Of a stretch of 64,000 nt of DNA, positions 1-64,000 are shown piece after piece; position 1 is the stretch's first letter; each line of letters opens with the position of its first letter. Where the stretch lies: positions 1,736,001-1,800,000 of the forward strand of contig NZ_JACHBP010000001.1 in assembly GCF_014200375.1 (NCBI RefSeq), written 5' to 3'. The DNA is from Terrimesophilobacter mesophilus. GTDB lineage: Bacteria; Actinomycetota; Actinomycetes; Actinomycetales; Microbacteriaceae. Made by a program: the position numbers and the translations under genes. The notes beneath the pieces are model-generated. The model did not search any database. It was not told the DNA's origin and saw only the letters and a list, made by a program, of their open reading frames with translations.

Positions 1-2
1 TC

Positions 3-2348
3 GCGGGCATGGTCACCGGGTTCTGGCCGCTCGTGCTGGCCGGCGGCATCCTCGTCGGGCTCGTCGCGGTCGTCCACGCCGTCACCTTGTTCATCCAGTC
101 GCGCGGTGCGCTGCCGGCCAGGTTCGGTCCCCTCGTCTGGTACTACATCGCGGCCGCAGTCGCCCTCGTCATAGGCGTGGGCCTCGGCATCGTCATGGCG
201 CGCGTCGCACTGCCCGAGGGGCTGCATGACCGCATCTACCCCGCCCACCTCGCCTTCAACCTGCTCGGGTGGGTGGGGCTCACGGTCGTCGGCACGATCA
301 TCCTGCTCTGGCCCACGGTGCTGCACACGCGGGTCTCGGATGCCGTGGACGCGATCGCCCGCCGCGCCCTCCGGCTCATGGTCGGCGGCCTCGTCATCCT
401 GGGCGGCTCGGTTGCTTTCGACGTCCGGCCGATCTTCGCTCTCGGCGTCCTCGTCTATCTCGTCGGGGTCGGATTCGTCGTCGTCGAGGGGGTGCGGCAG
501 GCGAGGCGCTCTGCGCAGGGCACGTTCGCGAGCTGGAGTCTCGGCGCCGGCGTGCTGTGGTTCGTGTTCTGCACCATCGCGTTCGGCGTCGTGGTGGCCA
601 CGGCGAAGGACTGGGCGGATGCCGCATCCGGCGTCGGCTGGCTCGTCGGCCCGTTCGCGGTCGGCTTCGCCGCGCAGGTGCTCGTCGGCGCGCTCAGCTA
701 CCTGCTGCCCGTCGTGCTCGGCGGCGGACCGGAGGCGAGCAGGCGCACGGCCCGCGAACTCGACCGTGCCGCGCTGTATCGCATCGCCGTCGTCAACCTC
801 GGAATCGTCGTGTACCTGCTGCCGGTGCCGAGCTTCGTGAAGGTCGTCGTCTCGTTCGTCGTGTTCGCGGTGCTGCTCGTCTTCCTCGTGCTCGCCGTGC
901 GCGCGGTGCGCGGCTCGCGCGTGACGGCCACGCCCGCGAAAGCGGCTCCGGCAGACGGTGCAGCGCCACCGGCCTCCCGCCGCGGCGCCGCGCTCGCGGC
1001 GGCCGTGTCGACCGTCGTCATCGCCCTCACGATCGGGATCGCGCTCGACCCGACGGCCGCCGGGCTGAACCTCACGGCGCCCGCAGCGTCCGTGACCCCG
1101 ACCGGCCACACGACGACCGTCGAGGTCAGCATGAAGAACATGCGATTCAACCCCGATGTCGTCGAGGTGCCCGCCGGAGACAAGCTCGTCATCCGCCTCA
1201 CCAACAAGGACGACCAGGTGCACGACCTCGTCCTGGCGAACGGGGCATCGTCCGGGATCATGAACCCCGGCACAACCACCGATGTCGCGGTGGGCGTCGT
1301 CGGCTCGAACATCGACGGTTGGTGCTCGATCGCCGGACACCGGCTCCTCGGCATGGTCATGACGGTCAAGATGGTCGGAGGGGCGTCGGCGGAACCCGGA
1401 CCGTCCGGCGCCCCCCTGCCGGGTGGCCATGATCACGGGGCGCAGACGGGGCCATCCGCGGCGCAGGACATCGACCTCATGAAAGAGCCGGATGCGAGCT
1501 TCGAGGCGCGCGACGCGGTGCTGCCTCCGGCGGCATCCGGCACCACCCACGAGTACACCTTCACGGTGCGCGAGGGGATGCGCGAGGTCGCGCCCGGCGT
1601 CAAGCAGACGCTGTGGACCTATGACGGCACGGCACCCGGCCCGACCCTGCGCGGACACGTCGGGGACACCTTCGTGATCACGCTCGTCAACGACGGCACG
1701 CTCGGGCACTCGGTGGACTTCCACGCGGGCTCGCTCGCACCGGACAAGCCCATGCGCACCATCCAGCCGGGCGAGCGCCTCACCTACACCTTCACGGCGA
1801 CGCGGTCGGGGATCTGGCTGTACCACTGCTCGACCATGCCCATGTCCCTGCACATCGCGAACGGCATGTTCGGCGCCGTCATCATCGACCCGCCGGGGCT
1901 CGCACCGGTCGACCAGGAGTTCGTGCTCGTCCAGTCCGAGTACTACCTGGGGGCGCAGGGTGCGATAGCGGATGCGACGCGCATCGCGACGCAGAACCCG
2001 GACCTCGTCGTCTTCAACGGCTACGCGAACCAGTACAAGTACCGGCCGCTCCAGGCGAAGGTCGGCGAACGGGTGCGCATCTGGGTGCTGGATGCCGGAC
2101 CGAATCGGCCGAGCTCGTTCCACGTCGTGGGCGGCCAGTTCGACACCGTGTACTCCGAGGGCGACTACCTGCTGCGCGAGGGGGGCAGTACCGGTGTCGG
2201 CGGCGGTCAGGCTCTCGCGCTGCAGCCGGCGCAGGGCGGCTTCGTCGAGCTGACGTTCCCGGAGGCCGGCAACTACACGTTCGTCACGCACATCATGTCG
2301 GATGCGGAGAAGGGCGCCGCGGGTGTGTTCCACGTGACCGGGCCCTGA
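3..2348 (+). CDS. nirK: Membrane-fused copper nitrite reductase (cupredoxin + NirK domains), 5' partial
   Basis: Reduces nitrite to NO outside the membrane. The frame is open to the left edge; the first ATG is at base 9 but lies in a membrane region, so the true start is probably upstream. Residues are counted from that ATG. Residues 1-300 hold about eight hydrophobic segments, and another lies at about 328-346. A type 1 copper cupredoxin domain (about 370-455) shows His405, Cys439, His444 and Met449. A two-domain NirK module (about 495-779) follows: type 1 ligands His567, Cys607, His615, Met620; type 2 ligands His572, His606, His761; and the catalytic Asp570 in HSVDFH. All ligands are therefore intact. 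Fusions of a membrane part, an extra cupredoxin and NirK are known in actinobacteria. The cupredoxin probably relays electrons from the membrane. A short His-rich stretch (HDHG) sits in the linker. Sure of NirK chemistry, less of the electron route. Confidence 0.9.
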   Translation, partial: AGMVTGFWPLVLAGGILVGLVAVVHAVTLFIQSRGALPARFGPLVWYYIAAAVALVIGVGLGIVMARVALPEGLHDRIYPAHLAFNLLGWVGLTVVGTIILLWPTVLHTRVSDAVDAIARRALRLMVGGLVILGGSVAFDVRPIFALGVLVYLVGVGFVVVEGVRQARRSAQGTFASWSLGAGVLWFVFCTIAFGVVVATAKDWADAASGVGWLVGPFAVGFAAQVLVGALSYLLPVVLGGGPEASRRTARELDRAALYRIAVVNLGIVVYLLPVPSFVKVVVSFVVFAVLLVFLVLAVRAVRGSRVTATPAKAAPADGAAPPASRRGAALAAAVSTVVIALTIGIALDPTAAGLNLTAPAASVTPTGHTTTVEVSMKNMRFNPDVVEVPAGDKLVIRLTNKDDQVHDLVLANGASSGIMNPGTTTDVAVGVVGSNIDGWCSIAGHRLLGMVMTVKMVGGASAEPGPSGAPLPGGHDHGAQTGPSAAQDIDLMKEPDASFEARDAVLPPAASGTTHEYTFTVREGMREVAPGVKQTLWTYDGTAPGPTLRGHVGDTFVITLVNDGTLGHSVDFHAGSLAPDKPMRTIQPGERLTYTFTATRSGIWLYHCSTMPMSLHIANGMFGAVIIDPPGLAPVDQEFVLVQSEYYLGAQGAIADATRIATQNPDLVVFNGYANQYKYRPLQAKVGERVRIWVLDAGPNRPSSFHVVGGQFDTVYSEGDYLLREGGSTGVGGGQALALQPAQGGFVELTFPEAGNYTFVTHIMSDAEKGAAGVFHVTGP

Positions 2349-2388
2349 ATCCGAAGGGCTGAGACCGCCGATCCGGGCTCAGTGGCCC

Positions 2389-2460
2389 GCTGGTCGAGTG
2401 CGTGGCGTGGTCTGGCGCCCGCCTGGCCGAGTGCCGGACGTCGCCCACGTGTCGAAACCC
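2389..2460. repeat. Degenerate REP-like imperfect inverted repeat
   Basis: The left arm GGTCGAGTGCGTGG and the right arm CCCACGTGTCGAAACC are imperfect inverted copies flanking GC-rich sequence between the nitrite reductase and the HNH gene. This resembles the GGTCGAG/CTCGACC-type intergenic repeats I remember from Microbacteriaceae, but it is degenerate and no second full copy was seen in the window. Confidence 0.3.
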
Positions 2461-2568
2461 GACCCCCTCGCTCGCCCTCTAGTCCTCCACAGGCCGGGAT
2501 TGAATGACTTATCCCAAGATTGTCCTCAACCCCTTCCGCACTATCTTCGAAACTGGGAGAGTAGCTGC

Positions 2569-4077
2569 ATGGCGATATCCGTAGCTATCTTCACGACACC
2601 GCTCGACGCGGTGGATGCCGCGGTCGCTACTGTGCCCTCCTCACTTCCCGAGGTCAAGGGGTTGGATGACGATTCTCTCCTTGAGGTGCAGCGTCGCATC
2701 GGTGACGCTCGCCATGCGCTGGATGCCGTCGCGTCGCTCGTCGCGGGGGAGGTGGCCTTCCGATCACGTCCCGATCTCGGGTACCGCGGGCTCGCCCAGA
2801 AGAACGGATTCTCCTCCCCGCAGAAGCTCGTGCAGAGTGCGACGGGTTCGACCGGGCGGGACGCCTCCACGCTCGTCACCGTGGGCGCGATGGTGCACGA
2901 GGCGCGGGCTGCCGAGCTCGCGGACCCCGAGACGGGCGAGCTCCCGCCGGAGTACCGGCCTGCTGAGCCGTGGCTCGCAGCGGCCGGAGCAGCTGTCGCG
3001 TCCGGTGAACTCTCCGTGGAGGCGGCGCGAGCGATCCGTACCGGTCTCGGTGAACCCTCCGTCGACGCCGCAGGGGTCGGGGTGAGCGCGGACGACCTGA
3101 CCGGAGCGGTCATCCGCCTGCTCGCCGAGGCCACAGGAGTGAACGCCGACCGAATGCTCACGCTCGCGCGGCGGGTCCGCGATGAACTCGACGCCGCAGG
3201 CATCGCCACTCGCGAGAGACTCATCTACGAGCAGCGGTCGTTCCGGCGGAGCATGCGGCCCAATGGTCTTCCCCGTTACACGATCGACCCCGACATCGAG
3301 ACGGCGGCCTATCTTGACGACCTCTACGACAAGCTCACGTCGCCCCGGCGCAACGGTCCGCGCTTCGTCGATCCCGAGGACCAGGCGTGGGCGCAGAACG
3401 TCATCGACGACGCGCGCACGAACGAGCAGTACCTGCACGATGCGTTCGCCGGGCTCATCCGACTCGGTGTCTCTGTCGACCAGGGCGGTCGGCAGGGGTT
3501 TCCGCGTATCGTCGGCTCGCGTACGCCCGCCGTACGCGTGCTCGTGACCGAAACGGCCCTGAGCACGGGAGCGGGCGCCGGCCGCATCGAGGGAACGGGC
3601 CTGCCCGTCTCGATCGACACCGTCAACCGCATCGTGTGCGACGCGGGCATACTACCGATCCGCTTCTCCGAGACGGATGATGTGGTCGCGCTCGGCCGGG
3701 AGGAGCGCCTCTTCACCGGTCGCCAGAAGATCGCGCTCGCGGCCCGCGACGGCGGATGCGTCTGGCCGGATTGCGATCGTCCGCCGAGCTGGACCGAGGC
3801 CCACCACATCAACCAGTGGGGGCGTGACCGGGGCAACACCGACCTGTGCGACGGGGTTCTCCTCTGCCGGTACCATCACATGCTCCTCCATAACAACCAC
3901 TGGGAGATCGAGCGACGAGGAAGCGAGTACTGGCTTCACCCGCCACCGGATGCCGGGGTCGGCCACGTGCCGAGGCGACTCGCATTCAAGAGCGCCGCGC
4001 TGCGCGATCTTCAGCGCGAACGAGCGCGCAAGAGCGAACGACCGCGCAAGAGCGAACGACAGCTCGCCCAAGCGTGA
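2569..4077 (+). CDS. DUF222 / HNH endonuclease domain protein (13E12-type)
   Basis: Protein of 502 residues. Residues about 50-330 match the helical DUF222 region seen in actinobacterial 13E12-repeat proteins. A C-terminal HNH nuclease motif follows: Cys-x4-Cys (VWPDC region), AHHINQW, an Asn, and RYHHMLLHNNHWEI. I chose the ATG at 2569 because GGGAGAG precedes it at good spacing and the longer frame upstream (from 2398) has no RBS and odd composition. The family is abundant and multicopy in actinobacteria, and its role (mobile-element remnant or nuclease) is not established. The C-terminus ends in a tandem ARKSER/PRKSER repeat caused by an exact 18-bp duplication. It stands alone, convergent with the reductase gene downstream. 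Confidence 0.85.
   Translation: MAISVAIFTTPLDAVDAAVATVPSSLPEVKGLDDDSLLEVQRRIGDARHALDAVASLVAGEVAFRSRPDLGYRGLAQKNGFSSPQKLVQSATGSTGRDASTLVTVGAMVHEARAAELADPETGELPPEYRPAEPWLAAAGAAVASGELSVEAARAIRTGLGEPSVDAAGVGVSADDLTGAVIRLLAEATGVNADRMLTLARRVRDELDAAGIATRERLIYEQRSFRRSMRPNGLPRYTIDPDIETAAYLDDLYDKLTSPRRNGPRFVDPEDQAWAQNVIDDARTNEQYLHDAFAGLIRLGVSVDQGGRQGFPRIVGSRTPAVRVLVTETALSTGAGAGRIEGTGLPVSIDTVNRIVCDAGILPIRFSETDDVVALGREERLFTGRQKIALAARDGGCVWPDCDRPPSWTEAHHINQWGRDRGNTDLCDGVLLCRYHHMLLHNNHWEIERRGSEYWLHPPPDAGVGHVPRRLAFKSAALRDLQRERARKSERPRKSERQLAQA
4025..4060 (+). repeat. Exact 18-bp tandem duplication inside the HNH gene
   Basis: The unit CGCGCAAGAGCGAACGAC occurs at 4025-4042 and again at 4043-4060 without mismatch. 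A partial third unit (GCGAACGAG) precedes it. It adds six residues in frame near the C-terminus of the HNH protein. Confidence 0.9.
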
Positions 4078-4095
4078 CCCGGCAGTACCCCTAAT

Positions 4096-4830
4096 TCAAT
4101 AGCCGGTGAACTCCTCGGTGCGGATGTCGTCGCTGTCGACTCCCGCGGCATCCAAGACACCGCGCATGGCCTTGACCATGGCGCCGGGCCCGCACACGTA
4201 GTAGATCGGCGCCGCGAGGTCGTCGACATACCGCGACAGCATCGCCGCGTCGATGTGGCCGGTCTCGCCGGCCCACTGATGCCGGGAATCGCCCAGCCCG
4301 CTCATCGTCGGAACGTAGGTGATTCGGTCATTCTCGGCGGCGACCCGGGTGAGCTCGTCCAGGAAGGCCGCCTCCTGGGGTGTGTGGTTGGAATCGAAGA
4401 CGGTGATCGAGTGGCCCGTCACATCGTGGACCGACTGCAGAACGATGGAGCGCGCCGGTGTGATCCCGATGCCCCCGGTGAGGAACACGGCCGGGCGCTC
4501 GACCTTGTGGTGGAGCGTGAAGGACCCCCACGGGGCGTCGAGGAGCACCTCCGTGCCGATGGCCGCATCCCGGAGCACGTGCTTGAACGCGGTGTCGCGA
4601 AGTCGGGTCGTGGCCTGCAGGAACGGTTCAAAGGGCGCGCTCGAGAACGAGAAGCCGCGGATGTCGCCCTCGGCATCCGTCTCCGGCGGGTTCAGCAAGG
4701 TGTAGTCGGCGAACTGGCCGGCGGTGTACTCGAATCCGGTGGGTTTCTCGAATCGAAAGGACATGGTGTTCGACGCGACCGCCTCCTTCGCGAGAAGTTT
4801 GACGGCCGGGAGCGACACGGGTTCAGACAT
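4096..4830 (-). CDS. FAD/NAD(P)-binding oxidoreductase (ferredoxin-NADP reductase type)
   Basis: Protein of 244 residues, a stand-alone reductase of the ferredoxin reductase family. The FAD-binding barrel spans about residues 1-110, with RGFSFSSAP matching the RxYS-type FAD motif. The NAD(P) domain carries GGIGITPARSIV and the C-terminal CGPGAMVKAM motif, and the protein ends in EEFTGY. It has no [2Fe-2S] ferredoxin domain, so it would need a separate acceptor. The start ATG is at 4830 and the RBS is weak. It is transcribed away from the MmgE/PrpD gene across a 175-base region with repeated TTTCTAAAA-type boxes, which suggests joint control. The partner protein and substrate are unknown. Confidence 0.85.
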   Translation of the reverse strand: MSEPVSLPAVKLLAKEAVASNTMSFRFEKPTGFEYTAGQFADYTLLNPPETDAEGDIRGFSFSSAPFEPFLQATTRLRDTAFKHVLRDAAIGTEVLLDAPWGSFTLHHKVERPAVFLTGGIGITPARSIVLQSVHDVTGHSITVFDSNHTPQEAAFLDELTRVAAENDRITYVPTMSGLGDSRHQWAGETGHIDAAMLSRYVDDLAAPIYYVCGPGAMVKAMRGVLDAAGVDSDDIRTEEFTGY

Positions 4831-4891
4831 GGTGATTCATCCGATCAGGCGGAGAAGCGACGGGGGGAGTTCTCCGCGGCACCCGCCCACA

Positions 4892-4989
4892 TTTCTAAGA
4901 ATACCATTTTGAGTTTTTAGAAACCGAGCGTTGCAGCAGGCCAACGGCTCGGCACGTTTTCTAAAAAGAGCGTACGGTGATTTTAGAAG
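4892..4989. promoter_or_regulatory. Two operator-like inverted repeats with identical geometry between divergent genes
   Basis: Four AT-rich ten-base boxes lie in the gap: TTTCTAAGAA at 4892-4901, TTTTTAGAAA at 4914-4923, TTTCTAAAAA at 4958-4967 and ATTTTAGAAG at 4980-4989. They form two inverted pairs, each with exactly 12 bases between arms and 32 bases overall. The fourth box ends 16 bases before the ATG of the MmgE/PrpD gene and overlaps its leader just upstream of the RBS (GAAAGGTGG). In GC-rich DNA this spacing strongly suggests regulator binding. The regulator is not identified. Confidence 0.65.
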
Positions 4990-5005
4990 TGAAAGGTGGT
5001 CCGCG

Positions 5006-6427
5006 ATGACCGAAGTGCACGACCTGGCAGCGTTCGTCCACGGCGCGACGTTCTCCCGGCTGAGTCCCGCCGCGGTGGAACAGCTGAAGATCCGCGTGCT
5101 CGACACCGTCGGCATCGCGATCGCAGCCCTGGACGCACGGCCCCTCGTCGCCATCCGCGAGCTCACCGAATCGCTCGGCGGAAACGGGGAATCGACTCTC
5201 ATCGGCGGCGGGACATCCGCGCCCGACCGCGCCGCGTTCTACAACATCGCGCTCAGCCGCTACCTCGACTTCATGGACAGCTACCTCGCCGCGGGCGAGA
5301 CGAACCACCCGTCCGACAACATCGGCGCTGTGCTCGCCGCCGCGGAGAGCGCCGATGCCGGCGGAGCCGACTTCCTCACTGCCGTCGCGGTCGCCTACCA
5401 GGTCCACACGAGGCTGTCGGATGTCGCCCCCGTCCGCGCGAAGGGCTTCGACCATACCGTGCAGGGCGCATACGCGGTCGCCGCCGCCGTCTCGAAGGCG
5501 CTCGGGCTGAGCGTCGACCAGACCGCCAACGCGATCGCGATCTCCGGGACGGCCAACAACGCGCTGCGGGTCACCCGCACCGGGAATCTCTCCAACTGGA
5601 AGGGTCTCGCCTACCCGCAGGTCGGCAAAGAGGGCACGTTCGCCGCGCTCCTCGCACGCGCAGGCATCACCGGCCCGGAGCGGGTGTTCGAGGGCAACAA
5701 GGGGTTCAAGGAGACCATCGCGGGCGACTTCACGATCGACTGGTCGAAGGAGGACCTCGAGAGCGTGCTGCGCACGATCATCAAGAAGCACAACGCGGAG
5801 ATCCACTCGCAGTCCTCGATCGACGCCGCCATCGGCATCCGCTCGCAGGCCGGATTCGACGCGACGAAGATCGCGGCCGTGCGGGTCACGACCTTCCAGG
5901 TCGCCTTCGACATCATCGGTGGCGGCGAGGAGGGCAGCAAGCGCGAGATTCGCACGAAGGAGGAGGCCGACCACTCCCTGCTGTACATGGTCGCCGCGGC
6001 GCTCCTCGACGGCGAGGTACAGCCGGCCGCGTACGAGCCGGAGCGCATCGCGCGCGCGGACGTGCAGGAGCTCCTCCAGAAGGTCACCGTGACCCCGGAT
6101 GCCGGATATTCGGCCAGGTTCCCGAACGAGATGCCCGCCCGCGTCGAGGTCGAACTCGCCGACGGCACCGTGCTCAACGCCGAGACCGCATCGTATAAGG
6201 GCTTCTTCACGAACCCGCTCGACTGGGCGGATGCGCTCGCCAAATTCACCGGGCTCGTCACGCCGTTCACGGGGGCGACCCTGCGCGACGAACTCGCAGG
6301 CGTCATTCACGACCTGGATTCGAGGCCGGTCAGGGAGCTCACCACGCTCCTCGCCCGGGTGCCGCTGCGACGCACGCCGTCGACGCGGGATAACGGATCC
6401 ACCCAGAAGGCAGGTCACCGCCCGTAG
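5006..6427 (+). CDS. MmgE/PrpD family protein
   Basis: Protein of 473 residues matching the MmgE/PrpD fold (2-methylcitrate dehydratase, aconitate decarboxylase and relatives), seen from the start (LAAFVHGATFSRLSP, VLDTVGIAIAAL) through the helical domain (GAYAVAAAVSKALGL, GTANNALRVTRTGNL) to the small C-terminal domain. ATG 5006 is preceded by GAAAGGTGG; a longer frame from 4931 would start inside the operator region. It is followed after 38 bases by a ComA-like gene, probably in one transcript. No prpB or prpC is nearby, so the methylcitrate cycle is not supported. A hydro-lyase, decarboxylase or isomerase acting on a small carboxylic acid is likely, but the substrate is unknown. Confidence 0.85.
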   Translation: MTEVHDLAAFVHGATFSRLSPAAVEQLKIRVLDTVGIAIAALDARPLVAIRELTESLGGNGESTLIGGGTSAPDRAAFYNIALSRYLDFMDSYLAAGETNHPSDNIGAVLAAAESADAGGADFLTAVAVAYQVHTRLSDVAPVRAKGFDHTVQGAYAVAAAVSKALGLSVDQTANAIAISGTANNALRVTRTGNLSNWKGLAYPQVGKEGTFAALLARAGITGPERVFEGNKGFKETIAGDFTIDWSKEDLESVLRTIIKKHNAEIHSQSSIDAAIGIRSQAGFDATKIAAVRVTTFQVAFDIIGGGEEGSKREIRTKEEADHSLLYMVAAALLDGEVQPAAYEPERIARADVQELLQKVTVTPDAGYSARFPNEMPARVEVELADGTVLNAETASYKGFFTNPLDWADALAKFTGLVTPFTGATLRDELAGVIHDLDSRPVRELTTLLARVPLRRTPSTRDNGSTQKAGHRP

Positions 6428-6465
6428 GGCGGAGCAGGCGAGCCATAACCCACAAGGAGAACATC

Positions 6466-7287
6466 ATGGCAAACACGAGTTTCGACTTCATCCCGCGCGC
6501 ATTCCGCCCCGAGAAGCCCCGGACGTTCGGACTCACCGAGGTGCGCGGTCCGTACTACTCCACCTACGGAACCCGGCACCTCGCCGACGTGCTCGACGTG
6601 GCCGGCCAGTGGGTCGACGGCGTCAAGTGGGCGGGCGGATCCTTCGCCCTTCTCCCACGTGAGCAGGTACGCGCGTTCAGCGACCTCGCCCACGAGCACG
6701 ACGCCTACATCTCCTCCGGCGGATGGCTGGAAACCGTCCAGCGCTACGGAACGGATGCCATCGACCACTACCTCAAGGAGGCCAAGGAGGTCGGTTTCGA
6801 CGTCATCGAGATCTCGGCCGGCTTCATATCGATTCCGACATCCGGTCTGCTGCGCCTGATCGAGCGGGTCAAGAAGGCCGGCCTGAAGGCCAAGCCGGAG
6901 CTCGGCATCCAGTTCGGGTCCGGCGGAGACTCGACGGAGGAGGAGCTCGCCGCGGAGGGCAAGAAGGATGTCGGCGACCTCGTCGCCCGCGCCAACAAGG
7001 CTCTCGAGGCCGGCGCCGACATCATCATGATCGAGTCGGAGGGCATCACCGAGAACGTGACGACCTGGAACACGGCGCCCGTCGCCTCCATCATCAACGG
7101 TGTCGGTATCGAGCACGTCATGTTCGAGTCCGCAGACCCGCTCGTGTTCGAGTGGTACATCAAGAACTACGGCAACGAGGTCAACCTCTTCGTCGACCAC
7201 TCGCAGGTGCTGCAGCTCGAAGGGCTGCGCCAGAACATCTGGGGCAACAAGTCGACGTGGGGACGCATCGCGAACCCCGCCTTCTGA
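6466..7287 (+). CDS. ComA / phosphosulfolactate synthase-like protein
   Basis: Protein of 273 residues with a (beta/alpha)8-type pattern of the ComA family, whose archaeal founder adds sulfite to phosphoenolpyruvate in coenzyme M synthesis; a plant homologue is HSA32. Family stretches include KWAGGSFALLP, SSGGWLETV, GFDVIEISAGFISIP and ADIIMIESEGI. The start ATG 6466 has AAGGAG at good spacing. The genome type makes coenzyme M synthesis unlikely and no comB or comC partner is seen. Coupling to an MmgE/PrpD gene and facing a flavin reductase suggests use of a sulfonate or phospho-acid in catabolism, which is inference. Family assignment is good, reaction uncertain. Confidence 0.8.
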   Translation: MANTSFDFIPRAFRPEKPRTFGLTEVRGPYYSTYGTRHLADVLDVAGQWVDGVKWAGGSFALLPREQVRAFSDLAHEHDAYISSGGWLETVQRYGTDAIDHYLKEAKEVGFDVIEISAGFISIPTSGLLRLIERVKKAGLKAKPELGIQFGSGGDSTEEELAAEGKKDVGDLVARANKALEAGADIIMIESEGITENVTTWNTAPVASIINGVGIEHVMFESADPLVFEWYIKNYGNEVNLFVDHSQVLQLEGLRQNIWGNKSTWGRIANPAF

Positions 7288-7295
7288 GCCGCATC

Positions 7296-7369
7296 CGTCG
7301 CCCGTGGATTCTGCGTAGAGACTGCTCGGACGACTGAGCAGGAATCGAGAAGCGCAGGCACGGGCGACG
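7296..7369 (+). repeat. Nested 74-base stem-loop after the ComA-like gene
   Basis: The outer arms CGTCGCCCGTG (7296-7306) and CACGGGCGACG (7359-7369) are perfect inverted copies of 11 bases. Inside them CTGCG (7311-7315) pairs with CGCAG (7353-7357), and CTGCTC (7322-7327) pairs with GAGCAG (7336-7341). It begins eight bases after the stop codon. It could be a transcript-end structure, a REP-type element or a structured RNA. No U-tract follows, so a plain intrinsic terminator is less likely. Confidence 0.6.
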
Positions 7370-7433
7370 CTTGTAACGTGGGTCTCACGACGATCGTGAA
7401 TCACACGGGCGACGTGATGAAGGAGTGGGGATC

Positions 7434-7886
7434 ATGGCAGGCAGGTCCGGCAATACGGAAGGCAAGTTCACCGCAGAGGAACGCGCGGCGATGAAACAGC
7501 GCGCCGCCGAGTTGCGCGAAGAGGGCAAGGGCGGCAAGGCAGCGGAGAAGAAGGAGCGGGAGGCGCAGGCCTGTCGTGACGCGATCGCCGCGCTCACCGG
7601 TTCCGACCGCGCGATCGCCGAAAAGCTGCACGCGATCGTCACCGAGGTCGCGCCCCAGCTCGAGCCCAAGACCTGGTACGGCTTCCCGTCCTACGCCCGC
7701 GACGGCAAAGTCGTCGTGTTCTACCAGTCGGCCGCCAAGTTCAAGACCCGCTACGGCACGATCGGTTTCAGCGAGGATGCCATGCTCGACGACGGCGTCT
7801 TCTGGCCAGCGGCCTACGCCGTGCTCGAGGTCACGAGTGCGGTCGAGAAGGAACTTCGCGGCCTCGTCAAGCGCGCGGCCGGCTGA
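7434..7886 (+). CDS. DUF1801 / YdhG-like protein (putative iron chaperone fold)
   Basis: Protein of 150 residues. The N-terminal 50 residues are charged and Lys/Glu/Ala rich, probably helical. The rest fits DUF1801: EVAPQLEPKTWYGFPSYARDGKVVVFYQ, a KTRYGTIGF strand and a DGVFWPAAYAVLE segment. ATG 7434 is chosen because AGGAG lies eight bases before it; an in-frame GTG at 7425 overlaps that RBS. It is monocistronic between the stem-loop and mogA/moaB. Relatives are annotated as iron chaperones from frataxin-like structure only, so the function here is not shown. Confidence 0.75.
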   Translation: MAGRSGNTEGKFTAEERAAMKQRAAELREEGKGGKAAEKKEREAQACRDAIAALTGSDRAIAEKLHAIVTEVAPQLEPKTWYGFPSYARDGKVVVFYQSAAKFKTRYGTIGFSEDAMLDDGVFWPAAYAVLEVTSAVEKELRGLVKRAAG

Positions 7887-7943
7887 CCAGCGCCACGGCC
7901 GGGTCTCGCGCGGGCAGAGTGCCGGGGTCGTACGGTAGTGGTC

Positions 7944-8453
7944 ATGGAACATCGTCACGACGGCCCTGAGTCCCCCGTCCATGCGAGGGTGATCACGGTC
8001 TCCGATCGAAGTTCGCGCGGCGAGCGTCCGGATGCGTCGGGTCCGCGGGCGGTCGAGCGCCTCGAAGCAGAGGGCTACCTCGTCGACTCCGTGCTCGTTC
8101 CGGACGGCGCGGACAGTGTCGCGGATGCGATCGGCTCCGCCATCCGGAACGGGGCGCGTCTCGTCATCACGAGCGGAGGGACCGGCGTCGGACCGAGGGA
8201 TCTCACCCCGGAAGGCACGCGGCCACTTCTCACGCGCGAACTCCCCGGGATCGCGGAGGAGTTGCGCCGGGAGGGTGCGCGGAACACGAAGATGGCCGTG
8301 CTCACGAGGGGTCTGGCCGGCATCGCCGGGGACCCGCCCGGCTCACTCGTGGTCAATCTGCCCGGGTCCGTGAAAGCCGTCGACGAAGGTCTCGACGTGC
8401 TGTTGCCGCTCGTGCCGCACATCCTGAGCCAGCTCGACGGCGGAGACCACTGA
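7944..8453 (+). CDS. mogA: MogA/MoaB family molybdopterin adenylyltransferase
   Basis: Protein of 169 residues. It adenylylates molybdopterin before molybdate insertion by MoeA. The MoCF_biosynth signature TSGGTGVGPRD is clear, followed by LTPEGTRPLL and the C-terminal GDPPGSLVVNLPGS. The start is either ATG 7944 or GTG 7938; ATG is preferred but neither has a clear RBS. A hairpin 22 bases after the stop probably ends the transcript. It belongs functionally with moeA and moaC some 1.5 kb downstream on the other strand. Whether it should be called mogA or moaB cannot be decided from sequence alone. Confidence 0.85.
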   Translation: MEHRHDGPESPVHARVITVSDRSSRGERPDASGPRAVERLEAEGYLVDSVLVPDGADSVADAIGSAIRNGARLVITSGGTGVGPRDLTPEGTRPLLTRELPGIAEELRREGARNTKMAVLTRGLAGIAGDPPGSLVVNLPGSVKAVDEGLDVLLPLVPHILSQLDGGDH

Positions 8454-8475
8454 GCGGTCCCACGTCGACAACCTG

Positions 8476-8506
8476 CCCGGCCTCATTTTCACGGCCCGAG
8501 GCCGGG
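8476..8506 (+). terminator. Hairpin after mogA
   Basis: CCCGGCCTC (8476-8484) and GAGGCCGGG (8498-8506) form a perfect nine-base stem around a 13-base loop. It lies 22 bases after the mogA stop. There is no run of T after it, as is common for actinobacterial terminators. Confidence 0.6.
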
Positions 8507-8540
8507 CTGAACGGAACCGCATGAGCATATCCTCGGTGGC

Positions 8541-8999
8541 ATGTCCGATCTTCCCGGCCGGCCGGGTGTGCGACCGAAGACATCGGCGTCAGGTCCCCAC
8601 CGGCAGTTGAGCCAGCAGTCCCGCCCCGCGACCTGGGGCCACACCGCGGCTGCGATCTTCGCACTTCAGGGGGTCATCGAGGGGCACAGTTCCGTGTGCC
8701 CGCCATCATCTCGCGCGGTGCTCCTGGACGGACTGCCCATGGCCCGCATCGCAGAGTCGTCGCTCGCGTCGGAGGGGGACCCGCTCGAGCCGGTCCACCT
8801 TCACGGGGTGTTCGACACGAGCCTGCACCTGTGTCTGCCCATCCACCGTGCACGGGAGGTGTGTGCGCTGGGCTGGGGAGAGCCGCATCGTTACGTCGGG
8901 CACGGCACCGAGATCATGGTCTATGGCCCGCGGGACCGCGAAGAACTGCTCGTGGTCATGCAGCTGATCGGTGAGAGCATCGACTTCGCGAGAGGTTGA
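8541..8999 (+). CDS. DUF5519 (luciferase-family) protein
   Basis: Protein of 152 residues. After a polar N-terminal tail of about 30 residues it matches DUF5519: a VHLHGVFDTSLHLCLP strand, AREVCALGWGEPH, and the C-terminal MVYGPRDREELLVVMQLI. Members are small proteins of unknown function sometimes labelled luciferase family; no catalytic residues can be named. The start ATG at 8541 lacks a strong RBS. It is convergent with the DUF2249 gene and sits among molybdenum cofactor genes, which hints at but does not prove a link to nitrate metabolism. Confidence 0.7.
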   Translation: MSDLPGRPGVRPKTSASGPHRQLSQQSRPATWGHTAAAIFALQGVIEGHSSVCPPSSRAVLLDGLPMARIAESSLASEGDPLEPVHLHGVFDTSLHLCLPIHRAREVCALGWGEPHRYVGHGTEIMVYGPRDREELLVVMQLIGESIDFARG

Positions 9000-9027
9000 G
9001 AACCAGCCGGTCTGGTGACCGTGTAGG

Positions 9028-9345
9028 TCAGGCGGCGTGCTGCCTCGTGATGTGGAGCGTCCAGATCTCGGGGCCCTCCGTGAGGTAGGACACGCTGAAC
9101 CGCCCCGGCTCCCGCTGCTCGAGCTGGGCGAGAAGCGGCAGCGGGTTGTGGTCTGCGACGAGATCGATACTGATCCCAGGAGCGATCGAGCCGAGAGCCC
9201 CGAAGATGGTCGCGTGCCGGATCGCGTGCGGAATCTGCCGCACATCCAGGACGATCTCGCTCTCGTTCTCCTGTCCGCAAGCGCATCCGGAGTGTGCCGT
9301 GCCGCTCGGGGCGTGCCGTTGGAGGTCTATCGGTTCCGCAGTCAT
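9028..9345 (-). CDS. DUF2249 domain protein
   Basis: Protein of 105 residues. The DUF2249 core runs from about residue 30 (LDVRQIPHAIRHATIFGALGSI, then DHNPLPLLAQLEQREPGRFSVSYL) to the end. A CxC motif (Cys22 and Cys24, in CACGQ) precedes the domain and could bind a metal or act in redox. DUF2249 proteins often occur with hemerythrin-like and nitrogen-oxide genes in denitrifiers, which fits the nitrite and nitrate genes in the window; the molecular role is unknown. It follows moaC on the same strand after 79 bases. Confidence 0.75.
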   Translation of the reverse strand: MTAEPIDLQRHAPSGTAHSGCACGQENESEIVLDVRQIPHAIRHATIFGALGSIAPGISIDLVADHNPLPLLAQLEQREPGRFSVSYLTEGPEIWTLHITRQHAA

Positions 9346-9424
9346 GCTTCCACGATAGGCACGATGCCGATTCAGTGCCGAGCGCGCGACCGTGACAATT
9401 CGTTTCGCTCCTTCGGGGGAGGAT

Positions 9425-9913
9425 TCAGTGAGCGGATGCCGGCCGGTGCCAGTCTCCCGAGCGGCCGCCGGACTTCGCGAGCAGCCGCACGTTCTCGATC
9501 TGCACCGTCTTGTCCATGCCTTTGACCATGTCGACGACGGCGAGCGCCGCGACGGCGACGGCCGTCATGGCCTCCATCTCGACTCCGGTGCGGTCGGCGG
9601 TGCGCACGGTGGCTTCGATGCGCACTCCGTCGTCGACGACCTCGAGGTCGACGCTGGCCCCGTGCACCCCGATGACGTGGGCAAGAGGGAGCAGGTCCGG
9701 CGTGCGCTTGGCGGCCTGGATGCCGGCGATGCGCGCCACCGCGAGAACATCGCCCTTGGGTGCCGTGCCGGAGCTCAGTGCATCGATCACGGCCGGTGCG
9801 CACCGCACGAACCCTGCGGCGGTTGCCTCGCGCACCGTCGGAGTCTTGGCAGTCACGTCCACCATGCGGGCCTCGCCGGCGGAATCCAGGTGGGTGAAGG
9901 GCTGTTCGCTCAT
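9425..9913 (-). CDS. moaC: Cyclic pyranopterin monophosphate synthase MoaC
   Basis: Protein of 162 residues, the usual MoaC length. It converts the MoaA product to cyclic pyranopterin monophosphate. Diagnostic stretches are MVDVTAKTPTVREATA, KGDVLAVARIAGIQAAKRT, LLPLAHVIGVHG and the C-terminal VEMEAMTAVAVAAL with MVKGMDK. The start ATG (9913) overlaps the moeA stop by four bases (ATGA), so moeA and moaC are translationally coupled. Confidence 0.93.
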   Translation of the reverse strand: MSEQPFTHLDSAGEARMVDVTAKTPTVREATAAGFVRCAPAVIDALSSGTAPKGDVLAVARIAGIQAAKRTPDLLPLAHVIGVHGASVDLEVVDDGVRIEATVRTADRTGVEMEAMTAVAVAALAVVDMVKGMDKTVQIENVRLLAKSGGRSGDWHRPASAH

Positions 9914-11244
9914 GGAACCAGTGTGACATCCACGAGGTCGCCCGCCTGCACCATGGTCACGTCTTCCGGCACCGCGGCCACAGCGTTCGCCCCCGCGAGG
10001 CTTGCGACGAGGTAGGAACCGGAGCCGCCGCCGCTGGCCGGACGAACGGCGAACGTGCCATCCGAATGCCGTTCGGCGACGACCGGCATGTACTGCGCAC
10101 GGCCTGCCGGGCTTCGCCACTGTTCTGAGGCGACGCCGCGCACCACCTCGCGCTGCACATCCGTCCGCCCCTGCATCGCGAGGAGAGCCGGGCGCACGAA
10201 CTCCTCGAACGAGATGAACACGCTCACCGGGTTTCCGGGGAGCGCGAAGATCGGGGTGCCGGCATTGCGGTCGCGGCCCGGCCAGTCGCCGAACCCCTGC
10301 GGCTTGCCCGGCTGCATGCGCACGGGACCGAACCAGACGCCGAGCGGGGCGAGCACGGCCTTGACGACGTCGTAGGCGCCGACGCTCACCCCGCCCGAGG
10401 TGACGAATGCGTCCACGCTGCCCGCGTGCTTCTCGAGTGTCGCCCGTAGCGCATCCTCGTCGTCGGGCACGGAGCCGAGCTGCACGGGGATACCGCCGCA
10501 CTCGGCGACGGCCGCGGCGAGCAGGATCGAGTTCGAGTCATGGATCTGGCCGCGCGCGAGCGGTTCGCCCGCCGGGCGCAGCTCGGTGCCGGTGGAGAGC
10601 ACTCCGACGCGTGGCGCCGGATGGACGAGCAGCTCCCGGACACCGACTGCGGACGCCGCGGCGAGATCGCGCGCTCCGAGCATCCGGCCGGCTGGCAGCA
10701 CCGTCTCGCCTGCTCGGACGTCGGATCCCGCGTGGCGGATGTGCGCTGCGGGCTCCGGGGCGCGACGGATGAGCACCGTCACGGTGCCGCCGTCGGTGTC
10801 CTCGACCGGAACGATGCAGTCCGCGTCGTGGGGGACCGGCGCGCCGGTCATGATCCGGGCGGCATCTCCGACGGCGAGCGGCGGGTCCTCGGCGGAACCG
10901 GCCGGAAGGTCGGCGACGACCTGCAGCGTGACGGGCGCATCCGGTGTCGCCGCCGCGGCGTCGGCCTGGCGCAGTGCGTAGCCGTCCATGGCGGAGTTCT
11001 CGAACCCCGGCACGTCGACGCGCGCCACGACATCCGCTGCGAGCACCCGACCCTGCGCGAGTGCGAGCGGCACGGTGCGAGCGGGGAGTGACGACACCGC
11101 TGCGAGGATGCGCGCCCGATGCTCCGCGACGCTGATCGTCGCCGGGCCGTGCTGGCCGTGCCCGTGACCGTCGTGCCCGTGACCGTCGTGACTCTCGCCG
11201 CCGGGGCCATGCCCATGCTCGCCGTGGCCGTCCCGCTGTGTCAT
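9910..11244 (-). CDS. moeA: Molybdopterin molybdenumtransferase MoeA with His-rich N-terminus
   Basis: Protein of 444 residues. It inserts molybdate into adenylylated molybdopterin. Family motifs include FENSAMDGYAL, IMTGAPVPHDADCIVPVE, GVLSTGTEL, SGGVSVGAYD and LPGNPVSVFI. Residues 7-32 are an unusual extension with nine His spaced by Gly and Asp (positions 7, 10, 12, 19, 22, 24, 27, 29, 32), absent from standard MoeA, suggesting metal binding. It is the first gene of the moeA-moaC pair and is divergent from the HTH-TOBE regulator across 88 bases that include an AT-richer GATAACCT stretch, a possible shared promoter area. Confidence 0.93.
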   Translation of the reverse strand: MTQRDGHGEHGHGPGGESHDGHGHDGHGHGQHGPATISVAEHRARILAAVSSLPARTVPLALAQGRVLAADVVARVDVPGFENSAMDGYALRQADAAAATPDAPVTLQVVADLPAGSAEDPPLAVGDAARIMTGAPVPHDADCIVPVEDTDGGTVTVLIRRAPEPAAHIRHAGSDVRAGETVLPAGRMLGARDLAAASAVGVRELLVHPAPRVGVLSTGTELRPAGEPLARGQIHDSNSILLAAAVAECGGIPVQLGSVPDDEDALRATLEKHAGSVDAFVTSGGVSVGAYDVVKAVLAPLGVWFGPVRMQPGKPQGFGDWPGRDRNAGTPIFALPGNPVSVFISFEEFVRPALLAMQGRTDVQREVVRGVASEQWRSPAGRAQYMPVVAERHSDGTFAVRPASGGGSGSYLVASLAGANAVAAVPEDVTMVQAGDLVDVTLVP

Positions 11245-11332
11245 GTCTCAACCCTATCGACGCGCAGGGTGCGGACGTGCAGCTACTCGATCTGCCCATT
11301 CCACCCGCAGATGCGGTGATAACCTGTGATTC

Positions 11333-11734
11333 ATGACGCAGTATCGGATCAGCGAAGCGGCCAGGCTGCTCGGCGTGAGCGATGACACCGTCCGACGCTG
11401 GGTGGTCGCGGATGTCGTGGAGGCGACGCAGGACGACGCAGGTCGCCAGGTCATCGCCGGCACCGAGCTGGCGCGCCACGCGCAGGCCACCGCGGTCGCA
11501 CCCGGCGACCCGTCCGGCATCGGCAGCAGCGCACGCAACCGGATGGTCGGGCTCGTGACGGCCATCGTGAGCGACACCGTGATGTCGCAGGTCGAGCTGC
11601 AGTGCGGTCCCCATCGCATCGTCTCGCTCATGTCCACCGAGGCCGTGGGCGACCTCGGGCTCGAGATCGGGTCCCTCGCCGTCGCCGTCGTCAAGGCAAC
11701 CATGGTCATCGTCGAGACGCCGAACGGTTCGTGA
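11333..11734 (+). CDS. Molybdate-responsive regulator: HTH (MerR/excisionase type) plus TOBE/Mop domain
   Basis: Protein of 133 residues. Residues 1-45 are a helix-turn-helix (YRISEAARLLGVSDDTVRRW). Residues about 65-130 are a molbindin/TOBE domain (RNRMVGLVTAIVSDTVMSQVEL to VVKATMVIVE) that binds molybdate. It is the first gene of the molybdate operon, and its stop overlaps the modA start (GTGA). By analogy with ModE it probably represses mod genes when molybdate is plentiful, though it is a different architecture from E. coli ModE. It is divergent from moeA, so it may control both. Confidence 0.85.
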   Translation: MTQYRISEAARLLGVSDDTVRRWVVADVVEATQDDAGRQVIAGTELARHAQATAVAPGDPSGIGSSARNRMVGLVTAIVSDTVMSQVELQCGPHRIVSLMSTEAVGDLGLEIGSLAVAVVKATMVIVETPNGS

Positions 11735-12540
11735 CTGTGCGCGGCACCTCAGCCCGTCGCACACGATCCCTGGCGCTCAGGGCCGCAGCGATCGGAGTCT
11801 CGGCACTCCTCCTCTCTGCGTGCGCTCCGACCGCGTCGGATCGCCAGGGCGCGAGCGCCACGGGACTCTCCGGCAGTCTCACGATCTTCGCCGCCGCCTC
11901 GCTCTCGGCATCCTTCACCGAGCTCGCGAAGGAATTCGGGGCCGACAACCCTGCCGTGACCGTGAATCCGATCTCCTTCGACGGCTCCGCAAGTCTCGCG
12001 ACGCAGATCGCCGAGGGCGCACCGGCCGACGTGTTCGCCTCCGCCGACGAGGCGAACATGGCGAAGGTCGCGAGCGAGCTCGACGGGTCACCGGTGGACT
12101 TCGCATCCAACACCCTCGAGATCGTCGTCCAGGCGGGAAATCCGCTGCACATCACCGACCTCTCCGATCTCGCGAAGCCGGGCGTGCAGGTCGTGCTGTG
12201 CGCGTCAGAGGTGCCGTGCGGCGCGGCATCCCACACGATTCTCGACCTCGACGGTGTCACGATCACGCCGGTGAGCGAGGAGCAGAACGTGAAGGCCGTG
12301 CTCGCCAAGGTGCAGGCCGGTGAGGCGGATGCCGGTCTCGTCTACGTGACCGACGTCGCGGCGGCGGCCGGATCCGTCGACGGTGTGACGATCCCCGGCG
12401 CGGAGCGGGCAGCCAACACCTACCCGATCGCCGCGCTCGCGGATGCGGCCGACCCGGATGTCGCGAGGGCCTTCATCGCGTTCGTGCTCTCGGCCCCGGG
12501 CCAGGCAGTGCTCGCGACGTACGGATTCGCGAAGCCATGA
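11731..12540 (+). CDS. modA: Molybdate ABC transporter substrate-binding lipoprotein ModA
   Basis: Protein of 269 residues. It captures molybdate at the outer face of the membrane. It has a lipoprotein signal peptide with lipobox LLSAC (Cys31), followed by SLTIFAAASLSASFTELAKEF, FDGSASLATQIAEGAPADVF and EADAGLVYVTDV, all typical of ModA. The GTG at 11731 overlaps the regulator stop by four bases; a second GTG at 11737 is possible. The stop overlaps the modB ATG by four bases (ATGA), so the operon is tightly coupled. Confidence 0.93.
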   Translation: MTVRGTSARRTRSLALRAAAIGVSALLLSACAPTASDRQGASATGLSGSLTIFAAASLSASFTELAKEFGADNPAVTVNPISFDGSASLATQIAEGAPADVFASADEANMAKVASELDGSPVDFASNTLEIVVQAGNPLHITDLSDLAKPGVQVVLCASEVPCGAASHTILDLDGVTITPVSEEQNVKAVLAKVQAGEADAGLVYVTDVAAAAGSVDGVTIPGAERAANTYPIAALADAADPDVARAFIAFVLSAPGQAVLATYGFAKP

Positions 12541-13355
12541 CCGGGTGGGCGGCCGGCGCGCGGCCGGTGGGGATCCCGAGACTGCTGTACGTGCCGGCGG
12601 CGATCGGGTTCGCACTGCTGCTCCTCCCTGTCATCGGCCTGGTCGTCCGGGCCGACTGGCCGAGGGTTCCGGCCGCCATCACGTCGCCAGAGGCGCTCTC
12701 CGCGCTCGAACTCTCCCTGCAGACCGCCACCACCGCGACCGTGCTCTGTGCGATCGTCGGGGTGCCCCTCGCTCTCGTCATCGCGCGGTCGGGGGATCGG
12801 GTGGCGGGTGTCCTGCGCGCGCTCACGACGCTTCCGCTCGTCATGCCGCCCCTCGTGGGCGGCATCGCCCTGCTCTACCTGCTCGGGCGCAACGGGCTCG
12901 TCGGGGCCGTGCTCGAACCGGCGTTCGGCATCCGCATCCCGTTCACGACCGCAGCCGTCGTCATCGCGCAGTCGTTCGTCGCGCTGCCGTTCCTCGTGAT
13001 CGCCGTCGAGGGGGCGTTGCGCACGGCCGGGACCCGGTTCGAGACAGTCGCCGCGACGCTCGGTGCCGACAGGTGGACCGTGTTTCGCAGGATCACGCTC
13101 CCGCTCATCCTGCCCGGCCTCGTGTCGGGGACGGTCCTGTGCTTCGCCCGCGCGCTCGGCGAGTTCGGTGCGACGGCACTGTTCGCGGGCAATGCGGCGG
13201 GCATCACGCGCACCATGCCCCTCGCGATCTACACGGCGTTCAACGGCGCCGGCGTGAGCCAGGACTCCGCCGTCGCCCTCTCGCTGCTCCTCATCGTCGT
13301 CGCGGTTGCCATCCTGCTCCTCATGCGGAGCTGGCGGTCAGAACCGGAGCGTTGA
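12537..13355 (+). CDS. modB: Molybdate ABC transporter permease ModB
   Basis: Protein of 272 residues with about six membrane segments. It forms the channel for molybdate. The permease signature loop ATLGADRWTVFRRITLPLILPG couples it to the ATPase, and ALGEFGATALFAGN is typical of ModB/CysU permeases. The start overlaps modA by four bases and modC follows one base after the stop. Confidence 0.93.
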   Translation: MTGWAAGARPVGIPRLLYVPAAIGFALLLLPVIGLVVRADWPRVPAAITSPEALSALELSLQTATTATVLCAIVGVPLALVIARSGDRVAGVLRALTTLPLVMPPLVGGIALLYLLGRNGLVGAVLEPAFGIRIPFTTAAVVIAQSFVALPFLVIAVEGALRTAGTRFETVAATLGADRWTVFRRITLPLILPGLVSGTVLCFARALGEFGATALFAGNAAGITRTMPLAIYTAFNGAGVSQDSAVALSLLLIVVAVAILLLMRSWRSEPER

Positions 13356-13356
13356 T

Positions 13357-14475
13357 ATGACTCTGAGCGCGGAGGTGGTGGTCCGCCGTGGAGATTTCGT
13401 CCTCGACGCGGGTCTCGTCGTGGGCGCGGGCGAGGTGCTGGCTCTACTAGGGCCCAACGGTTCCGGCAAATCGACGTTCCTCGGAGCTCTGGCCGGCCTC
13501 GTCCCCGTAACGGCGGGGAGCGTTTCGGTGAACGAGCGCGCGCTGACCCGCATGAGCGCCGGCGAGCGGATGTCGGTGCCCCCGCACGCGCGCCGGGTGG
13601 GCCTGTTGGGGCAGGAACCGCTGCTCTTCCCACACCTGAGTGCGATGCACAATGTGGCCTTCGGTGTTCGCGCCGGGCACGGGAGGAGAGTCGCCGCCGA
13701 CAGGTTGGCCGAGCAGTGGCTTGCGGATGTCGGACTCGCCGGGTTCGAGGAGCGGCGGCCGGCCGAGTTGTCCGGCGGGCAGCAGCAACGGGTCGCCATC
13801 GCGCGGGCACTCGCAGCGGAACCCGATCTCCTGCTGCTCGATGAGCCGATGGCGTCCCTCGACGTCGAGGCCGCGTCGAGCATCCGGACCCTGCTGCGGG
13901 AGCGGTTGTCGAGCACGAGGACGACGACGGTGCTGGTCACCCACGATGTGGTCGACGTCGTCGTGCTGGCCGACCGTGTCGTCACGCTCGAGCGCGGCCG
14001 CATCGCCGACAGTGGAAGCGCCTCCGATGTCCTCGGTCGACCGGTCAATGGTTTCGCGGCGTCACTGGCCGGTCTCAACCTCCTGGCCGGGCGAGTAACC
14101 GGCCGTGGACTGGTTGCCGTCGCCAACGGCCACATCTTCGCGGGCAGCGGTGATCTCCCGCCCGTCGGCAGTGAGGCCTGGGTGGCCTTTCCGCGGTCGG
14201 CGGTCACCGTCCGGGAGCCGGGCGCGGAGCCGAATCCTGCCGTGGAGAACTCGTGGGTGGGCACGGTCGCCGCGCTCGAGCCTGCCGCGGGCGGCATCCG
14301 GATCGTTCTTGCCGGCGACGAGGTCATCGCCGAAGTTCCGTCATCGCAGGTACTTGCGCGGCGGCTGGGTTCGGGGTCCGCCGTGTCGCTGCACGTCGAA
14401 CCGGAGTTTGTCACGGTCTACCCTCGACACGGCCAGGCCCAGGATGCGACAGACTGGAAGCGTGCCTCTGACTGA
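13357..14475 (+). CDS. modC: Molybdate ABC transporter ATP-binding protein ModC
   Basis: Protein of 372 residues that powers molybdate import. It shows Walker A GPNGSGKST, the signature LSGGQQQRVAIARAL, Walker B LLLLDEP and the His switch LVTHD. Residues about 285-355 form a C-terminal TOBE regulatory domain. The ATG at 13357 follows the modB stop directly; a longer frame from 13306 would overlap modB without need. The last 14 bases overlap the VKOR gene. Confidence 0.92.
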   Translation: MTLSAEVVVRRGDFVLDAGLVVGAGEVLALLGPNGSGKSTFLGALAGLVPVTAGSVSVNERALTRMSAGERMSVPPHARRVGLLGQEPLLFPHLSAMHNVAFGVRAGHGRRVAADRLAEQWLADVGLAGFEERRPAELSGGQQQRVAIARALAAEPDLLLLDEPMASLDVEAASSIRTLLRERLSSTRTTTVLVTHDVVDVVVLADRVVTLERGRIADSGSASDVLGRPVNGFAASLAGLNLLAGRVTGRGLVAVANGHIFAGSGDLPPVGSEAWVAFPRSAVTVREPGAEPNPAVENSWVGTVAALEPAAGGIRIVLAGDEVIAEVPSSQVLARRLGSGSAVSLHVEPEFVTVYPRHGQAQDATDWKRASD

Positions 14476-15058
14476 CTCCGTGCGCAGACCGGTCGGCCTG
14501 CCGATCACGCTCCTCGTCACGGGGGCGATCGGTCTTCTCGCCTCCCTCGCGCTGACGCTCGACAAGATCGCCCTCCTCGAGAACCCGAACGTCCAGCTGG
14601 GCTGCAACTTCAGCGTGCTCATCGGGTGCAGCGACAACCTGAACTCCGTGCAGGGTTCCGTCTTCGGGTTCCCGAACCCGATTCTCGGACTCGTGTTCTG
14701 GGCGGCTGTCATCACGGTCGGCGTCGGGATGCTCGCGGGCGCCCGGTTCGCGGGGTGGTTTTGGGCACTGTTCAGCATCGGCACGGCCGCCGCCCTCGCT
14801 CTCGTCGTCTGGTTCATCATCCAGAGCATCTTCGTGCTGCGGGTGCTGTGCCCGTGGTGCATGGTGACCTGGGTGGTCACCATCCCCGTCTTCTTCGTCG
14901 TCGTGCTGCACACGCTGCGGTCGGAGCCGGTTCCGGCTCCGCTTCGCCGGGTGGCTTCGGTCGGGTTCTTCTGGATCCCCGCCGCAACGCTCGTCTGCTA
15001 CGTCGTCATCGCCGTGCTGGCCCAGGTGCAGCTCGACGTGCTCGGCGAGTTCTTCTGA
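14462..15058 (+). CDS. Vitamin K epoxide reductase (VKOR) family thiol oxidoreductase
   Basis: Protein of 198 residues with about five membrane helices. It shows the VKOR cysteines: the loop pair Cys48 and Cys56 (LGCNFSVLIGCSDN) and the active-site CPWC at Cys130 and Cys133. Bacterial VKOR oxidises DsbA-like proteins using quinone and so forms disulfides in exported proteins. It starts at GTG 14462 inside the end of modC, so it is cotranscribed with mod genes although it has no known part in molybdate uptake. No DsbA partner is visible in the window. Confidence 0.88.
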   Translation: MPLTDSVRRPVGLPITLLVTGAIGLLASLALTLDKIALLENPNVQLGCNFSVLIGCSDNLNSVQGSVFGFPNPILGLVFWAAVITVGVGMLAGARFAGWFWALFSIGTAAALALVVWFIIQSIFVLRVLCPWCMVTWVVTIPVFFVVVLHTLRSEPVPAPLRRVASVGFFWIPAATLVCYVVIAVLAQVQLDVLGEFF

Positions 15059-15067
15059 TCGACGCCG

Positions 15068-16264
15068 CTACCGGGTGATCCGCAGCAGAAGCGTGTGGAA
15101 ACCGCTGGCGGGGTAGGCGGCATAGTCCGGTGGACCGGGGACGAGTTCCATCCGGCGCGTTCCGGCCAGGAGCGCGGAAAGAGCAACGCGCAGTTCCAGT
15201 CGCGCGAGACCCGCGCCGGGGCAGGCATGGATGCCGCGCCCGTACAGCACGTTGTGCGGGGCGTTGACCTCCGGCCGGTAGGCATCCGGATCTCCGAACA
15301 CCGCCTCGTCCCGATTCGCGGACGCCCAGAAGATCGTGATCCGCTCGCCTGCATCGATGCGGCGACCGCCGAGCTCGACGGGTCGCGTCGTCACCCGCCG
15401 GTTCGACACGAGCGGGGAATGGATGCGCAGGATCTCGTCGATCGCCGCGGTCAGCTCCTCGGGGGAGTTCCGCAGGCTCTCCTGCAGGTCGGGATGCCGG
15501 GCTAGGTGGTCGACGAGGATCCCGACGCTGGCCGCCATGGTGCCCAGCTCGCCGACCGTCCAGTTGCGCAGGATCGACACGATGAGCTCTTCCGACAGGG
15601 GCTCGCCGTCGATCGTCTCGCGCAGCAGGCGGCTCGTGGGGTCGTCGCCCGAGCCCGAGCCCGAGCCCGAGCTCGTCGCCGGCTGCGCTCGCCGGTCCGC
15701 GATGACCCGGCGCACGGTGTCATCGAAGTCGCGGGCGACCTCCTCGATCGCCGCGCGATCGCCGGCGAGGGTTGCGCGCTGGTTGCGGGCGACCCAGTCA
15801 CGAAGGGCCAACTGGGTGTAGTCGGGCCAGTGGAGCCAGGCCTGCTGGGTGCGCAGGGCGTAGTCGAGGGCGAAGCCGTCGATGAACTCGACGTCGGCGT
15901 CGTCGGGCAGCGCGTCCGTCAGTTCGCGGGCGATCGTCTGGAACGACGATGCGTAGCCGGCCACGTCCCCGTCATCGAAGTAGCGATCGACGAGGGTGCG
16001 GTACTCGTCGTGGTCCGGCGGATCGTAGCCGTTCGGCACCGCCGGATGTGCGGCGGAGACCCTGCTCGAGTATGTCGCGTGGTCGAGGGCGATCGCCTCG
16101 ACATCCGCGTGCCGGAAGACCGACCACCCGAGGTGCTCGCTGTGCGCCACCGGGCAGCCGGCGCGCATCCGGTCGTAGGCGCGCAATTGGTCGGCCTGGA
16201 CCTCGGGGTCGCGCACATCCCAGTCCCAGGCCGGCCCAGCCGACGCCGGGTCAGCTGCAGCCAC
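15068..16264 (-). CDS. Cytochrome P450
   Basis: Protein of 398 residues, normal for a soluble bacterial P450. The heme ligand is Cys348 in YGRGIHACPGAGLA. The ExxR helix (DEILRIHSP) and the FGDPDAY region are also present. The I-helix reads RNWTVGELGTMAASVG and lacks an obvious AGxDT acid-alcohol pair, so oxygen activation may differ. GTG 16264 is chosen because GGGAG precedes it; this makes its start overlap the last 14 bases of nrdJ. A (CCCGAG)4 repeat gives SGSGSGSG at about residue 200. No ferredoxin or partner enzyme is adjacent and the substrate is unknown. Confidence 0.88.
   Translation of the reverse strand: MAAADPASAGPAWDWDVRDPEVQADQLRAYDRMRAGCPVAHSEHLGWSVFRHADVEAIALDHATYSSRVSAAHPAVPNGYDPPDHDEYRTLVDRYFDDGDVAGYASSFQTIARELTDALPDDADVEFIDGFALDYALRTQQAWLHWPDYTQLALRDWVARNQRATLAGDRAAIEEVARDFDDTVRRVIADRRAQPATSSGSGSGSGDDPTSRLLRETIDGEPLSEELIVSILRNWTVGELGTMAASVGILVDHLARHPDLQESLRNSPEELTAAIDEILRIHSPLVSNRRVTTRPVELGGRRIDAGERITIFWASANRDEAVFGDPDAYRPEVNAPHNVLYGRGIHACPGAGLARLELRVALSALLAGTRRMELVPGPPDYAAYPASGFHTLLLRITR
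15648..15671 (-). repeat. Hexanucleotide microsatellite (CCCGAG)4 in the P450 gene
   Basis: Four perfect head-to-tail copies of CCCGAG on the plus strand encode a Ser-Gly run in the P450 on the minus strand. Copy-number change by slippage would keep the reading frame. Confidence 0.9.
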
Positions 16265-19094
16265 TCGTGCTCCCACAGCTCTCGCACACGTAGCACGAGC
16301 CGGAGGGACGCATCTTGACACCGCATGACAGGCACAGCGGAGCATCCGCCACGAGGCCCTGCTGAGCCTCGAGCAGTTGCGCGCTCGAGTGCACCGCCTC
16401 CGGCGCGGGTGGCATGGTGGCAGCAGGCGAGGTGGCGGGTGGCACGACCGCGACGGGCGCATCCTCGGTGACAGCCGCCGCGGGTGTCTCCTCGGCCAGG
16501 TCCGCCGTTCCGGGTTGCGGTGGCGCGTACTCCCCCGCGTTCAACTGGGCCGTGCGCTCAGCGGTCGTGTACACGCCGAGGCCCGCGCGGGTCTCGTACG
16601 GCAGGTGGTCGAGGGCCAGGCGCCGGAAGATGTAGTCCATCATCGACTGGGCGATCCGGATGTCCGGGTCGTCGGTCATGCCCGCCGGCTCGAAACGCAG
16701 GTTCGTGAACTTCTCCACGTAGGTCGTGAGCGGCACGCCGTACTGCAGGCCGATCGACACGGCGATGGAGAACGCATCCATGACCCCGGCCAACGTCGAG
16801 CCCTGTTTGCCGAGCCTCAGGAAGATCTCGCCGAGCCCGTTGTCGGGGTAGGAGCCTGCCGTCAGGTAGCCCTGGGCGCCGGCGACCGTGAACGAGGTGG
16901 TCATCGACGGGCGCGTCTTCGGGAGGCGGCGGCGAACGGGTGCGGCGTGCTCTGCCGTGGTCGTCGTCGCGGCGGTCTCCCTCTTGCCGTCGGAGAGCGG
17001 CTGGCCGACCTTGCAGTTGTCGCGGTAGATCGCGAGGGCCTTGAGGCCGAGCTTCCAGCCCTGGTAGTAGACCTCCTCGACCTCGTCGATCGTGGCCGCT
17101 TCCGGCAGGTTCACGGTCTTGGAGATCGCACCGGAGAGGAACGGCTGCACGGCCGCCATCATCCGCACGTGCCCCATGGGCGCGATCGAACGCCGACCCA
17201 TGGCCGTATCGAAGATCTCGTAGTGCTCGGGCTTCAGCCCCGGCGCATCCACGACGTGGCCCTTGTCGGCGATGTATTCGACGATCGCCTCGACCGTCTC
17301 CTCCGGGTAGCCGAGTCGGCGCAGGGCCCGCGGGATGGTCTGGTTGACGATCTGCATCGAGCCGCCACCGACGAGCTTCTTGAACTTGACGAGCGAGAAG
17401 TCCGGCTCGATGCCGGTCGTGTCGCAGTCCATCATGAAGCCGATCGTGCCGGTCGGTGCGAGCACGCTCGCCTGGGCGTTGCGCCAGCCGTGCTGGGCAC
17501 CCATCTCGATGCCGCGCTTCCACTCCTGCTCTGCACGAGCGTGGATCGTGCCGTCCATGGCTCCGAGCGGATGCAGTTCGTCGTTCGCCGCCGCGTGCTT
17601 GCGCATGATGCGCTCGTGCGCCTTCGCGTTGCGGGCGAAACCCGCATACGGACCGACGATTCCCGCGAGCTCGGCAGACCTGCGGTAGGACGCCCCCGTC
17701 ATGAGCGAGGTGATGGCGGCGGCGAGCGCGCGTCCGCCATCCGAGTCGTAGCCGTGGCCGGTCGCCATGAGCAGGGCGCCGAGGTTCGCGTAGCCGATGC
17801 CCAGCTGCCGGTAGTCGCGGGTGTTCGTCGCGATCGGCTCGGTGGGGAAGTCGGCGAAGCAGATCGAGATGTCCATGGCCGTGATGATGAGCTCGACGGC
17901 AGCAGTGAAGGCCTCGACGTCGAAGGTGTCGTCGGCCTTCAGGAACGCGAGCAGGTTGAGCGAGGCGAGGTTGCACGAGGAGTTGTCGAGGGACATGTAC
18001 TCGGAGCACGGGTTCGAGCCGTTGATCCGTCCGGATTCCGGGTTGGTGTGCCAGTCGTTGATCGTGTCGTCGTACTGGATGCCGGGGTCTGCGCACGCCC
18101 AGGCGGCATCCGCGATCTCACGGAACAGCTCCTTGGCCCGCACCGTCTCGATGACCCGGCCATCCGCTCGCGCGGTCAGGTCGAAGCTGTCGTCCTTCTC
18201 CACAGCCCGCATGAACGCGTCGCTCACGCGCACCGAGTTGTTGGCGTTCTGGTACTGCACGGAGGTGATGTCCTGGCCGCCGAGATCCATGTCGAATCCG
18301 GCGTCGCGCAGGACGCGGATCTTCTCCTCCTCCTTCGCCTTGGTCTGCACGAATTCGCGGATGTCGGGGTGGTCGACGTCGAGCACGACCATCTTCGCCG
18401 CGCGCCGCGTCGCCCCTCCGGATTTGATCGTGCCTGCGCTCGCATCCGCACCGCGCATGAAGGAGACCGGACCGCTCGCGGTCCCGCCCGAGGAGAGCAG
18501 CTCGGCGGCCGAGCGGATGCGGGAGAGGTTCACACCGGAGCCGGAGCCGCCCTTGAAGATCATTCCCTCTTCGCGGTACCAGTTGAGGATCGAGTCCATG
18601 GTGTCGTCGACAGAGAGGATGAAGCACGCGCTCACCTGCTGCGGAGATTCTGTGCCGACGTTGAACCATACGGGGGAGTTGAACGAGAACGCCTGGTGCA
18701 GCAGGAGCCAGGTGAGCTCGTCGCCGAACGCGGCCGCATCGTCTGTCGTGGCGAAGTAGCCGTGCTCGATGCCCGCGGCGACGTACTTGTTCACGACCCG
18801 GTCGATGAGCTGGCGCAGGCCCGATTCACGCTGCGGCGTGCCCGGGGCGCCGCGGAAGTACTTCGTGGTCACGATCGTGGAGGCATTGAGCGACCACGTG
18901 GTCGGGAACTCGACGCCGCTCTGTGAGAAGATCGTCTCTCCGGTCCTCCAGTTCGTCTGCTCGACGTCGCGGCGTTCCCACTCGACCTCGTCGTACGGGT
19001 GGATGCCGGGGGTGCTGAATCGTCGCTGAATGCGGAGACCGTTCGCACCCGTCCTGTGCTCCGTCTTCTGCGTGCCGCCGTGCTCGGTCGCCAT
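16251..19094 (-). CDS. nrdJ: Adenosylcobalamin-dependent ribonucleotide reductase (class II) NrdJ
   Basis: Protein of 947 residues. It makes deoxyribonucleotides with an adenosylcobalamin-derived thiyl radical and needs no oxygen. Family stretches include SPQQVSACFILSVDDTMDSI, FKGGSGSGVNLS, the active-site loop NPCSEYMSLDNSSCNLASLN and APTGTIGFMMDCDTTGIEPD. The C-terminal tail has a zinc-ribbon type Cys set (CLSCG, CYVCESCG) that can re-reduce the active site. ATG 19094 has GGGGAGTGGGAG before it; a TTG 51 bases upstream is less likely. Two NrdR boxes lie upstream, and the preceding genes on the same strand import B12. Confidence 0.95.
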   Translation of the reverse strand: MATEHGGTQKTEHRTGANGLRIQRRFSTPGIHPYDEVEWERRDVEQTNWRTGETIFSQSGVEFPTTWSLNASTIVTTKYFRGAPGTPQRESGLRQLIDRVVNKYVAAGIEHGYFATTDDAAAFGDELTWLLLHQAFSFNSPVWFNVGTESPQQVSACFILSVDDTMDSILNWYREEGMIFKGGSGSGVNLSRIRSAAELLSSGGTASGPVSFMRGADASAGTIKSGGATRRAAKMVVLDVDHPDIREFVQTKAKEEEKIRVLRDAGFDMDLGGQDITSVQYQNANNSVRVSDAFMRAVEKDDSFDLTARADGRVIETVRAKELFREIADAAWACADPGIQYDDTINDWHTNPESGRINGSNPCSEYMSLDNSSCNLASLNLLAFLKADDTFDVEAFTAAVELIITAMDISICFADFPTEPIATNTRDYRQLGIGYANLGALLMATGHGYDSDGGRALAAAITSLMTGASYRRSAELAGIVGPYAGFARNAKAHERIMRKHAAANDELHPLGAMDGTIHARAEQEWKRGIEMGAQHGWRNAQASVLAPTGTIGFMMDCDTTGIEPDFSLVKFKKLVGGGSMQIVNQTIPRALRRLGYPEETVEAIVEYIADKGHVVDAPGLKPEHYEIFDTAMGRRSIAPMGHVRMMAAVQPFLSGAISKTVNLPEAATIDEVEEVYYQGWKLGLKALAIYRDNCKVGQPLSDGKRETAATTTTAEHAAPVRRRLPKTRPSMTTSFTVAGAQGYLTAGSYPDNGLGEIFLRLGKQGSTLAGVMDAFSIAVSIGLQYGVPLTTYVEKFTNLRFEPAGMTDDPDIRIAQSMMDYIFRRLALDHLPYETRAGLGVYTTAERTAQLNAGEYAPPQPGTADLAEETPAAAVTEDAPVAVVPPATSPAATMPPAPEAVHSSAQLLEAQQGLVADAPLCLSCGVKMRPSGSCYVCESCGSTSGCS

Positions 19095-19145
19095 CTCCCA
19101 CTCCCCGTCGTGCTGGAGAACCGTCGTTCCCGCTGCCTTCGTCAA

Positions 19146-19193
19146 CCGCCAGATATTGCGGTAGTCAGATCATCTAAGCACCACATATTGTGA
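19146..19193 (-). promoter_or_regulatory. Pair of NrdR boxes upstream of nrdJ
   Basis: Read on the minus strand, box 1 is TCACAATATGTGGTGC (19193-19178) and box 2 is CCGCAATATCTGGCGG (19161-19146). Both follow the NrdR pattern (CAC-ATAT-GTG type) and are 32 bases apart, about three helical turns, as is usual for NrdR. The match is 12 of 16 for box 1 and 10 of 16 for box 2 to the consensus as I remember it. Box 1 abuts the stop codon of the ECF S gene. Confidence 0.75.
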
Positions 19194-20069
19194 TTATCGA
19201 GTGTTCTGGCCGGGTTTAATCGGGTTCGAGAACGAACCAGTCCGCGCGGTACGTCGCAGCGCTCTCAGCACCGGTCGGCCGAGCAGCGCGACGCCCATCG
19301 CGAGAACGATGGCGCGCATCAGGTCCCACCCGAGGGATGTCGTGATGCTGAACAGCGCGAACCGCTGGAGGTTCTCCCACACCGGCGCATCCGCCTGAAA
19401 ACTCAGGGCAGTACCGGCCCCGATCGCGAACGGCCAGAACGACAGGTTCATGAGCTGGCCGTACAGGAAGCCGCTCACGGCGGCGAACGCGGCGAGGCAG
19501 GACAGTTCGCCCGCGCCGCGCATCCGCCGGGGGAGCAGACCGGCGCCCATCCCGATCCAGGATGCCGCGAGCATCTGGAACGGCAGCCACGGCCCGAACC
19601 CGCCGGTCAGCAGCGCGGACGCGAAGAGGGTGACAGAACCGAGGGCGAACCCGAACCCTGCGCCGAACACGCGCCCGCCGAGGATCACGAACAGGAACAC
19701 GAACTCGACGCCGGCGCTGCCGGCCGACAGGGGCCGCAGCACCGCGCCGATCGCGGCGAGCAGGCCCAGCATCGTCACGGTCTTCGCATCGATGCTGCGG
19801 TCGCCGAGTGCGACGAACGTCACGAGGACGACCCCGAGGAGCACGCCGGCGAGCACGACGGGTGCCGCGGCATCCTGCGCGAGGATCGAGCCCTGCCCGA
19901 CCATGAGCGGCCAGGTGAATGAGAGCGCGCCGACCACGGAGGTGGCGGCGAGCGCGACGCTCGTGCGGGCGCCGAGCGGGATCAACCGGACGGTCGCCGG
20001 CCGGGACCCCATGCGGCTGGTCGCCTCGGGGTCGATCCCTCTGCGGTCGATTGCAGTACGGCCGGTCAC
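19194..20069 (-). CDS. ECF transporter S component, probably for cobalamin
   Basis: Protein of 291 residues with about six to eight membrane helices, the substrate-binding subunit of an energy-coupling factor importer (for example VVGALSFTWPLMVG, GAVLRPLSAGSAGVEFVFLFVILGGRVFG, LPRRMRGAGELSCLAAFAAVSGFLYGQLMN). The GTG start at 20069 overlaps the ATPase stop by four bases. Cobalamin specificity is inferred from the cobalamin riboswitch at the head of the operon and from the neighbours nrdJ and the corrinoid adenosyltransferase. CbrT is the name used in lactobacilli for a B12 S component; I do not assign it. Confidence 0.85.
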   Translation of the reverse strand: MTGRTAIDRRGIDPEATSRMGSRPATVRLIPLGARTSVALAATSVVGALSFTWPLMVGQGSILAQDAAAPVVLAGVLLGVVLVTFVALGDRSIDAKTVTMLGLLAAIGAVLRPLSAGSAGVEFVFLFVILGGRVFGAGFGFALGSVTLFASALLTGGFGPWLPFQMLAASWIGMGAGLLPRRMRGAGELSCLAAFAAVSGFLYGQLMNLSFWPFAIGAGTALSFQADAPVWENLQRFALFSITTSLGWDLMRAIVLAMGVALLGRPVLRALRRTARTGSFSNPIKPGQNTR

Positions 20070-21751
20070 GGCGCACCCGCCAGCGTCGAGCGCACATCCT
20101 CCACCGTGAGGAACGGCAGCGGTCGCAGAATGCGGGCGACCTGCGGTGCGAAGCCGGGGCTGGCCGTGAGCACGACGGAAGCCGGCCCGTCGGTGATGAT
20201 CTCACCCTCGGAGAGCACGACGACCCGATCCGCCACCTGCGCGACGAACTCCACGTCGTGGCTGGACAGGAGCACGGCGGTTCCGGATGCCGCCAACTCG
20301 GCCAGCAGAACTCCGAGGCGACGCTTGGCCTCGTAGTCGAATCCGCGAGTCGGCTCGTCCAGCAGCACGACCCCCGGGGAACCCGCCAGCTGGATCGCGA
20401 GCACGAGCGCGAGACGCTGCCCCTCGGAGAGATCACGAGGGTGAACCGAGTCCTGCACACCCGGCCAGAGGCGCCCGAGGGTTGCGGATGCGGTGCCGGG
20501 CGCGGCGCCCGTCGCGTGATCCGCCTCCCGGCATTCCTCCTCGACGTTTTCGAGGTAGAGGAGATCCGCCGGCGCGTGCGGGACGAGGACGATGCTCCGG
20601 ATCCGCGCATCTGGGGCGAGCGTGACCGGGTCGACACCGGCTCCTCGACCGGCTCCCACCGCCGCATCGGGCGGGTCGGCGACCCGCACCGTACCCGCCG
20701 TTCGCGTGCCCGTGCCCTGCAGCGCCCACAGGAGAGACGACTTGCCGGACCCGTTGCGCCCCATGAGTGCCGTGACCTCACCGCACAGAAGATCGATGTC
20801 GAGGTCATCGATCGCGGTCATTCGGCCGTACCGGACCTGAAGTCCGCGAGCATGGAGCGCGAGCGGGGATGTCGGGGTCTCGGTCGAGCCGGATCGGAAA
20901 CGCGGTTTCTCCTCCGACAGTGGCTCACCCTCCTGTGCCGCTCTGAGTCGCTCGCGCAGTGGCCCTGCGACGCGGCGCGCATCGCGGATGGAGAGCGGCA
21001 GCGGCTCCCATCCGGCGAGGCGACCCAGCTCGAGGATGGGCGGCGCGATGGGGCTCGACGCCAGCACCGCGGCAGGCGGCCCGTAGGCGAGCGAGCCATC
21101 CGCATCGAGGCGCAGCACGGAATCCGCGTACTGGATGACCCGTTCGAGCCGGTGCTCCGCCAGCATCACCGTGACGCCGAGATCGTGGACGAGGCGAAGG
21201 AGCGCGGCGAGCACCTCCTCCGCGGCGTGCGGGTCGAGTGCGGAGGTCGGTTCGTCGAGGACGAGCACGCGAGGACCCGCGGTCAACGCAGAGCCGATCG
21301 CGACGCGCTGCTGTTCACCAGCCGAGAGGGTCGAGAGGGCGCGGTGCCGGAGCCGGTGCAGACCGAGCAGGTCGATGACCTCCTCCACGCGTTGCCGCAT
21401 GACCGGTGCCGCTACCCCCAACTGCTCCATGCTGTAGGCGAGCTCGTCCTCGACGCGTTCGGTCACGAACCCGGCGAGCGGGTCCTGTCCGACCACGCCG
21501 ACCGTGCCGGCGAGGTCGCGCGGAGGGTGGGTGCGCGTGTCGAGCCCGCCGACCGTGACGGTCCCGGTCAGGTGACCGCCGGAGAAGTGCGGCGCGAGGC
21601 CGTTCACGAGCCGCAGCACCGTCGACTTTCCCGACCCCGTCGCGCCGACGACGAGGCACAGTTCACCCTCCGCGATCGACAGGTTCACGTCTTCGAGCAC
21701 CGGAGGATCCGCCTCCGTGTACCGGAACGTCACCGCATCGAAGGTGATCAT
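20066..21751 (-). CDS. ECF transporter ATPase, two ABC domains fused
   Basis: Protein of 561 residues holding both ATPase subunits in one chain. Domain 1 has GATGSGKST, LSAGEQQRVAIGSAL and VLVLDEPTSALD. Domain 2 (from about residue 300) has GRNGSGKSS, LSEGQRLALVLAIQL and VVLLDEPTRGFD. It energises B12 uptake with the T and S subunits. The ATG at 21751 overlaps the ecfT stop by four bases. Fused ECF ATPases are common in actinobacteria. Confidence 0.92.
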   Translation of the reverse strand: MITFDAVTFRYTEADPPVLEDVNLSIAEGELCLVVGATGSGKSTVLRLVNGLAPHFSGGHLTGTVTVGGLDTRTHPPRDLAGTVGVVGQDPLAGFVTERVEDELAYSMEQLGVAAPVMRQRVEEVIDLLGLHRLRHRALSTLSAGEQQRVAIGSALTAGPRVLVLDEPTSALDPHAAEEVLAALLRLVHDLGVTVMLAEHRLERVIQYADSVLRLDADGSLAYGPPAAVLASSPIAPPILELGRLAGWEPLPLSIRDARRVAGPLRERLRAAQEGEPLSEEKPRFRSGSTETPTSPLALHARGLQVRYGRMTAIDDLDIDLLCGEVTALMGRNGSGKSSLLWALQGTGTRTAGTVRVADPPDAAVGAGRGAGVDPVTLAPDARIRSIVLVPHAPADLLYLENVEEECREADHATGAAPGTASATLGRLWPGVQDSVHPRDLSEGQRLALVLAIQLAGSPGVVLLDEPTRGFDYEAKRRLGVLLAELAASGTAVLLSSHDVEFVAQVADRVVVLSEGEIITDGPASVVLTASPGFAPQVARILRPLPFLTVEDVRSTLAGAP

Positions 21752-22866
21752 CGCCTCACCGCCACGAGGACAGGGACGATCGCGAGCGCACCGCAGACGA
21801 CGAACGGGAGAGACCAGCCGAGCGGATCATCGCCGGCCATGGCGAGTGACTGCGGCAGGATGGCCGGGCCGACGACGGCCAGCAGGGCGACGGCGACGCC
21901 GCATCCGGAGATCACGTTCTCGCGCGCACCCCAGGCGTCTGGGCGGTAGGTCGTCGTCGCGATGCGGCGGGACGCGATGACCGACCCGACGATCGCGGCT
22001 GCGGCACCGCTGACCAGCAGGGGAACCGCGAGCACGGGTACGGCGAGCACTCGCGGCCCCGACCCGTCCAGCAGCGCGTAGGTGCCCAGGGCCGCACCCA
22101 CGAGCGCCATGAGCAGGAGAGCGATCACCGCCCGACTGCTGCCCCCGTGCACCCTCGCATACCCGCGCGAATCCATGGACGCGGCGAGCGCCATCGAGCG
22201 CTCGAGCGCATCCTCCAGCACGGGCACGGTCGTCGCGGCCACCGCTCGCCGTCCGCTCAGCGCCCTTCCGCGCAGCGCCTGCGCCCTGCGCACCCGGTGC
22301 CAGGACTCCACGAGCTGGGGCGCGAGGGTCATGGCGATGACCGCTGACGTGCCCAGCAGGTGCAGCGAGGCCGGCAGGATCCGAAGGGTTCTCTGCGGGT
22401 TCGTGAGAGCGACCGCCGCACCGAAGCAGACCAGGAGCGCCGCCAGGGCGAGCCCGGCAGACACCGCCGACAGGAGTCCGGATGCCGTCACCGGGCCGAG
22501 CAGCGCGATGCCCCCCGCCCAGTCCGGCAGCGGGATGCGGGGCAACGGAACGAGCACGTCCCCGCCGGTCTTGATGCCGACGAGCACATAGAAGACGACC
22601 CGGATGATCACGACAAAGGCGGCAAGCGCGAGGTAGGCCGGAAACGCGCGGGAGAACGCCGAGCGCTCATGACAGATCCACACGACTGCCACGAGCGCCG
22701 CGAGGAGGATCACCGTCGAGACGATGCCGGGGGATCGAGTCGTGGCGACCGCGATCCCGATGGCCCAGATCCACCAGGACACCGGATGCGGGCTTACGCG
22801 TCGGAACCCGCGCTCGTCGAAGTTCGCGTCGAGTCGCGTGGTCGTTCCGGCTGGTGCGCTCAGCAC
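21748..22866 (-). CDS. ECF transporter transmembrane component (T subunit)
   Basis: Protein of 372 residues with about eight to nine membrane helices. It couples the S subunit to the ATPase. The long coupling helix contains ESWHRVRRAQALRGRALSGRR and the Ser-Arg motif region SMALAASMDSRGYAR, both typical of EcfT. The GTG start at 22866 lies two bases after the DUF4430 gene stop. The extra C-terminal helices make it longer than the usual 260 residues. Confidence 0.88.
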   Translation of the reverse strand: MLSAPAGTTTRLDANFDERGFRRVSPHPVSWWIWAIGIAVATTRSPGIVSTVILLAALVAVVWICHERSAFSRAFPAYLALAAFVVIIRVVFYVLVGIKTGGDVLVPLPRIPLPDWAGGIALLGPVTASGLLSAVSAGLALAALLVCFGAAVALTNPQRTLRILPASLHLLGTSAVIAMTLAPQLVESWHRVRRAQALRGRALSGRRAVAATTVPVLEDALERSMALAASMDSRGYARVHGGSSRAVIALLLMALVGAALGTYALLDGSGPRVLAVPVLAVPLLVSGAAAAIVGSVIASRRIATTTYRPDAWGARENVISGCGVAVALLAVVGPAILPQSLAMAGDDPLGWSLPFVVCGALAIVPVLVAVRR

Positions 22867-22868
22867 CC

Positions 22869-23654
22869 TCAGTCACTCGCTCCCGGACCGCGGTGCCGAG
22901 CGCGCACGGCGAAGATCACGACGAGGGCCACGATGACGGCCAGGAACCCGATCGCGGTCACGGTGAGCGCGAGCCCCTGTGCCGCCTGGGCCCGGGCCTG
23001 TTCGGCGGCCTGGTCGGTGCTCGGCGTTCCGGTGCCGTTCTGGTCGGCGCTGCTCTGGTTGCTGCCGCTCTGGTCCGAACCCGTCTGCGCGGGGCCGGCC
23101 GCGAGTGCTGCGGCGACCTCGGCGGGGGCGATCCCCGGCGGGGTGGTCCCGTCGTTGTACCTCCAGCCCTCGATCTGACCTGGCACGGGGTCGCTCGCGT
23201 CCGCTCCGACCTGGTAGCTCGTCCACTCCCCCTGGGGGGTCGCGTGCCAGTAGGCCCAAAACGACCCATCGAAGGTCTCGGGGCACGGGTCCGGCCTCGA
23301 GTCGATGGCGCACAGGAAGCCGGGCTGCGAGTCGGTCGCCGTGAAGCCGGCCGCGGTGAGCGCCGCACGACCGTCCTGCGGATCGCCCGGGGCGCATCCG
23401 ACCTCGACCGTTCCGCTCTTCCCGTCCACCGTGAGGTCGGAGAAGTCGACGACGACGGTGACACCGTCACTACAGGATGCGTCTGCTGCCACCGCGGCCG
23501 TGCTCCCGACCACGCCCTGCGCTCCCAGCGTTCCGATCGCGATCGCCGCGACCGCGAGCATCCGGATGCCCGGGCGCGCGACGCCCATGCGCGCGTGGCA
23601 GGATCGGCCACCGTTCCCGGAATGAATCCCGCGTACGGAGGTGGACGAAGTCAT
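22869..23654 (-). CDS. Exported DUF4430 (transcobalamin-like) surface protein
   Basis: Protein of 261 residues and the first gene after the riboswitch. An N-terminal signal segment (MLAVAAIAIGTLGAQG) ends near AVAA-DAS. The exported domain has four Cys (SCSDG, VGCAPG, FLCAID, PCPET), probably two disulfides, and a DUF4430-type aromatic core (SFWAYWHATPQGEWTSYQ, then IEGWRYND). A Gln/Ser/Asn/Thr-rich linker and a C-terminal membrane helix (LALTVTAIGFLAVIVALVVIF) anchor it. DUF4430 is related to the C-terminal domain of transcobalamin. Position under a B12 riboswitch suggests it binds corrinoid and passes it to the ECF system, which is inference. Confidence 0.8.
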   Translation of the reverse strand: MTSSTSVRGIHSGNGGRSCHARMGVARPGIRMLAVAAIAIGTLGAQGVVGSTAAVAADASCSDGVTVVVDFSDLTVDGKSGTVEVGCAPGDPQDGRAALTAAGFTATDSQPGFLCAIDSRPDPCPETFDGSFWAYWHATPQGEWTSYQVGADASDPVPGQIEGWRYNDGTTPPGIAPAEVAAALAAGPAQTGSDQSGSNQSSADQNGTGTPSTDQAAEQARAQAAQGLALTVTAIGFLAVIVALVVIFAVRARHRGPGASD

Positions 23655-23754
23655 GGCTGGCCTTCCCGGTGGGGCCGGCGAGCGTGTCCGGTACCGCGGA
23701 GCGGTGGCGGCGGTGTCGTCGCCGGGAGACCGGACTCCGTCACGCAGACCACGG

Positions 23755-23885
23755 CGATCAAGAGTTTCACTGCCCTCCCGTGGCAGGTATCCCGGCTCGA
23801 CGGTTCACACCGTCCTACGGTTGCGGGTCAGCACCGGAATTCGACCGGTTTCCCCTCCGCGGGAGTTGTGCCACCCTGAGTAGGG
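23755..23885 (-). ncRNA. Cobalamin riboswitch
   Basis: Read on the minus strand, the leader contains the conserved core GGGGAAACCGGTCGAATTCC, then GGTGCTGACCCGCAACCGT, and later GCCGGGATACCTGCC, the usual B12 riboswitch order. The receptor runs from about 23880 to 23755 and is followed by about 100 GC-rich bases able to form an expression platform before the ATG at 23654. Adenosyl- or methylcobalamin would switch off the DUF4430-ECF operon. Confidence 0.92.
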
Positions 23886-23903
23886 GTGACTCTCCTCACC
23901 CTA
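23881..23903. promoter_or_regulatory. Palindrome between the riboswitch and the adenosyltransferase gene
   Basis: TAGGGGTGA (23881-23889) and TCACCCTA (23896-23903) are inverted copies with one extra G, separated by CTCTCC. It lies in the divergent promoter area of the B12 uptake operon and the adenosyltransferase gene, so it may be an operator or an RNA hairpin at the 5' end of the riboswitch transcript. Confidence 0.4.
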
Positions 23904-23930
23904 GTGTCGGGGCCGACGGGAGGCCAGAGC

Positions 23931-24482
23931 GTGAGCCGTGTTTATACGAGGACGGGCGACGGAGGCACGACCGGGCAGCTCTACGGCGGCCGAATCGAGA
24001 AGGGCGGCGCACTCGTCGAGGCCCTCGGGGACATCGATGAGGCGGTCTCTGCGCTCGGAGTCGCGCGCGCAGGATGCGGCGACGAACGCATGTCCGAGAT
24101 CCTCCTCCGCCTCCAGCGGGAGCTCTTCGTCGTCGCGGCGGACCTTGCCGTCAACCCGAAGCACCGCGATCGGCTGAAGCCGGGGATCTCGCTCGTCGAA
24201 CCGCAGCTCATCACCGACATCGAGCACCTCATCGACGAGCTCACCGAGGAGCGTCCGCTCAAGCCGGTGTTCCTCGTGCCGGGAACGACACCCCTTGAGG
24301 CTGCGCTCGACCTCGCGCGCACCGTGGTGAGGCGCGCGGAACGCCACACGCTGCGCGCGAAGGATGACGGGCACGTGGTGAGCGAGCCGGTTCGGCACTA
24401 CCTGAATCGCCTCTCCGACCTCGTGTTCATCCTCGCGCGCCGTGCCGCGGATGAGGCGGAGGAGCCCGCAAGCCACGAGTGA
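23931..24482 (+). CDS. pduO: Cob(I)alamin adenosyltransferase, PduO type
   Basis: Protein of 183 residues. It moves the adenosyl group of ATP to cob(I)alamin, giving the cofactor NrdJ needs. The ATP-binding N-terminus YTRTGDGGTTGQLYG, the ALGDIDEAVSALGVAR helix, LVPGTTPLEAALDLARTVVRRAER and YLNRLSDLVFILAR are diagnostic for the PduO/MMAB fold. GTG 23931 is chosen for the GGGAGG six bases before it and the conserved start; a GTG at 23886 would add 15 atypical residues. It is divergent from the riboswitch operon and convergent with sufS. Confidence 0.92.
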   Translation: MSRVYTRTGDGGTTGQLYGGRIEKGGALVEALGDIDEAVSALGVARAGCGDERMSEILLRLQRELFVVAADLAVNPKHRDRLKPGISLVEPQLITDIEHLIDELTEERPLKPVFLVPGTTPLEAALDLARTVVRRAERHTLRAKDDGHVVSEPVRHYLNRLSDLVFILARRAADEAEEPASHE

Positions 24483-24487
24483 CCGCC

Positions 24488-25750
24488 TCAGGCCCGGAAG
24501 AAGGCCCTGATCCGGCCGACACCGTCGAGGAAGGCGGCCACCTCCGCATCCGTCGTGTACACCGAGGTGCTCGCTCGCGTGGATGCTGCCAGCCCTAACC
24601 GTCGGTGCAGTGGTTCGGCACAGTGGTGACCCACGCGGACGGCGATCCCCAACTCGTCGAGGAACTGCCCGACGTCGTGCGAGTGCACGCCGTCGACGAT
24701 GAAACCGGCGAGTCCGACCCGCGGTTCGCCGGGCGCGGGGCCGAGCACCCGGATGCCCGGGATCGCGGTGAGGCCGGTCACGAGCGCCTGCCCCAGCTCG
24801 GCGTCGCGCTCGTGGACCTGCTCCATCCCGAGTTCGTCGAGGAAGTCCACTGCGGCAGCGAGGCCGATGGCCTGCGACACCGGCTGCGTCCCCGCCTCGA
24901 ATCGTGCGGGGGACGGGAGGTATTCCGCGCGTTCCATCATGACGCTCGTGATCATCGAGCCGCCGGTCAGGAACGGTGGCATCGCATCCAGCAGTTCGCG
25001 GCGGCCGTACAGCACTCCGATGCCGAGGGGGCCGAGCATCTTGTGGCCGCTCAGCACGGCGAAGTCGACATCGAGCGCTTTCAGATCGAGCGACAGATGG
25101 GGAGCGGACTGGCATGCGTCGAGCACGACGAGAGCGCCGAATCGTCGTGCGAGTGCGACGAGCTCTGCGACGGGGTTGATCGCCCCGAGCACGTTGGAGA
25201 CGTGGGCGAAGGCGAGGACCCGGGTGTGCTCGCCGATGACCTCCACCGCCTCATCCATCCGGAGGCGGCCGGCGTCGTCGACCCCGATGGGGCGGAGGGT
25301 CGCCCCCGTGCGGGCGGCGAGCTCCTGCCAGGGGATGAGGTTCGCGTGGTGTTCGAGTTCGGTGACGACGAGTTCGTCACCCGGCCCCAGACGGAACCGC
25401 TCCGCGGGCTCTCCACCTCGCCCCCTGCTCGCGTTGGAGAAGGAGTAGGCGAGAAGGTTGAGCGCGGCAGTGGCGCCCGCCGTCCACACGATCTCTTCCG
25501 GCGCCGCGCCGAGGAAGCGGGCGAGTCGCTCGCGGGACGATTCGAAGAGTTCGGTCGCCTCGGCGGCGAGAGTGTGCGCTCCGCGATGAACCGCCGCGTT
25601 GTGCTGCTCGAGAAACGTGCGTTCCGCGTCGAGCACGACGGACGGCTTCTGGCTCGTCGCCGCCGAATCGAGGTAGACGAGCGGATGATCGTTGACGCGA
25701 CGCCGCAGTGCGGGGAACTGCGCGCGAATCCGGTCGATATCGAGCGGCAT
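24488..25750 (-). CDS. sufS: Cysteine desulfurase SufS
   Basis: Protein of 420 residues. It takes sulfur from cysteine for Fe-S cluster assembly using PLP. The PLP lysine is in LSGHKMLGPLG and the catalytic Cys377 is in RVGHHCAEPLHRRLG, with the N-terminal YLDSAATSQKP of group II enzymes. It is downstream of sufU on the same strand (45-base gap). No sufBCD is in the window. Its product could serve the many Fe-S proteins here (NarG, NarH, MoaA and probably the ArnR-like regulator). Confidence 0.94.
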   Translation of the reverse strand: MPLDIDRIRAQFPALRRRVNDHPLVYLDSAATSQKPSVVLDAERTFLEQHNAAVHRGAHTLAAEATELFESSRERLARFLGAAPEEIVWTAGATAALNLLAYSFSNASRGRGGEPAERFRLGPGDELVVTELEHHANLIPWQELAARTGATLRPIGVDDAGRLRMDEAVEVIGEHTRVLAFAHVSNVLGAINPVAELVALARRFGALVVLDACQSAPHLSLDLKALDVDFAVLSGHKMLGPLGIGVLYGRRELLDAMPPFLTGGSMITSVMMERAEYLPSPARFEAGTQPVSQAIGLAAAVDFLDELGMEQVHERDAELGQALVTGLTAIPGIRVLGPAPGEPRVGLAGFIVDGVHSHDVGQFLDELGIAVRVGHHCAEPLHRRLGLAASTRASTSVYTTDAEVAAFLDGVGRIRAFFRA

Positions 25751-25795
25751 GATTCCAGCTTAGGCGTGTCGATCGTTGGGGAAGGTCGGCCCCCA

Positions 25796-26239
25796 TCAGG
25801 CGTCGATGCGGGTCAGACCGTCTTCGAGAGCGGTCCAGGCGAGCATCGCGCAGTTGATGCGCGGCGGGTACAGCGAGACGCCGCTCAACGCGACCGCATC
25901 GCCGAGTAGCTCCTCGTCCCCGTCGTCCTTCCCCCGCGACTGCAGCATCGAACGGAAACGGTCGAGACAGCGAGTGCACTCGTCACGGGTCAGACCGGCC
26001 ACGATGTCAGAGAGCATGGATGCCGACGCCTGCGAGATGGCGCAGCCGTGGCCGGTCCAGCCGACCGACTCGATGACACCGTCGCCTGCGCGGATGTGGA
26101 GGGTGATCTCGTCGCCGCACGACCGGTTGATCCCGTGGGATTCTGCGGTCGGGTCCTCCAGCAGACCGTAGCCGTGGCGTTCGTGCGAATGATCGACCAG
26201 AACGTCCTGGTAGAGATTGCGCAGGTCCTGGCGGCTCAT
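25796..26239 (-). CDS. sufU: SufU sulfur-transfer protein
   Basis: Protein of 147 residues. It accepts sulfur from SufS. Zinc and active-site residues appear in NRSCGDEI, GHGCAISQASASML and INCAMLAW (three Cys plus an Asp in CGD). The 18-residue insertion relative to IscU typical of SufU is present between the second and third Cys. The RBS is weak. It lies 48 bases downstream of the SDR gene on the same strand. Confidence 0.92.
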   Translation of the reverse strand: MSRQDLRNLYQDVLVDHSHERHGYGLLEDPTAESHGINRSCGDEITLHIRAGDGVIESVGWTGHGCAISQASASMLSDIVAGLTRDECTRCLDRFRSMLQSRGKDDGDEELLGDAVALSGVSLYPPRINCAMLAWTALEDGLTRIDA

Positions 26240-26287
26240 ATTTTCACTCTAGACCGGCGCACGAACGAGCGCCCTGGGGCCTGACGA

Positions 26288-27022
26288 TCAGACGTTGAGC
26301 GCCTGGCCGACCGTCGCACCGCCGTCGACGATGAACTCGGTTCCGGTGGAGAACGTCGCATCGGCCACCAGGTACAGGATCAGCCTGGCCACCTCATCCG
26401 GTTCGCCGATTCGGGGTATCGGCTGGGACGCGTACATCTCGTTGCCCTCCAGTCCCGCCGTCATGGGCGTTCGGATTCCGCCGGGGTGTACAGACACCAC
26501 GCGGATGTTGTCACGACCCAGGTCGAGGGCGGCGGCCTTCGTGAGTCCCCGCACGCCCCACTTGCTGGCGACATACGCGCTGAGGTTCGAGTAGCCCATC
26601 ATCCCCGCCGTGGACGAGAGATTGACGATGACACCGCCCCCGGCGGCCTTCATCGTCTCCACGACGGAACGGATGCCGAGGAAGACGCCGGTGAGGTTGA
26701 TGTCGATGACTCGATTCCACTCCGCAAGCTCCGTCGTCGCGACCGGGGTGAACGCGACGACGCCCGCATTGTTGACCAGGATGTCGATGTTCCCGATCGT
26801 GGCCACCACATCGGCGACGACCTCGCGCCAGTTGTCCTCGCTCGTGACATCGAGGTGGCGGTAGTGACCACCGATCGACGCCGCGACGGCGTTGCCATCC
26901 TTCTCGTCGACATCCGTCACGACGACCGTGGCACCCTCGCTCGCGAGAAGCGCCGCGTCCGCCGCACCCATGCCCATCGCGCCGCCGGTGATCAGAGCGA
27001 CCTTTCCCTCCAGCTTTCCCAT
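26288..27022 (-). CDS. Short-chain dehydrogenase/reductase (SDR)
   Basis: Protein of 244 residues of the classical SDR type. The NAD(P) motif GGAMGMGAADA, the VNNAGVV strand, and the catalytic Ser (SSTAGMMG), Tyr and Lys (SAYVASKWG) are present. The Asp after the second strand (VTDVDEKDG) favours NAD. ATG 27022 is used since the longer frame upstream overlaps narK. It sits 37 bases after narK and may be read with the nitrate operon, but a role in nitrate metabolism is not evident. Relatives act on hydroxysteroids, sugars or 3-oxoacyl groups; substrate unknown. Confidence 0.87.
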   Translation of the reverse strand: MGKLEGKVALITGGAMGMGAADAALLASEGATVVVTDVDEKDGNAVAASIGGHYRHLDVTSEDNWREVVADVVATIGNIDILVNNAGVVAFTPVATTELAEWNRVIDINLTGVFLGIRSVVETMKAAGGGVIVNLSSTAGMMGYSNLSAYVASKWGVRGLTKAAALDLGRDNIRVVSVHPGGIRTPMTAGLEGNEMYASQPIPRIGEPDEVARLILYLVADATFSTGTEFIVDGGATVGQALNV

Positions 27023-27059
27023 TGCCCTGCCCTTTTCTCTTCTGCCGGCCCCGGATGGG

Positions 27060-28382
27060 TCAGCTCGGCTTCTCTGCGTGCGGCCGCGCGTAGTACCACC
27101 ACGCGAGGACCGTGCAGAACGCGCACCACACTGCGCAGACGATGAAGAACGCGGTGGGTGCCATGACGGACAGGGACATCCCGACGAGGAACGGCCCGAA
27201 CGCCCCGATCGCCGCGGTCCATCCGATGGCACCGCCGGCCTGCCTCGGGGGGAAGATCATCGGCATCTGCTTGAAGGTTCCCGCGTTCGCGAACCCGGAG
27301 AAGAAGAAGATGAGCGTCATCCCGGTGAAGAAGCCGGAGAACTCGCTCGCCGAGGTCGGACTCAGGAAGAACAGGGTGACAATGGTTCCCCCCGTCATCC
27401 CGAGCCCGCCGATGAACGTGAATTTCGCACCGCCCCACCGATCGCACAGCGGTCCGACTGCCGCGCGAACAAGCGCGCCGAGCATCGGACCGATCCAGGC
27501 CCAGGTGAGCGGGTTCGGGGCATCCGGGAACGAGCCGTACACGTTGAGGATGATGAGGCCGGTCTGCGCGGCCAGACCGCTGAACGCGCCGAACGACATG
27601 AGGTAGATCGCGGTCATGATCCAGGTGTGCTTGAGGCGGAAGATGTCCAGCTGTTGCCGGAAGTTCGCCGTCACCGGCACGCGGCGCAGCACGACGACGG
27701 CCATCGCGACCGCGAGCAGGACCCAGGGGATGAGCACGAGACCGCCATTGTGCAGCCAGACGAGCTTGCCCTCCGAGTCGCTCTGCGGGGTGAGGAGCGC
27801 GGTGCCGAAGAGGCCGAAACCGACAACCCACGGGAGGAGGAGCTGCATGAGCCCGATCCCGAGGTTCCCGATCCCCGCCTGGATTCCGAGCGCCGTCCCG
27901 GCGAGCCGCTTCGGAAAGAAGTAGCTCGTGGAGGCCATGAGCCCGGAGAAGCTGCCACCGCCGACACCTGCGGCCAGCGACAGCGAGATGAGCACCCAGT
28001 ACGGCGTCGTCGTGTCGCGTGCGGCGAGAGCCCATCCGAAGAGCGGAAGTACGAGGAGGGCGCCGCTGAAAGCCACGAGGATGCGGCTTCCCATAATGGG
28101 AGGCAGGAACATGAACACGAGCCGAAGGGAGCCGCCGGCGAGCCCGGGGACGGCCACGAGCCAGTAGAGCTGCTCCGTCGAGAGCATGTTCTCCGGGAGG
28201 CGGATGTCGTTCAACCGTGGCGCGATGGCGCTCACGAGATACCACGTGGCGAACGCCAGGATCATCGTGTACGTGGTCACCCAGAGGGTGCGCCACGCGA
28301 GCTTCTTATCCCAGGTCGATTCGTCTTCCGGGTTCCAGTTCGAGAGATCGGGTTTGAGCGCCGAGCCTGCGACGGTGGTCAT
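27060..28382 (-). CDS. narK: Nitrate/nitrite transporter NarK (MFS)
   Basis: Protein of 440 residues with twelve membrane helices of the nitrate/nitrite porter family. The nitrate signatures are visible as GVGGGSFSGLMASTSYFFPKR in the N half and FANAGTFKQMPMIFPPRQAGGAIGWTAA in the C half. It exchanges nitrate for nitrite or imports nitrate with protons. An AAAGG precedes the ATG. It follows narI after 30 bases at the end of the narGHJI operon. Confidence 0.93.
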   Translation of the reverse strand: MTTVAGSALKPDLSNWNPEDESTWDKKLAWRTLWVTTYTMILAFATWYLVSAIAPRLNDIRLPENMLSTEQLYWLVAVPGLAGGSLRLVFMFLPPIMGSRILVAFSGALLVLPLFGWALAARDTTTPYWVLISLSLAAGVGGGSFSGLMASTSYFFPKRLAGTALGIQAGIGNLGIGLMQLLLPWVVGFGLFGTALLTPQSDSEGKLVWLHNGGLVLIPWVLLAVAMAVVVLRRVPVTANFRQQLDIFRLKHTWIMTAIYLMSFGAFSGLAAQTGLIILNVYGSFPDAPNPLTWAWIGPMLGALVRAAVGPLCDRWGGAKFTFIGGLGMTGGTIVTLFFLSPTSASEFSGFFTGMTLIFFFSGFANAGTFKQMPMIFPPRQAGGAIGWTAAIGAFGPFLVGMSLSVMAPTAFFIVCAVWCAFCTVLAWWYYARPHAEKPS

Positions 28383-28412
28383 CGGGGGCCTTTCATGGAC
28401 GTAGTGATGGTG

Positions 28413-29219
28413 CTAACGATCGGAACTGAGCTTCTGCTTCTGCTTCGGCCTGGTCGAGTCGATCACGGGGCTCTTCTGCCAGCCGCGACGGATGGCACGG
28501 GCTCCGCGGTGGTCGTCGCGCGACCGGTAGACCACATACGGGCGGAACAGGTACATCACCGGCACGGACAGCACATGCACGAGCCGCGTGAACGGCCAGA
28601 TCAGGAACAATCCCGTCGAGGTGAGCACGTGCAGTTTGAACGCGAGGGGAACGCCGACCATGAAGGTGGCATCCGGCTGGAACAGGATGAGGCTCCGGAT
28701 CCACGGTGAGACCGTCTCGCGGTAGTTGTATCCGGTGGCCGGCGCCTGGAACTGGCCGATGACCTGGAACTGGACGACCGCGATCATGCCGAACACGAGT
28801 GAGCCGGCCAGGAACGCGTACATGATGACATCCATGGCGGTCGTGACCCGCAGGACCCTGCGAACAGCTCCGCGGCGCGCCATCAGGATGGCGAGCCCGG
28901 CCACGGTGATGGCTCCGACGATGACGCCGGCCCAGGTGGCCCCGAGGTGGTAGAGGTGCTCGGTGATGCCGAAGAACTCCAGCCACTGGTGCGGGATGAG
29001 CAGGCCGACGACGTGCCCGACGAAGACCCCGAGGATGCCGTAGTGGAACATCGGAGAGCCCCAGCGAAGCCATTTCGTCTCGTAGGTCTGGCTCGAGCGG
29101 GACGTCCAGCCGAACTTGTCGTACCGGTAACGCAGAATGTGTCCGACGATGAAGCTTGCGGCGGCGATGTAGGGGAACGCCACCCAGAGCAGAACGTCAA
29201 GGACGGTCAGGTCACTCAT
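28413..29219 (-). CDS. narI: Respiratory nitrate reductase gamma subunit NarI
   Basis: Protein of 268 residues with five membrane helices. It is the diheme cytochrome b that takes electrons from quinol. His residues suited to heme binding occur in SFIVGHILRYRYD, FHYGILGVFVGHVVGLL and FKLHVLTSTGLF. The ATG overlaps the narJ stop by four bases. The C-terminal tail is rich in Lys and Gln (PKQKQKLSSD). Confidence 0.94.
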   Translation of the reverse strand: MSDLTVLDVLLWVAFPYIAAASFIVGHILRYRYDKFGWTSRSSQTYETKWLRWGSPMFHYGILGVFVGHVVGLLIPHQWLEFFGITEHLYHLGATWAGVIVGAITVAGLAILMARRGAVRRVLRVTTAMDVIMYAFLAGSLVFGMIAVVQFQVIGQFQAPATGYNYRETVSPWIRSLILFQPDATFMVGVPLAFKLHVLTSTGLFLIWPFTRLVHVLSVPVMYLFRPYVVYRSRDDHRGARAIRRGWQKSPVIDSTRPKQKQKLSSDR

Positions 29220-29944
29220 ACCCGTACTCCTTCGCTGGACTCACCCGATGGGCTGAACGGCGCGAGCGCGCCGAGGAAGGTGGTGACCCCGACCATCTCG
29301 GTCGGCGGTCCCTCATTGACGAGGCGCAGGTAGCGCTCGCGGGTAGCGGCGTCGATCTCGGGGAACGAGCGGCAGACAGCGGCCACCACGTGGGAGTACG
29401 GGCTCCCGAACGACTCCAGCGCCGTGCGAAGCACCTCGATCCCCTCGCGGTAGGAGCTCAGGAGCTGGCCGGCGATGGGGGAGTCGCTGCGGGCGGAGAA
29501 CTCGAGCACCATGGGCAGGTAGTCGGGTAGTTCGCCCTCCTCCACCTCCCAGCCGGCCGCACGATACGCCTCGATGAAACCGACGAGCGCCATCCCTCTC
29601 CGACGCGTGTCTCCCGTGGAGTAATAGGTGAGGTACGGGCAGCACTTCCGCTTCTGGTCGAAGATCGAGGTGAAGTGCGCCTCGAGCTCTCCCTGGCTCA
29701 TGGCGGTGGCCTCGGAGAGGAACGCGTCGAAATCCGCCGCGATCTCCTGGGGAAGCACTGCGACGACGGATGCCACCTGGTCGAACTGCGCACGACGCTG
29801 CGGCTGGGGATAGTCGAGCAGGATGGAGGCCGCCATGTGCACGGTCCTCCGCTCGTCGTCGGTGAGCGCGGAGGTGTCGAGGCTCTTCGGCGCCTTCTTT
29901 CGTCGGCCTCCTGGCACCCTCCTGCGCTCGGTCACGGTCGTCAT
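29216..29944 (-). CDS. narJ: Nitrate reductase assembly chaperone NarJ
   Basis: Protein of 242 residues, mostly helical. It holds NarGH for cofactor insertion and membrane docking. Typical stretches are HMAASILLDYPQP, HFTSIFDQKRKCCPYLTYYSTGDTRRRGMAL and LPDYLPMVLEFSA. The ATG overlaps the narH stop by four bases; the longer upstream frame is out of register with narH coding and was not used. The first 20 residues are basic. Confidence 0.92.
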   Translation of the reverse strand: MTTVTERRRVPGGRRKKAPKSLDTSALTDDERRTVHMAASILLDYPQPQRRAQFDQVASVVAVLPQEIAADFDAFLSEATAMSQGELEAHFTSIFDQKRKCCPYLTYYSTGDTRRRGMALVGFIEAYRAAGWEVEEGELPDYLPMVLEFSARSDSPIAGQLLSSYREGIEVLRTALESFGSPYSHVVAAVCRSFPEIDAATRERYLRLVNEGPPTEMVGVTTFLGALAPFSPSGESSEGVRV

Positions 29945-31605
29945 GCCGGGCTCCCGGACCCTGCAGGCGGGAACATCCCGTTCGTGATGCCCTTGCCGTT
30001 CCAGTTCAGGAGGTTGAGCCTGCCCGGTGTCGACGGCTCGCTCGGGTCGCTCACGTTCCGCAGCGCGTCGAAGCTGGCGACGGTCGAGTCGATCGGCGTG
30101 CCGGGGATGCGGTCCGTCGCACGAATGTCGCCCGTCGATCGCGCACCGCCCATGCCGGGGCCACCGTCCGTGTCGAGGGAGCACGCGAAGTCCTCGAGGT
30201 CGCGCGCAGACTCGACGTGGGCCTTCGGGATGACGTAGCGGTCCTCGTACTTGGCGATCGCGAGCAGGCGGTACATCTCCTCGATCTCCGCGCCGGACAT
30301 CCCCACGGCCTGGGCGATGTTCTCGTTCGCCTCATTACCGAGGTTGATGTCGCGCATGTACGCGCGCATCGCGGCGAGCTTCTTGAGCGAGTACTCGATC
30401 GGAACGGTGTCGCCTGCGGTGAAGAGGCCCGCGAGGTACTCGACGGGGATGCGCAGCTTGTCGATCGCGGCGAACAGGTTGCGCACGTCCTCCCCGTCGT
30501 TGCCGCTGTTGGAGACGACATCCACGACGGGAGAGAGCGGCGGGATGTACCAGACCATCGGCATCGTGCGGTACTCGGGGTGCAGAGGAAGCGCCACCTT
30601 GTACTCGCTGATGAGCTTGTAGATCGGGCTGTTCTGGGCCGCCTCGATCCAGTCGTCGGCGATGCCGTCCTTCTTCGCCTGGGAGATGACGGCCGGGTCG
30701 AAGGGGTCGAGCATGACGGAGCGCTGTGCATCCAGCAGTTCGTGCTCGTCTTCGATCGCGGCGGCCTCGAGCACCCGGTCCGCGTCGTAGAGCATGAGGC
30801 CGAGGTAGCGCAGGCGCCCGACGCAGGTCTCGGAGCAGATCGTGGGCTTGCCCTGCTCGATGAGCGGGTAGCACAGCGTGCACTTCTCCGCCTTGTTCGT
30901 CTTGTGGTTGAAGTACACCTTCTTGTAGGGGCACGCGGAGACGCACATGCGCCAGCCGCGGCAGTCGTCCTGGTCGACGAGGACGATGCCGTCCTCTTCG
31001 CGCTTGTACATCGCACCCGAGGGGCATGCGGAGACGCAGGACGGGTTCAGGCAGTGCTCGCAGATGCGCGGCAGGTAGAACATGAAGGTGTTCTCGAACT
31101 CCATCTTCACGTGGTCGCTCATGTGGGCGAGGATCGGGTCATCCTGGGCGGTCTCCTGTGAGCCGCCGAGGTTGTCGTCCCAGTTGCCGGACCACTTGAT
31201 GTCCATGTTCTCGCCGGTGAGCAGCGACTTCGGTCGCGCGACGGGGCCGTTCTTGGTCTGCGGCGCCGAGGTGAGCATGTCGTAGTCGTAGGTCCACGGC
31301 TCGTAATAGTCGTCGATCGTCGGCAGGTCGTTGTTGGAGAAGATGGTCGCGAGCTTCTTGAGGCGGCCGCCGGACTTGAGCTTCAGTCGGCCGTTCTTGT
31401 TGCGAACCCAGCCGCCGTTCCACTTCTCCTGGTCCTCGTACTGCCGCGGGTATCCGAGACCAGGCCTGGTCTCCACGTTGTTGAACCAGACGTATTCCAT
31501 GCCGTCGCGGTTCGTCCACACCTGCTTGCAGGTGACGGAACAGGTGTGACATCCGATGCATTTGTCGAGGTTCATCACCATCGACATCTGGGCCATAACG
31601 CGCAT
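29941..31605 (-). CDS. narH: Respiratory nitrate reductase beta subunit NarH
   Basis: Protein of 554 residues, the Fe-S wire between NarI and NarG. Cysteine groups are DKCIGCHTCSVTCKQVW near the start, CEHCLNPSCVSACPSGA, CRGWRMCVSACPYKKVYF, and KCTLCYPLIEQGKPTICSETC, enough for three [4Fe-4S] and one [3Fe-4S] cluster (Trp in the CRGW motif marks the [3Fe-4S] site). The start ATG at 31605 overlaps the narG stop; an ATG three codons later (31596) is an alternative. Confidence 0.95.
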   Translation of the reverse strand: MRVMAQMSMVMNLDKCIGCHTCSVTCKQVWTNRDGMEYVWFNNVETRPGLGYPRQYEDQEKWNGGWVRNKNGRLKLKSGGRLKKLATIFSNNDLPTIDDYYEPWTYDYDMLTSAPQTKNGPVARPKSLLTGENMDIKWSGNWDDNLGGSQETAQDDPILAHMSDHVKMEFENTFMFYLPRICEHCLNPSCVSACPSGAMYKREEDGIVLVDQDDCRGWRMCVSACPYKKVYFNHKTNKAEKCTLCYPLIEQGKPTICSETCVGRLRYLGLMLYDADRVLEAAAIEDEHELLDAQRSVMLDPFDPAVISQAKKDGIADDWIEAAQNSPIYKLISEYKVALPLHPEYRTMPMVWYIPPLSPVVDVVSNSGNDGEDVRNLFAAIDKLRIPVEYLAGLFTAGDTVPIEYSLKKLAAMRAYMRDINLGNEANENIAQAVGMSGAEIEEMYRLLAIAKYEDRYVIPKAHVESARDLEDFACSLDTDGGPGMGGARSTGDIRATDRIPGTPIDSTVASFDALRNVSDPSEPSTPGRLNLLNWNGKGITNGMFPPAGSGSPA

Positions 31606-34600
31606 CAGTACTCCACCTCCTGGCTGCGGCGACGGATCACGGTGACCTCATCACGCTGGTTCCCGGTCGGACCGAGATAGTTGAATGCGAACGAAAGCTG
31701 GGCGTAGCCGCCGATGAGGTGGCTGGGTTTCAACAGGATGCGGGTGAGCGAGTTGTTCGTTCCGCCTCGCTGTCCGGATGTCTCCGCGATCGGCACGTTG
31801 ATCGTGCGATCCTTCGCGTGGTACATGTACACCGTTCCCTCCGGCATCCGGTGGGAGACGATGGCGCGGGCGACGACGACGCCGTTGCGGTTGTACGACT
31901 CGATCCACTCGTTGTCGCGGACCCCGATCTTGTTCGCGTCCTGCGGGGACATCCAGATGGTCGGACCGCCGCGCGAGAGCGTCAGCATCATGAGGTTGTC
32001 CTGGTATTCGGAGTGGATCGACCATTTCGAGTGCGGCGTGAGATAGCGCACGGTGACCTCGGCCCGGCCGGCCGAACCCGGCGCACCCGTGGCCTCCATC
32101 GAACCGACCGGCGAGTACCCGTCGAACAACCGGTGCATGTCGAGCGGCGGCCGGTACACGGGCAGTTGCTCTCCGAGTTCCGCCATCCAGTCGTGGTCGA
32201 GGTAGAAGTGCTGGCGACCGGTCAGCGTGTGCCAGGGCTTGAGGTTCTCGACGTTGACCACGAACGCGCTGTAGCGGCGCCCACCGTGCTCGCTCCCGGA
32301 CCATTCGGGGGAGGTGAGGACGGGCACGGGCGCGTCGGAGACGTCCTTGAGGGTGAAGCGCCTGCCCTCGTTGTCGCTCGCCAACTGGGCGAGCTTCTGG
32401 CCGGTCTGCTTCTCCAGGACGCGGAAACCCTGCGTTCCCAGTCGCCCGTTCGTCGTGCCGGAGAACGCGAGGATCATCTCTGCTGCACGCTTGTCGGTGT
32501 CGAGCTTCGGGCGGCCCTTCGTCGGTCCGCTCCGCACCACACCGTTGCGGCGGGCGAGATCGGCGACCTCGACGTCCGGATTGAACTTCACGCCCTTGGT
32601 GATGAGTCCGAGCTTCTCGGAGAGCGGTCCGAGCGATGCCATCCGCGCGGCGAACGCCGGGTAGTCCCGCTCGACGACGGCGAGTTTCGGCATCGTGACC
32701 CCCGGGACCAGTTCCGGGTTGTCGACGACGATCCCGTGCGGGGTGGCCATCGCATCCGGAGTGTCGTGCAGGAGCGGGGACGCGACGAGGTCCTTGCGCA
32801 CCCCGAGGTGCTCGACCGCGTACTCGGAGATCTTCTTCGCGAGCAGGTGGAAGATGTCGAAGTCGGTCTTCGCCTCCCACGGCGGGGCGATCGCCGGGTT
32901 GAAGGTGTGGATGAAGGGATGCATGTCCGTCGTCGAGAGGTCGTTCTTCTCGTACCAGGTGGCCGGCGGAAGCAGGACGTCACTGAAAGTCGTCGTCGAG
33001 GTGTTCCGGAAATCGCTCGTGACGAGCAGGTCGAGTTTGCCCTCCGGCGCCTCATCGACCCAGTCGATCGTCTTCGGCCTGCGGTCCGGACCGGATTCCT
33101 CGCCGCGGATGGCCGCATCCGTTCCGAGGAGGTGCTTGAGGAAGTACTCGTTCCCCTTGCCGGAGGATCCGATGATGTTCGCGCGCCAGACGTTGAGCAC
33201 GCGGGGGAAGTTCTCCGGGGAGTCCGGGTCCTCGCACGCATAGCGGAGGTCGCCGCTCGTCAACTGGTCGACGACGTATTTCGCCGGTTCGACTCCGGCC
33301 TTCTCGGCCTGGTCGACGATGTCGAGCGGATTGCGGTTGAACGTCGGGTAGCTGGGCATCCAGCCCCGTTTGGCGGACTCGACGAGGGTGTCGGCCGTCG
33401 TGCGGCCCGCGAACAGCCCGTTGCCGAGCTCCGTGGACAGGCTGTCGGCCGGCAACCCGTCGTAACGCCACTGGTCCGTCGCGAGGTACCAGTACGCGGT
33501 GCTGATCATCTGGCGCGGCGGGCGCACCCAATCGAGACCGAAAGCGAACTGCGCCCATCCGGTGAGCGGACGCACCTTCTCCTGGCCGACGTAGTGGGCC
33601 CAGCCGCCCCCGTTCTTGCCCTGGCATCCGGTCATGGTCGTGAGGGCGAGGAACGAGCGGTAGATGAGGTCCGAGTGGAACCAGTGGTTCGTTCCCGCGC
33701 CCATGAGGATCATAGACCGGCCGTCGGAGTCCTCCGCGTTCTGGGCGAATTCACGCCCGATGCGCATCGCGGTCGCGGCGGAAACCGAGGTGATCTCCTC
33801 CTGCCACGCGGGCGTTCCCGGGGATGAGGCGTCGTCGTAACCGGTCGGCCATTCGCCGGGGAGCCCATCGCGACCGACGCCGTACTGCGCGAGCAGCAGG
33901 TCGAACACGGTCGTCACGGTGCGCCCGGCGACCTGCCGGACCGGAACCCCGCGGCGGATGGTGCCGGAGCCCCCTGCATGCTCCTGGCCGGGCTGCGGCT
34001 CGAGGTCGAACCGCGGCAGGTCGATCGAGACGGATTTCTTGTCATAGTCTGCTGCATCCGCGATCGACAGCAGAGGGTCGACGTCGCCGAGGTCGAGGTT
34101 CCAGAGGCCGGCGTCGGCCTCTGAGAAGCGGTGGCCGAGGGAACCGTTGGGAACGACGGGCGCGGCGTTCTGGTCGAGGAGTACGGGCTTGAACGCCGCG
34201 TTCGCGACCTTCCCGTCCTTGCCGGGAAGGGCATCCGCCATGAGGAACTTGCCCGGCACCCAGGCGTCGCCGCGCTTCACGAGCTCGATGAGGTACGCCG
34301 AGTCGCTGAACCTCTTCATGTAGTCGATGAACATCGGGGTCTTGCGCTCGAGGAGGAACTCCTTGAGGATGACGTGCCCCATCGCGATCGCGAGCGCGGC
34401 ATCCGTACCGGGGTGGGTCGCGAGCCACTCGTCGGCGAACTTCGTATTGTCGGCGTAGTCGGGGGAGACGACGATGACCTTCTGGCCCTTGTAGCGCGCC
34501 TCCACCATGAAGTGGGCGTCGGGGGTGCGAGTGACGGGAACGTTCGAACCCCACATCATGAGGTACGACGAGTTCCACCAGTCGGCGGACTCCGGCACGT

Positions 34601-35360
34601 CGGTCTGGTCTCCGAAGACCTGGGGGGATGCGACCGGCAGGTCCGCGTACCAGTCGTAGAAGGAGAGCATCGTTCCGCCGAGCATCGTGACGAACCGCGA
34701 GCCGACCCCGTGCGAGACGATCGACATCGCAGGGATGGGCGAGAATCCGGCGATGCGGTCGGGGCCGTAGGTCTTGATCGTGTGCACGTGGGCCGCTGCC
34801 ACGATCTCGGATGCCTCCTCCCAGCTCGCCCGGACGAGGCCGCCCTTTCCGCGGGCCTGTTTGTACGCGCGAGCGGTCTCCGGGTTTCCGGTCACCTCTG
34901 CCCAGGCCAGGACGGGGTCGCCGGTCTTCGCCTTCGCGGCGCGGAAGGCCTCGAGCAGCACGCCGCGCACATAGGGGTAGCGAACTCTGGTGGGCGAGTA
35001 GGTGTACCAGCTGAACGCTGCGCCGCGAGGGCAGCCGCGTGGTTCGTACTCGGGCGAGTCCGGTCCGACGAGCGGGTAGTCCGTCTGCTGCGTCTCCCAG
35101 GTGATGATCCCGTCCTTGACGTAGACCTTCCAGGAGCAGGAACCCGTGCAGTTCACCCCGTGGGTCGACCGCACCTCCTTGTCGTGGGACCACCGGTCGC
35201 GGTAGAAGGAGTCCGCCTCCCTCCCGCCCTTGAGGAACACCGAGCGGAGGTCCTCGGAGACCGCGCCAGGGCGGAGGAATCTGCCCAGATTGACGAGGGT
35301 GTCGGCGAGAAGGCCGTCCGTCCCTGCGCGTGTGGTGCTGGCATCCTTGCGAGTGCTCAC
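31605..35360 (-). CDS. narG: Respiratory nitrate reductase alpha subunit NarG
   Basis: Protein of 1251 residues, the bis-MGD molybdenum catalytic subunit on the cytoplasmic side. The N-terminal [4Fe-4S] site uses His and Cys in THGVNCTGSCSWKVYV. The residue serving as Mo ligand lies in the NSSYLMMWGSNVPVTRTPDAH region, and ATWYEKNDLSTTDMHPF and PHSKWSIHSEYQDN are typical NarG stretches. GTG 35360 has AGGAG six bases before it. It heads narGHJI-narK. Its cofactor would be made by the Mo genes of this window. Confidence 0.95.
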   Translation of the reverse strand: MSTRKDASTTRAGTDGLLADTLVNLGRFLRPGAVSEDLRSVFLKGGREADSFYRDRWSHDKEVRSTHGVNCTGSCSWKVYVKDGIITWETQQTDYPLVGPDSPEYEPRGCPRGAAFSWYTYSPTRVRYPYVRGVLLEAFRAAKAKTGDPVLAWAEVTGNPETARAYKQARGKGGLVRASWEEASEIVAAAHVHTIKTYGPDRIAGFSPIPAMSIVSHGVGSRFVTMLGGTMLSFYDWYADLPVASPQVFGDQTDVPESADWWNSSYLMMWGSNVPVTRTPDAHFMVEARYKGQKVIVVSPDYADNTKFADEWLATHPGTDAALAIAMGHVILKEFLLERKTPMFIDYMKRFSDSAYLIELVKRGDAWVPGKFLMADALPGKDGKVANAAFKPVLLDQNAAPVVPNGSLGHRFSEADAGLWNLDLGDVDPLLSIADAADYDKKSVSIDLPRFDLEPQPGQEHAGGSGTIRRGVPVRQVAGRTVTTVFDLLLAQYGVGRDGLPGEWPTGYDDASSPGTPAWQEEITSVSAATAMRIGREFAQNAEDSDGRSMILMGAGTNHWFHSDLIYRSFLALTTMTGCQGKNGGGWAHYVGQEKVRPLTGWAQFAFGLDWVRPPRQMISTAYWYLATDQWRYDGLPADSLSTELGNGLFAGRTTADTLVESAKRGWMPSYPTFNRNPLDIVDQAEKAGVEPAKYVVDQLTSGDLRYACEDPDSPENFPRVLNVWRANIIGSSGKGNEYFLKHLLGTDAAIRGEESGPDRRPKTIDWVDEAPEGKLDLLVTSDFRNTSTTTFSDVLLPPATWYEKNDLSTTDMHPFIHTFNPAIAPPWEAKTDFDIFHLLAKKISEYAVEHLGVRKDLVASPLLHDTPDAMATPHGIVVDNPELVPGVTMPKLAVVERDYPAFAARMASLGPLSEKLGLITKGVKFNPDVEVADLARRNGVVRSGPTKGRPKLDTDKRAAEMILAFSGTTNGRLGTQGFRVLEKQTGQKLAQLASDNEGRRFTLKDVSDAPVPVLTSPEWSGSEHGGRRYSAFVVNVENLKPWHTLTGRQHFYLDHDWMAELGEQLPVYRPPLDMHRLFDGYSPVGSMEATGAPGSAGRAEVTVRYLTPHSKWSIHSEYQDNLMMLTLSRGGPTIWMSPQDANKIGVRDNEWIESYNRNGVVVARAIVSHRMPEGTVYMYHAKDRTINVPIAETSGQRGGTNNSLTRILLKPSHLIGGYAQLSFAFNYLGPTGNQRDEVTVIRRRSQEVEY

Positions 35361-35466
35361 GGCGGCTCCTGTAGTGCTCGGGGCGCCCCGCGGTCGCGAT
35401 CGCGTCCTTTCGAACAGTCTTGTCGACACGCTCGAGGGCGGCAAGGACAAAGGCCGTGATAAATAT

Positions 35467-35498
35467 CCGGGTCGAACCGGACTCAGGAGGCGTCCTCC
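35467..35498. promoter_or_regulatory. Palindrome and hairpin upstream of narG
   Basis: CCGGGTCGAACCGG (35467-35480) is a near-perfect palindrome (12 of 14 positions) just after the regulator stop, next to an AT-rich TGATAAATAT stretch that could hold the narG promoter. Beside it GGAGG-CGT-CCTCC (35486-35498) forms a short hairpin at the very 3' end of the regulator gene. No clear FNR box (TTGAT-N4-ATCAA) is visible. Confidence 0.45.
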
Positions 35499-36106
35499 GC
35501 GTCGGAGTCGTCCAGGTCGACCGTGCAGGTCTCCGGTCCGCAGAACGGGTGAAGCTCCGTCGCGCGCATCGGCCCGTCATCGATCGCCAGGGCGTCCTGT
35601 ACGAGGACGAAATGCACCGCGCACACCTGCGGGTTGTCATGGGCGAGCCCGGCGAACGGACATCCGAACATCGTCATGTGGGTGCCGCTCGCGTTGATCT
35701 CGGCGTCGAATCCGCACTGCTCCATGTGGTCGTCGAGGGAGTCGAGCTGGCGGGTCCTCGCCTCATTCTCGCCCGTCACCTCCCGCACAGGGAGCAGGCG
35801 ATGCAGGAGGGCTGTTCTATTCTCCGAGGACTCCTGCCTGCGCTTCCTGGCCGGGTCCTGCCGGTCACGGGCGGCACGGTAGCGCAACTGCGGCCGACCC
35901 CTCCCGATGCTCGGAATCGACTCGGAGTCGACGAAGCCCGCTTCGATCAGGCGGTGAAGATGCTCGCGCGCCGTGTTGTGGTGCAGGCCCGTCACGTCGG
36001 CGAGTTCTGTGACCGTCTTCGCGCCGTGTTGCTGCAACTCGTGCAGCAGGTTGATTCTGCTGAGCGAGGCCAGTGTCCGGTAATCCGGGAGACGGCGCGG
36101 AGCCAT
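35483..36106 (-). CDS. HTH regulator with Cys-rich C-terminus, ArnR/SufR-like
   Basis: Protein of 207 residues. The N-terminal 75 residues are a winged helix-turn-helix of the ArsR/MarR kind (LHELQQHGAKTVTELADVTGLHHNTAREHLHRLIEAGFVD). The C-terminal half has five Cys: 131, 149, 162, 189 and 194 (EQC, FGCPF, QVCAVH, HPFCGPETC), a layout like the Fe-S regulators SufR and corynebacterial ArnR. ArnR represses narKGHJI and responds to nitric oxide. Position directly upstream of narG on the same strand (122 bases) supports this role here. ATG 36106 is chosen to start at the HTH domain; it lies four bases before the ATPase stop. Confidence 0.8.
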   Translation of the reverse strand: MAPRRLPDYRTLASLSRINLLHELQQHGAKTVTELADVTGLHHNTAREHLHRLIEAGFVDSESIPSIGRGRPQLRYRAARDRQDPARKRRQESSENRTALLHRLLPVREVTGENEARTRQLDSLDDHMEQCGFDAEINASGTHMTMFGCPFAGLAHDNPQVCAVHFVLVQDALAIDDGPMRATELHPFCGPETCTVDLDDSDAEDAS

Positions 36107-36110
36107 GTCC

Positions 36111-38027
36111 CTATTCAACGCCAACCCGCGCGGGAATGCCAGTGCCCTCCGCGGACGATTCCCGCGCGACCACGACATCCTTCTTTCCTGCGCCGAAGCG
36201 GACCAGCCGGACCGCGTTCAGGATGACGACGAGAACGCTCACCTCGTGCACGAGCATGCCCGTGGACATGAACACCTGCTGGGCGAGCACCCCCGCGAGC
36301 AGCAGCACGACGGTGCCGAGCGCGATGACCGTGTTCTGCTTCATGTTGCGCACGGTCGCCCTGGCCAGCGCGAGGGCGTGGACGAGCTGATCGAAGCGGT
36401 TCGCCATGAGGATGACGTCGGCGGTGTCGATCGACACGTCGGTTCCCGCGCCCATCGCGATGCCGACGTCGGCGGTGGCGATGGCCGGGGCATCGTTGAT
36501 CCCGTCCCCGATCATGGCGACCCTGCGCCCTTCGGCCTTGAGCTCGCTGACCGCGGCGACCTTGTCCTGCGGGAGCAACTCGGCCCGGACCTCGTCGATG
36601 CCGAGTTCGTCCGCCACCCGCTGGGCCGTATGCGCATTGTCTCCTGTGAGCATGACGAACCGACTCACCCCTCGGCTCCGCAGGTCGGCGATCGCGGCGC
36701 CGGCCTCCGGCCGGATCCGGTCGGCGATGGAGGTGATGCCGGAGAGTGCCCCGTCGACGGCGATGAACACGGCGGTGTTACCGGCGCGCTCACGCTCCTC
36801 GGCGTAGGTCGCCGCGTCCTGCGGCAGCAGTACGCCCTCCGTCGCGAGTACCCGGCGCGAACCGATCGCGACCACGTGGCCGTCCACGAGTCCGCGGATA
36901 CCGCCCCCCTTGATCACCTCGACGTCGTGCGGAGAGGCGGGAAGGGTCAGGCCGCGGACCTTCGCCTCGTCGACGATCGTGCGACCGAGTGGATGCTCGG
37001 AGGCGACCTCGAGGCCGGCCGTCAGCCGCAGCATACGGTCGTCGTCGTCGCCTGCGGCGGTCCAGATCTCGGTGACCTTCGGCATGCCCTGCGTGAGGGT
37101 ACCCGTCTTGTCGAACACGAATGTGTCGGCCTTGGCGAGGCGCTCGAGTGCGTCGCCGCCCTTCATGAGCACCCCGTGCCTGGCACCGTTCCCGAGCCCG
37201 GCCACCATCGACACCGGGGTCGAGATGACGAGTGCGCCGGGGCAGGCGATGACGAGGAACGTGAGCGCGAACTCGACGTCGCGGGAGAGGACGAACACGA
37301 GAAAGGCGAGCACGACGATCGCCGGCGTGTAGATGCCCGCGAACCGGTCGAGAAACCGCTGGGCTTTCGTCTTCGTCTCCTGGGCCTCCTCGACGAGCTC
37401 GATGATGCGGGAGAACGTCGTCTCCTCTCCCACCCGGTCGGCGACGACCTCGAGGTAGCCGCTGTCCACGATCGTGCCGCTGAACACCGGTTCGCCGACG
37501 GTGCGGGAGACGGGCAGCGGCTCACCCGTGATGGTGGCCTGGTTCACATGTGCCTGGCCGAGGACGATCGTGCCATCGACGGCGATCGTGCCGCCGGAGT
37601 GCACGAGGACGCGGTCGCCCGGCACGACATCCTCGGCCGGGACGGTGACGGTCTCACCGTCGCGCAGTACCTGCGCCACCTGGGGGGAGAGATCGACGAG
37701 GTCCCGAAGCGACCGCCTCGTCTTCTCGAGAGTGCGAGCCTCCAGCCAGGCGCCGAAGACGAAGAGGAACGCGACGACCGCCGCCTCCACGTACTCGCCG
37801 ATGATGAGGGCGCCGACGACCGCGATGGTCACGAGAAGGTCGATGCTGAAGGCCTTCGCGCGCAGGGCCTGGAACGCGCGCACAGCGGTGGGGGCCCCCG
37901 CTGCGACCGCGGCCACGACGAGCGCGAGGTCACGGACCGGCTCGAGAGAGCCCAGGTGCAGGCCGAGCGCCACGAGCAGCAGCCCGCCGGATGCTGCGGC
38001 GATCCAGAACTTCATGCGACCGGTCAT
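36111..38027 (-). CDS. P1B-type heavy-metal ATPase with CPG instead of CPC motif
   Basis: Protein of 638 residues that pumps a metal ion at the cost of ATP. It shows TITGEPLPVSR, the phosphorylation loop DKTGTLTQG, SEHPLGR, MLTGDN and GDGINDAP. There is no N-terminal HMA domain, but a separate HMA protein is encoded two genes upstream. The membrane metal site reads Cys262-Pro-Gly, lacking the second Cys of CPC pumps, so metal choice cannot be told by analogy. ATG 38027 has GAGGAGAG before it. It is followed by the ArnR-like regulator and the nar operon. Confidence 0.9.
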   Translation of the reverse strand: MTGRMKFWIAAASGGLLLVALGLHLGSLEPVRDLALVVAAVAAGAPTAVRAFQALRAKAFSIDLLVTIAVVGALIIGEYVEAAVVAFLFVFGAWLEARTLEKTRRSLRDLVDLSPQVAQVLRDGETVTVPAEDVVPGDRVLVHSGGTIAVDGTIVLGQAHVNQATITGEPLPVSRTVGEPVFSGTIVDSGYLEVVADRVGEETTFSRIIELVEEAQETKTKAQRFLDRFAGIYTPAIVVLAFLVFVLSRDVEFALTFLVIACPGALVISTPVSMVAGLGNGARHGVLMKGGDALERLAKADTFVFDKTGTLTQGMPKVTEIWTAAGDDDDRMLRLTAGLEVASEHPLGRTIVDEAKVRGLTLPASPHDVEVIKGGGIRGLVDGHVVAIGSRRVLATEGVLLPQDAATYAEERERAGNTAVFIAVDGALSGITSIADRIRPEAGAAIADLRSRGVSRFVMLTGDNAHTAQRVADELGIDEVRAELLPQDKVAAVSELKAEGRRVAMIGDGINDAPAIATADVGIAMGAGTDVSIDTADVILMANRFDQLVHALALARATVRNMKQNTVIALGTVVLLLAGVLAQQVFMSTGMLVHEVSVLVVILNAVRLVRFGAGKKDVVVARESSAEGTGIPARVGVE

Positions 38028-38129
38028 CGGTCTCTCCTCACTCCATGCGCCGTGAACTCCGACGCGACCCCAGTCCACGGCACGCGACGCGAGGGCGCCT
38101 TGACCCCGATCAAGTTCCCGGGGCCGTGA

Positions 38130-38206
38130 TTTCAGACGAGGCGAAGCGCCCGCGCTGTTTCAGACGAGGCGGAGCGCCCGCGCTGTTTCAGACGAGGCGA
38201 AGCGCC
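38130..38206. repeat. 28-bp tandem repeat at the 3' end of the Crp-type gene
   Basis: Copies start at 38130, 38158 and 38186. The first two are full 28-base units (TTTCAGACGAGGCG[A/G]AGCGCC then CGCGCTG) with one difference; the third shares 21 bases and is the true 3' end and stop codon of the regulator gene. The last codons and stop have been duplicated twice into the gap before the ATPase gene. Confidence 0.9.
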
Positions 38207-38895
38207 TCGATGTCGAGGATGTCGACGCGGCGGTTGCCGTTCAGGTGGACCCACTTGTTGTCCTCGAAGGCGGCGAGCCGGCGGCTCAGGGTCTCCGGCG
38301 TCAATCCGAGAAAGGAGGCGACATCCTTCTTGCTGATGGGGAGCATGAAGCTGTTCCGCTGGTAGTCGTCGGCGAGCCCGACGAGGTACGCTGCAACCCG
38401 GCCGGCGGCATCCTCGCCGGTCATCGCGCTCACCTGCTCCTCGGTGGTGCCGAGCCTGGCACTCAGTGTCTCCAGCATCGTGAACGCGACGGAGGGGTAG
38501 CGCAACAGGTAGCTGCGCATGTCCTCGTGGCCGAGGGAGCAGATCTCCGACTCGTCGAGCGTGACAGCGAAGTGATCGGACGCGCTCGGCGAGATGACGG
38601 CCCTCTCACCGAGGAAGTCGCCCGCTCCGAGGACCCGGATGACCTGCTCGTGCCCGGACTCCGTGATCCGGTACACCTTGACCGTTCCGGTGTGGATGAT
38701 CCGCAGGTACGGATTGACGTCGCCCGCCCCGTAGAGCTGCTCATTGCGCGGGACGACCCTGGGCCTGACCCTGCTCGCGATCTCACTGATCTGCGCGTGG
38801 GTCAGGCCGGCGAAGAGCGGCACCTTCGCGACGAGTGCCTCGAGCTCTGCGTGTGCACCATCGCCGCCGCTCTCGTGCCCGTGGTGGTGATCCAT
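38188..38895 (-). CDS. Crp/Fnr-family transcription regulator
   Basis: Protein of 235 residues. It has a cyclic-nucleotide-type sensor barrel (LFAGLTHAQISEIASRVRPR to AVTLDESEI) and a C-terminal HTH_Crp (ISKKDVASFLGLTPETLSRRLAAF). It lacks the N-terminal Cys cluster of FNR (only one Cys, in ICSLGHED), so a [4Fe-4S] oxygen sensor is not supported. The N-terminus MDHHHGHES is His-rich and could bind metal. It lies between the HMA protein and the ATPase on one strand and near the nar operon; it may control either. Proteins of this kind in denitrifiers (DNR) sense NO through heme. Confidence 0.88.
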   Translation of the reverse strand: MDHHHGHESGGDGAHAELEALVAKVPLFAGLTHAQISEIASRVRPRVVPRNEQLYGAGDVNPYLRIIHTGTVKVYRITESGHEQVIRVLGAGDFLGERAVISPSASDHFAVTLDESEICSLGHEDMRSYLLRYPSVAFTMLETLSARLGTTEEQVSAMTGEDAAGRVAAYLVGLADDYQRNSFMLPISKKDVASFLGLTPETLSRRLAAFEDNKWVHLNGNRRVDILDIEALRLV

Positions 38896-38907
38896 GCCTC
38901 TAGTGAA

Positions 38908-39141
38908 TCAGTTGACCTTCTGGCCGAGGACCGGATAGCCCAGTTTCGTGATCGAGTCGGCGATCTCGTCGGCCGTCACAACCGTCTCGTCGAAGGACAC
39001 CTTGACCTTGTTCGAGTTGAACATGACCTGGGCCGATTCCACGCCGGGCTTCCTGCCCACGACGGCCTCGATCTTGTTGATGCACGACGGGCACGTGAAC
39101 GGCTCCGTCTCGAACTTCGCGGTGCGGATGCCGGTGTTCAT
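38908..39141 (-). CDS. Stand-alone heavy-metal-associated (HMA) protein
   Basis: Protein of 77 residues. The metal site is Cys17 and Cys20 in FTCPSCINKIEAVV, followed by the beta-alpha-beta pattern of HMA domains (GVESAQVMFNSNKVKVSFDE, ADEIADSITKLGY). The ATG at 39141 follows GGGAGG. It is the first gene of a minus-strand group with the Crp-type regulator (12-base gap) and the P1B ATPase, which itself lacks an HMA domain; it probably delivers metal to that pump or buffers it. Copper is a natural guess given the nitrite reductase, but the metal is not shown. Confidence 0.88.
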   Translation of the reverse strand: MNTGIRTAKFETEPFTCPSCINKIEAVVGRKPGVESAQVMFNSNKVKVSFDETVVTADEIADSITKLGYPVLGQKVN

Positions 39142-39295
39142 GATCTGACCTCCCTGTACCGAGCCCCTGCGGCCCGGTATCCCCATTGAGCCACCTGGGC
39201 GGCCGGTGCGCCTTGACGCAGGTCAACTCCGCCCGCGGCACTTGTCACGGCGCCCTCCATGGCCGGTCGAGAAGGTGAGGGCTACGCTGGAAGAC

Positions 39296-41086
39296 ATGAT
39301 CCACCCGCCGTCCGACGACCAACTCTTTCCAGCACCAGACAAGGGCTACGCCACGAGCGGGGTCCACACGAGCTATCGGACGGAACTGGTCAAGAAACCC
39401 CACGACGTGGTGGACGAGGACTGGGCGGGCGGAGTACCGCCCCAGTACGGAGTCGCCCCGCGCATCCGTGTCGGTCGTGACAAGTGGTTCAACCTGCTCT
39501 GGCTCATCCCCATCGGACTCGTGCTGCTCGTGGCCGGCATCGCCGTCGCGAAGGGGCTGAGGGATCTCCCCGGCGTCCAGGAGTTCATCGCCCAGTACCC
39601 GGGAGAGTCGGAGCTCCCCGCCGGTGCTCCGGTCGGCTTCCCCGCCTGGCTCGGTTGGCAGCACTTCCTCAACGCCTTCTTCATGATCTTCATCATTCGC
39701 TCTGGAGTGACGATCCTCGCCGACCACCCGCGCCTCTACCTCACCCGGCACTCGACGCCGGGCAAGGACTGGTTCCGGATGCAGAAGCCGGTTCCCGCAG
39801 ACCCGCTCTATACCGCGAAGATGGATTCGCTCACCCTGCCGGATGGCGTCGGACTGCCAGGACGCCGGCACTCGATCGGCCTCGCCCGCTGGTGGCACCT
39901 CGGCATCGACACGCTGTGGCTTCTGAACGGGCTCGTGTTCTTCGTCCTCATCTTCGTCACCGGCCAGTGGATGCGGCTGGTCCCGATGAGCTGGGACGTC
40001 ATCCCGCACTCGATCTCGGTCGCCATCCAGTACCTTTCGCTCGACTGGCCGCTCGACAACGGCTGGGTGAACTACAACAGCCTCCAGCTCATCGCGTACT
40101 TCCTGACCGTGTTCGTCGCGGCGCCGCTCGCCCTCATCACCGGGCTCGGGATGTCTCCCGCCCTGTCGACCCGGTTCCGCTGGATCAGTTCGATCTTCAG
40201 CATTCAGGTCGCCCGCTCGCTGCACTTCGCGGTGCTGTGCTGGTTCGTGATGTTCATCATCGTGCACGTCTCGCTCGTGTTCGCGACCGGGGCGCTTGCC
40301 AACCTCAACCACATGTACGGGGGGCGGGACGACGAGTCCTGGGTCGGCTTCTGGGTCTTCGCGGCATCCCTCGTCGTCATGATCGTGGCCTGGGTGGCTG
40401 CGACCCCGCTCACCTACCGGTTCCCGCGGAAGGTGCAGAAGGTCGGTTACGCCCTCATCGGCCCCGCCCAGAAGCTCTTCGAGCACATCGACGCGAAGCC
40501 CGGCCAGTACACCGAGAAGGACATCTCCCCGTACTTCTGGCACAACGGCAAGTACCCGGAGACCGAGGAGTACCAGAAGCTGCGCGACGGCGACTTCGCC
40601 GACTACAAGCTGCGCATCAACGGGCTCGTGGAGAACCCCGTGGAACTGGACCTGGCCCAGTTGCGCGCTCTCGCCCATCACGAGCAGATCACCCAGCACT
40701 TCTGCATCCAGGGCTGGTCGGGTGTCGCGAAGTGGGGCGGCGTCTCGATGTCGACGATCCTCGACCTCGTGAAACCGAAGCCGGAGGCGAAGTGGGTGAT
40801 CTTCTACTCGTTCGCCCTCGGGCCGGATGGCGGCATCTACTACGACGCCCAGTCGATCGAGCAGATGCGGTACCCGCTCACGATGCTTGCCTACGAGATG
40901 AACGACGAGGACCTCTCGTTCGGACACGGCGCGCCCCTTCGGCTGCGCAATGAGGTCCAGCTCGGTTTCAAGATGGTGAAGTGGATCAAGGGTGTCGAGT
41001 TCGTCGAACACTTCGATGAGATCGGTGGTGGTCACGGTGGATACAACAACGATCACGAGTTCTTCGGATACCGACAGTCGATCTGA
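39296..41086 (+). CDS. Cytochrome b561-type membrane domain fused to sulfite-oxidase/MsrP-like Mo domain
   Basis: Protein of 596 residues. Residues about 60-390 hold several membrane helices of a di-heme cytochrome b kind ([48 protein letters not shown]). Residues about 430-580 are a molybdopterin oxidoreductase domain ([36 protein letters not shown]), with Cys470 the expected Mo ligand. In E. coli the like parts are separate (MsrP and MsrQ). No signal peptide precedes the Mo domain, so the side on which it acts is uncertain. The substrate may be an S- or N-oxide or sulfite. ATG 39296 begins just upstream of the conserved tail and is followed by moaA in the same direction. Confidence 0.85.
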
Positions 41087-42122
41087 CGCCGCGCCGCTCG
41101 TCGACGTGCGGGGCCGCCCGCTCCACGACATCCGGTTCTCCGTCACGGACCGCTGCAATTTCCGCTGCGTGTACTGCATGCCCAAGGAGATCTTCGGGCG
41201 GGACTACGCGTTCATGCCGCGCGAGGAGCTGCTGACGTTCGAGGAGATCACTCGGCTCGCCGCCATCGGAATCGGCCACGGTGTCGAGAAGATCCGGCTC
41301 ACCGGTGGCGAGCCGCTGCTGCGCAAGGGGCTCCCGGAGCTCGTCGCCATGCTGAGCGAGCTGCGCACACCGTCGGGGGCTGCTCCGGACATCGCCCTCA
41401 CCACGAACGGCTCCGCGCTCGCCCACCTGGCCCCCGCGCTCAAGGATGCCGGGCTGCGCCGGGTGACGGTCTCGCTCGATTCCCTCGACGACGCCACGTT
41501 CCAGTCGATGAACGACGTGCGGTTCCCCGTGGCGAAGGTCCTGCACGGCCTGGACGTCGCCCACGAGGTGGGCCTCGGACCCATCAAGGTCAACATGGTC
41601 GTCAAGAAGGGCCTGAACGACCAGGACATCGTCGCGATGGCGCGCCACTTCAAGGGCACCCCGTTCATCCTGAGGTTCATCGAGTTCATGGACGTCGGAA
41701 CGACGAACGGCTGGCAGCTTCGCGAGGTCGTGCCCTCCGCCGAGGTCATCGCCCGCATCCACGCTGAACTGCCGCTCGAGGAGGTCGAGCCGAACTACCG
41801 CGGCGAGACCTCACGGCGTTGGCGGTACCGGGATGGCGAGGGCGAGATCGGCGTGATCTCGAGCGTCACGCAATCGTTCTGCCACTCCTGCTCCCGGGCG
41901 CGCATCTCCGTCGACGGCCGGCTCTACACCTGCCTCTTCGCCGACACGGGGCACGATCTGAGGGCGCTCCTGCGGGGCGGGGCATCGGATGACGACCTGT
42001 CTGCTGCCATGGCGGCGATCTGGCGGGCGCGGACCGACCGGTACTCGGAATTGCGTGGTCTCAACACCCCCCGGCACTCCAGGGGAGCGAAGCGAATCGA
42101 GATGTCCTACATTGGCGGCTGA
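41016..42122 (+). CDS. moaA: GTP 3',8-cyclase MoaA
   Basis: Protein of about 368 residues, a radical SAM enzyme for the first step of molybdenum cofactor synthesis. The SAM cluster Cys are in [12 protein letters not shown]; the C-terminal cluster uses [18 protein letters not shown]; the protein ends in the conserved GG. The start is uncertain: ATG 41016 lies 71 bases inside the preceding gene, and GTG codons at 41025, 41028 and 41037 are alternatives. The first 30 residues are Thr/Ser/Asp-rich and poorly conserved. moaD follows after 13 bases. Confidence 0.93.
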
Positions 42123-42135
42123 GACGGGTACCGGC

Positions 42136-42381
42136 GTGATCGTTGCGGTCAGATACTTCGCTGCGGCGGCGGATGCTGCGCAGTGCGAGGAGGAACAGCT
42201 CGTGCTCGACGACGGCGCGACGCTCGGCTCGCTCAAGGTACTTCTCGTCGAACGGTACGGCGACCTCATGCGCCGCGTCGTGGAATCGGGCTCCTTTCTT
42301 CTGAACGGCGTCGTGTGCAAGGACGACGCGCTTCCGGTGGGCGACCGAGTGGATGTGCTCCCGCCCTTCGCCGGCGGCTGA
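42136..42381 (+). CDS. moaD: Molybdopterin synthase sulfur carrier subunit MoaD
   Basis: Protein of 81 residues with the ubiquitin-like fold and the C-terminal Gly-Gly (PPFAGG) that is thiocarboxylated. It starts at GTG 42136, 13 bases after moaA. It supplies sulfur to MoaE, encoded at about 46 kb on the other strand, after activation by the MoeZ-like protein. Confidence 0.9.
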   Translation: MIVAVRYFAAAADAAQCEEEQLVLDDGATLGSLKVLLVERYGDLMRRVVESGSFLLNGVVCKDDALPVGDRVDVLPPFAGG

Positions 42382-42386
42382 CGCCG

Positions 42387-43850
42387 GTGCCCAGGGATCG
42401 CGGCGCCCCCTACGCCCAGGCGGTCGCCGACAACGCAGCGCAGGACCAGCTGCGGCTGAACGTTCCGGGCCACAGCGCCGATGCCGGGTCAGCGCCGGAA
42501 CTCATCGAGTTCTTCGGCGAGGACACGGTCCGCAAGGACATCAGTCCACTCCTGGGCGGTGTCGACCTCGGGCCGGACAACCCGCTCTCCCGCGCCACAG
42601 CACTGGCCGCCGAGGCGTGGGGTGCCCGCCGCACCTGGTTCCTCACGAACGGTGCGTCGCAGGCGAACCGGATGGGCGCACTCGTCTTCGGTGCGCTGGG
42701 CGGGCCCCTCCAGCAGGTCGTCGTGCAGCGCAGCGCTCACTCGAGCTTCATCGACGGCATCATCCTCGCCGGACTCACGCCGGCCTTCGCGCAGCCGCTC
42801 ATCGATGACCGCTACGGCATCGCCCATGGGCTCTCGCCCCGCGAACTCGCCCGGGTGCTGGCCGCGACGAACGACCCGAAGGGCGTCTACGTCGTGACGC
42901 CGAGCTACTTCGGCGCCGTCGCGGACGTGGCCGCGCTCGCCGAGGTCGCGCACGCCGCCGGTGTGCCGATCATGGTCGATGAGGCGTGGGGAGCCCACTT
43001 CGGATTCCACGAAGATCTTCCGGCGAATGCGCTCTCCCGGGGCGCCGACCTCGTCGTCTCGAGCACCCACAAGCTGGGAGGGAGCCTGACCCAGTCCGCG
43101 ATGCTGCACCTGGGCGACGGCCCGTTCGGCGACGCCCTCGAACCTCTCGTGCAGCGCGCGCTCATGATCACGATGTCCACGAGTCCGAGCTCTCTGCTGC
43201 TCTCCTCACTCGACATCGCTCGCCAATCCCTGCAGACCGGGTGGGATCGGATCGGCGCGTCGATCGCGGCGGCGGAACGCATCCGAACGCGCGTCCGCGA
43301 CGCCGGCGTCTTCGGGATCGTGAGCGACACCTGGGACTTCGAAGAGATCGTCGCCACGGACCCGCTCAGGGTCTCGATCGACGTGCGCCGGGCCGGATTC
43401 AACGGTCACGCCGTGCGCGAGGAACTCATGCGCACCGAGGGGATCTACACGGAGATCTCCACGGACTCCTGCATCGTGGCGTTCCTCGGGCCAGGATACG
43501 AGCCGGACGTGGATCGCTTCGTCGACGCACTGCACCGGCTGGAGCCGGTGGGGAGACTCGCGTACGCCGACACTCACGCACTCCCGTTGCCGCACTTCGG
43601 CCGCCCGAGCATGCGACCGCGGGACGCCTGGTTCTCTCCCGCCGTCACGATCGGGGCGCGCGAAGCGGTCGGCCGCGTCTCGGCGGACACGCTGGCCGCC
43701 TACCCGCCCGGAATACCGAACCTGCTGCCGGGGGAGATCATCACGGCCGAAGTGGTGGACTTCCTGCGGACCGTGGCGGCGAGTCCCGGCGGGCATGTGC
43801 GTGGCGCGATCGACCCCGCCGTCGACCGCCTGAGGGTCGTCGAGAACTGA
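42387..43850 (+). CDS. Orn/Lys/Arg decarboxylase family PLP enzyme
   Basis: Protein of 487 residues of the fold-type I basic amino acid decarboxylase group. The PLP lysine lies in SSTHKLGGSLTQ, with VDEAWGAHFGFH before it, LTNGASQANR in the cofactor site and a C-terminal PPGIPNLLPGE stretch. It starts at GTG 42387, five bases after the moaD stop, so it is coupled to Mo cofactor genes though no known link exists. The usual N-terminal wing domain is absent (short actinobacterial/Bacillus SpeA-like form). Arginine, lysine or ornithine as substrate cannot be told apart. It is convergent with gcdH. Confidence 0.87.
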   Translation: MPRDRGAPYAQAVADNAAQDQLRLNVPGHSADAGSAPELIEFFGEDTVRKDISPLLGGVDLGPDNPLSRATALAAEAWGARRTWFLTNGASQANRMGALVFGALGGPLQQVVVQRSAHSSFIDGIILAGLTPAFAQPLIDDRYGIAHGLSPRELARVLAATNDPKGVYVVTPSYFGAVADVAALAEVAHAAGVPIMVDEAWGAHFGFHEDLPANALSRGADLVVSSTHKLGGSLTQSAMLHLGDGPFGDALEPLVQRALMITMSTSPSSLLLSSLDIARQSLQTGWDRIGASIAAAERIRTRVRDAGVFGIVSDTWDFEEIVATDPLRVSIDVRRAGFNGHAVREELMRTEGIYTEISTDSCIVAFLGPGYEPDVDRFVDALHRLEPVGRLAYADTHALPLPHFGRPSMRPRDAWFSPAVTIGAREAVGRVSADTLAAYPPGIPNLLPGEIITAEVVDFLRTVAASPGGHVRGAIDPAVDRLRVVEN

Positions 43851-43871
43851 CCCGGGCGGCATCCTCGCGAT

Positions 43872-45047
43872 TCAGGAGAACGCGGCGATTCCGGTCTGCG
43901 CCCGCCCCAGGATGAGCGCATGCACATCGTGGGTGCCCTCGTAGGTGTTGACGACCTCGAGGTTCACGAGGTGCCGTGCGATGCCGAACTCGTCGCTGAT
44001 CCCGTTGCCGCCGAGCATGTCGCGGGCCTGGCGCGCGATGTCGAGCGATTTGCCCGCGCTGTTGCGTTTCATGATCGAGGTGATCTCGGGGGTCGCCGTA
44101 CCGTCGTCCTTCATGCGCCCGAGGCGGAGGCATCCCTGCAGCGCGAGGGCGATCTCGGTCTGCATGTCGGCAAGCTTCTTCTGGATGAGCTGGTTCGCGG
44201 CGAGCGGACGGCCGAACTGCTTGCGGTCCAGCACGTACTGCCTCGCGGTGTGCCAGCAGTCCTCCGCCGCGCCGAGCGCACCCCAGGAGATGCCGTACCG
44301 GGCCGAGTTGAGGCACGTGAACGGCCCCTTCAGGCCCCGGATGTCCGCGAAGGCGTTCTCCTCCGGGCAGAACACGTCATCCAGGACGATCTCGCCCGTG
44401 ATCGACGTGCGCAGGCCCACCTTGCCGTGGATGGCGGGGGCGGTCAGCCCCTCCCAGCCCTTCTCGAGCACGAACCCGCGGATATCGCCGGCGTCATCCT
44501 TCGCCCACACGACGAACACATCGGCGATGGGGCTGTTCGTGATCCAGGTCTTCGCGCCGGAGATGCGGTACCCGCCGTCCACGCTCCGTGCTCGTGTGAC
44601 CATGCCGCCCGGGTCGGAACCGTGGTCCGGCTCGGTGAGTCCGAAACAGCCGATGAGCTCGCCGCTGGCCAGCTTCGGGAGGTATTTCTGTCGCAGCCCG
44701 TCCGTGCCGAACTCGAGGATGGGCACCATGACGAGGGAGGACTGCACGCTCATCATCGAGCGGTAGCCGGAGTCCACCCGTTCGACCTCACGGGCGATCA
44801 GCCCATAACTGACGTAGTTGAGGCCGCTGCCGCCGAACTCCTCTGGGATCGTCGCGCCGAGCAGCCCCAGCTCTCCCATCTCGCGGAAGACCGCGGGATC
44901 GGTGTGCTCGTTGCGGAACGCATCCAGCACCCTGGGGGCGAGCCTGTCCTGCGCGTATCTCGCCGCGGCGTCGCGGATCATCCGCTCGTCGTCGGTGAGT
45001 TGCTCGTCGAGGCGGAGCGGGTCTTTCCAGTCGAAGGCGGGTGCCAT
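43872..45047 (-). CDS. gcdH: Acyl-CoA dehydrogenase, glutaryl-CoA dehydrogenase type
   Basis: Protein of 391 residues. It oxidises and decarboxylates glutaryl-CoA to crotonyl-CoA with FAD. The group-specific features are the Arg in [51 protein letters not shown], and the catalytic Glu in [12 protein letters not shown]. It lies downstream of the CSD-DUF1294 gene on the same strand. No electron-transfer flavoprotein or lysine catabolism genes are near, except possibly the neighbouring PLP decarboxylase. Other short acyl-CoA substrates remain possible. Confidence 0.87.
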
Positions 45048-45090
45048 GCGCTCATTCTTCCCTATCGGTGGCCCCCGCCGTGGCGGGAGG

Positions 45091-45729
45091 TCAGGAACCC
45101 ATCAACTGGCTGATCCAGTCGAAGCGGATGATGGTGCCGATCGCGACGAAGGCGAGAACGTTGAGGGCGACTGTGAACCAGAAGTACCGCGCGAACCTCT
45201 CCTTCTTCGTCTTGTGGCGGAACAGGTTCTGGGCGACGATGCCGCCCGGCCAGCCGCCGACGAGACCGAGCAGGTGGAGCTGCTCCTCCGGCACGCGCCA
45301 GGTTCCGGCGATCGCCGCCCTCTTGTCCTGCCAGTACAGGGCGAAGGAGATGATGCTCACGCCGCCGTAGATCGCGAAGACCCAGGCCGGCATGCCCCAG
45401 AATTCCACCTCGAGGACCATGATGACGAGGAAGCAGGCGACGGCCAGGTAGCCGATGATCTGCGTGCCGATGCGCCCCGCGGCCGGCGCGTGGGACCACT
45501 TCTCGCCGACCTCGACGACGTGCAGCGCCCGCAGCTGACCCTCGCGGTTGAGGAACGGCTCATACGTGACGGTCATGCCATCGTGCGGCCTCTGCCCGGC
45601 GCCCTGGAACTCCCTCATGTGCAGGAAGAGATCCGGCCCGCCCCCGTCCGGAGCGATGAAGCCGAACCCGCGTTCGTCGTGCCAGTTCGTCACGACGCCG
45701 CTGTGCCGCGTCGTCACAATCCGACCCAC
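45091..45729 (-). CDS. Cold-shock domain plus DUF1294 membrane protein
   Basis: Protein of 212 residues. Residues 1-70 are a cold-shock nucleic-acid-binding fold ([32 protein letters not shown]). Residues 85-205 are DUF1294 with about four membrane helices and the [30 protein letters not shown] motif. The combination is known in bacteria but its role is not. The start overlaps the 3' end of moaE by 16 bases. The protein would place an RNA-binding domain at the membrane. Confidence 0.88.
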
Positions 45730-46142
45730 TCCGAACGGCCATCAGTGAAGTACTGGCGTTTCCAGATCGGCACGGTCGACTTGATGCGTTCGACGAGCAG
45801 TTCACAGGCGTCGAACGCCTCGCGTCGATGGGCTGCGGATGCCGCGGCGGCCAGGGCGACGTCCCCGATCTCGAGGTGGCCGATCCGGTGGATGGCAGCG
45901 ACCGTGAGACCCGTCTCCTCCGACACCGACCGGCAGCACTCCGCGAGGATGCGCTCGGCATCCGGATGCGCACGGTAGTCCAGGGATTGGATATCCTGCC
46001 CTTCGTCGTGGTTTCGCACGACGCCGTGGAAGACCACGACGGCTCCACTGTGCGGCGCCCCGACCGCTTTCTGAACGGCACGCACGTCGATCTCATCGCT
46101 CGTGATGATGGCGAGGAGGTCCTGCGCTGTTCTCGAGTGCAT
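45714..46142 (-). CDS. moaE: Molybdopterin synthase catalytic subunit MoaE
   Basis: Protein of 142 residues. It adds two sulfurs from MoaD to the pyranopterin. Family stretches: GAVVVFHGVVRNHDEGQDIQSLDYRAHPDAE, VAAIHRIGHLEIGDVALAAAASAAHRREAFDAC, and the catalytic Lys in RIKSTVPIWKRQYF. The ATG at 46142 is two bases after the moeZ-like stop. A longer frame upstream runs through the moeZ-like gene and was not used. Confidence 0.93.
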   Translation of the reverse strand: MHSRTAQDLLAIITSDEIDVRAVQKAVGAPHSGAVVVFHGVVRNHDEGQDIQSLDYRAHPDAERILAECCRSVSEETGLTVAAIHRIGHLEIGDVALAAAASAAHRREAFDACELLVERIKSTVPIWKRQYFTDGRSEWVGL

Positions 46143-46144
46143 GG

Positions 46145-47353
46145 TCAGTAGCGAACCAGAGCGGGGGAGACGGTGGCGGAGTACGAGTCGATCCCACCGA
46201 CGAGATGGGAGGCGTTGTGGAATCCGGATTCGCGGAGGAATGCGAGGGCGCTCGCCGAACGCACCCCGGTATGGCAGTACAGCACCACGGGAATGTCGCG
46301 GCGGATCTCGTCGATTCTGTGCACCAGCGTGCCGAGTGGAATGAGCTCCGAGGGTTCGATCGCCGCGATCGCCCTCTCGTACGGCTCGCGGATGTCGATG
46401 AGCTGGATCGGGTCGCCGTCGGCCAGGAGGTCGGCGAGTCGCCGCGCGTCGATTTCGAAGCCGGGATCGAAGCCCGGCTCGAAGTTCGGTTCGAGGTCGG
46501 AGCCGACCGCTGACTTCTCGTCGCCGCGCACGGGCTCCGACGAGATCCCGCAGAACGCCTCGTAGTCGATGAGCTCGGTGATGGGCGAGCTGTCCGGGTC
46601 GGCCGCGAAGTCGATCTCCCTGAATCGCCCGGAGAGCGCGTCGTACGTCGTCACCGTGCCGAGGAGCGGCCGGCCGATGCCCGTAATGAGCTTGATCGCC
46701 TCGGCGCCCATGATGGCCCCGACGACCGCGCAGACGCTCGGCAGCACGCCGCCCTCGGAGCAGGAGGGGATGGTACCGGGGGCGGGAGGCGTGGGGAACA
46801 GGTCCCGGTAGGTCGGCCCGTGCCCCGCCCACGCGACGCCGACCTGGCCGTGGTACTGGAGGATCGCGCCCCACACGAGAGGCTTCCCGGTGAGCGCTGC
46901 GGCATCGTTGGCGAGGTACCGCGTCGGGAAGTTGTCGCTGCCGTCGAGCAGCACGTCGTAGTCGGCGAGGATGTCCAGGATGTTGCTGGAATCCACGCGC
47001 ACGTCGTGGCGGATTATCGTGGTCGCGGGGTCGATCCCGGCCACCGTGTCGGCGATCGAGTCCAGCTTGCTCCTGCCGATGTCGGCGACGCCGTGCACGA
47101 TCTGGCGGTGCAGGTTCGACAGCTCCACGACATCCGTGTCGATGACGCCGATCGTTCCCACGCCGGCCGAGGCGAGGTAGGGGACGGATGCGCTGCCGAG
47201 CCCTCCTGCGCCGATGACGAGCACCCTGGCGTTCGCGAGCCTGCGCTGGGCGACGTCGTCGAATCCCGGCAGCGCGAGTTGTCGGCTGTAGCGCGCGAGT
47301 CTCTCCGGCGCCAGACGGGCGCCCGGTTCGACGAGGGGGACCGGTGAACTCAC
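46145..47353 (-). CDS. moeZ: MoeZ-like protein: E1-type adenylyltransferase plus rhodanese
   Basis: Protein of 402 residues. The N-terminal ThiF/MoeB domain (LARYSRQLALPGF, GAGGLGSASVPYLASAGVG, DGSDNFPTRYL, PSCSEGGVLPSV) adenylylates the Gly-Gly end of MoaD. The C-terminal rhodanese domain (LIDIREPYERAIAAI, active Cys in VVLYCHTGVRS) carries sulfur. The two Cys-x-x-Cys zinc pairs of E. coli MoeB are missing, as I recall for mycobacterial MoeZ. GTG 47353 is preferred for the GGGAGG before it; an ATG at 47368 is possible. It is between DUF6457 and moaE. Confidence 0.9.
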   Translation of the reverse strand: MSSPVPLVEPGARLAPERLARYSRQLALPGFDDVAQRRLANARVLVIGAGGLGSASVPYLASAGVGTIGVIDTDVVELSNLHRQIVHGVADIGRSKLDSIADTVAGIDPATTIIRHDVRVDSSNILDILADYDVLLDGSDNFPTRYLANDAAALTGKPLVWGAILQYHGQVGVAWAGHGPTYRDLFPTPPAPGTIPSCSEGGVLPSVCAVVGAIMGAEAIKLITGIGRPLLGTVTTYDALSGRFREIDFAADPDSSPITELIDYEAFCGISSEPVRGDEKSAVGSDLEPNFEPGFDPGFEIDARRLADLLADGDPIQLIDIREPYERAIAAIEPSELIPLGTLVHRIDEIRRDIPVVLYCHTGVRSASALAFLRESGFHNASHLVGGIDSYSATVSPALVRY

Positions 47354-47405
47354 GCTGACCTCCCTCATGTCGTCGGCGGAGGTTCGTCGACTGGCTGAGA
47401 CCATT

Positions 47406-47669
47406 CTATTCGGCGGCAGCGAGCCCGGTTGCCGTGACGATCGCGTCCGAGACCGCAGTGGCGGGGTCGCTCCCTCCGGCGGCCGCGCGTCCGGCGGCAT
47501 AGCCCACGAGGAAGGTCGTGACGGGCGCGGCAGGGCGCACGACGGAGCGTGCGGCGTCTCCGGCCAGATCGAGCACGCGGTCGATGTCGAACTCGAGGTC
47601 GTTCAACTCCAGCGCCTGGCGGAGCTTGTCCGCCCAGGCGTCGAGGGCAGTACGTTCGTCGTCATTCAT
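47406..47669 (-). CDS. DUF6457 protein
   Basis: Protein of 87 residues, helical and acidic at the start (DERTALDAWADKLRQAL), with a small-residue stretch (ARSVVRPAAPVTTFLVGYAAGRAA). It matches the short DUF6457 proteins that accompany or are fused to MobA in actinobacteria. Its role is unknown; position between mobA and the moeZ-like gene suggests help in cofactor guanylylation or trafficking, which is inference. It is 33 bases after mobA. Confidence 0.78.
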   Translation of the reverse strand: MNDDERTALDAWADKLRQALELNDLEFDIDRVLDLAGDAARSVVRPAAPVTTFLVGYAAGRAAAGGSDPATAVSDAIVTATGLAAAE

Positions 47670-47702
47670 GGGTATCCCTTCGTCGGAGGTGGAGTGGTAC
47701 GG

Positions 47703-48341
47703 TCATCGGTTGGTCGGCGGCAGTGCGCTGAGTCGTGCAGCATCGGCCCACGAGTCGACATCGGAGGTGGTGCCGGCCGGCACGATGACGGGCCTGAGGT
47801 CGAGGTCCTCGATGAGTTCGAACACGCGCATCGAGTCGAGCGGCCCTGCTGCCCTCCGTCGTGCGACGGCCTCGGCGATGGCATGGGTACGGTAGCACGC
47901 TGCGAGCGGCTGTTCGCGATCGCCGGAGTCGACGGCGATGACTCCGTCCGCATCCGGATGCGCAGCGAGCGCCTGCTCGAGCGCTCCGACCGCGAGGTGA
48001 ACCTGCGGCATGTCGCACGCGAGCACGAGTGTCGCCTCACTGGGTTCCGCCACGTCGCCCGCCCTGCCCGTCGGGCTCAGGAAGCCTTCGCGAAGTGCAT
48101 CCAGTCCAGCTGCGATCGCGGCGACCGGCCCGGAGTAGGGTGGATCCTCCCGTGCCAGGAGCACGCTATCCGGAAGCGGCCGGCCGGGCTGCGGCCCGAC
48201 TACCACGATGTGGCGGGCGCCCTCGATCGCCGCGATCGTCCGCTCCAGAAGCGTGACACCATCGACCGTGAATTCCGACTTGGGGACGGAATCCAGCCGC
48301 GCAGAACGTCCTCCGGACAGGACGATCGCGTCGATCAGCAC
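47703..48341 (-). CDS. mobA: Molybdenum cofactor guanylyltransferase MobA
   Basis: Protein of 212 residues. It attaches GMP to the cofactor, as required for the bis-MGD of NarG. The nucleotide motif AIVLSGGRSARLDSVPKSEF is the MobA variant of LxGGxSxRxGxxK; the metal-binding VLACDMPQV and the later VDSGDREQPLAACYR are also clear. It is first in the run mobA-DUF6457-moeZ-moaE on the minus strand and follows acnA after 21 bases. Confidence 0.9.
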   Translation of the reverse strand: MLIDAIVLSGGRSARLDSVPKSEFTVDGVTLLERTIAAIEGARHIVVVGPQPGRPLPDSVLLAREDPPYSGPVAAIAAGLDALREGFLSPTGRAGDVAEPSEATLVLACDMPQVHLAVGALEQALAAHPDADGVIAVDSGDREQPLAACYRTHAIAEAVARRRAAGPLDSMRVFELIEDLDLRPVIVPAGTTSDVDSWADAARLSALPPTNR

Positions 48342-48362
48342 GGGCTCGGCCCCGAGGCGGTG

Positions 48363-51155
<2,793 letters not shown>

Positions 51156-51173
51156 GAGTCACTCCTCCGCCGG

Positions 51174-51203
51174 ACCGCCGGAGATGCGCTCACCTTCGGC
51201 GGT
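51174..51203. promoter_or_regulatory. Inverted repeat in the acnA-pdhA divergent region
   Basis: ACCGCCG (51174-51180) and CGGCGGT (51197-51203) form a seven-base stem with a 16-base loop, 19 bases before the acnA start. It could be a leader hairpin of acnA or an operator. The rest of the 168-base gap shows an AT-richer CTAGTAATAG stretch at about 51280, a possible pdhA promoter element; nothing else is recognised. Confidence 0.35.
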
Positions 51204-51323
51204 GATTCTTCTCCCATCGTCCGCTGTTGTCTCCGAGGTGTCAACGTGAGGTGCCTTCGTGAACAAGTCGGACGTCCTAGTAATAGGCTGGAAGAGAAGC
51301 GGTCTAGGGAAAGCGAGGCCCGA

Positions 51324-52412
51324 ATGGCGGACACACGACGTCCGGCAGGCGCCAGGAGGACCGCGAAGCAGGGTGGCGACTCCGCCGAGACGCTTCGCGG
51401 GTACTACGAGCAGATGGTGCTCGTGCGCGAGTTCGAACTGCGGGCCAGCGAAATGTACGCACGCGCGAAGATCGGCGGTTACTGCCACCTCAACCTCGGG
51501 GAGGAGGCCACAGTCGTCGGTCTTCTGGCCGCGCTTCGCGACACCGACTACCTCTTCACGACCTACCGCGACCACGGGTACGCGCTCGTGCGCGGCATGG
51601 AGCCCGGAGCGGTCATGGCCGAGCTGTTCGGGAAGACGACGGGTGTCGTGGGCGGCCGCGGCGGCTCGATGCACATGTTCGACGCAGACCTCCGGATGCT
51701 CGGGGGCTACGGAATCGTCGGCGGCCAGATCCCCCCGGCGACGGGGGCCGCCTTCGCGATCGACTATCGCAGCAAGGCGGGCAAGAACGCCGAAGCGGTC
51801 ATGTGCCTCATGGGGGACGCCACCACCAACATCGGCGCGTTCCACGAGTCGCTCAACCTCGCCGGCCTCTGGAAGCTCCCCATCGTCTACGTCATCGTCA
51901 ACAACCGGCTCGGTATGGGCACGCCGGTCGAGCTCGCCTCCGCGGAGCCGGACCTCTACAAGCGCGGCTCCGCCTACCGCATCCCAGGGGTCCGCGTCGA
52001 CGGCGACGATCCCGTGGCCGTGCGGGATGCCGCGATCGCCGCGCTCGACAAGGCTCGGGCCGACCGTCAGCCGAGCATCCTCGAGACCATGAGCTTCCGC
52101 CTCAAAGGGCACTCGGTCGTCGATCCAGCGCGGTACCGCTCGAAGGAGGACAACGAGGAGGCCCAGGCCAATGATCCGGTGCCGGCCTTCCGCAACCGTC
52201 TCCTGAAGGCGGGCGCGCTCGACGAGAAGACGGCAGACGGCATCCACGACGCGATCGAGAAGCGGGTGACGGATGCCGTGGACTTCGCGGACGCGAGTCC
52301 GGATCCCTCCCCCTCCGAGCTGTTCGACGCCGTGTACGCGACGCCGGTCGCGAACGAGTCCCGTGCGTACCCCGGCGATCCGGTCACGACCGTGGAGTCG
52401 GTGGCGTCATGA
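51324..52412 (+). CDS. pdhA: Pyruvate dehydrogenase E1 component alpha subunit
   Basis: Protein of 362 residues. With PdhB it decarboxylates a 2-oxo acid with thiamine diphosphate. Motifs are YCHLNLGEEATVVG, GRGGSMHMFDADL, YGIVGGQIPPATG and the diphosphate motif GDATTNIGAFHESLN ending in NNRLGMGTPVE. ATG 51324 follows GCGAGG. The stop overlaps the pdhB ATG. The E1 alpha/beta form is also used for branched-chain 2-oxo acids and acetoin; the MHMFD and KLPIVYVIVNN features favour pyruvate, and pta-ackA lie nearby. Confidence 0.9.
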   Translation: MADTRRPAGARRTAKQGGDSAETLRGYYEQMVLVREFELRASEMYARAKIGGYCHLNLGEEATVVGLLAALRDTDYLFTTYRDHGYALVRGMEPGAVMAELFGKTTGVVGGRGGSMHMFDADLRMLGGYGIVGGQIPPATGAAFAIDYRSKAGKNAEAVMCLMGDATTNIGAFHESLNLAGLWKLPIVYVIVNNRLGMGTPVELASAEPDLYKRGSAYRIPGVRVDGDDPVAVRDAAIAALDKARADRQPSILETMSFRLKGHSVVDPARYRSKEDNEEAQANDPVPAFRNRLLKAGALDEKTADGIHDAIEKRVTDAVDFADASPDPSPSELFDAVYATPVANESRAYPGDPVTTVESVAS

Positions 52413-53401
52413 CCGAGCTGACCTACCGCCAGGCGCTCAACGACACCCTGCGCGCAGAGCTCACGCGAGATGAGAACGTGTACCTCATCGGCGAGGAGAT
52501 CGGCGTCTTCGAGGGCTCGTACAAGATCACCGCCGGCCTGCTGAAGGAGTTCGGCCCCAAGCGCGTCGTCGACACCCCGATCTCCGAGGAGGGGTTCACC
52601 GGGGTCGCGATCGGCTCCGCCATGCTGGGCCTTCGCCCCGTCGTCGAGATCATGACGCTCAACTTCTCACTCATCGCGATCGACCAGATCGTCAACCACG
52701 CCGCCAAGATGTACGGGATGTTCGGCGGACGCGTGAAAGTGCCCCTGGTCATCCGCACTCCTGGCGGAGGCGGCCAGCAGCTCGCCGCGACGCACTCGCA
52801 GAACCTCGAGGTCTGGTACGCGCACATCCCCGGGCTCAAGGTCGTCGCCCCCTCGAACCCGGCCGACGCGAAGGCGTTGCTCACGGCCGCGATTCGCGAC
52901 GACGACCCCGTGCTGTTCCTGGAGAACCTGGGCCTCTACAACACGAAGGGCGACGTTCCGGATGGCGAACAGGTCGCCGAGATCGGTCGCGCAGCGATCG
53001 CGCGGGAGGGTACGGACCTCACGGTCGTCAGCTACTCGCGCGGCGTCGTGACCGCTCTCGAGGTCGCTGAGCAGCTCGCAGGGGAGGGGATCTCCATCGA
53101 GGTCGTCGACCTGAGGAGCCTGCGTCCTCTCGACCGAGTGACGTTCTGCGAGTCCGTGAAGAAGACGAGCCGCGCCGTCGTCTTCGAGGACGACATGTTG
53201 AGCTACGGCGTCGGAGCCGAGATCTCGGCGACGATCGGTGAGGCCGTCTTCGACTGGCTCGACGCCCCCGTGCGCCGCGTCGCCGCCGCCGAGGTGCCGC
53301 TCCCATACGCGAAGCCGCTCGAACTCGCAGCGATGCCGGATGCCGCTGCGCTCACGAAGGTCATCCGTGAGACGCTCGCGGCGAGCGGTTACCGGAAGTA
53401 G
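52409..53401 (+). CDS. pdhB: Pyruvate dehydrogenase E1 component beta subunit
   Basis: Protein of 330 residues, partner of PdhA. Typical stretches: YLIGEEIGVFEGSYKITAGL, DTPISEEGFTGVAIGSAMLGLRPVVEIM, RTPGGGGQQLAATHSQN and the C-terminal VLFLENLGLYN and RAVVFEDDMLSYGVGAEI. It overlaps pdhA by four bases and is nine bases from pdhC. Confidence 0.92.
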   Translation: MTELTYRQALNDTLRAELTRDENVYLIGEEIGVFEGSYKITAGLLKEFGPKRVVDTPISEEGFTGVAIGSAMLGLRPVVEIMTLNFSLIAIDQIVNHAAKMYGMFGGRVKVPLVIRTPGGGGQQLAATHSQNLEVWYAHIPGLKVVAPSNPADAKALLTAAIRDDDPVLFLENLGLYNTKGDVPDGEQVAEIGRAAIAREGTDLTVVSYSRGVVTALEVAEQLAGEGISIEVVDLRSLRPLDRVTFCESVKKTSRAVVFEDDMLSYGVGAEISATIGEAVFDWLDAPVRRVAAAEVPLPYAKPLELAAMPDAAALTKVIRETLAASGYRK

Positions 53402-53410
53402 GAGGCTGCC

Positions 53411-54757
53411 ATGTCCGAGGTTGTGATGCCCCGCCTGTCCGACACGATGGAGGAGGGCGAGCTCTCCAAGTGGCTCAAGAATGTCGGGGACACGGTCGCC
53501 AAGGGCGATGTCCTCGCTGAGATCGAGACCGACAAGGCGACCATGGACCTCGAGGCCTTCGAGGCGGGCGTGCTCGAGCAGCAGCTCGTGGAGGCCGGCG
53601 CCGTCGTGCCGATCGGAACCCCGGTTGCGGTCATCGGCGACGGGAGCGGTTCGGCGGCGAAGCCCGCTCCGGCGCCCGCCGCCGAGGAAACCGCCGGGGC
53701 ATCCGCTGACGCGCCTGCTGAGGCACCTGCAGGGGTTCCCGCCGAGAAGCCGTCGGCTGAGGAGCCGGCCGCCTCACCTGCTGAGGAGCCGTCGAGGACG
53801 GCGTCGGCTAGCCGGTCATCCGAGCAGGCCGAGCAGTCATCGGCTTCGTCGGCCGGCAAGCCGAGGACCTCCCCCCTCGCACGCAAGATCGCGAAGGAAC
53901 ACGGCATCGACCTCGCGACCCTGACGGGCTCCGGCACGCAGGGCCGCATCGTCCGCGCGGATGTCGAGGCCGCCATTTCGGCGGGCACGGGCAGCTTGGC
54001 AGCGCCGACGCCGTCGGCTGTCGCCCCGGCTCCCGCACCGCTCGGCGCCGACCAGCAGCGTGCGGACGTGCGCGTCCCCGCCAACCGCCTCAGGTCGGTT
54101 GCGGCGAAGCGGCTCACGCAGAGCCAGGCCGTGCCGCACTTCTTCCTCACGAGCGTCGTGGATGTCGAGAAGCTCCTCGCGTTCCGCGGCCAGGTCAATG
54201 AGGCGCTCGCCTCCCAGAACCTCAAGGCGAGCATCAACGATGTCATCGTGCGCGCGGTCGCTGTCGCGCTCCGACAGCATCCGGAGGCGAACGCGTCCTG
54301 GGTCGACGATGCAGACGGTCAGGCCGTCGTGCAGCACGGTCGCGTGAACGTCGGGATCGCGGTCGCGACGGAGGCCGGACTGCTCGTGCCGGTCATCCGG
54401 GATGCCGACCGCAAATCACTGGGGCAGATCGCCACCGAGACCGTCGCGCTCGCCGAGAAGGCGCGCGACGGAAAGCTCTCCCTCGACGAGATGACCGGCG
54501 GAACGTTCAGCGTGTCGAACCTCGGCATGTTCGGAATCGACCAGTTCACCGCCGTCATCAATCCTCCCGAGGCTGCGATTCTCGCGGTGGGTGCTGCAAG
54601 CCCCGTCCCCGCGCTGCGCGACGGGGTGCTCGTCGATGTTCCGAAGCTCAAGATCACACTCACCATCGACCATCGCGTCATGGACGGCGCGGTCGCGGCG
54701 GGCTTCCTGCGCGACCTCGTCGGCATCCTCGAGCAGCCGTTGCGGATGCTCCTCTAG
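53411..54757 (+). CDS. pdhC: Dihydrolipoamide acetyltransferase (E2)
   Basis: Protein of 448 residues. One lipoyl domain carries the lipoyl Lys42 in EIETDKATMDLEAF. An Ala/Pro/Glu-rich linker (about 80-150) leads to the peripheral subunit-binding domain (SPLARKIAKEHGIDLATLTGSGTQGRI), then the catalytic domain with His421 in DHRVMDGAVAAGF. It completes an E1 alpha/beta-E2 operon; the E3 dihydrolipoamide dehydrogenase is not in the window and must come from elsewhere. Confidence 0.93.
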   Translation: MSEVVMPRLSDTMEEGELSKWLKNVGDTVAKGDVLAEIETDKATMDLEAFEAGVLEQQLVEAGAVVPIGTPVAVIGDGSGSAAKPAPAPAAEETAGASADAPAEAPAGVPAEKPSAEEPAASPAEEPSRTASASRSSEQAEQSSASSAGKPRTSPLARKIAKEHGIDLATLTGSGTQGRIVRADVEAAISAGTGSLAAPTPSAVAPAPAPLGADQQRADVRVPANRLRSVAAKRLTQSQAVPHFFLTSVVDVEKLLAFRGQVNEALASQNLKASINDVIVRAVAVALRQHPEANASWVDDADGQAVVQHGRVNVGIAVATEAGLLVPVIRDADRKSLGQIATETVALAEKARDGKLSLDEMTGGTFSVSNLGMFGIDQFTAVINPPEAAILAVGAASPVPALRDGVLVDVPKLKITLTIDHRVMDGAVAAGFLRDLVGILEQPLRMLL

Positions 54758-54859
54758 CCGGAAACGGACATCGGTCGGCCGCGGCGCATCGTCGGCCGGG
54801 CGGAATTTTCACCGAGTTCCGCGGTGACACCGTCACGGGTGCCCGCGTAGCCTACGAAT

Positions 54860-55963
54860 ATGGCAACGGCGAAGACGACCGACGCGAAGCAGAGCAACCT
54901 CATGGCCGGCCGAAGCCGACTCGGAACCGCGGTTCGCAAACTGCCTCCCGGCGCCTTCGCCTTCGTGATGGCCACGGGCATCGTCGGAGCGGCGTTCTCA
55001 CTGGTGGGTCAGGGCGCCATCACCGTCGCCCTGCTCGTCATCGCCGTCGTGAGCCTCGTCGCACTCCTGATCGCCCTGGTGTGGAGGGTGGCGCGCCACT
55101 GGGACCTCGTCTATGCCGACGCTCGCAACCCGGCGATCGCGTTCGGATTCGCGACCATCGTCGCCGCGCTCAACGTCGTCGGCGCGCTCTTCTTCTCGAT
55201 CGAGCCGGCGGTGACCATCGTCCTCCTGTGCATCAGCGTCCCGTTCTGGCTCGTCCTGACCTACGGGATCGCCGCAGCGATGATGCTGGGCCCGCAGGAT
55301 GGCGCCCCCGCGCTCAAAGCGAACGGGAGCTGGTTCATCTGGGTCGTCGCGACACAGTCGATCTCGGTCGTGACCGGCATCATCGACCACGGGCTCGAGG
55401 TCAACATCCTCGGCGTCGTCGCCGTCGGGATGTGGAGCATTGGCGTGGTCCTGTACATCGTGCTCACCGTGATCATCACGCTGAGACTCATGACGACTAC
55501 GCAGGATGCGTTCGGCATCCGCCCCACCTACTGGGTGTACATGGGTGCGACGGCCATCACGGTGTACTCGGGCTGGTCGATCCTGAGCCTGCTCGCGGAC
55601 CTGCCCATCATCAAGGCCACGCACGACTTCGTGTCCGGATTCACCTTCATGCTCTGGGCCTTCGGCGTCTGGTGGATTCCGCTGCTCGTCATCTTCGGGC
55701 TGTGGCGCCACGCGGTGAAGCGCTACCCGGTGCAATACGAGTCCGAGCTGTGGAGCATGGTCTTCCCGCTCGGGATGTTCTCGGTCGCGAGCATCCACCT
55801 GGGACGGCTTCTCGGCCTGCCGATCGTGCACGACCTGGGGATCATCTGCACCTGGATTGCCGGCGTGATGTGGGTCGCGGTGACCGCCCTCATGCTGAAA
55901 TCGGCGGCCCGCAGGGATGTCCTGGGTGCGACGACGACCGAGAGGATCGCGCAGCATCGCTAG
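54860..55963 (+). CDS. TDT-family membrane transporter (SLAC1/TehA/Mae1 type)
   Basis: Protein of 367 residues with ten membrane helices. The N-terminal LPPGAFAFVMATGIVGAAF is the family start (compare TehA/Mae1), and the last helices follow FPLGMFSVASIHLGRLLGLP. Members move small anions such as malate, sulfite or nitrate. The substrate cannot be read from sequence; proximity to pta-ackA and nitrate genes makes organic acids or oxyanions plausible. It ends just upstream of the SRP RNA gene. Confidence 0.87.
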   Translation: MATAKTTDAKQSNLMAGRSRLGTAVRKLPPGAFAFVMATGIVGAAFSLVGQGAITVALLVIAVVSLVALLIALVWRVARHWDLVYADARNPAIAFGFATIVAALNVVGALFFSIEPAVTIVLLCISVPFWLVLTYGIAAAMMLGPQDGAPALKANGSWFIWVVATQSISVVTGIIDHGLEVNILGVVAVGMWSIGVVLYIVLTVIITLRLMTTTQDAFGIRPTYWVYMGATAITVYSGWSILSLLADLPIIKATHDFVSGFTFMLWAFGVWWIPLLVIFGLWRHAVKRYPVQYESELWSMVFPLGMFSVASIHLGRLLGLPIVHDLGIICTWIAGVMWVAVTALMLKSAARRDVLGATTTERIAQHR

Positions 55964-55991
55964 CACGGCGCGTCCCGGTTAGACTTGTCGC

Positions 55992-56080
55992 GGCTCCCCG
56001 TGTGGCGCCATCCAGGCCAACTCCCCCAGGACGGAAACGTAGCAAGGGTAACCGGGCTCTGGCGGGTGCGCGGGGAGTCC
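55992..56080 (+). ncRNA. ffs: Signal recognition particle RNA (bacterial small type)
   Basis: The apical core reads CCCCCAGGACGGAAACGTAG then CAAGGGTAACCGGGC, the Ffh-binding helix 8 with its GGAAAC tetraloop and symmetric and asymmetric loops. Terminal arms GGCTCCCCG and CGGGGAGTCC pair with one bulge, giving about 89 bases. It lies between the TDT gene and pta and reads in the same direction. Confidence 0.93.
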
Positions 56081-56098
56081 TCGCCTTAAGCTGGGTGG

Positions 56099-58189
56099 GT
56101 GGCTCGCTCCATCTACATCACCTCGGCCGAGGGCAACACCGGAAAGTCGACGGTCGCCCTCGGCCTGCTCGACACCCTGACTCGGTCGATCGAACGCGTG
56201 GGCGTGTTCCGGCCCGTCTCGCGCTCGACCACCCAGCGGGACTACGTCCTCGAGCTGCTGCTCGACCATGACGGTGTCGACCTCGACTACGACCTGTGCG
56301 TCGGGGTGAGCTACGAGGACGTACACAACGATCCGGATGCCGCGCTCGCCACGATCGTGCAGCGATACAAGGCCGTCGAGGAGCTGTGCGATGCGGTCGT
56401 CATCGTCGGCTCGGACTACACCGATGTCGGCAGTCCGACGGAGCTCGGGTTCAATGCGCGCATCGCGGCCAACCTCGGGGCCCCCGTGGTCCTCGTGCTC
56501 GGCGGCCGCGTCGGGGAGCGGTCTGAGCCACGCAGTGCCGACGCGCTCCGCCAGCTCGCCGAAGTGTCGACGGCCGAACTCCGCCACGAACACGCGACGC
56601 TCCTCGCCATCATCGCGAATCGCGCGGACCCGGATGCGCAGCCCGCCATCCGCACGGCGATCGAGTCGACGAACGCCGACATTCCGGTCTGGACTATTCC
56701 CGAGAATCCGGTGCTTGTCGCACCGACCATGCGATCGATCATGGAGGCGACGGAGGGCACGCTGCTGAAGGGCGACCCCGAGCTGCTGAGTCGCGAGTCG
56801 CTCGGCGTCGTCGTCGCGGCGATGGGCATGAACAACGTCCTGCCGAGACTCATCGAGGGCTCTGTCGTCGTCGTCCCCGCCGACCGCACCGAGGTGCTGC
56901 TCGCCGTCCTCATGGCGAACGAGTCCGGCACATTCCCGTCCGTCGCGGGCATCGTCCTCAACGGAGGGTTCGAACTACCGGAACCGATCGACCGGCTCAT
57001 CGAGGGGATTCGCCCGACGCTGCCCATCATCCGCACCGAGCTGGGAAGCTACGATACCGCGGTCCGAATCACGCAGATCCGACCCAGGCTCGCTGCCGAC
57101 TCGCAGCGGAAACTCGACACGGCGCGAGCCATGTTCGAGGAGAGCGTCGACGCGGCTCGGCTTCTCGCGCTGCTGGACGTGGAACGGAGCCCCGTCGTCA
57201 CGCCGCTCATGTTCGAGTACGGGCTCGTCGAACGTGCCCGCTCCGTGCGTCGCCACATCGTGCTCCCCGAGGGCGGAGACGACCGCATCCTCAGGGCGAC
57301 GGCGACGGTGCTGAGCCGCGGGATCGCCGACATCACGATTCTCGGCGAGGAGATCGAGGTGCGGTCGCGGGCCATCGGGCTGGGGCTCGATATCCAGAAG
57401 GCGGCCGTGCTGAGCTCCTTCGACGACGTGCTGCGCATCAAGTTCTCGGAGGAGTACCACCGGTTGCGCGAACACAAGGGCGTCACGCTCGACCGGGCAC
57501 GCGACACCGTCACGGACCCCTCCTACTTCGGAACGCTCATGGTGCAGCTCGGGATGGCGGATGGGATGGTGTCCGGCGCCGCGCACACGACCGCCCAGAC
57601 CGTGCGGCCGGCGTTCGAGATCATCAAGACGAAGGAGGGGGTCTCGGTCGTCTCGAGCGTGTTCCTCATGGCACTCGCCGACCGCGTGCTCGTCTATGGC
57701 GACTGCGCGGTCATCCCTGACCCGACCGCCGAGCAGCTCGCCGACATCGCCGTCTCCGCCTCTGAGACGGCGCAGCAGTTCGGCATCGAGCCGCGCATCG
57801 CGATGCTCTCCTACTCGACCGGAGAGTCCGGGGCAGGGGCGGATGTCGACAAGGTCCGCGAGGCGACCGCGATGGTGCGCGAACGGCTGGCCGGCATCCC
57901 CGTCGACGGTCCGATCCAGTACGACGCCGCAGCGGATGCCGCAGTCGCCAGGGCGAAGCTGCCCGATTCGGAGGTGGCCGGCCGCGCCACCGTGTTCATC
58001 TTCCCGGATCTCAACACCGGCAACAACACCTACAAGGCGGTTCAGCGCAGCGCGGGAGCCGTCGCCATCGGACCCATCATGCAGGGGCTTCGGCTTCCCG
58101 TGAACGACCTGTCTCGCGGCGCGACAGTGCAGGACATCGTCAACACGATCGCCATCACCGCCATCCAGGCGCAGGCCGCGCGCGCATGA
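56099..58189 (+). CDS. pta: Phosphate acetyltransferase, long form
   Basis: Protein of 696 residues. It converts acetyl-CoA and phosphate to acetyl phosphate. The N-terminal part is an AAA-type P-loop domain (SAEGNTGKSTVALG), the middle a DRTGG domain (residues about 210-330), and the C-terminal third the PTA_PTB catalytic domain (GMVSGAAHTTAQTVRPAFEII, FPDLNTGNNTYKAVQR, QGLRLPVNDLSRG). It starts with GTG 56099 right after the SRP RNA. The stop overlaps the ackA ATG by four bases. Confidence 0.94.
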   Translation: MARSIYITSAEGNTGKSTVALGLLDTLTRSIERVGVFRPVSRSTTQRDYVLELLLDHDGVDLDYDLCVGVSYEDVHNDPDAALATIVQRYKAVEELCDAVVIVGSDYTDVGSPTELGFNARIAANLGAPVVLVLGGRVGERSEPRSADALRQLAEVSTAELRHEHATLLAIIANRADPDAQPAIRTAIESTNADIPVWTIPENPVLVAPTMRSIMEATEGTLLKGDPELLSRESLGVVVAAMGMNNVLPRLIEGSVVVVPADRTEVLLAVLMANESGTFPSVAGIVLNGGFELPEPIDRLIEGIRPTLPIIRTELGSYDTAVRITQIRPRLAADSQRKLDTARAMFEESVDAARLLALLDVERSPVVTPLMFEYGLVERARSVRRHIVLPEGGDDRILRATATVLSRGIADITILGEEIEVRSRAIGLGLDIQKAAVLSSFDDVLRIKFSEEYHRLREHKGVTLDRARDTVTDPSYFGTLMVQLGMADGMVSGAAHTTAQTVRPAFEIIKTKEGVSVVSSVFLMALADRVLVYGDCAVIPDPTAEQLADIAVSASETAQQFGIEPRIAMLSYSTGESGAGADVDKVREATAMVRERLAGIPVDGPIQYDAAADAAVARAKLPDSEVAGRATVFIFPDLNTGNNTYKAVQRSAGAVAIGPIMQGLRLPVNDLSRGATVQDIVNTIAITAIQAQAARA

Positions 58190-59445
58190 GCCGCGTTCTC
58201 GTCGTCAACTCGGGGTCGTCGTCGCTCAAGTACCAGCTCATCGAGCTCGACGGCGAGCAGGTGCTGGCGTCGGGCCTCGTCGAGCGTATTGGTGAGGGTG
58301 GGGGTTCGTCAGTGGGCGACGGTTTGGAGTCTCCGCCCATAGACGCCCGCCACACCCGAGACTCCAAACCATCGCCCACCGACTCGACAGTCGCATCCGT
58401 CGCCGACGACTTCCGCAATTCCGTACCGGACCACGAGGCCGCATTCCAGGTCATGCTCACGGGGCTACAGGAGCAGGGCATCGACCTCGACGAGCCACTC
58501 GCCGCCGTCGGGCACCGGGTGGTGCACGGCGGTGCGAGATTCCTCGAACCGACGGTCGTCACCGACGAGGTCAAACGGGAGATCGATGAACTCTCAGTGC
58601 TCGCCCCGCTGCACAATCCGCCGAACCTGGCCGGCATCGTCGCCGCCGAGGCGACGTTTCCCGGAGTGCCCCAGGTCGCCGTGTTCGACACCGCCTTCCA
58701 CCGGACGCTCCCGCCGGTCGCCCGCACCTACGCGATCGATGCCGACCTCGCAGAGCGGTACGGCATCCGACGTTTCGGATTCCACGGCATCTCCTTCGAG
58801 TACGTCTCCGGCGAGGCTGCGCGCTTCCTCGGTCGCTCGCTCGCCGACCTCAAGCTCATCGTGTTCCACCTCGGCAATGGCGCATCGGTGACCGCGGTTG
58901 ACGGCGGCCGGTCGGTCGAGACCTCGATGGGGCTGACACCGCTCGAGGGGCTCATGATGGGCACGCGCGGCGGTGACATCGACCCCGGGGTGCTCCTCCA
59001 CCTGCAGCGAGAGGGCGGCCTGACCGCGGATGCGGTCGACACGCTCCTGAATCATGGAAGCGGGCTGCTGGGCCTCGGCGGGTTCGGCGACATCCGGGAC
59101 GTGCAGAAGGCTGCAGCCGCAGGCGACGCGCACGCAGCGCTCGCCTTCGAGGTGTACCAGCACCGCATCCGTGGTTACGTCGGGTCGTACCTGGCGCAGC
59201 TCGGGCGGGCGGATGCCATCGTCTTCACCGCGGGTGTGGGTGAGAACAACGCCTCGGTCCGGGCAGGATCGCTCGCCGGGCTCGAGGGGCTCGGCATCCG
59301 CATCGACGCGGCGCTCAACGAGTCGGAGTCGCGCGCAGCTCGTGCGATCTCCTCTGACGATTCCGCGATCGCCGTACTCGTGATTCCGACGAACGAGGAA
59401 CTCGAGATCGCCCGTCAGGCGCTTGCGGTCGTGACGGGTCCCTGA
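58186..59445 (+). CDS. ackA: Acetate kinase with in-frame palindromic insertion
   Basis: Protein of 419 residues; the family is usually about 400. It turns acetyl phosphate and ADP to acetate and ATP. Motifs: VLVVNSGSSSLKYQLIEL, GHRVVHGGARF, FDTAFHRTLPP, RRFGFHGISFEYVS, VFHLGNGASVTAV, FTAGVGENNASVR. Residues about 43-65 are encoded by a 68-base palindromic element inserted in frame in the variable loop after the first strands; they have no counterpart in normal AckA. The catalytic residues are intact, so the enzyme is probably active. Confidence 0.94.
   Translation: MSRVLVVNSGSSSLKYQLIELDGEQVLASGLVERIGEGGGSSVGDGLESPPIDARHTRDSKPSPTDSTVASVADDFRNSVPDHEAAFQVMLTGLQEQGIDLDEPLAAVGHRVVHGGARFLEPTVVTDEVKREIDELSVLAPLHNPPNLAGIVAAEATFPGVPQVAVFDTAFHRTLPPVARTYAIDADLAERYGIRRFGFHGISFEYVSGEAARFLGRSLADLKLIVFHLGNGASVTAVDGGRSVETSMGLTPLEGLMMGTRGGDIDPGVLLHLQREGGLTADAVDTLLNHGSGLLGLGGFGDIRDVQKAAAAGDAHAALAFEVYQHRIRGYVGSYLAQLGRADAIVFTAGVGENNASVRAGSLAGLEGLGIRIDAALNESESRAARAISSDDSAIAVLVIPTNEELEIARQALAVVTGP
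58312..58379. repeat. 68-bp palindromic (REP/MITE-like) element inside ackA
   Basis: Arms at 58312-58333 and 58358-58379 are inverted copies of 22 bases with one mismatch (GTGGGCGACGG / CCATCGCCCAC at the ends, TTTGGAGTCTC / GAGACTCCAAA inside), around a 24-base loop. The element reads through in the ackA frame with no stop. The outer GGGCGACG core is also present in the outer arms of the stem-loop at 7296-7369. Confidence 0.9.
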
Positions 59446-59446
59446 A

Positions 59447-60781
59447 TCAACCGGTGATCGCTCGCCGCCGTCGAGCGATCACGCCAGCGGCGATCACGAG
59501 ACTCAGACCGACGAGAAGCACGCCGCCTCCGAAGAGCGCGAGTGGCGCCCGGTCGGCACCCGTTGCGGCCAGCCCGGTGGCCGTCCACTGGGCATAGGCG
59601 GTGGCGTCGCCCTCCAGCGGCACGGTGAAGTCATACGGTGTGGTGCCCGTTGCCGTGGTGAACCAGCCCTGGAAGGCGAAGTCGGCTGCCATGGGGCCGG
59701 TGGGTTGAGGAACCGTGTTTCCCGGAATCACAACGACCGGAGCGATGGCGGTTCCGTGCCCGCCCATGTTGAAGTTCAGTGTCGCGCCCGGGGCGGTGAC
59801 GTAACCGTTCCACGGGCTCGGGGCGAAGTCGGCCGCATGGGCGCTCGAGTAGTAGACGGTCGTGTCGACGTCGCCGAATGAGCCGGAGCCTCCACCGCGT
59901 CCGGTGAAACCGAGCGGAGCCGGCCCCTGGAACACGACCGACGCCATCCCGGAACCGTTGGTGTTGAAGGCAAAGTCACCGATGTCGGTGACCGATGCGG
60001 GAATCGCGACCGTCGTGAGAGACGTCCCTGCGAAGGCGTTGTCGCCGATGGAGGTGAGGCCGCTTCCCAGAGTCAGGCTCGTCAGTGTGCCCACGGGAGA
60101 AAAGGCCTGGCCCGCGATGCTGGTGACCGTACCTGGGATCGTGAGGGACACGAAAGCGTTGAAGACGAATGCCTGATACCCGATGCTCGTGATGTTCGCG
60201 GGGATGTCAAGCGTCGTGAGCTGGCTTGCAAAGAACGTCCCGTCAGGAATGTTCGGAAGTCCAAGGCCGAGCGTCACGCTTGTCAGGTCATTCCACTGGA
60301 ATGCCCAGGAGCCCAGCGAAGTGACAGAGTCCGGAATCACGAGGCTTGTCAGGTCGTTCATTTCGAAGGCGTGCCCGCCGATGCTCGTGACAGAGTCGGG
60401 GATCACGATGCTCGTCAGAGAGTTCGACCCGAACGCGCCATAGCCGATCGACGTGACGGTATTGGGGATCGTCGCACTCGTGAGGCTCATGCCGTTGAAG
60501 GCGGAGGTGCCGATAGCAGTCACCGTGTACGTGTTGGTGCCGTCACTGACCGTGGACGGTATCGTCGCCGTCGGGCCGCCCGTATAGCCGGTCACGGTAG
60601 CGGTCGTCGCGCTCGTGCTGTCGTACACGAAGTCGCCAACGGTGAACGCCGCCGCGTAGGCCGGGCTTGCGACGAGTACAGCGGATGCGGCGACGAGGAA
60701 TGCCGCCAGCAGCATGGCCATCCCACGAGGAGAGCTGACGCGAGAGGTGGCGTGCTCGGCGCTCGGTCGGGTCGCGGTCAT
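59447..60781 (-). CDS. Cell-wall-anchored leucine-rich-repeat (BspA/LRR_5) protein
   Basis: Protein of 444 residues. It has a signal peptide (AMLLAAFLVAASAVLVASPAYA), about nine LRR_5 repeats of 22-24 residues with the pattern LTSIVIPDSVTSIGxxAF (residues about 85-290), an InlB-type beta repeat with FQGWFTTATGTTPYDF and YAQW (about 330-400), a LAATG sortase signal, a membrane helix and an RRRR tail. It is exported and wall-linked by a class E type sortase. AGGAAGG precedes the ATG. It is convergent with ackA with a one-base gap. Such proteins bind surfaces or other cells; ligand unknown. Confidence 0.88.
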   Translation of the reverse strand: MTATRPSAEHATSRVSSPRGMAMLLAAFLVAASAVLVASPAYAAAFTVGDFVYDSTSATTATVTGYTGGPTATIPSTVSDGTNTYTVTAIGTSAFNGMSLTSATIPNTVTSIGYGAFGSNSLTSIVIPDSVTSIGGHAFEMNDLTSLVIPDSVTSLGSWAFQWNDLTSVTLGLGLPNIPDGTFFASQLTTLDIPANITSIGYQAFVFNAFVSLTIPGTVTSIAGQAFSPVGTLTSLTLGSGLTSIGDNAFAGTSLTTVAIPASVTDIGDFAFNTNGSGMASVVFQGPAPLGFTGRGGGSGSFGDVDTTVYYSSAHAADFAPSPWNGYVTAPGATLNFNMGGHGTAIAPVVVIPGNTVPQPTGPMAADFAFQGWFTTATGTTPYDFTVPLEGDATAYAQWTATGLAATGADRAPLALFGGGVLLVGLSLVIAAGVIARRRRAITG

Positions 60782-60932
60782 TGCCTTCCTCGCAGTCTAA
60801 GGATTACTCGAGACAGTTTAGAATGTAGAATACTGCAGTTCACGCAGAAATCCAGCCGTTTCTGACGGATAGTCAGTCACCGACCATCTCTGTCCGCGCC
60901 GAGTCGGCGTCAGAGGTGCCCAGTAGCATGGG

Positions 60933-62897
60933 GTGGTGGTCACCGCCCTGTATCGCCGTTATCGGCCAGAAACGTTCGCCGAACTGATCGGCCAGTCGCA
61001 GGTGACCGAACCCCTCATGACGGCTCTGCGCACCAACCGGGTCAACCACGCCTATCTGTTCAGCGGGCCCCGCGGATGCGGCAAGACGACGAGCGCACGC
61101 ATCCTGGCCCGCTGCCTCAACTGTGTCGAAGGGCCGACCGACACACCGTGCGGAAAGTGCCCATCCTGCGTCGAACTCTCCCGCGACGGCGGAGGGTCAC
61201 TGGATGTCGTCGAGATCGACGCCGCGAGCCACAACGGCGTCGATGACGCACGCGACCTGCGCGAACGGGCCGTCTTCGCGCCGGCCCGCGACCGGTACAA
61301 GATCTTCATCCTCGACGAAGCCCACATGGTGACCCCTCAGGGATTCAACGCGCTGCTCAAGATCGTCGAAGAGCCGCCCGAGCACATCAAGTTCATCTTC
61401 GCGACGACCGAGCCGGAGAAGGTCATCGGCACGATCCGCTCGCGCACGCACCACTACCCCTTCCGGCTCGTGCCGCCCGCTCAGATGCTCGAATACGTCC
61501 AACAGCTCTGCGAGAGCGAGAAGGTCACCGTCGCGCCCGGCGTCCTCCCTCTCGTGGTTCGGGCCGGTGGCGGCTCCGTGCGCGATACCCTCTCGCTTCT
61601 CGATCAGCTCATCGCCGGGTCCGACGGCGACTCGATCGAGTACGAGCGAGCGGTCGCTCTCCTCGGCTACACCCACGCCGCGCTCCTCGGTGAGGTCATC
61701 GACGCCATCGGCGCACGGGACGCCGCCGCCGCGTTCTCCGCGGTCGACCGCGTCATCCAGACCGGGCAGGACCCTCGTCGGTTCGTCGAAGACCTGCTGG
61801 AGCGCCTGCGCGACCTCATCGTCGTTGCGGCGACCGGAGGAGGGGCAGCAGCAGTGCTCCGCGGCATCCAGCAGGATGAGCTCGACCAGATGGTGGCGCA
61901 GGCCTCACGGTTCGGCGAGGCGGAACTCAGCAGGGCCGCGGATGTCGTGGCCGGCGCGCTCACCGAGATGACCGGCGCGACCTCCCCCCGACTGCACCTC
62001 GAACTCATGATCGCGCGCGTGCTGGTCCCTGCGTCGGATGCTTCTGCGCGCGGTACGCTCGCGCGCGTGGAGCGGCTGGAGCGGAGGGTCGGTGTGGAAG
62101 AGGCTGGCGAGGCTCCTACGGCATCGCGAGGGTCGTCGGAGGCCGTACCCGCGGAGGAAGTACCGGTCCCCGAGATCGCCGAAGGCCGTCACGAAGGGGG
62201 CATCGAAGAGACTTCGGCCGCCGCTCCCGACAAGGCAGTCACGTTCCAACAGCTCTCCGACGCCTGGGCCGAGATCCTCGAGATAGTCGGCAAGAAGAAA
62301 CGCGCTGCCTGGGCCGTCGCCTTCACCGCGAAGCCGATGGGCCTCAAGGAGGACGTCCTCGCCCTCGCCTTCCCCAGCCAGAATGACGTCGAAAACTTCA
62401 AGAAGCCGCAGGCGGCCGACCAGAGCGTGAGCGAGATCCTGCGGCAGGCCATCATCGAGGTGCTCGGGCTCCGCGTGAAGTTCATCGCGAGAGCGGACGC
62501 AGCGGCCGCGAACGCCGCCGACGTTGAGGCGGATGCCCCGCCGACTGAGCCCGGCCCCGACCATCCTGCCGAGGTCGCACCCGAGCCTCGCCCCGCGGTC
62601 GACGCGGAGGGCTGGGCCGTGGCGCCGATCCCGACCGAGGAGCCCGCCTCCTCTCCTGCTGCACCCGAATCCCGACACGCTCGGCCCAAGAAGGCTCCGG
62701 TCGAGCCAGTTTCTTCCCCGGTCGAACCAGTAGAGACTGCCGCGCCCGCACCCGCAGCGAAGCCCAAGCCGGAGTCGAAGATCCCATCCGGTGGGAAGCA
62801 GCGCTACGGGGAAGCGGTCGTCCGTGAGATCCTCGGCGCGAACTTCATCGAGGAGCAGGCGATCGCCCCTCGCGTCACACCCACATCGGAGGCGTGA
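60933..62897 (+). CDS. dnaX: DNA polymerase III subunits gamma and tau
   Basis: Protein of 654 residues, the clamp-loader ATPase. It shows YRRYRPETFAELIGQ, Walker A GPRGCGKTT, zinc Cys (CLNCVEG, CGKCPSC), Walker B FILDEAHMV and the sensor SRTHHYPFRL. The region after about residue 380 is the tau-like tail, ending in a Pro/Ala/Glu-rich linker (PVEPVSSPVEPVE). No slippery A-run for a frameshift is seen. It starts with GTG 60933 (a second GTG follows at once). It is coupled to recR three bases downstream. Confidence 0.95.
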   Translation: MVVTALYRRYRPETFAELIGQSQVTEPLMTALRTNRVNHAYLFSGPRGCGKTTSARILARCLNCVEGPTDTPCGKCPSCVELSRDGGGSLDVVEIDAASHNGVDDARDLRERAVFAPARDRYKIFILDEAHMVTPQGFNALLKIVEEPPEHIKFIFATTEPEKVIGTIRSRTHHYPFRLVPPAQMLEYVQQLCESEKVTVAPGVLPLVVRAGGGSVRDTLSLLDQLIAGSDGDSIEYERAVALLGYTHAALLGEVIDAIGARDAAAAFSAVDRVIQTGQDPRRFVEDLLERLRDLIVVAATGGGAAAVLRGIQQDELDQMVAQASRFGEAELSRAADVVAGALTEMTGATSPRLHLELMIARVLVPASDASARGTLARVERLERRVGVEEAGEAPTASRGSSEAVPAEEVPVPEIAEGRHEGGIEETSAAAPDKAVTFQQLSDAWAEILEIVGKKKRAAWAVAFTAKPMGLKEDVLALAFPSQNDVENFKKPQAADQSVSEILRQAIIEVLGLRVKFIARADAAAANAADVEADAPPTEPGPDHPAEVAPEPRPAVDAEGWAVAPIPTEEPASSPAAPESRHARPKKAPVEPVSSPVEPVETAAPAPAAKPKPESKIPSGGKQRYGEAVVREILGANFIEEQAIAPRVTPTSEA

Positions 62898-62900
62898 CCC

Positions 62901-63500
62901 GTGTACGAAGGCATTGTCCAGGAACTCATCGACGAACTCGGACGACTCCCCGGAATCGGGCCGAAGTCGGCCCAGCGCATCGCATTCCACATCCTCCAGA
63001 CGGAGGCATTCGACGTGTCCCGGCTTGCCGAAGTGCTCGTCGAGGTGCGCGAGAAGGTGCGCTTCTGCGAAGTGTGCGGCAACGTCACAGAACAGGAACG
63101 ATGCGCCATCTGCCGCGATCCGCGACGCTCGGCTGCCACGATCTGTGTCGTCGAGGAGGCGAAGGATGTCGCCGCCATCGAACGTACGCGTGAATTCAAG
63201 GGTCTCTACCACGTGCTGGGCGGGGCCATCAGCCCGATCGACGGCGTCGGCCCTGAAGACCTCCGCATCCGCCAGCTCATGGAGCGCCTCGCTGATGGCA
63301 CGGTCACCGAGGTCATCATCGCAACCGACCCCAACCTCGAGGGCGAGGCGACCGCGAGCTATCTCAGCAGGCTGCTCGTCCAGCCGAACCTGCGCGTCAC
63401 CCGATTGGCGTCGGGGCTGCCGGTCGGCGGCGACCTCGAGTACGCGGACGAGGTGACGCTCGGTCGAGCCTTCGAGGGTCGACGCGTCGTACAGGGCTGA
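62901..63500 (+). CDS. recR: Recombination protein RecR
   Basis: Protein of 199 residues, standard length. It loads RecA with RecF/RecO in gap repair. It has the helix-hairpin-helix [17 protein letters not shown], a zinc finger [16 protein letters not shown], and a Toprim domain ([27 protein letters not shown]). It starts with GTG 62901 and follows dnaX, a common order. Confidence 0.96.
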
Positions 63501-63529
63501 CGGTCGCGCTCTCAGCGGAAATCAACCTT

Positions 63530-63560
63530 CATTACATAATATATACATATGAATATAAAT
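63530..63560 (+). promoter_or_regulatory. AT-rich imperfect palindrome over the start of the last SDR gene
   Basis: The stretch from 63530 is nearly pure A and T in otherwise GC-rich DNA. TTCAT and ATGAA lie about 26 bases apart around TACATAATATATACAT, and the right half overlaps the ATG at 63549. It could be a promoter -10 region with an operator for self-control. Confidence 0.4.
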
Positions 63561-64000
63561 GAGGGCCGGTTTGCCGGCAAAGTCGCCATAGTCACAGGGT
63601 CAGGGTCAGGAATCGGCGCTGCGGTCACGCGGAGGCTCATCGCCGAGGGCGCGAGCGTCGTCGGCGCCGACCTCAACCCGGGTGACGGGTCGGAGTACTA
63701 CGTTCCCGTCGTCACCAACGTCACGGTCGAGGCCGACCTCGAGGCGGCCGTCGCGACCGCGGTGTCGTCGTTCGGCGGCCTCGATCTCGCTTTCAATATC
63801 GCGGGGGCCGCCAAGGGTGCGCCGATCGTCGACCACTCCGAGTCAGACTGGGACTTCACCGTCGACCTCGTACTGAAGGGCATCTTCCTCAGCACCAAGC
63901 ACGAAGCTCGCGCCATGAAGAGCGGTGGCGCGATCGTCAACGTCTCGAGCCTCAACGCCCACGTCCCCATGTTCGGTGGGAGCGCCTATGCCTCCGCGAA
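63549..64000 (+). CDS. Short-chain dehydrogenase/reductase, 3' truncated by window edge
   Basis: The first 150 residues of an SDR are present. The NAD(P) motif is VTGSGSGIGAAVTRRL, followed by a VGADLNPGDG acidic end (favours NAD), FNIAGAAKG in place of NNAG, and VNVSSLNAHVPMFGGSAYAS with the catalytic Ser and Tyr; the Lys lies beyond the edge. The ATG at 63549 sits in an unusually AT-rich stretch with no clear RBS. It is separated from recR by 48 bases and probably has its own promoter. Substrate unknown. Confidence 0.85.
   Translation, partial: MNINEGRFAGKVAIVTGSGSGIGAAVTRRLIAEGASVVGADLNPGDGSEYYVPVVTNVTVEADLEAAVATAVSSFGGLDLAFNIAGAAKGAPIVDHSESDWDFTVDLVLKGIFLSTKHEARAMKSGGAIVNVSSLNAHVPMFGGSAYASA

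Follow-up and report, generated by a model that had tools for sequence, protein, structure and literature searches.

Two inverted repeats between a reductase gene and the mmgE-comA operon of Terrimesophilobacter mesophilus as putative operators of a SufR-like winged-helix regulator

Two AT-rich inverted repeats, IR1 and IR2, separate a reductase gene from a divergent mmgE-comA operon in the 64,000-nucleotide stretch analysed here (the window). The pair is genuine and lies beyond chance. IR1 and IR2 are probably operators of a SufR-like winged-helix regulator of the type of P0004, a protein encoded elsewhere in the same genome. The main evidence for this putative assignment is that a matrix trained on promoters of the P0004 family, with the window sequence excluded, gave IR1 and IR2 the highest scores in the window.

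The inverted repeats and their flanking genes

The initial annotation had described two 32-bp repeats with equal N12 spacers, 66 bases apart, between the reductase and mmgE/prpD genes, and these coordinates were verified (Table 1). Both repeats contain the core TTCTAA-N18-TTAGAA with a 12/12 match, at 4893–4922 in IR1 and at 4959–4988 in IR2. From IR1 to IR2 there are 66 bases start to start and 34 bases in between. The half-sites start at 4892, 4914, 4958 and 4980, their offsets from the first being multiples of 22, or about two helical turns. The mmgE start codon lies 16 bases beyond the end of IR2, and IR1 starts 61 bases from the start codon of the reductase gene.

Table 1. Positions in the window of the repeats and of the genes on either side
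Feature	Position	Strand	Description
IR1, TTTCTAAGAA-N12-TTTTTAGAAA	4892–4923	none	9/10 complementary; putative operator, reductase-proximal
GC-rich spacer, 34 bases	4924–4957	none	separates IR1 and IR2
IR2, TTTCTAAAAA-N12-ATTTTAGAAG	4958–4989	none	8/10 complementary; putative operator, mmgE-proximal
P0003, NAD-binding flavin/ferredoxin-type reductase	4096–4830	−	PF00175; divergent gene
P0001, MmgE/PrpD family protein	5006–6427	+	PF03972 and PF19305
P0002, ComA-family protein	6466–7287	+	PF02679

The AT-rich arms noted in the initial annotation also set the repeats apart: among the 79 inverted repeats of the window with a 10-12-10 layout and 8/10 or more pairs, IR1 and IR2 alone were AT-rich and formed the sole mutually matching pair. 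Dinucleotide shuffling of the intergenic region (175 bp), repeated 3000 times and with any spacer of 4–30 allowed, never produced a comparable pair. Searching the 64 kb for the half-site TTTTTAGAAA with up to two mismatches returned four matches, exactly the four arms of IR1 and IR2, and the three genome-wide matches to TTYTTAGAAR without mismatches all lay at this locus. That the repeats are not scattered through the genome was borne out as well, as the 2.41-Mb genome held no further site of the IR1/IR2 type within three mismatches. The spacer variants TTTCTAA-N8..28-TTAGAAA recovered IR1 alone in the genome. Neither plasmid copies of the intergenic DNA nor sigma-70 promoters recognizable by consensus at the locus were found, and the literature matches to the half-sites that we examined were entries in primer lists. 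Another palindrome of this kind, GTCTAA-N17-TTAGAA (11/12), weaker than IR1 and IR2, was seen at 60795–60823 of the window, where it separates a surface-repeat protein gene from a dnaX-like gene (both named by eye).

The exact pattern with up to three mismatches occurred in 5/398 genomes of the family and 8/396 genomes of the order, the own genome being counted in each. Apart from the own pair, the forward pattern had 5 places in the family and 12 in the order, and the reversed control had 9 and 15, respectively. The best-looking match, in genome G736 (L108), was set aside as chance; it lies in an AT-rich intergenic stretch 3' of a gene that resembles a tryptophanyl-tRNA synthetase gene by eye.

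A ComA-family open reading frame (ORF) accompanied mmgE in 80 of 83 clustered MmgE loci, which represent 82 distinct loci (L006 and L039 share one record). In this 83-locus comparison, no cluster joined the reductase to other loci. Orthologues of the reductase, with 73% identity, were present in two of seven genus relatives (E 1e-25), and upstream of these two genes there were neither repeats nor mmgE. At E 1e-60, MmgE had no match in the seven genus relatives and was detected in 3/60 genomes, including its own. In the phylogenetic tree, the window MmgE joined seven sequences from Proteobacteria (support 99/94), followed by Arthrobacter castelli, and stood apart from the Leucobacter and Microbacterium proteins; because of this grouping, the gene was probably acquired laterally. 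No known function of the mmgE-comA operon was found. Between a multicopper-oxidase gene (9–2348) and the reductase gene lies an ORF (2398–4077) that appears HNH-endonuclease/DUF222-like by eye.

A candidate regulator family whose promoters share the palindrome

The initial annotation had seen no regulator gene adjacent to the repeats, which is true of the flanking genes that we read; among the ORFs inspected, the nearest one of a DNA-binding type was that of a small TOBE protein (11333–11734), whose helix-turn-helix (HTH) match was sub-threshold. The motif, which the initial annotation could not match to a known family, could be matched to the P0004 family, some of whose promoters share the palindrome. 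P0004 was chosen by inspecting the loci around half-site matches. With up to one mismatch, TTYTTAGAAR had 27 matches in the genome, four at this locus and 23 elsewhere, compared with 69 for the reversed control; since the half-site is rarer than its control, a lone match means little. One of the 23 outside matches begins 22 bases before the start codon of P0004, a winged-helix protein of 220 amino acids encoded at G000:C1:998018-998677, about 740 kb from IR1 and IR2. First-look candidates of the same broad kind numbered 24 in the genome.

When the 23 outside loci were scanned in stretches, no palindrome of 11/12 was present. Palindromes of 10/12 occurred at L124 (the regulator promoter), L125, L126 (two) and L179. 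At about 1420–1560 of L123 (G000:C1:2007620-2007760), several TTTTAGA-like half-sites whose inverted partner is absent stand upstream of a gene for an extracellular solute-binding protein.

A match to P0004 was present in 7/7 genus relatives, in 15/40 genomes at E 1e-35 and in 26/376 genomes of the order at E 1e-42, the own genome being included in the latter two counts. We assembled the promoters of 39 P0004-family genes, including the own one, with starts set by tblastn; some of these genes come from closely related genomes (for example four of genus g43, and the own genus), hence the promoters are not independent of each other. The palindrome TTCTAA-N17/18-TTAGAA reached at least 11/12 in 14/39 promoters, 0/780 shuffles and 0/39 coding controls, and was perfect (12/12) in seven promoters. 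At 10/12, the count was 19/39 promoters versus 3/780 shuffles and 0/39 coding controls. The remaining 25/39 promoters fall below 11/12. In a scan of spacers from 0 to 44, lengths of 17 (seven regions) and 18 (seven) stood out, the next being a spacer of 2 with two regions. IR1 and IR2, with spacer 18, thus share their spacing with 7 of the 14 well-matched promoters, while the other seven have 17. The half-site itself was present in 35/39 family upstream regions, 31/780 shuffles and 0/39 coding controls.

The matrix was built from 13 P0004-family promoter sites, which scored 24.6–39.8 in training. In the 64 kb, it ranked IR1 (33.7) and IR2 (33.6) on top, and the next independent site, at 60793, scored 18.1. 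The own P0004 promoter carries a 10/12 palindrome with spacer 17 and a degenerate left half; its matrix score of 22.8 is below that of all training sites, and the P0004 promoters of the genus relatives resemble this degenerate palindrome. In 31 of the 38 loci examined, the P0004-family gene was divergent from folE or doxX. The neighbours of the own P0004 gene are folE-like and response-regulator-like ORFs, as judged by eye and, for folE, also from the comparison of loci. Two genus relatives (L097 and L098, 3119–3739) contain a distant P0004 paralogue with about 33% identity, located approximately 5 kb from the reductase gene; the palindrome is absent there.

All 39 family members have invariant cysteines at positions 168, 182, 213 and 214 (C168-X13-C182-X30-C213-C214). 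Above the Pfam cut-offs, P0004 matched the IclR-type HTH, HTH_24 and AbiEi_4 models, with HTH_20 just below; these matches are generic, and those to ArsR-type models of NCBIfam were weak. An AlphaFold model of the protein had a mean pLDDT of 89 and a pTM of 0.58. In a fold search against the PDB, this model matched nothing at E 0.001 or below, and the best of the weaker matches were a Pyrococcus heat shock regulator and winged helices of the ArsR/SmtB type. By its cysteine pattern, P0004 is a candidate member of the SufR/COG2345 group, and a role as an Fe-S or redox sensor is plausible.

Like SufR (of Synechocystis, and Rv1460), P0004 has at least three conserved C-terminal cysteines and a predicted winged-helix DNA-binding part, the latter from generic HTH and ArsR-type matches of its N-terminus. 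Mycobacterium tuberculosis SufR (Rv1460) is reported to require C203, C216 and C244 (PMC6034842). The first two cysteines have a spacing of 12 in SufR and of 13 in P0004. SufR autoregulates its own gene, as is proposed here for P0004. The operators differ: the cyanobacterial SufR site is given as CAAC-N6-GTTG (PMC8593673), in contrast to TTCTAA-N17/18-TTAGAA in the P0004 family, and CAAC-N6-GTTG was absent from IR1 and IR2 when these were read directly. The genomic setting in the own genome also differs: a SufR gene would be expected beside a suf operon, and the own P0004 gene adjoins the folE-like and response-regulator-like ORFs.

Control of the mmgE operon in other genomes

The evidence agrees with the suggestion of the initial annotation that a specific regulator binds sites spaced by two helical turns, and the P0004 family, in whose promoters the palindrome recurs, is a candidate for it. 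The accompanying expectation that the repeats would be conserved upstream of orthologous gene pairs failed, as they were found at none of the 80 other mmgE loci, where the best match was 13/20; the 12-base core at 11/12 or better was likewise absent from all of L014–L093.

Other elements were frequent at these loci. We scored the upstream regions of 81 loci, the window among them, each region being 100 bases or longer, using coding DNA as the control and thresholds that were set after the data had been seen. A DtxR/IdeR-type iron box (at least 14/19) preceded mmgE in 42/81 regions, compared with 1/81 for the in-gene control. The MarR-like palindrome TATCTTGAYRTCAAGATA (at least 14/18) was present in 33/81 regions and absent from the control, and a Fur-like box (at least 13/19) occurred in 4/81 regions and once in the control. 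The MarR-like palindrome includes a TTGACR stretch and often directly precedes the iron box (L024–L083, e.g. L028, L048 and L057). Where both are present, mmgE-comA is apparently under double control, judging by these predicted sites.

For Corynebacterium glutamicum, PMC1382209 lists a DtxR site at a distance of 18 for cg2796 (MmgE/PrpD), with +1610 in the last column of its table, a value that we take to come from qRT-PCR on a dtxR mutant. Both cg2796 and cg2797 are termed DtxR-regulated in PMC7764795. We infer from its name and partner gene that cg2796 is the orthologue of the window mmgE. Both systems would then consist of an MmgE/PrpD gene and a following partner gene controlled at the promoter, with a DtxR site in C. 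glutamicum and with two other palindromes and no iron box in the window.

Arthrobacter castelli (L018, genome G770) has a 24-bp palindrome, TTAGGAAAC-N6-GTTTCTTAA, upstream of mmgE. Within two mismatches, this box recurs before iron-transport-type genes for Peripla_BP_2 and FecCD proteins (L118, L119), and a search at three mismatches gave five places versus two for the reversed control. Because its copies precede Peripla_BP_2 and FecCD genes, the palindrome looks like an iron-uptake box. Like the window repeats, it is palindromic, precedes mmgE-comA and does not resemble the common iron box; it differs from them in that its copies recur at iron-transport-type genes.

Alternative explanations and proposed regulation

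The iron boxes before mmgE in 42/81 regions and the listing of cg2796 as DtxR-controlled (PMC1382209) might suggest that DtxR controls the operon here too, through a diverged box. We searched the own genome with the consensus TWAGGTWAGSCTWACCTWA and obtained six matches within three mismatches, against none for the reversed control. Such boxes precede the genes for an ABC ATPase (one mismatch), a heme oxygenase (two) and an FTR1-type permease (two), and boxes with three mismatches precede a DtxR-type regulator gene, a VTT-domain gene and a sixth place. None is at mmgE, whose best upstream match is 10/19, and a diverged iron box is scarcely probable. Descent of the repeats from a mobile element, or their chance occurrence in an AT-rich promoter, would agree with the apparently horizontal acquisition of mmgE-comA and with the AT-richness of the region relative to its surroundings. 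Such an origin deserves equally little credence given the lack of additional copies in the genome and of any such pair among the 3000 shuffles.

The four alternating arms permit mutually exclusive pairings and could therefore form alternative hairpins, as an attenuator or terminator, in the leader of the mmgE or reductase transcript. Folding of 4885–5008 (+), 4831–4995 (−) and 4912–4969 (−) gave z-scores of −2.87, −2.80 and −3.65, respectively. However, when the arms were kept and the spacers shuffled, 114/1000 sequences folded equally well, which leaves little support for an RNA apart from the arms themselves. There was also no Rfam match at E 1 and no terminator-like site, and before the regulator genes the palindrome is found again at differing distances; we consider an RNA leader very unlikely. 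A hairpin at 4924–4956 is possible and not clearly above chance (197/2000 shuffles fold equally well), and a single large palindrome or RNA structure was rejected as not clearly beyond chance once the arms were kept. More weight, though still that of an unlikely explanation, goes to a different regulator, either a P0004 paralogue or an unrelated protein, that reads a similar palindrome. The degenerate left half of the own P0004 promoter and the 24 loosely related first-look candidates speak for it. Against it, sequence and spacing agree with the P0004-family promoters far above control, and many of these promoters are divergent, like this locus.

If a P0004-type regulator does act here, its dimer would touch the TTCTAA and TTAGAA half-sites, which are separated by two turns, from a single side of the helix. 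With one dimer on IR1 and another on IR2, the divergent promoters of the reductase gene to the left and mmgE-comA to the right would be coupled, and the regulator would also act on its own promoter. Repression is the likelier sign of regulation, because IR2 ends so close to the mmgE start codon. The analysis established the repeats, their departure from chance, the palindrome that they have in common with P0004-family promoters and the occurrence of the regulator gene in this genome; binding, the geometry of the dimers, repression and a ligand of the Fe-S or redox type are what we infer. A palindromic operator of a winged-helix regulator is of a known kind. To our knowledge, no TTCTAA/TTAGAA operator has been described, and keyword searches of a limited open-access literature did not return this link between operator and regulator.

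We tentatively entertain a wider reading, which is possible rather than probable: TTCTAA-N17/18-TTAGAA may be the operator of a SufR-like sensor, as yet undescribed, that responds to Fe-S, redox state or nitric oxide and controls folE, doxX and itself in Actinobacteria. The mmgE operon, which has DtxR, Fur-like or lineage-specific iron boxes in other genomes, may in this genome have moved wholesale from iron sensing to that sensor by gaining two operators. The putative assignment to the P0004 type would tie an orphan DNA motif to a concrete regulator family. It would also mean that mmgE-comA, which often has an iron box in other genomes, is controlled through another element in this one lineage, and may thereby give access to the sensor as well as to the mmgE-comA operon.
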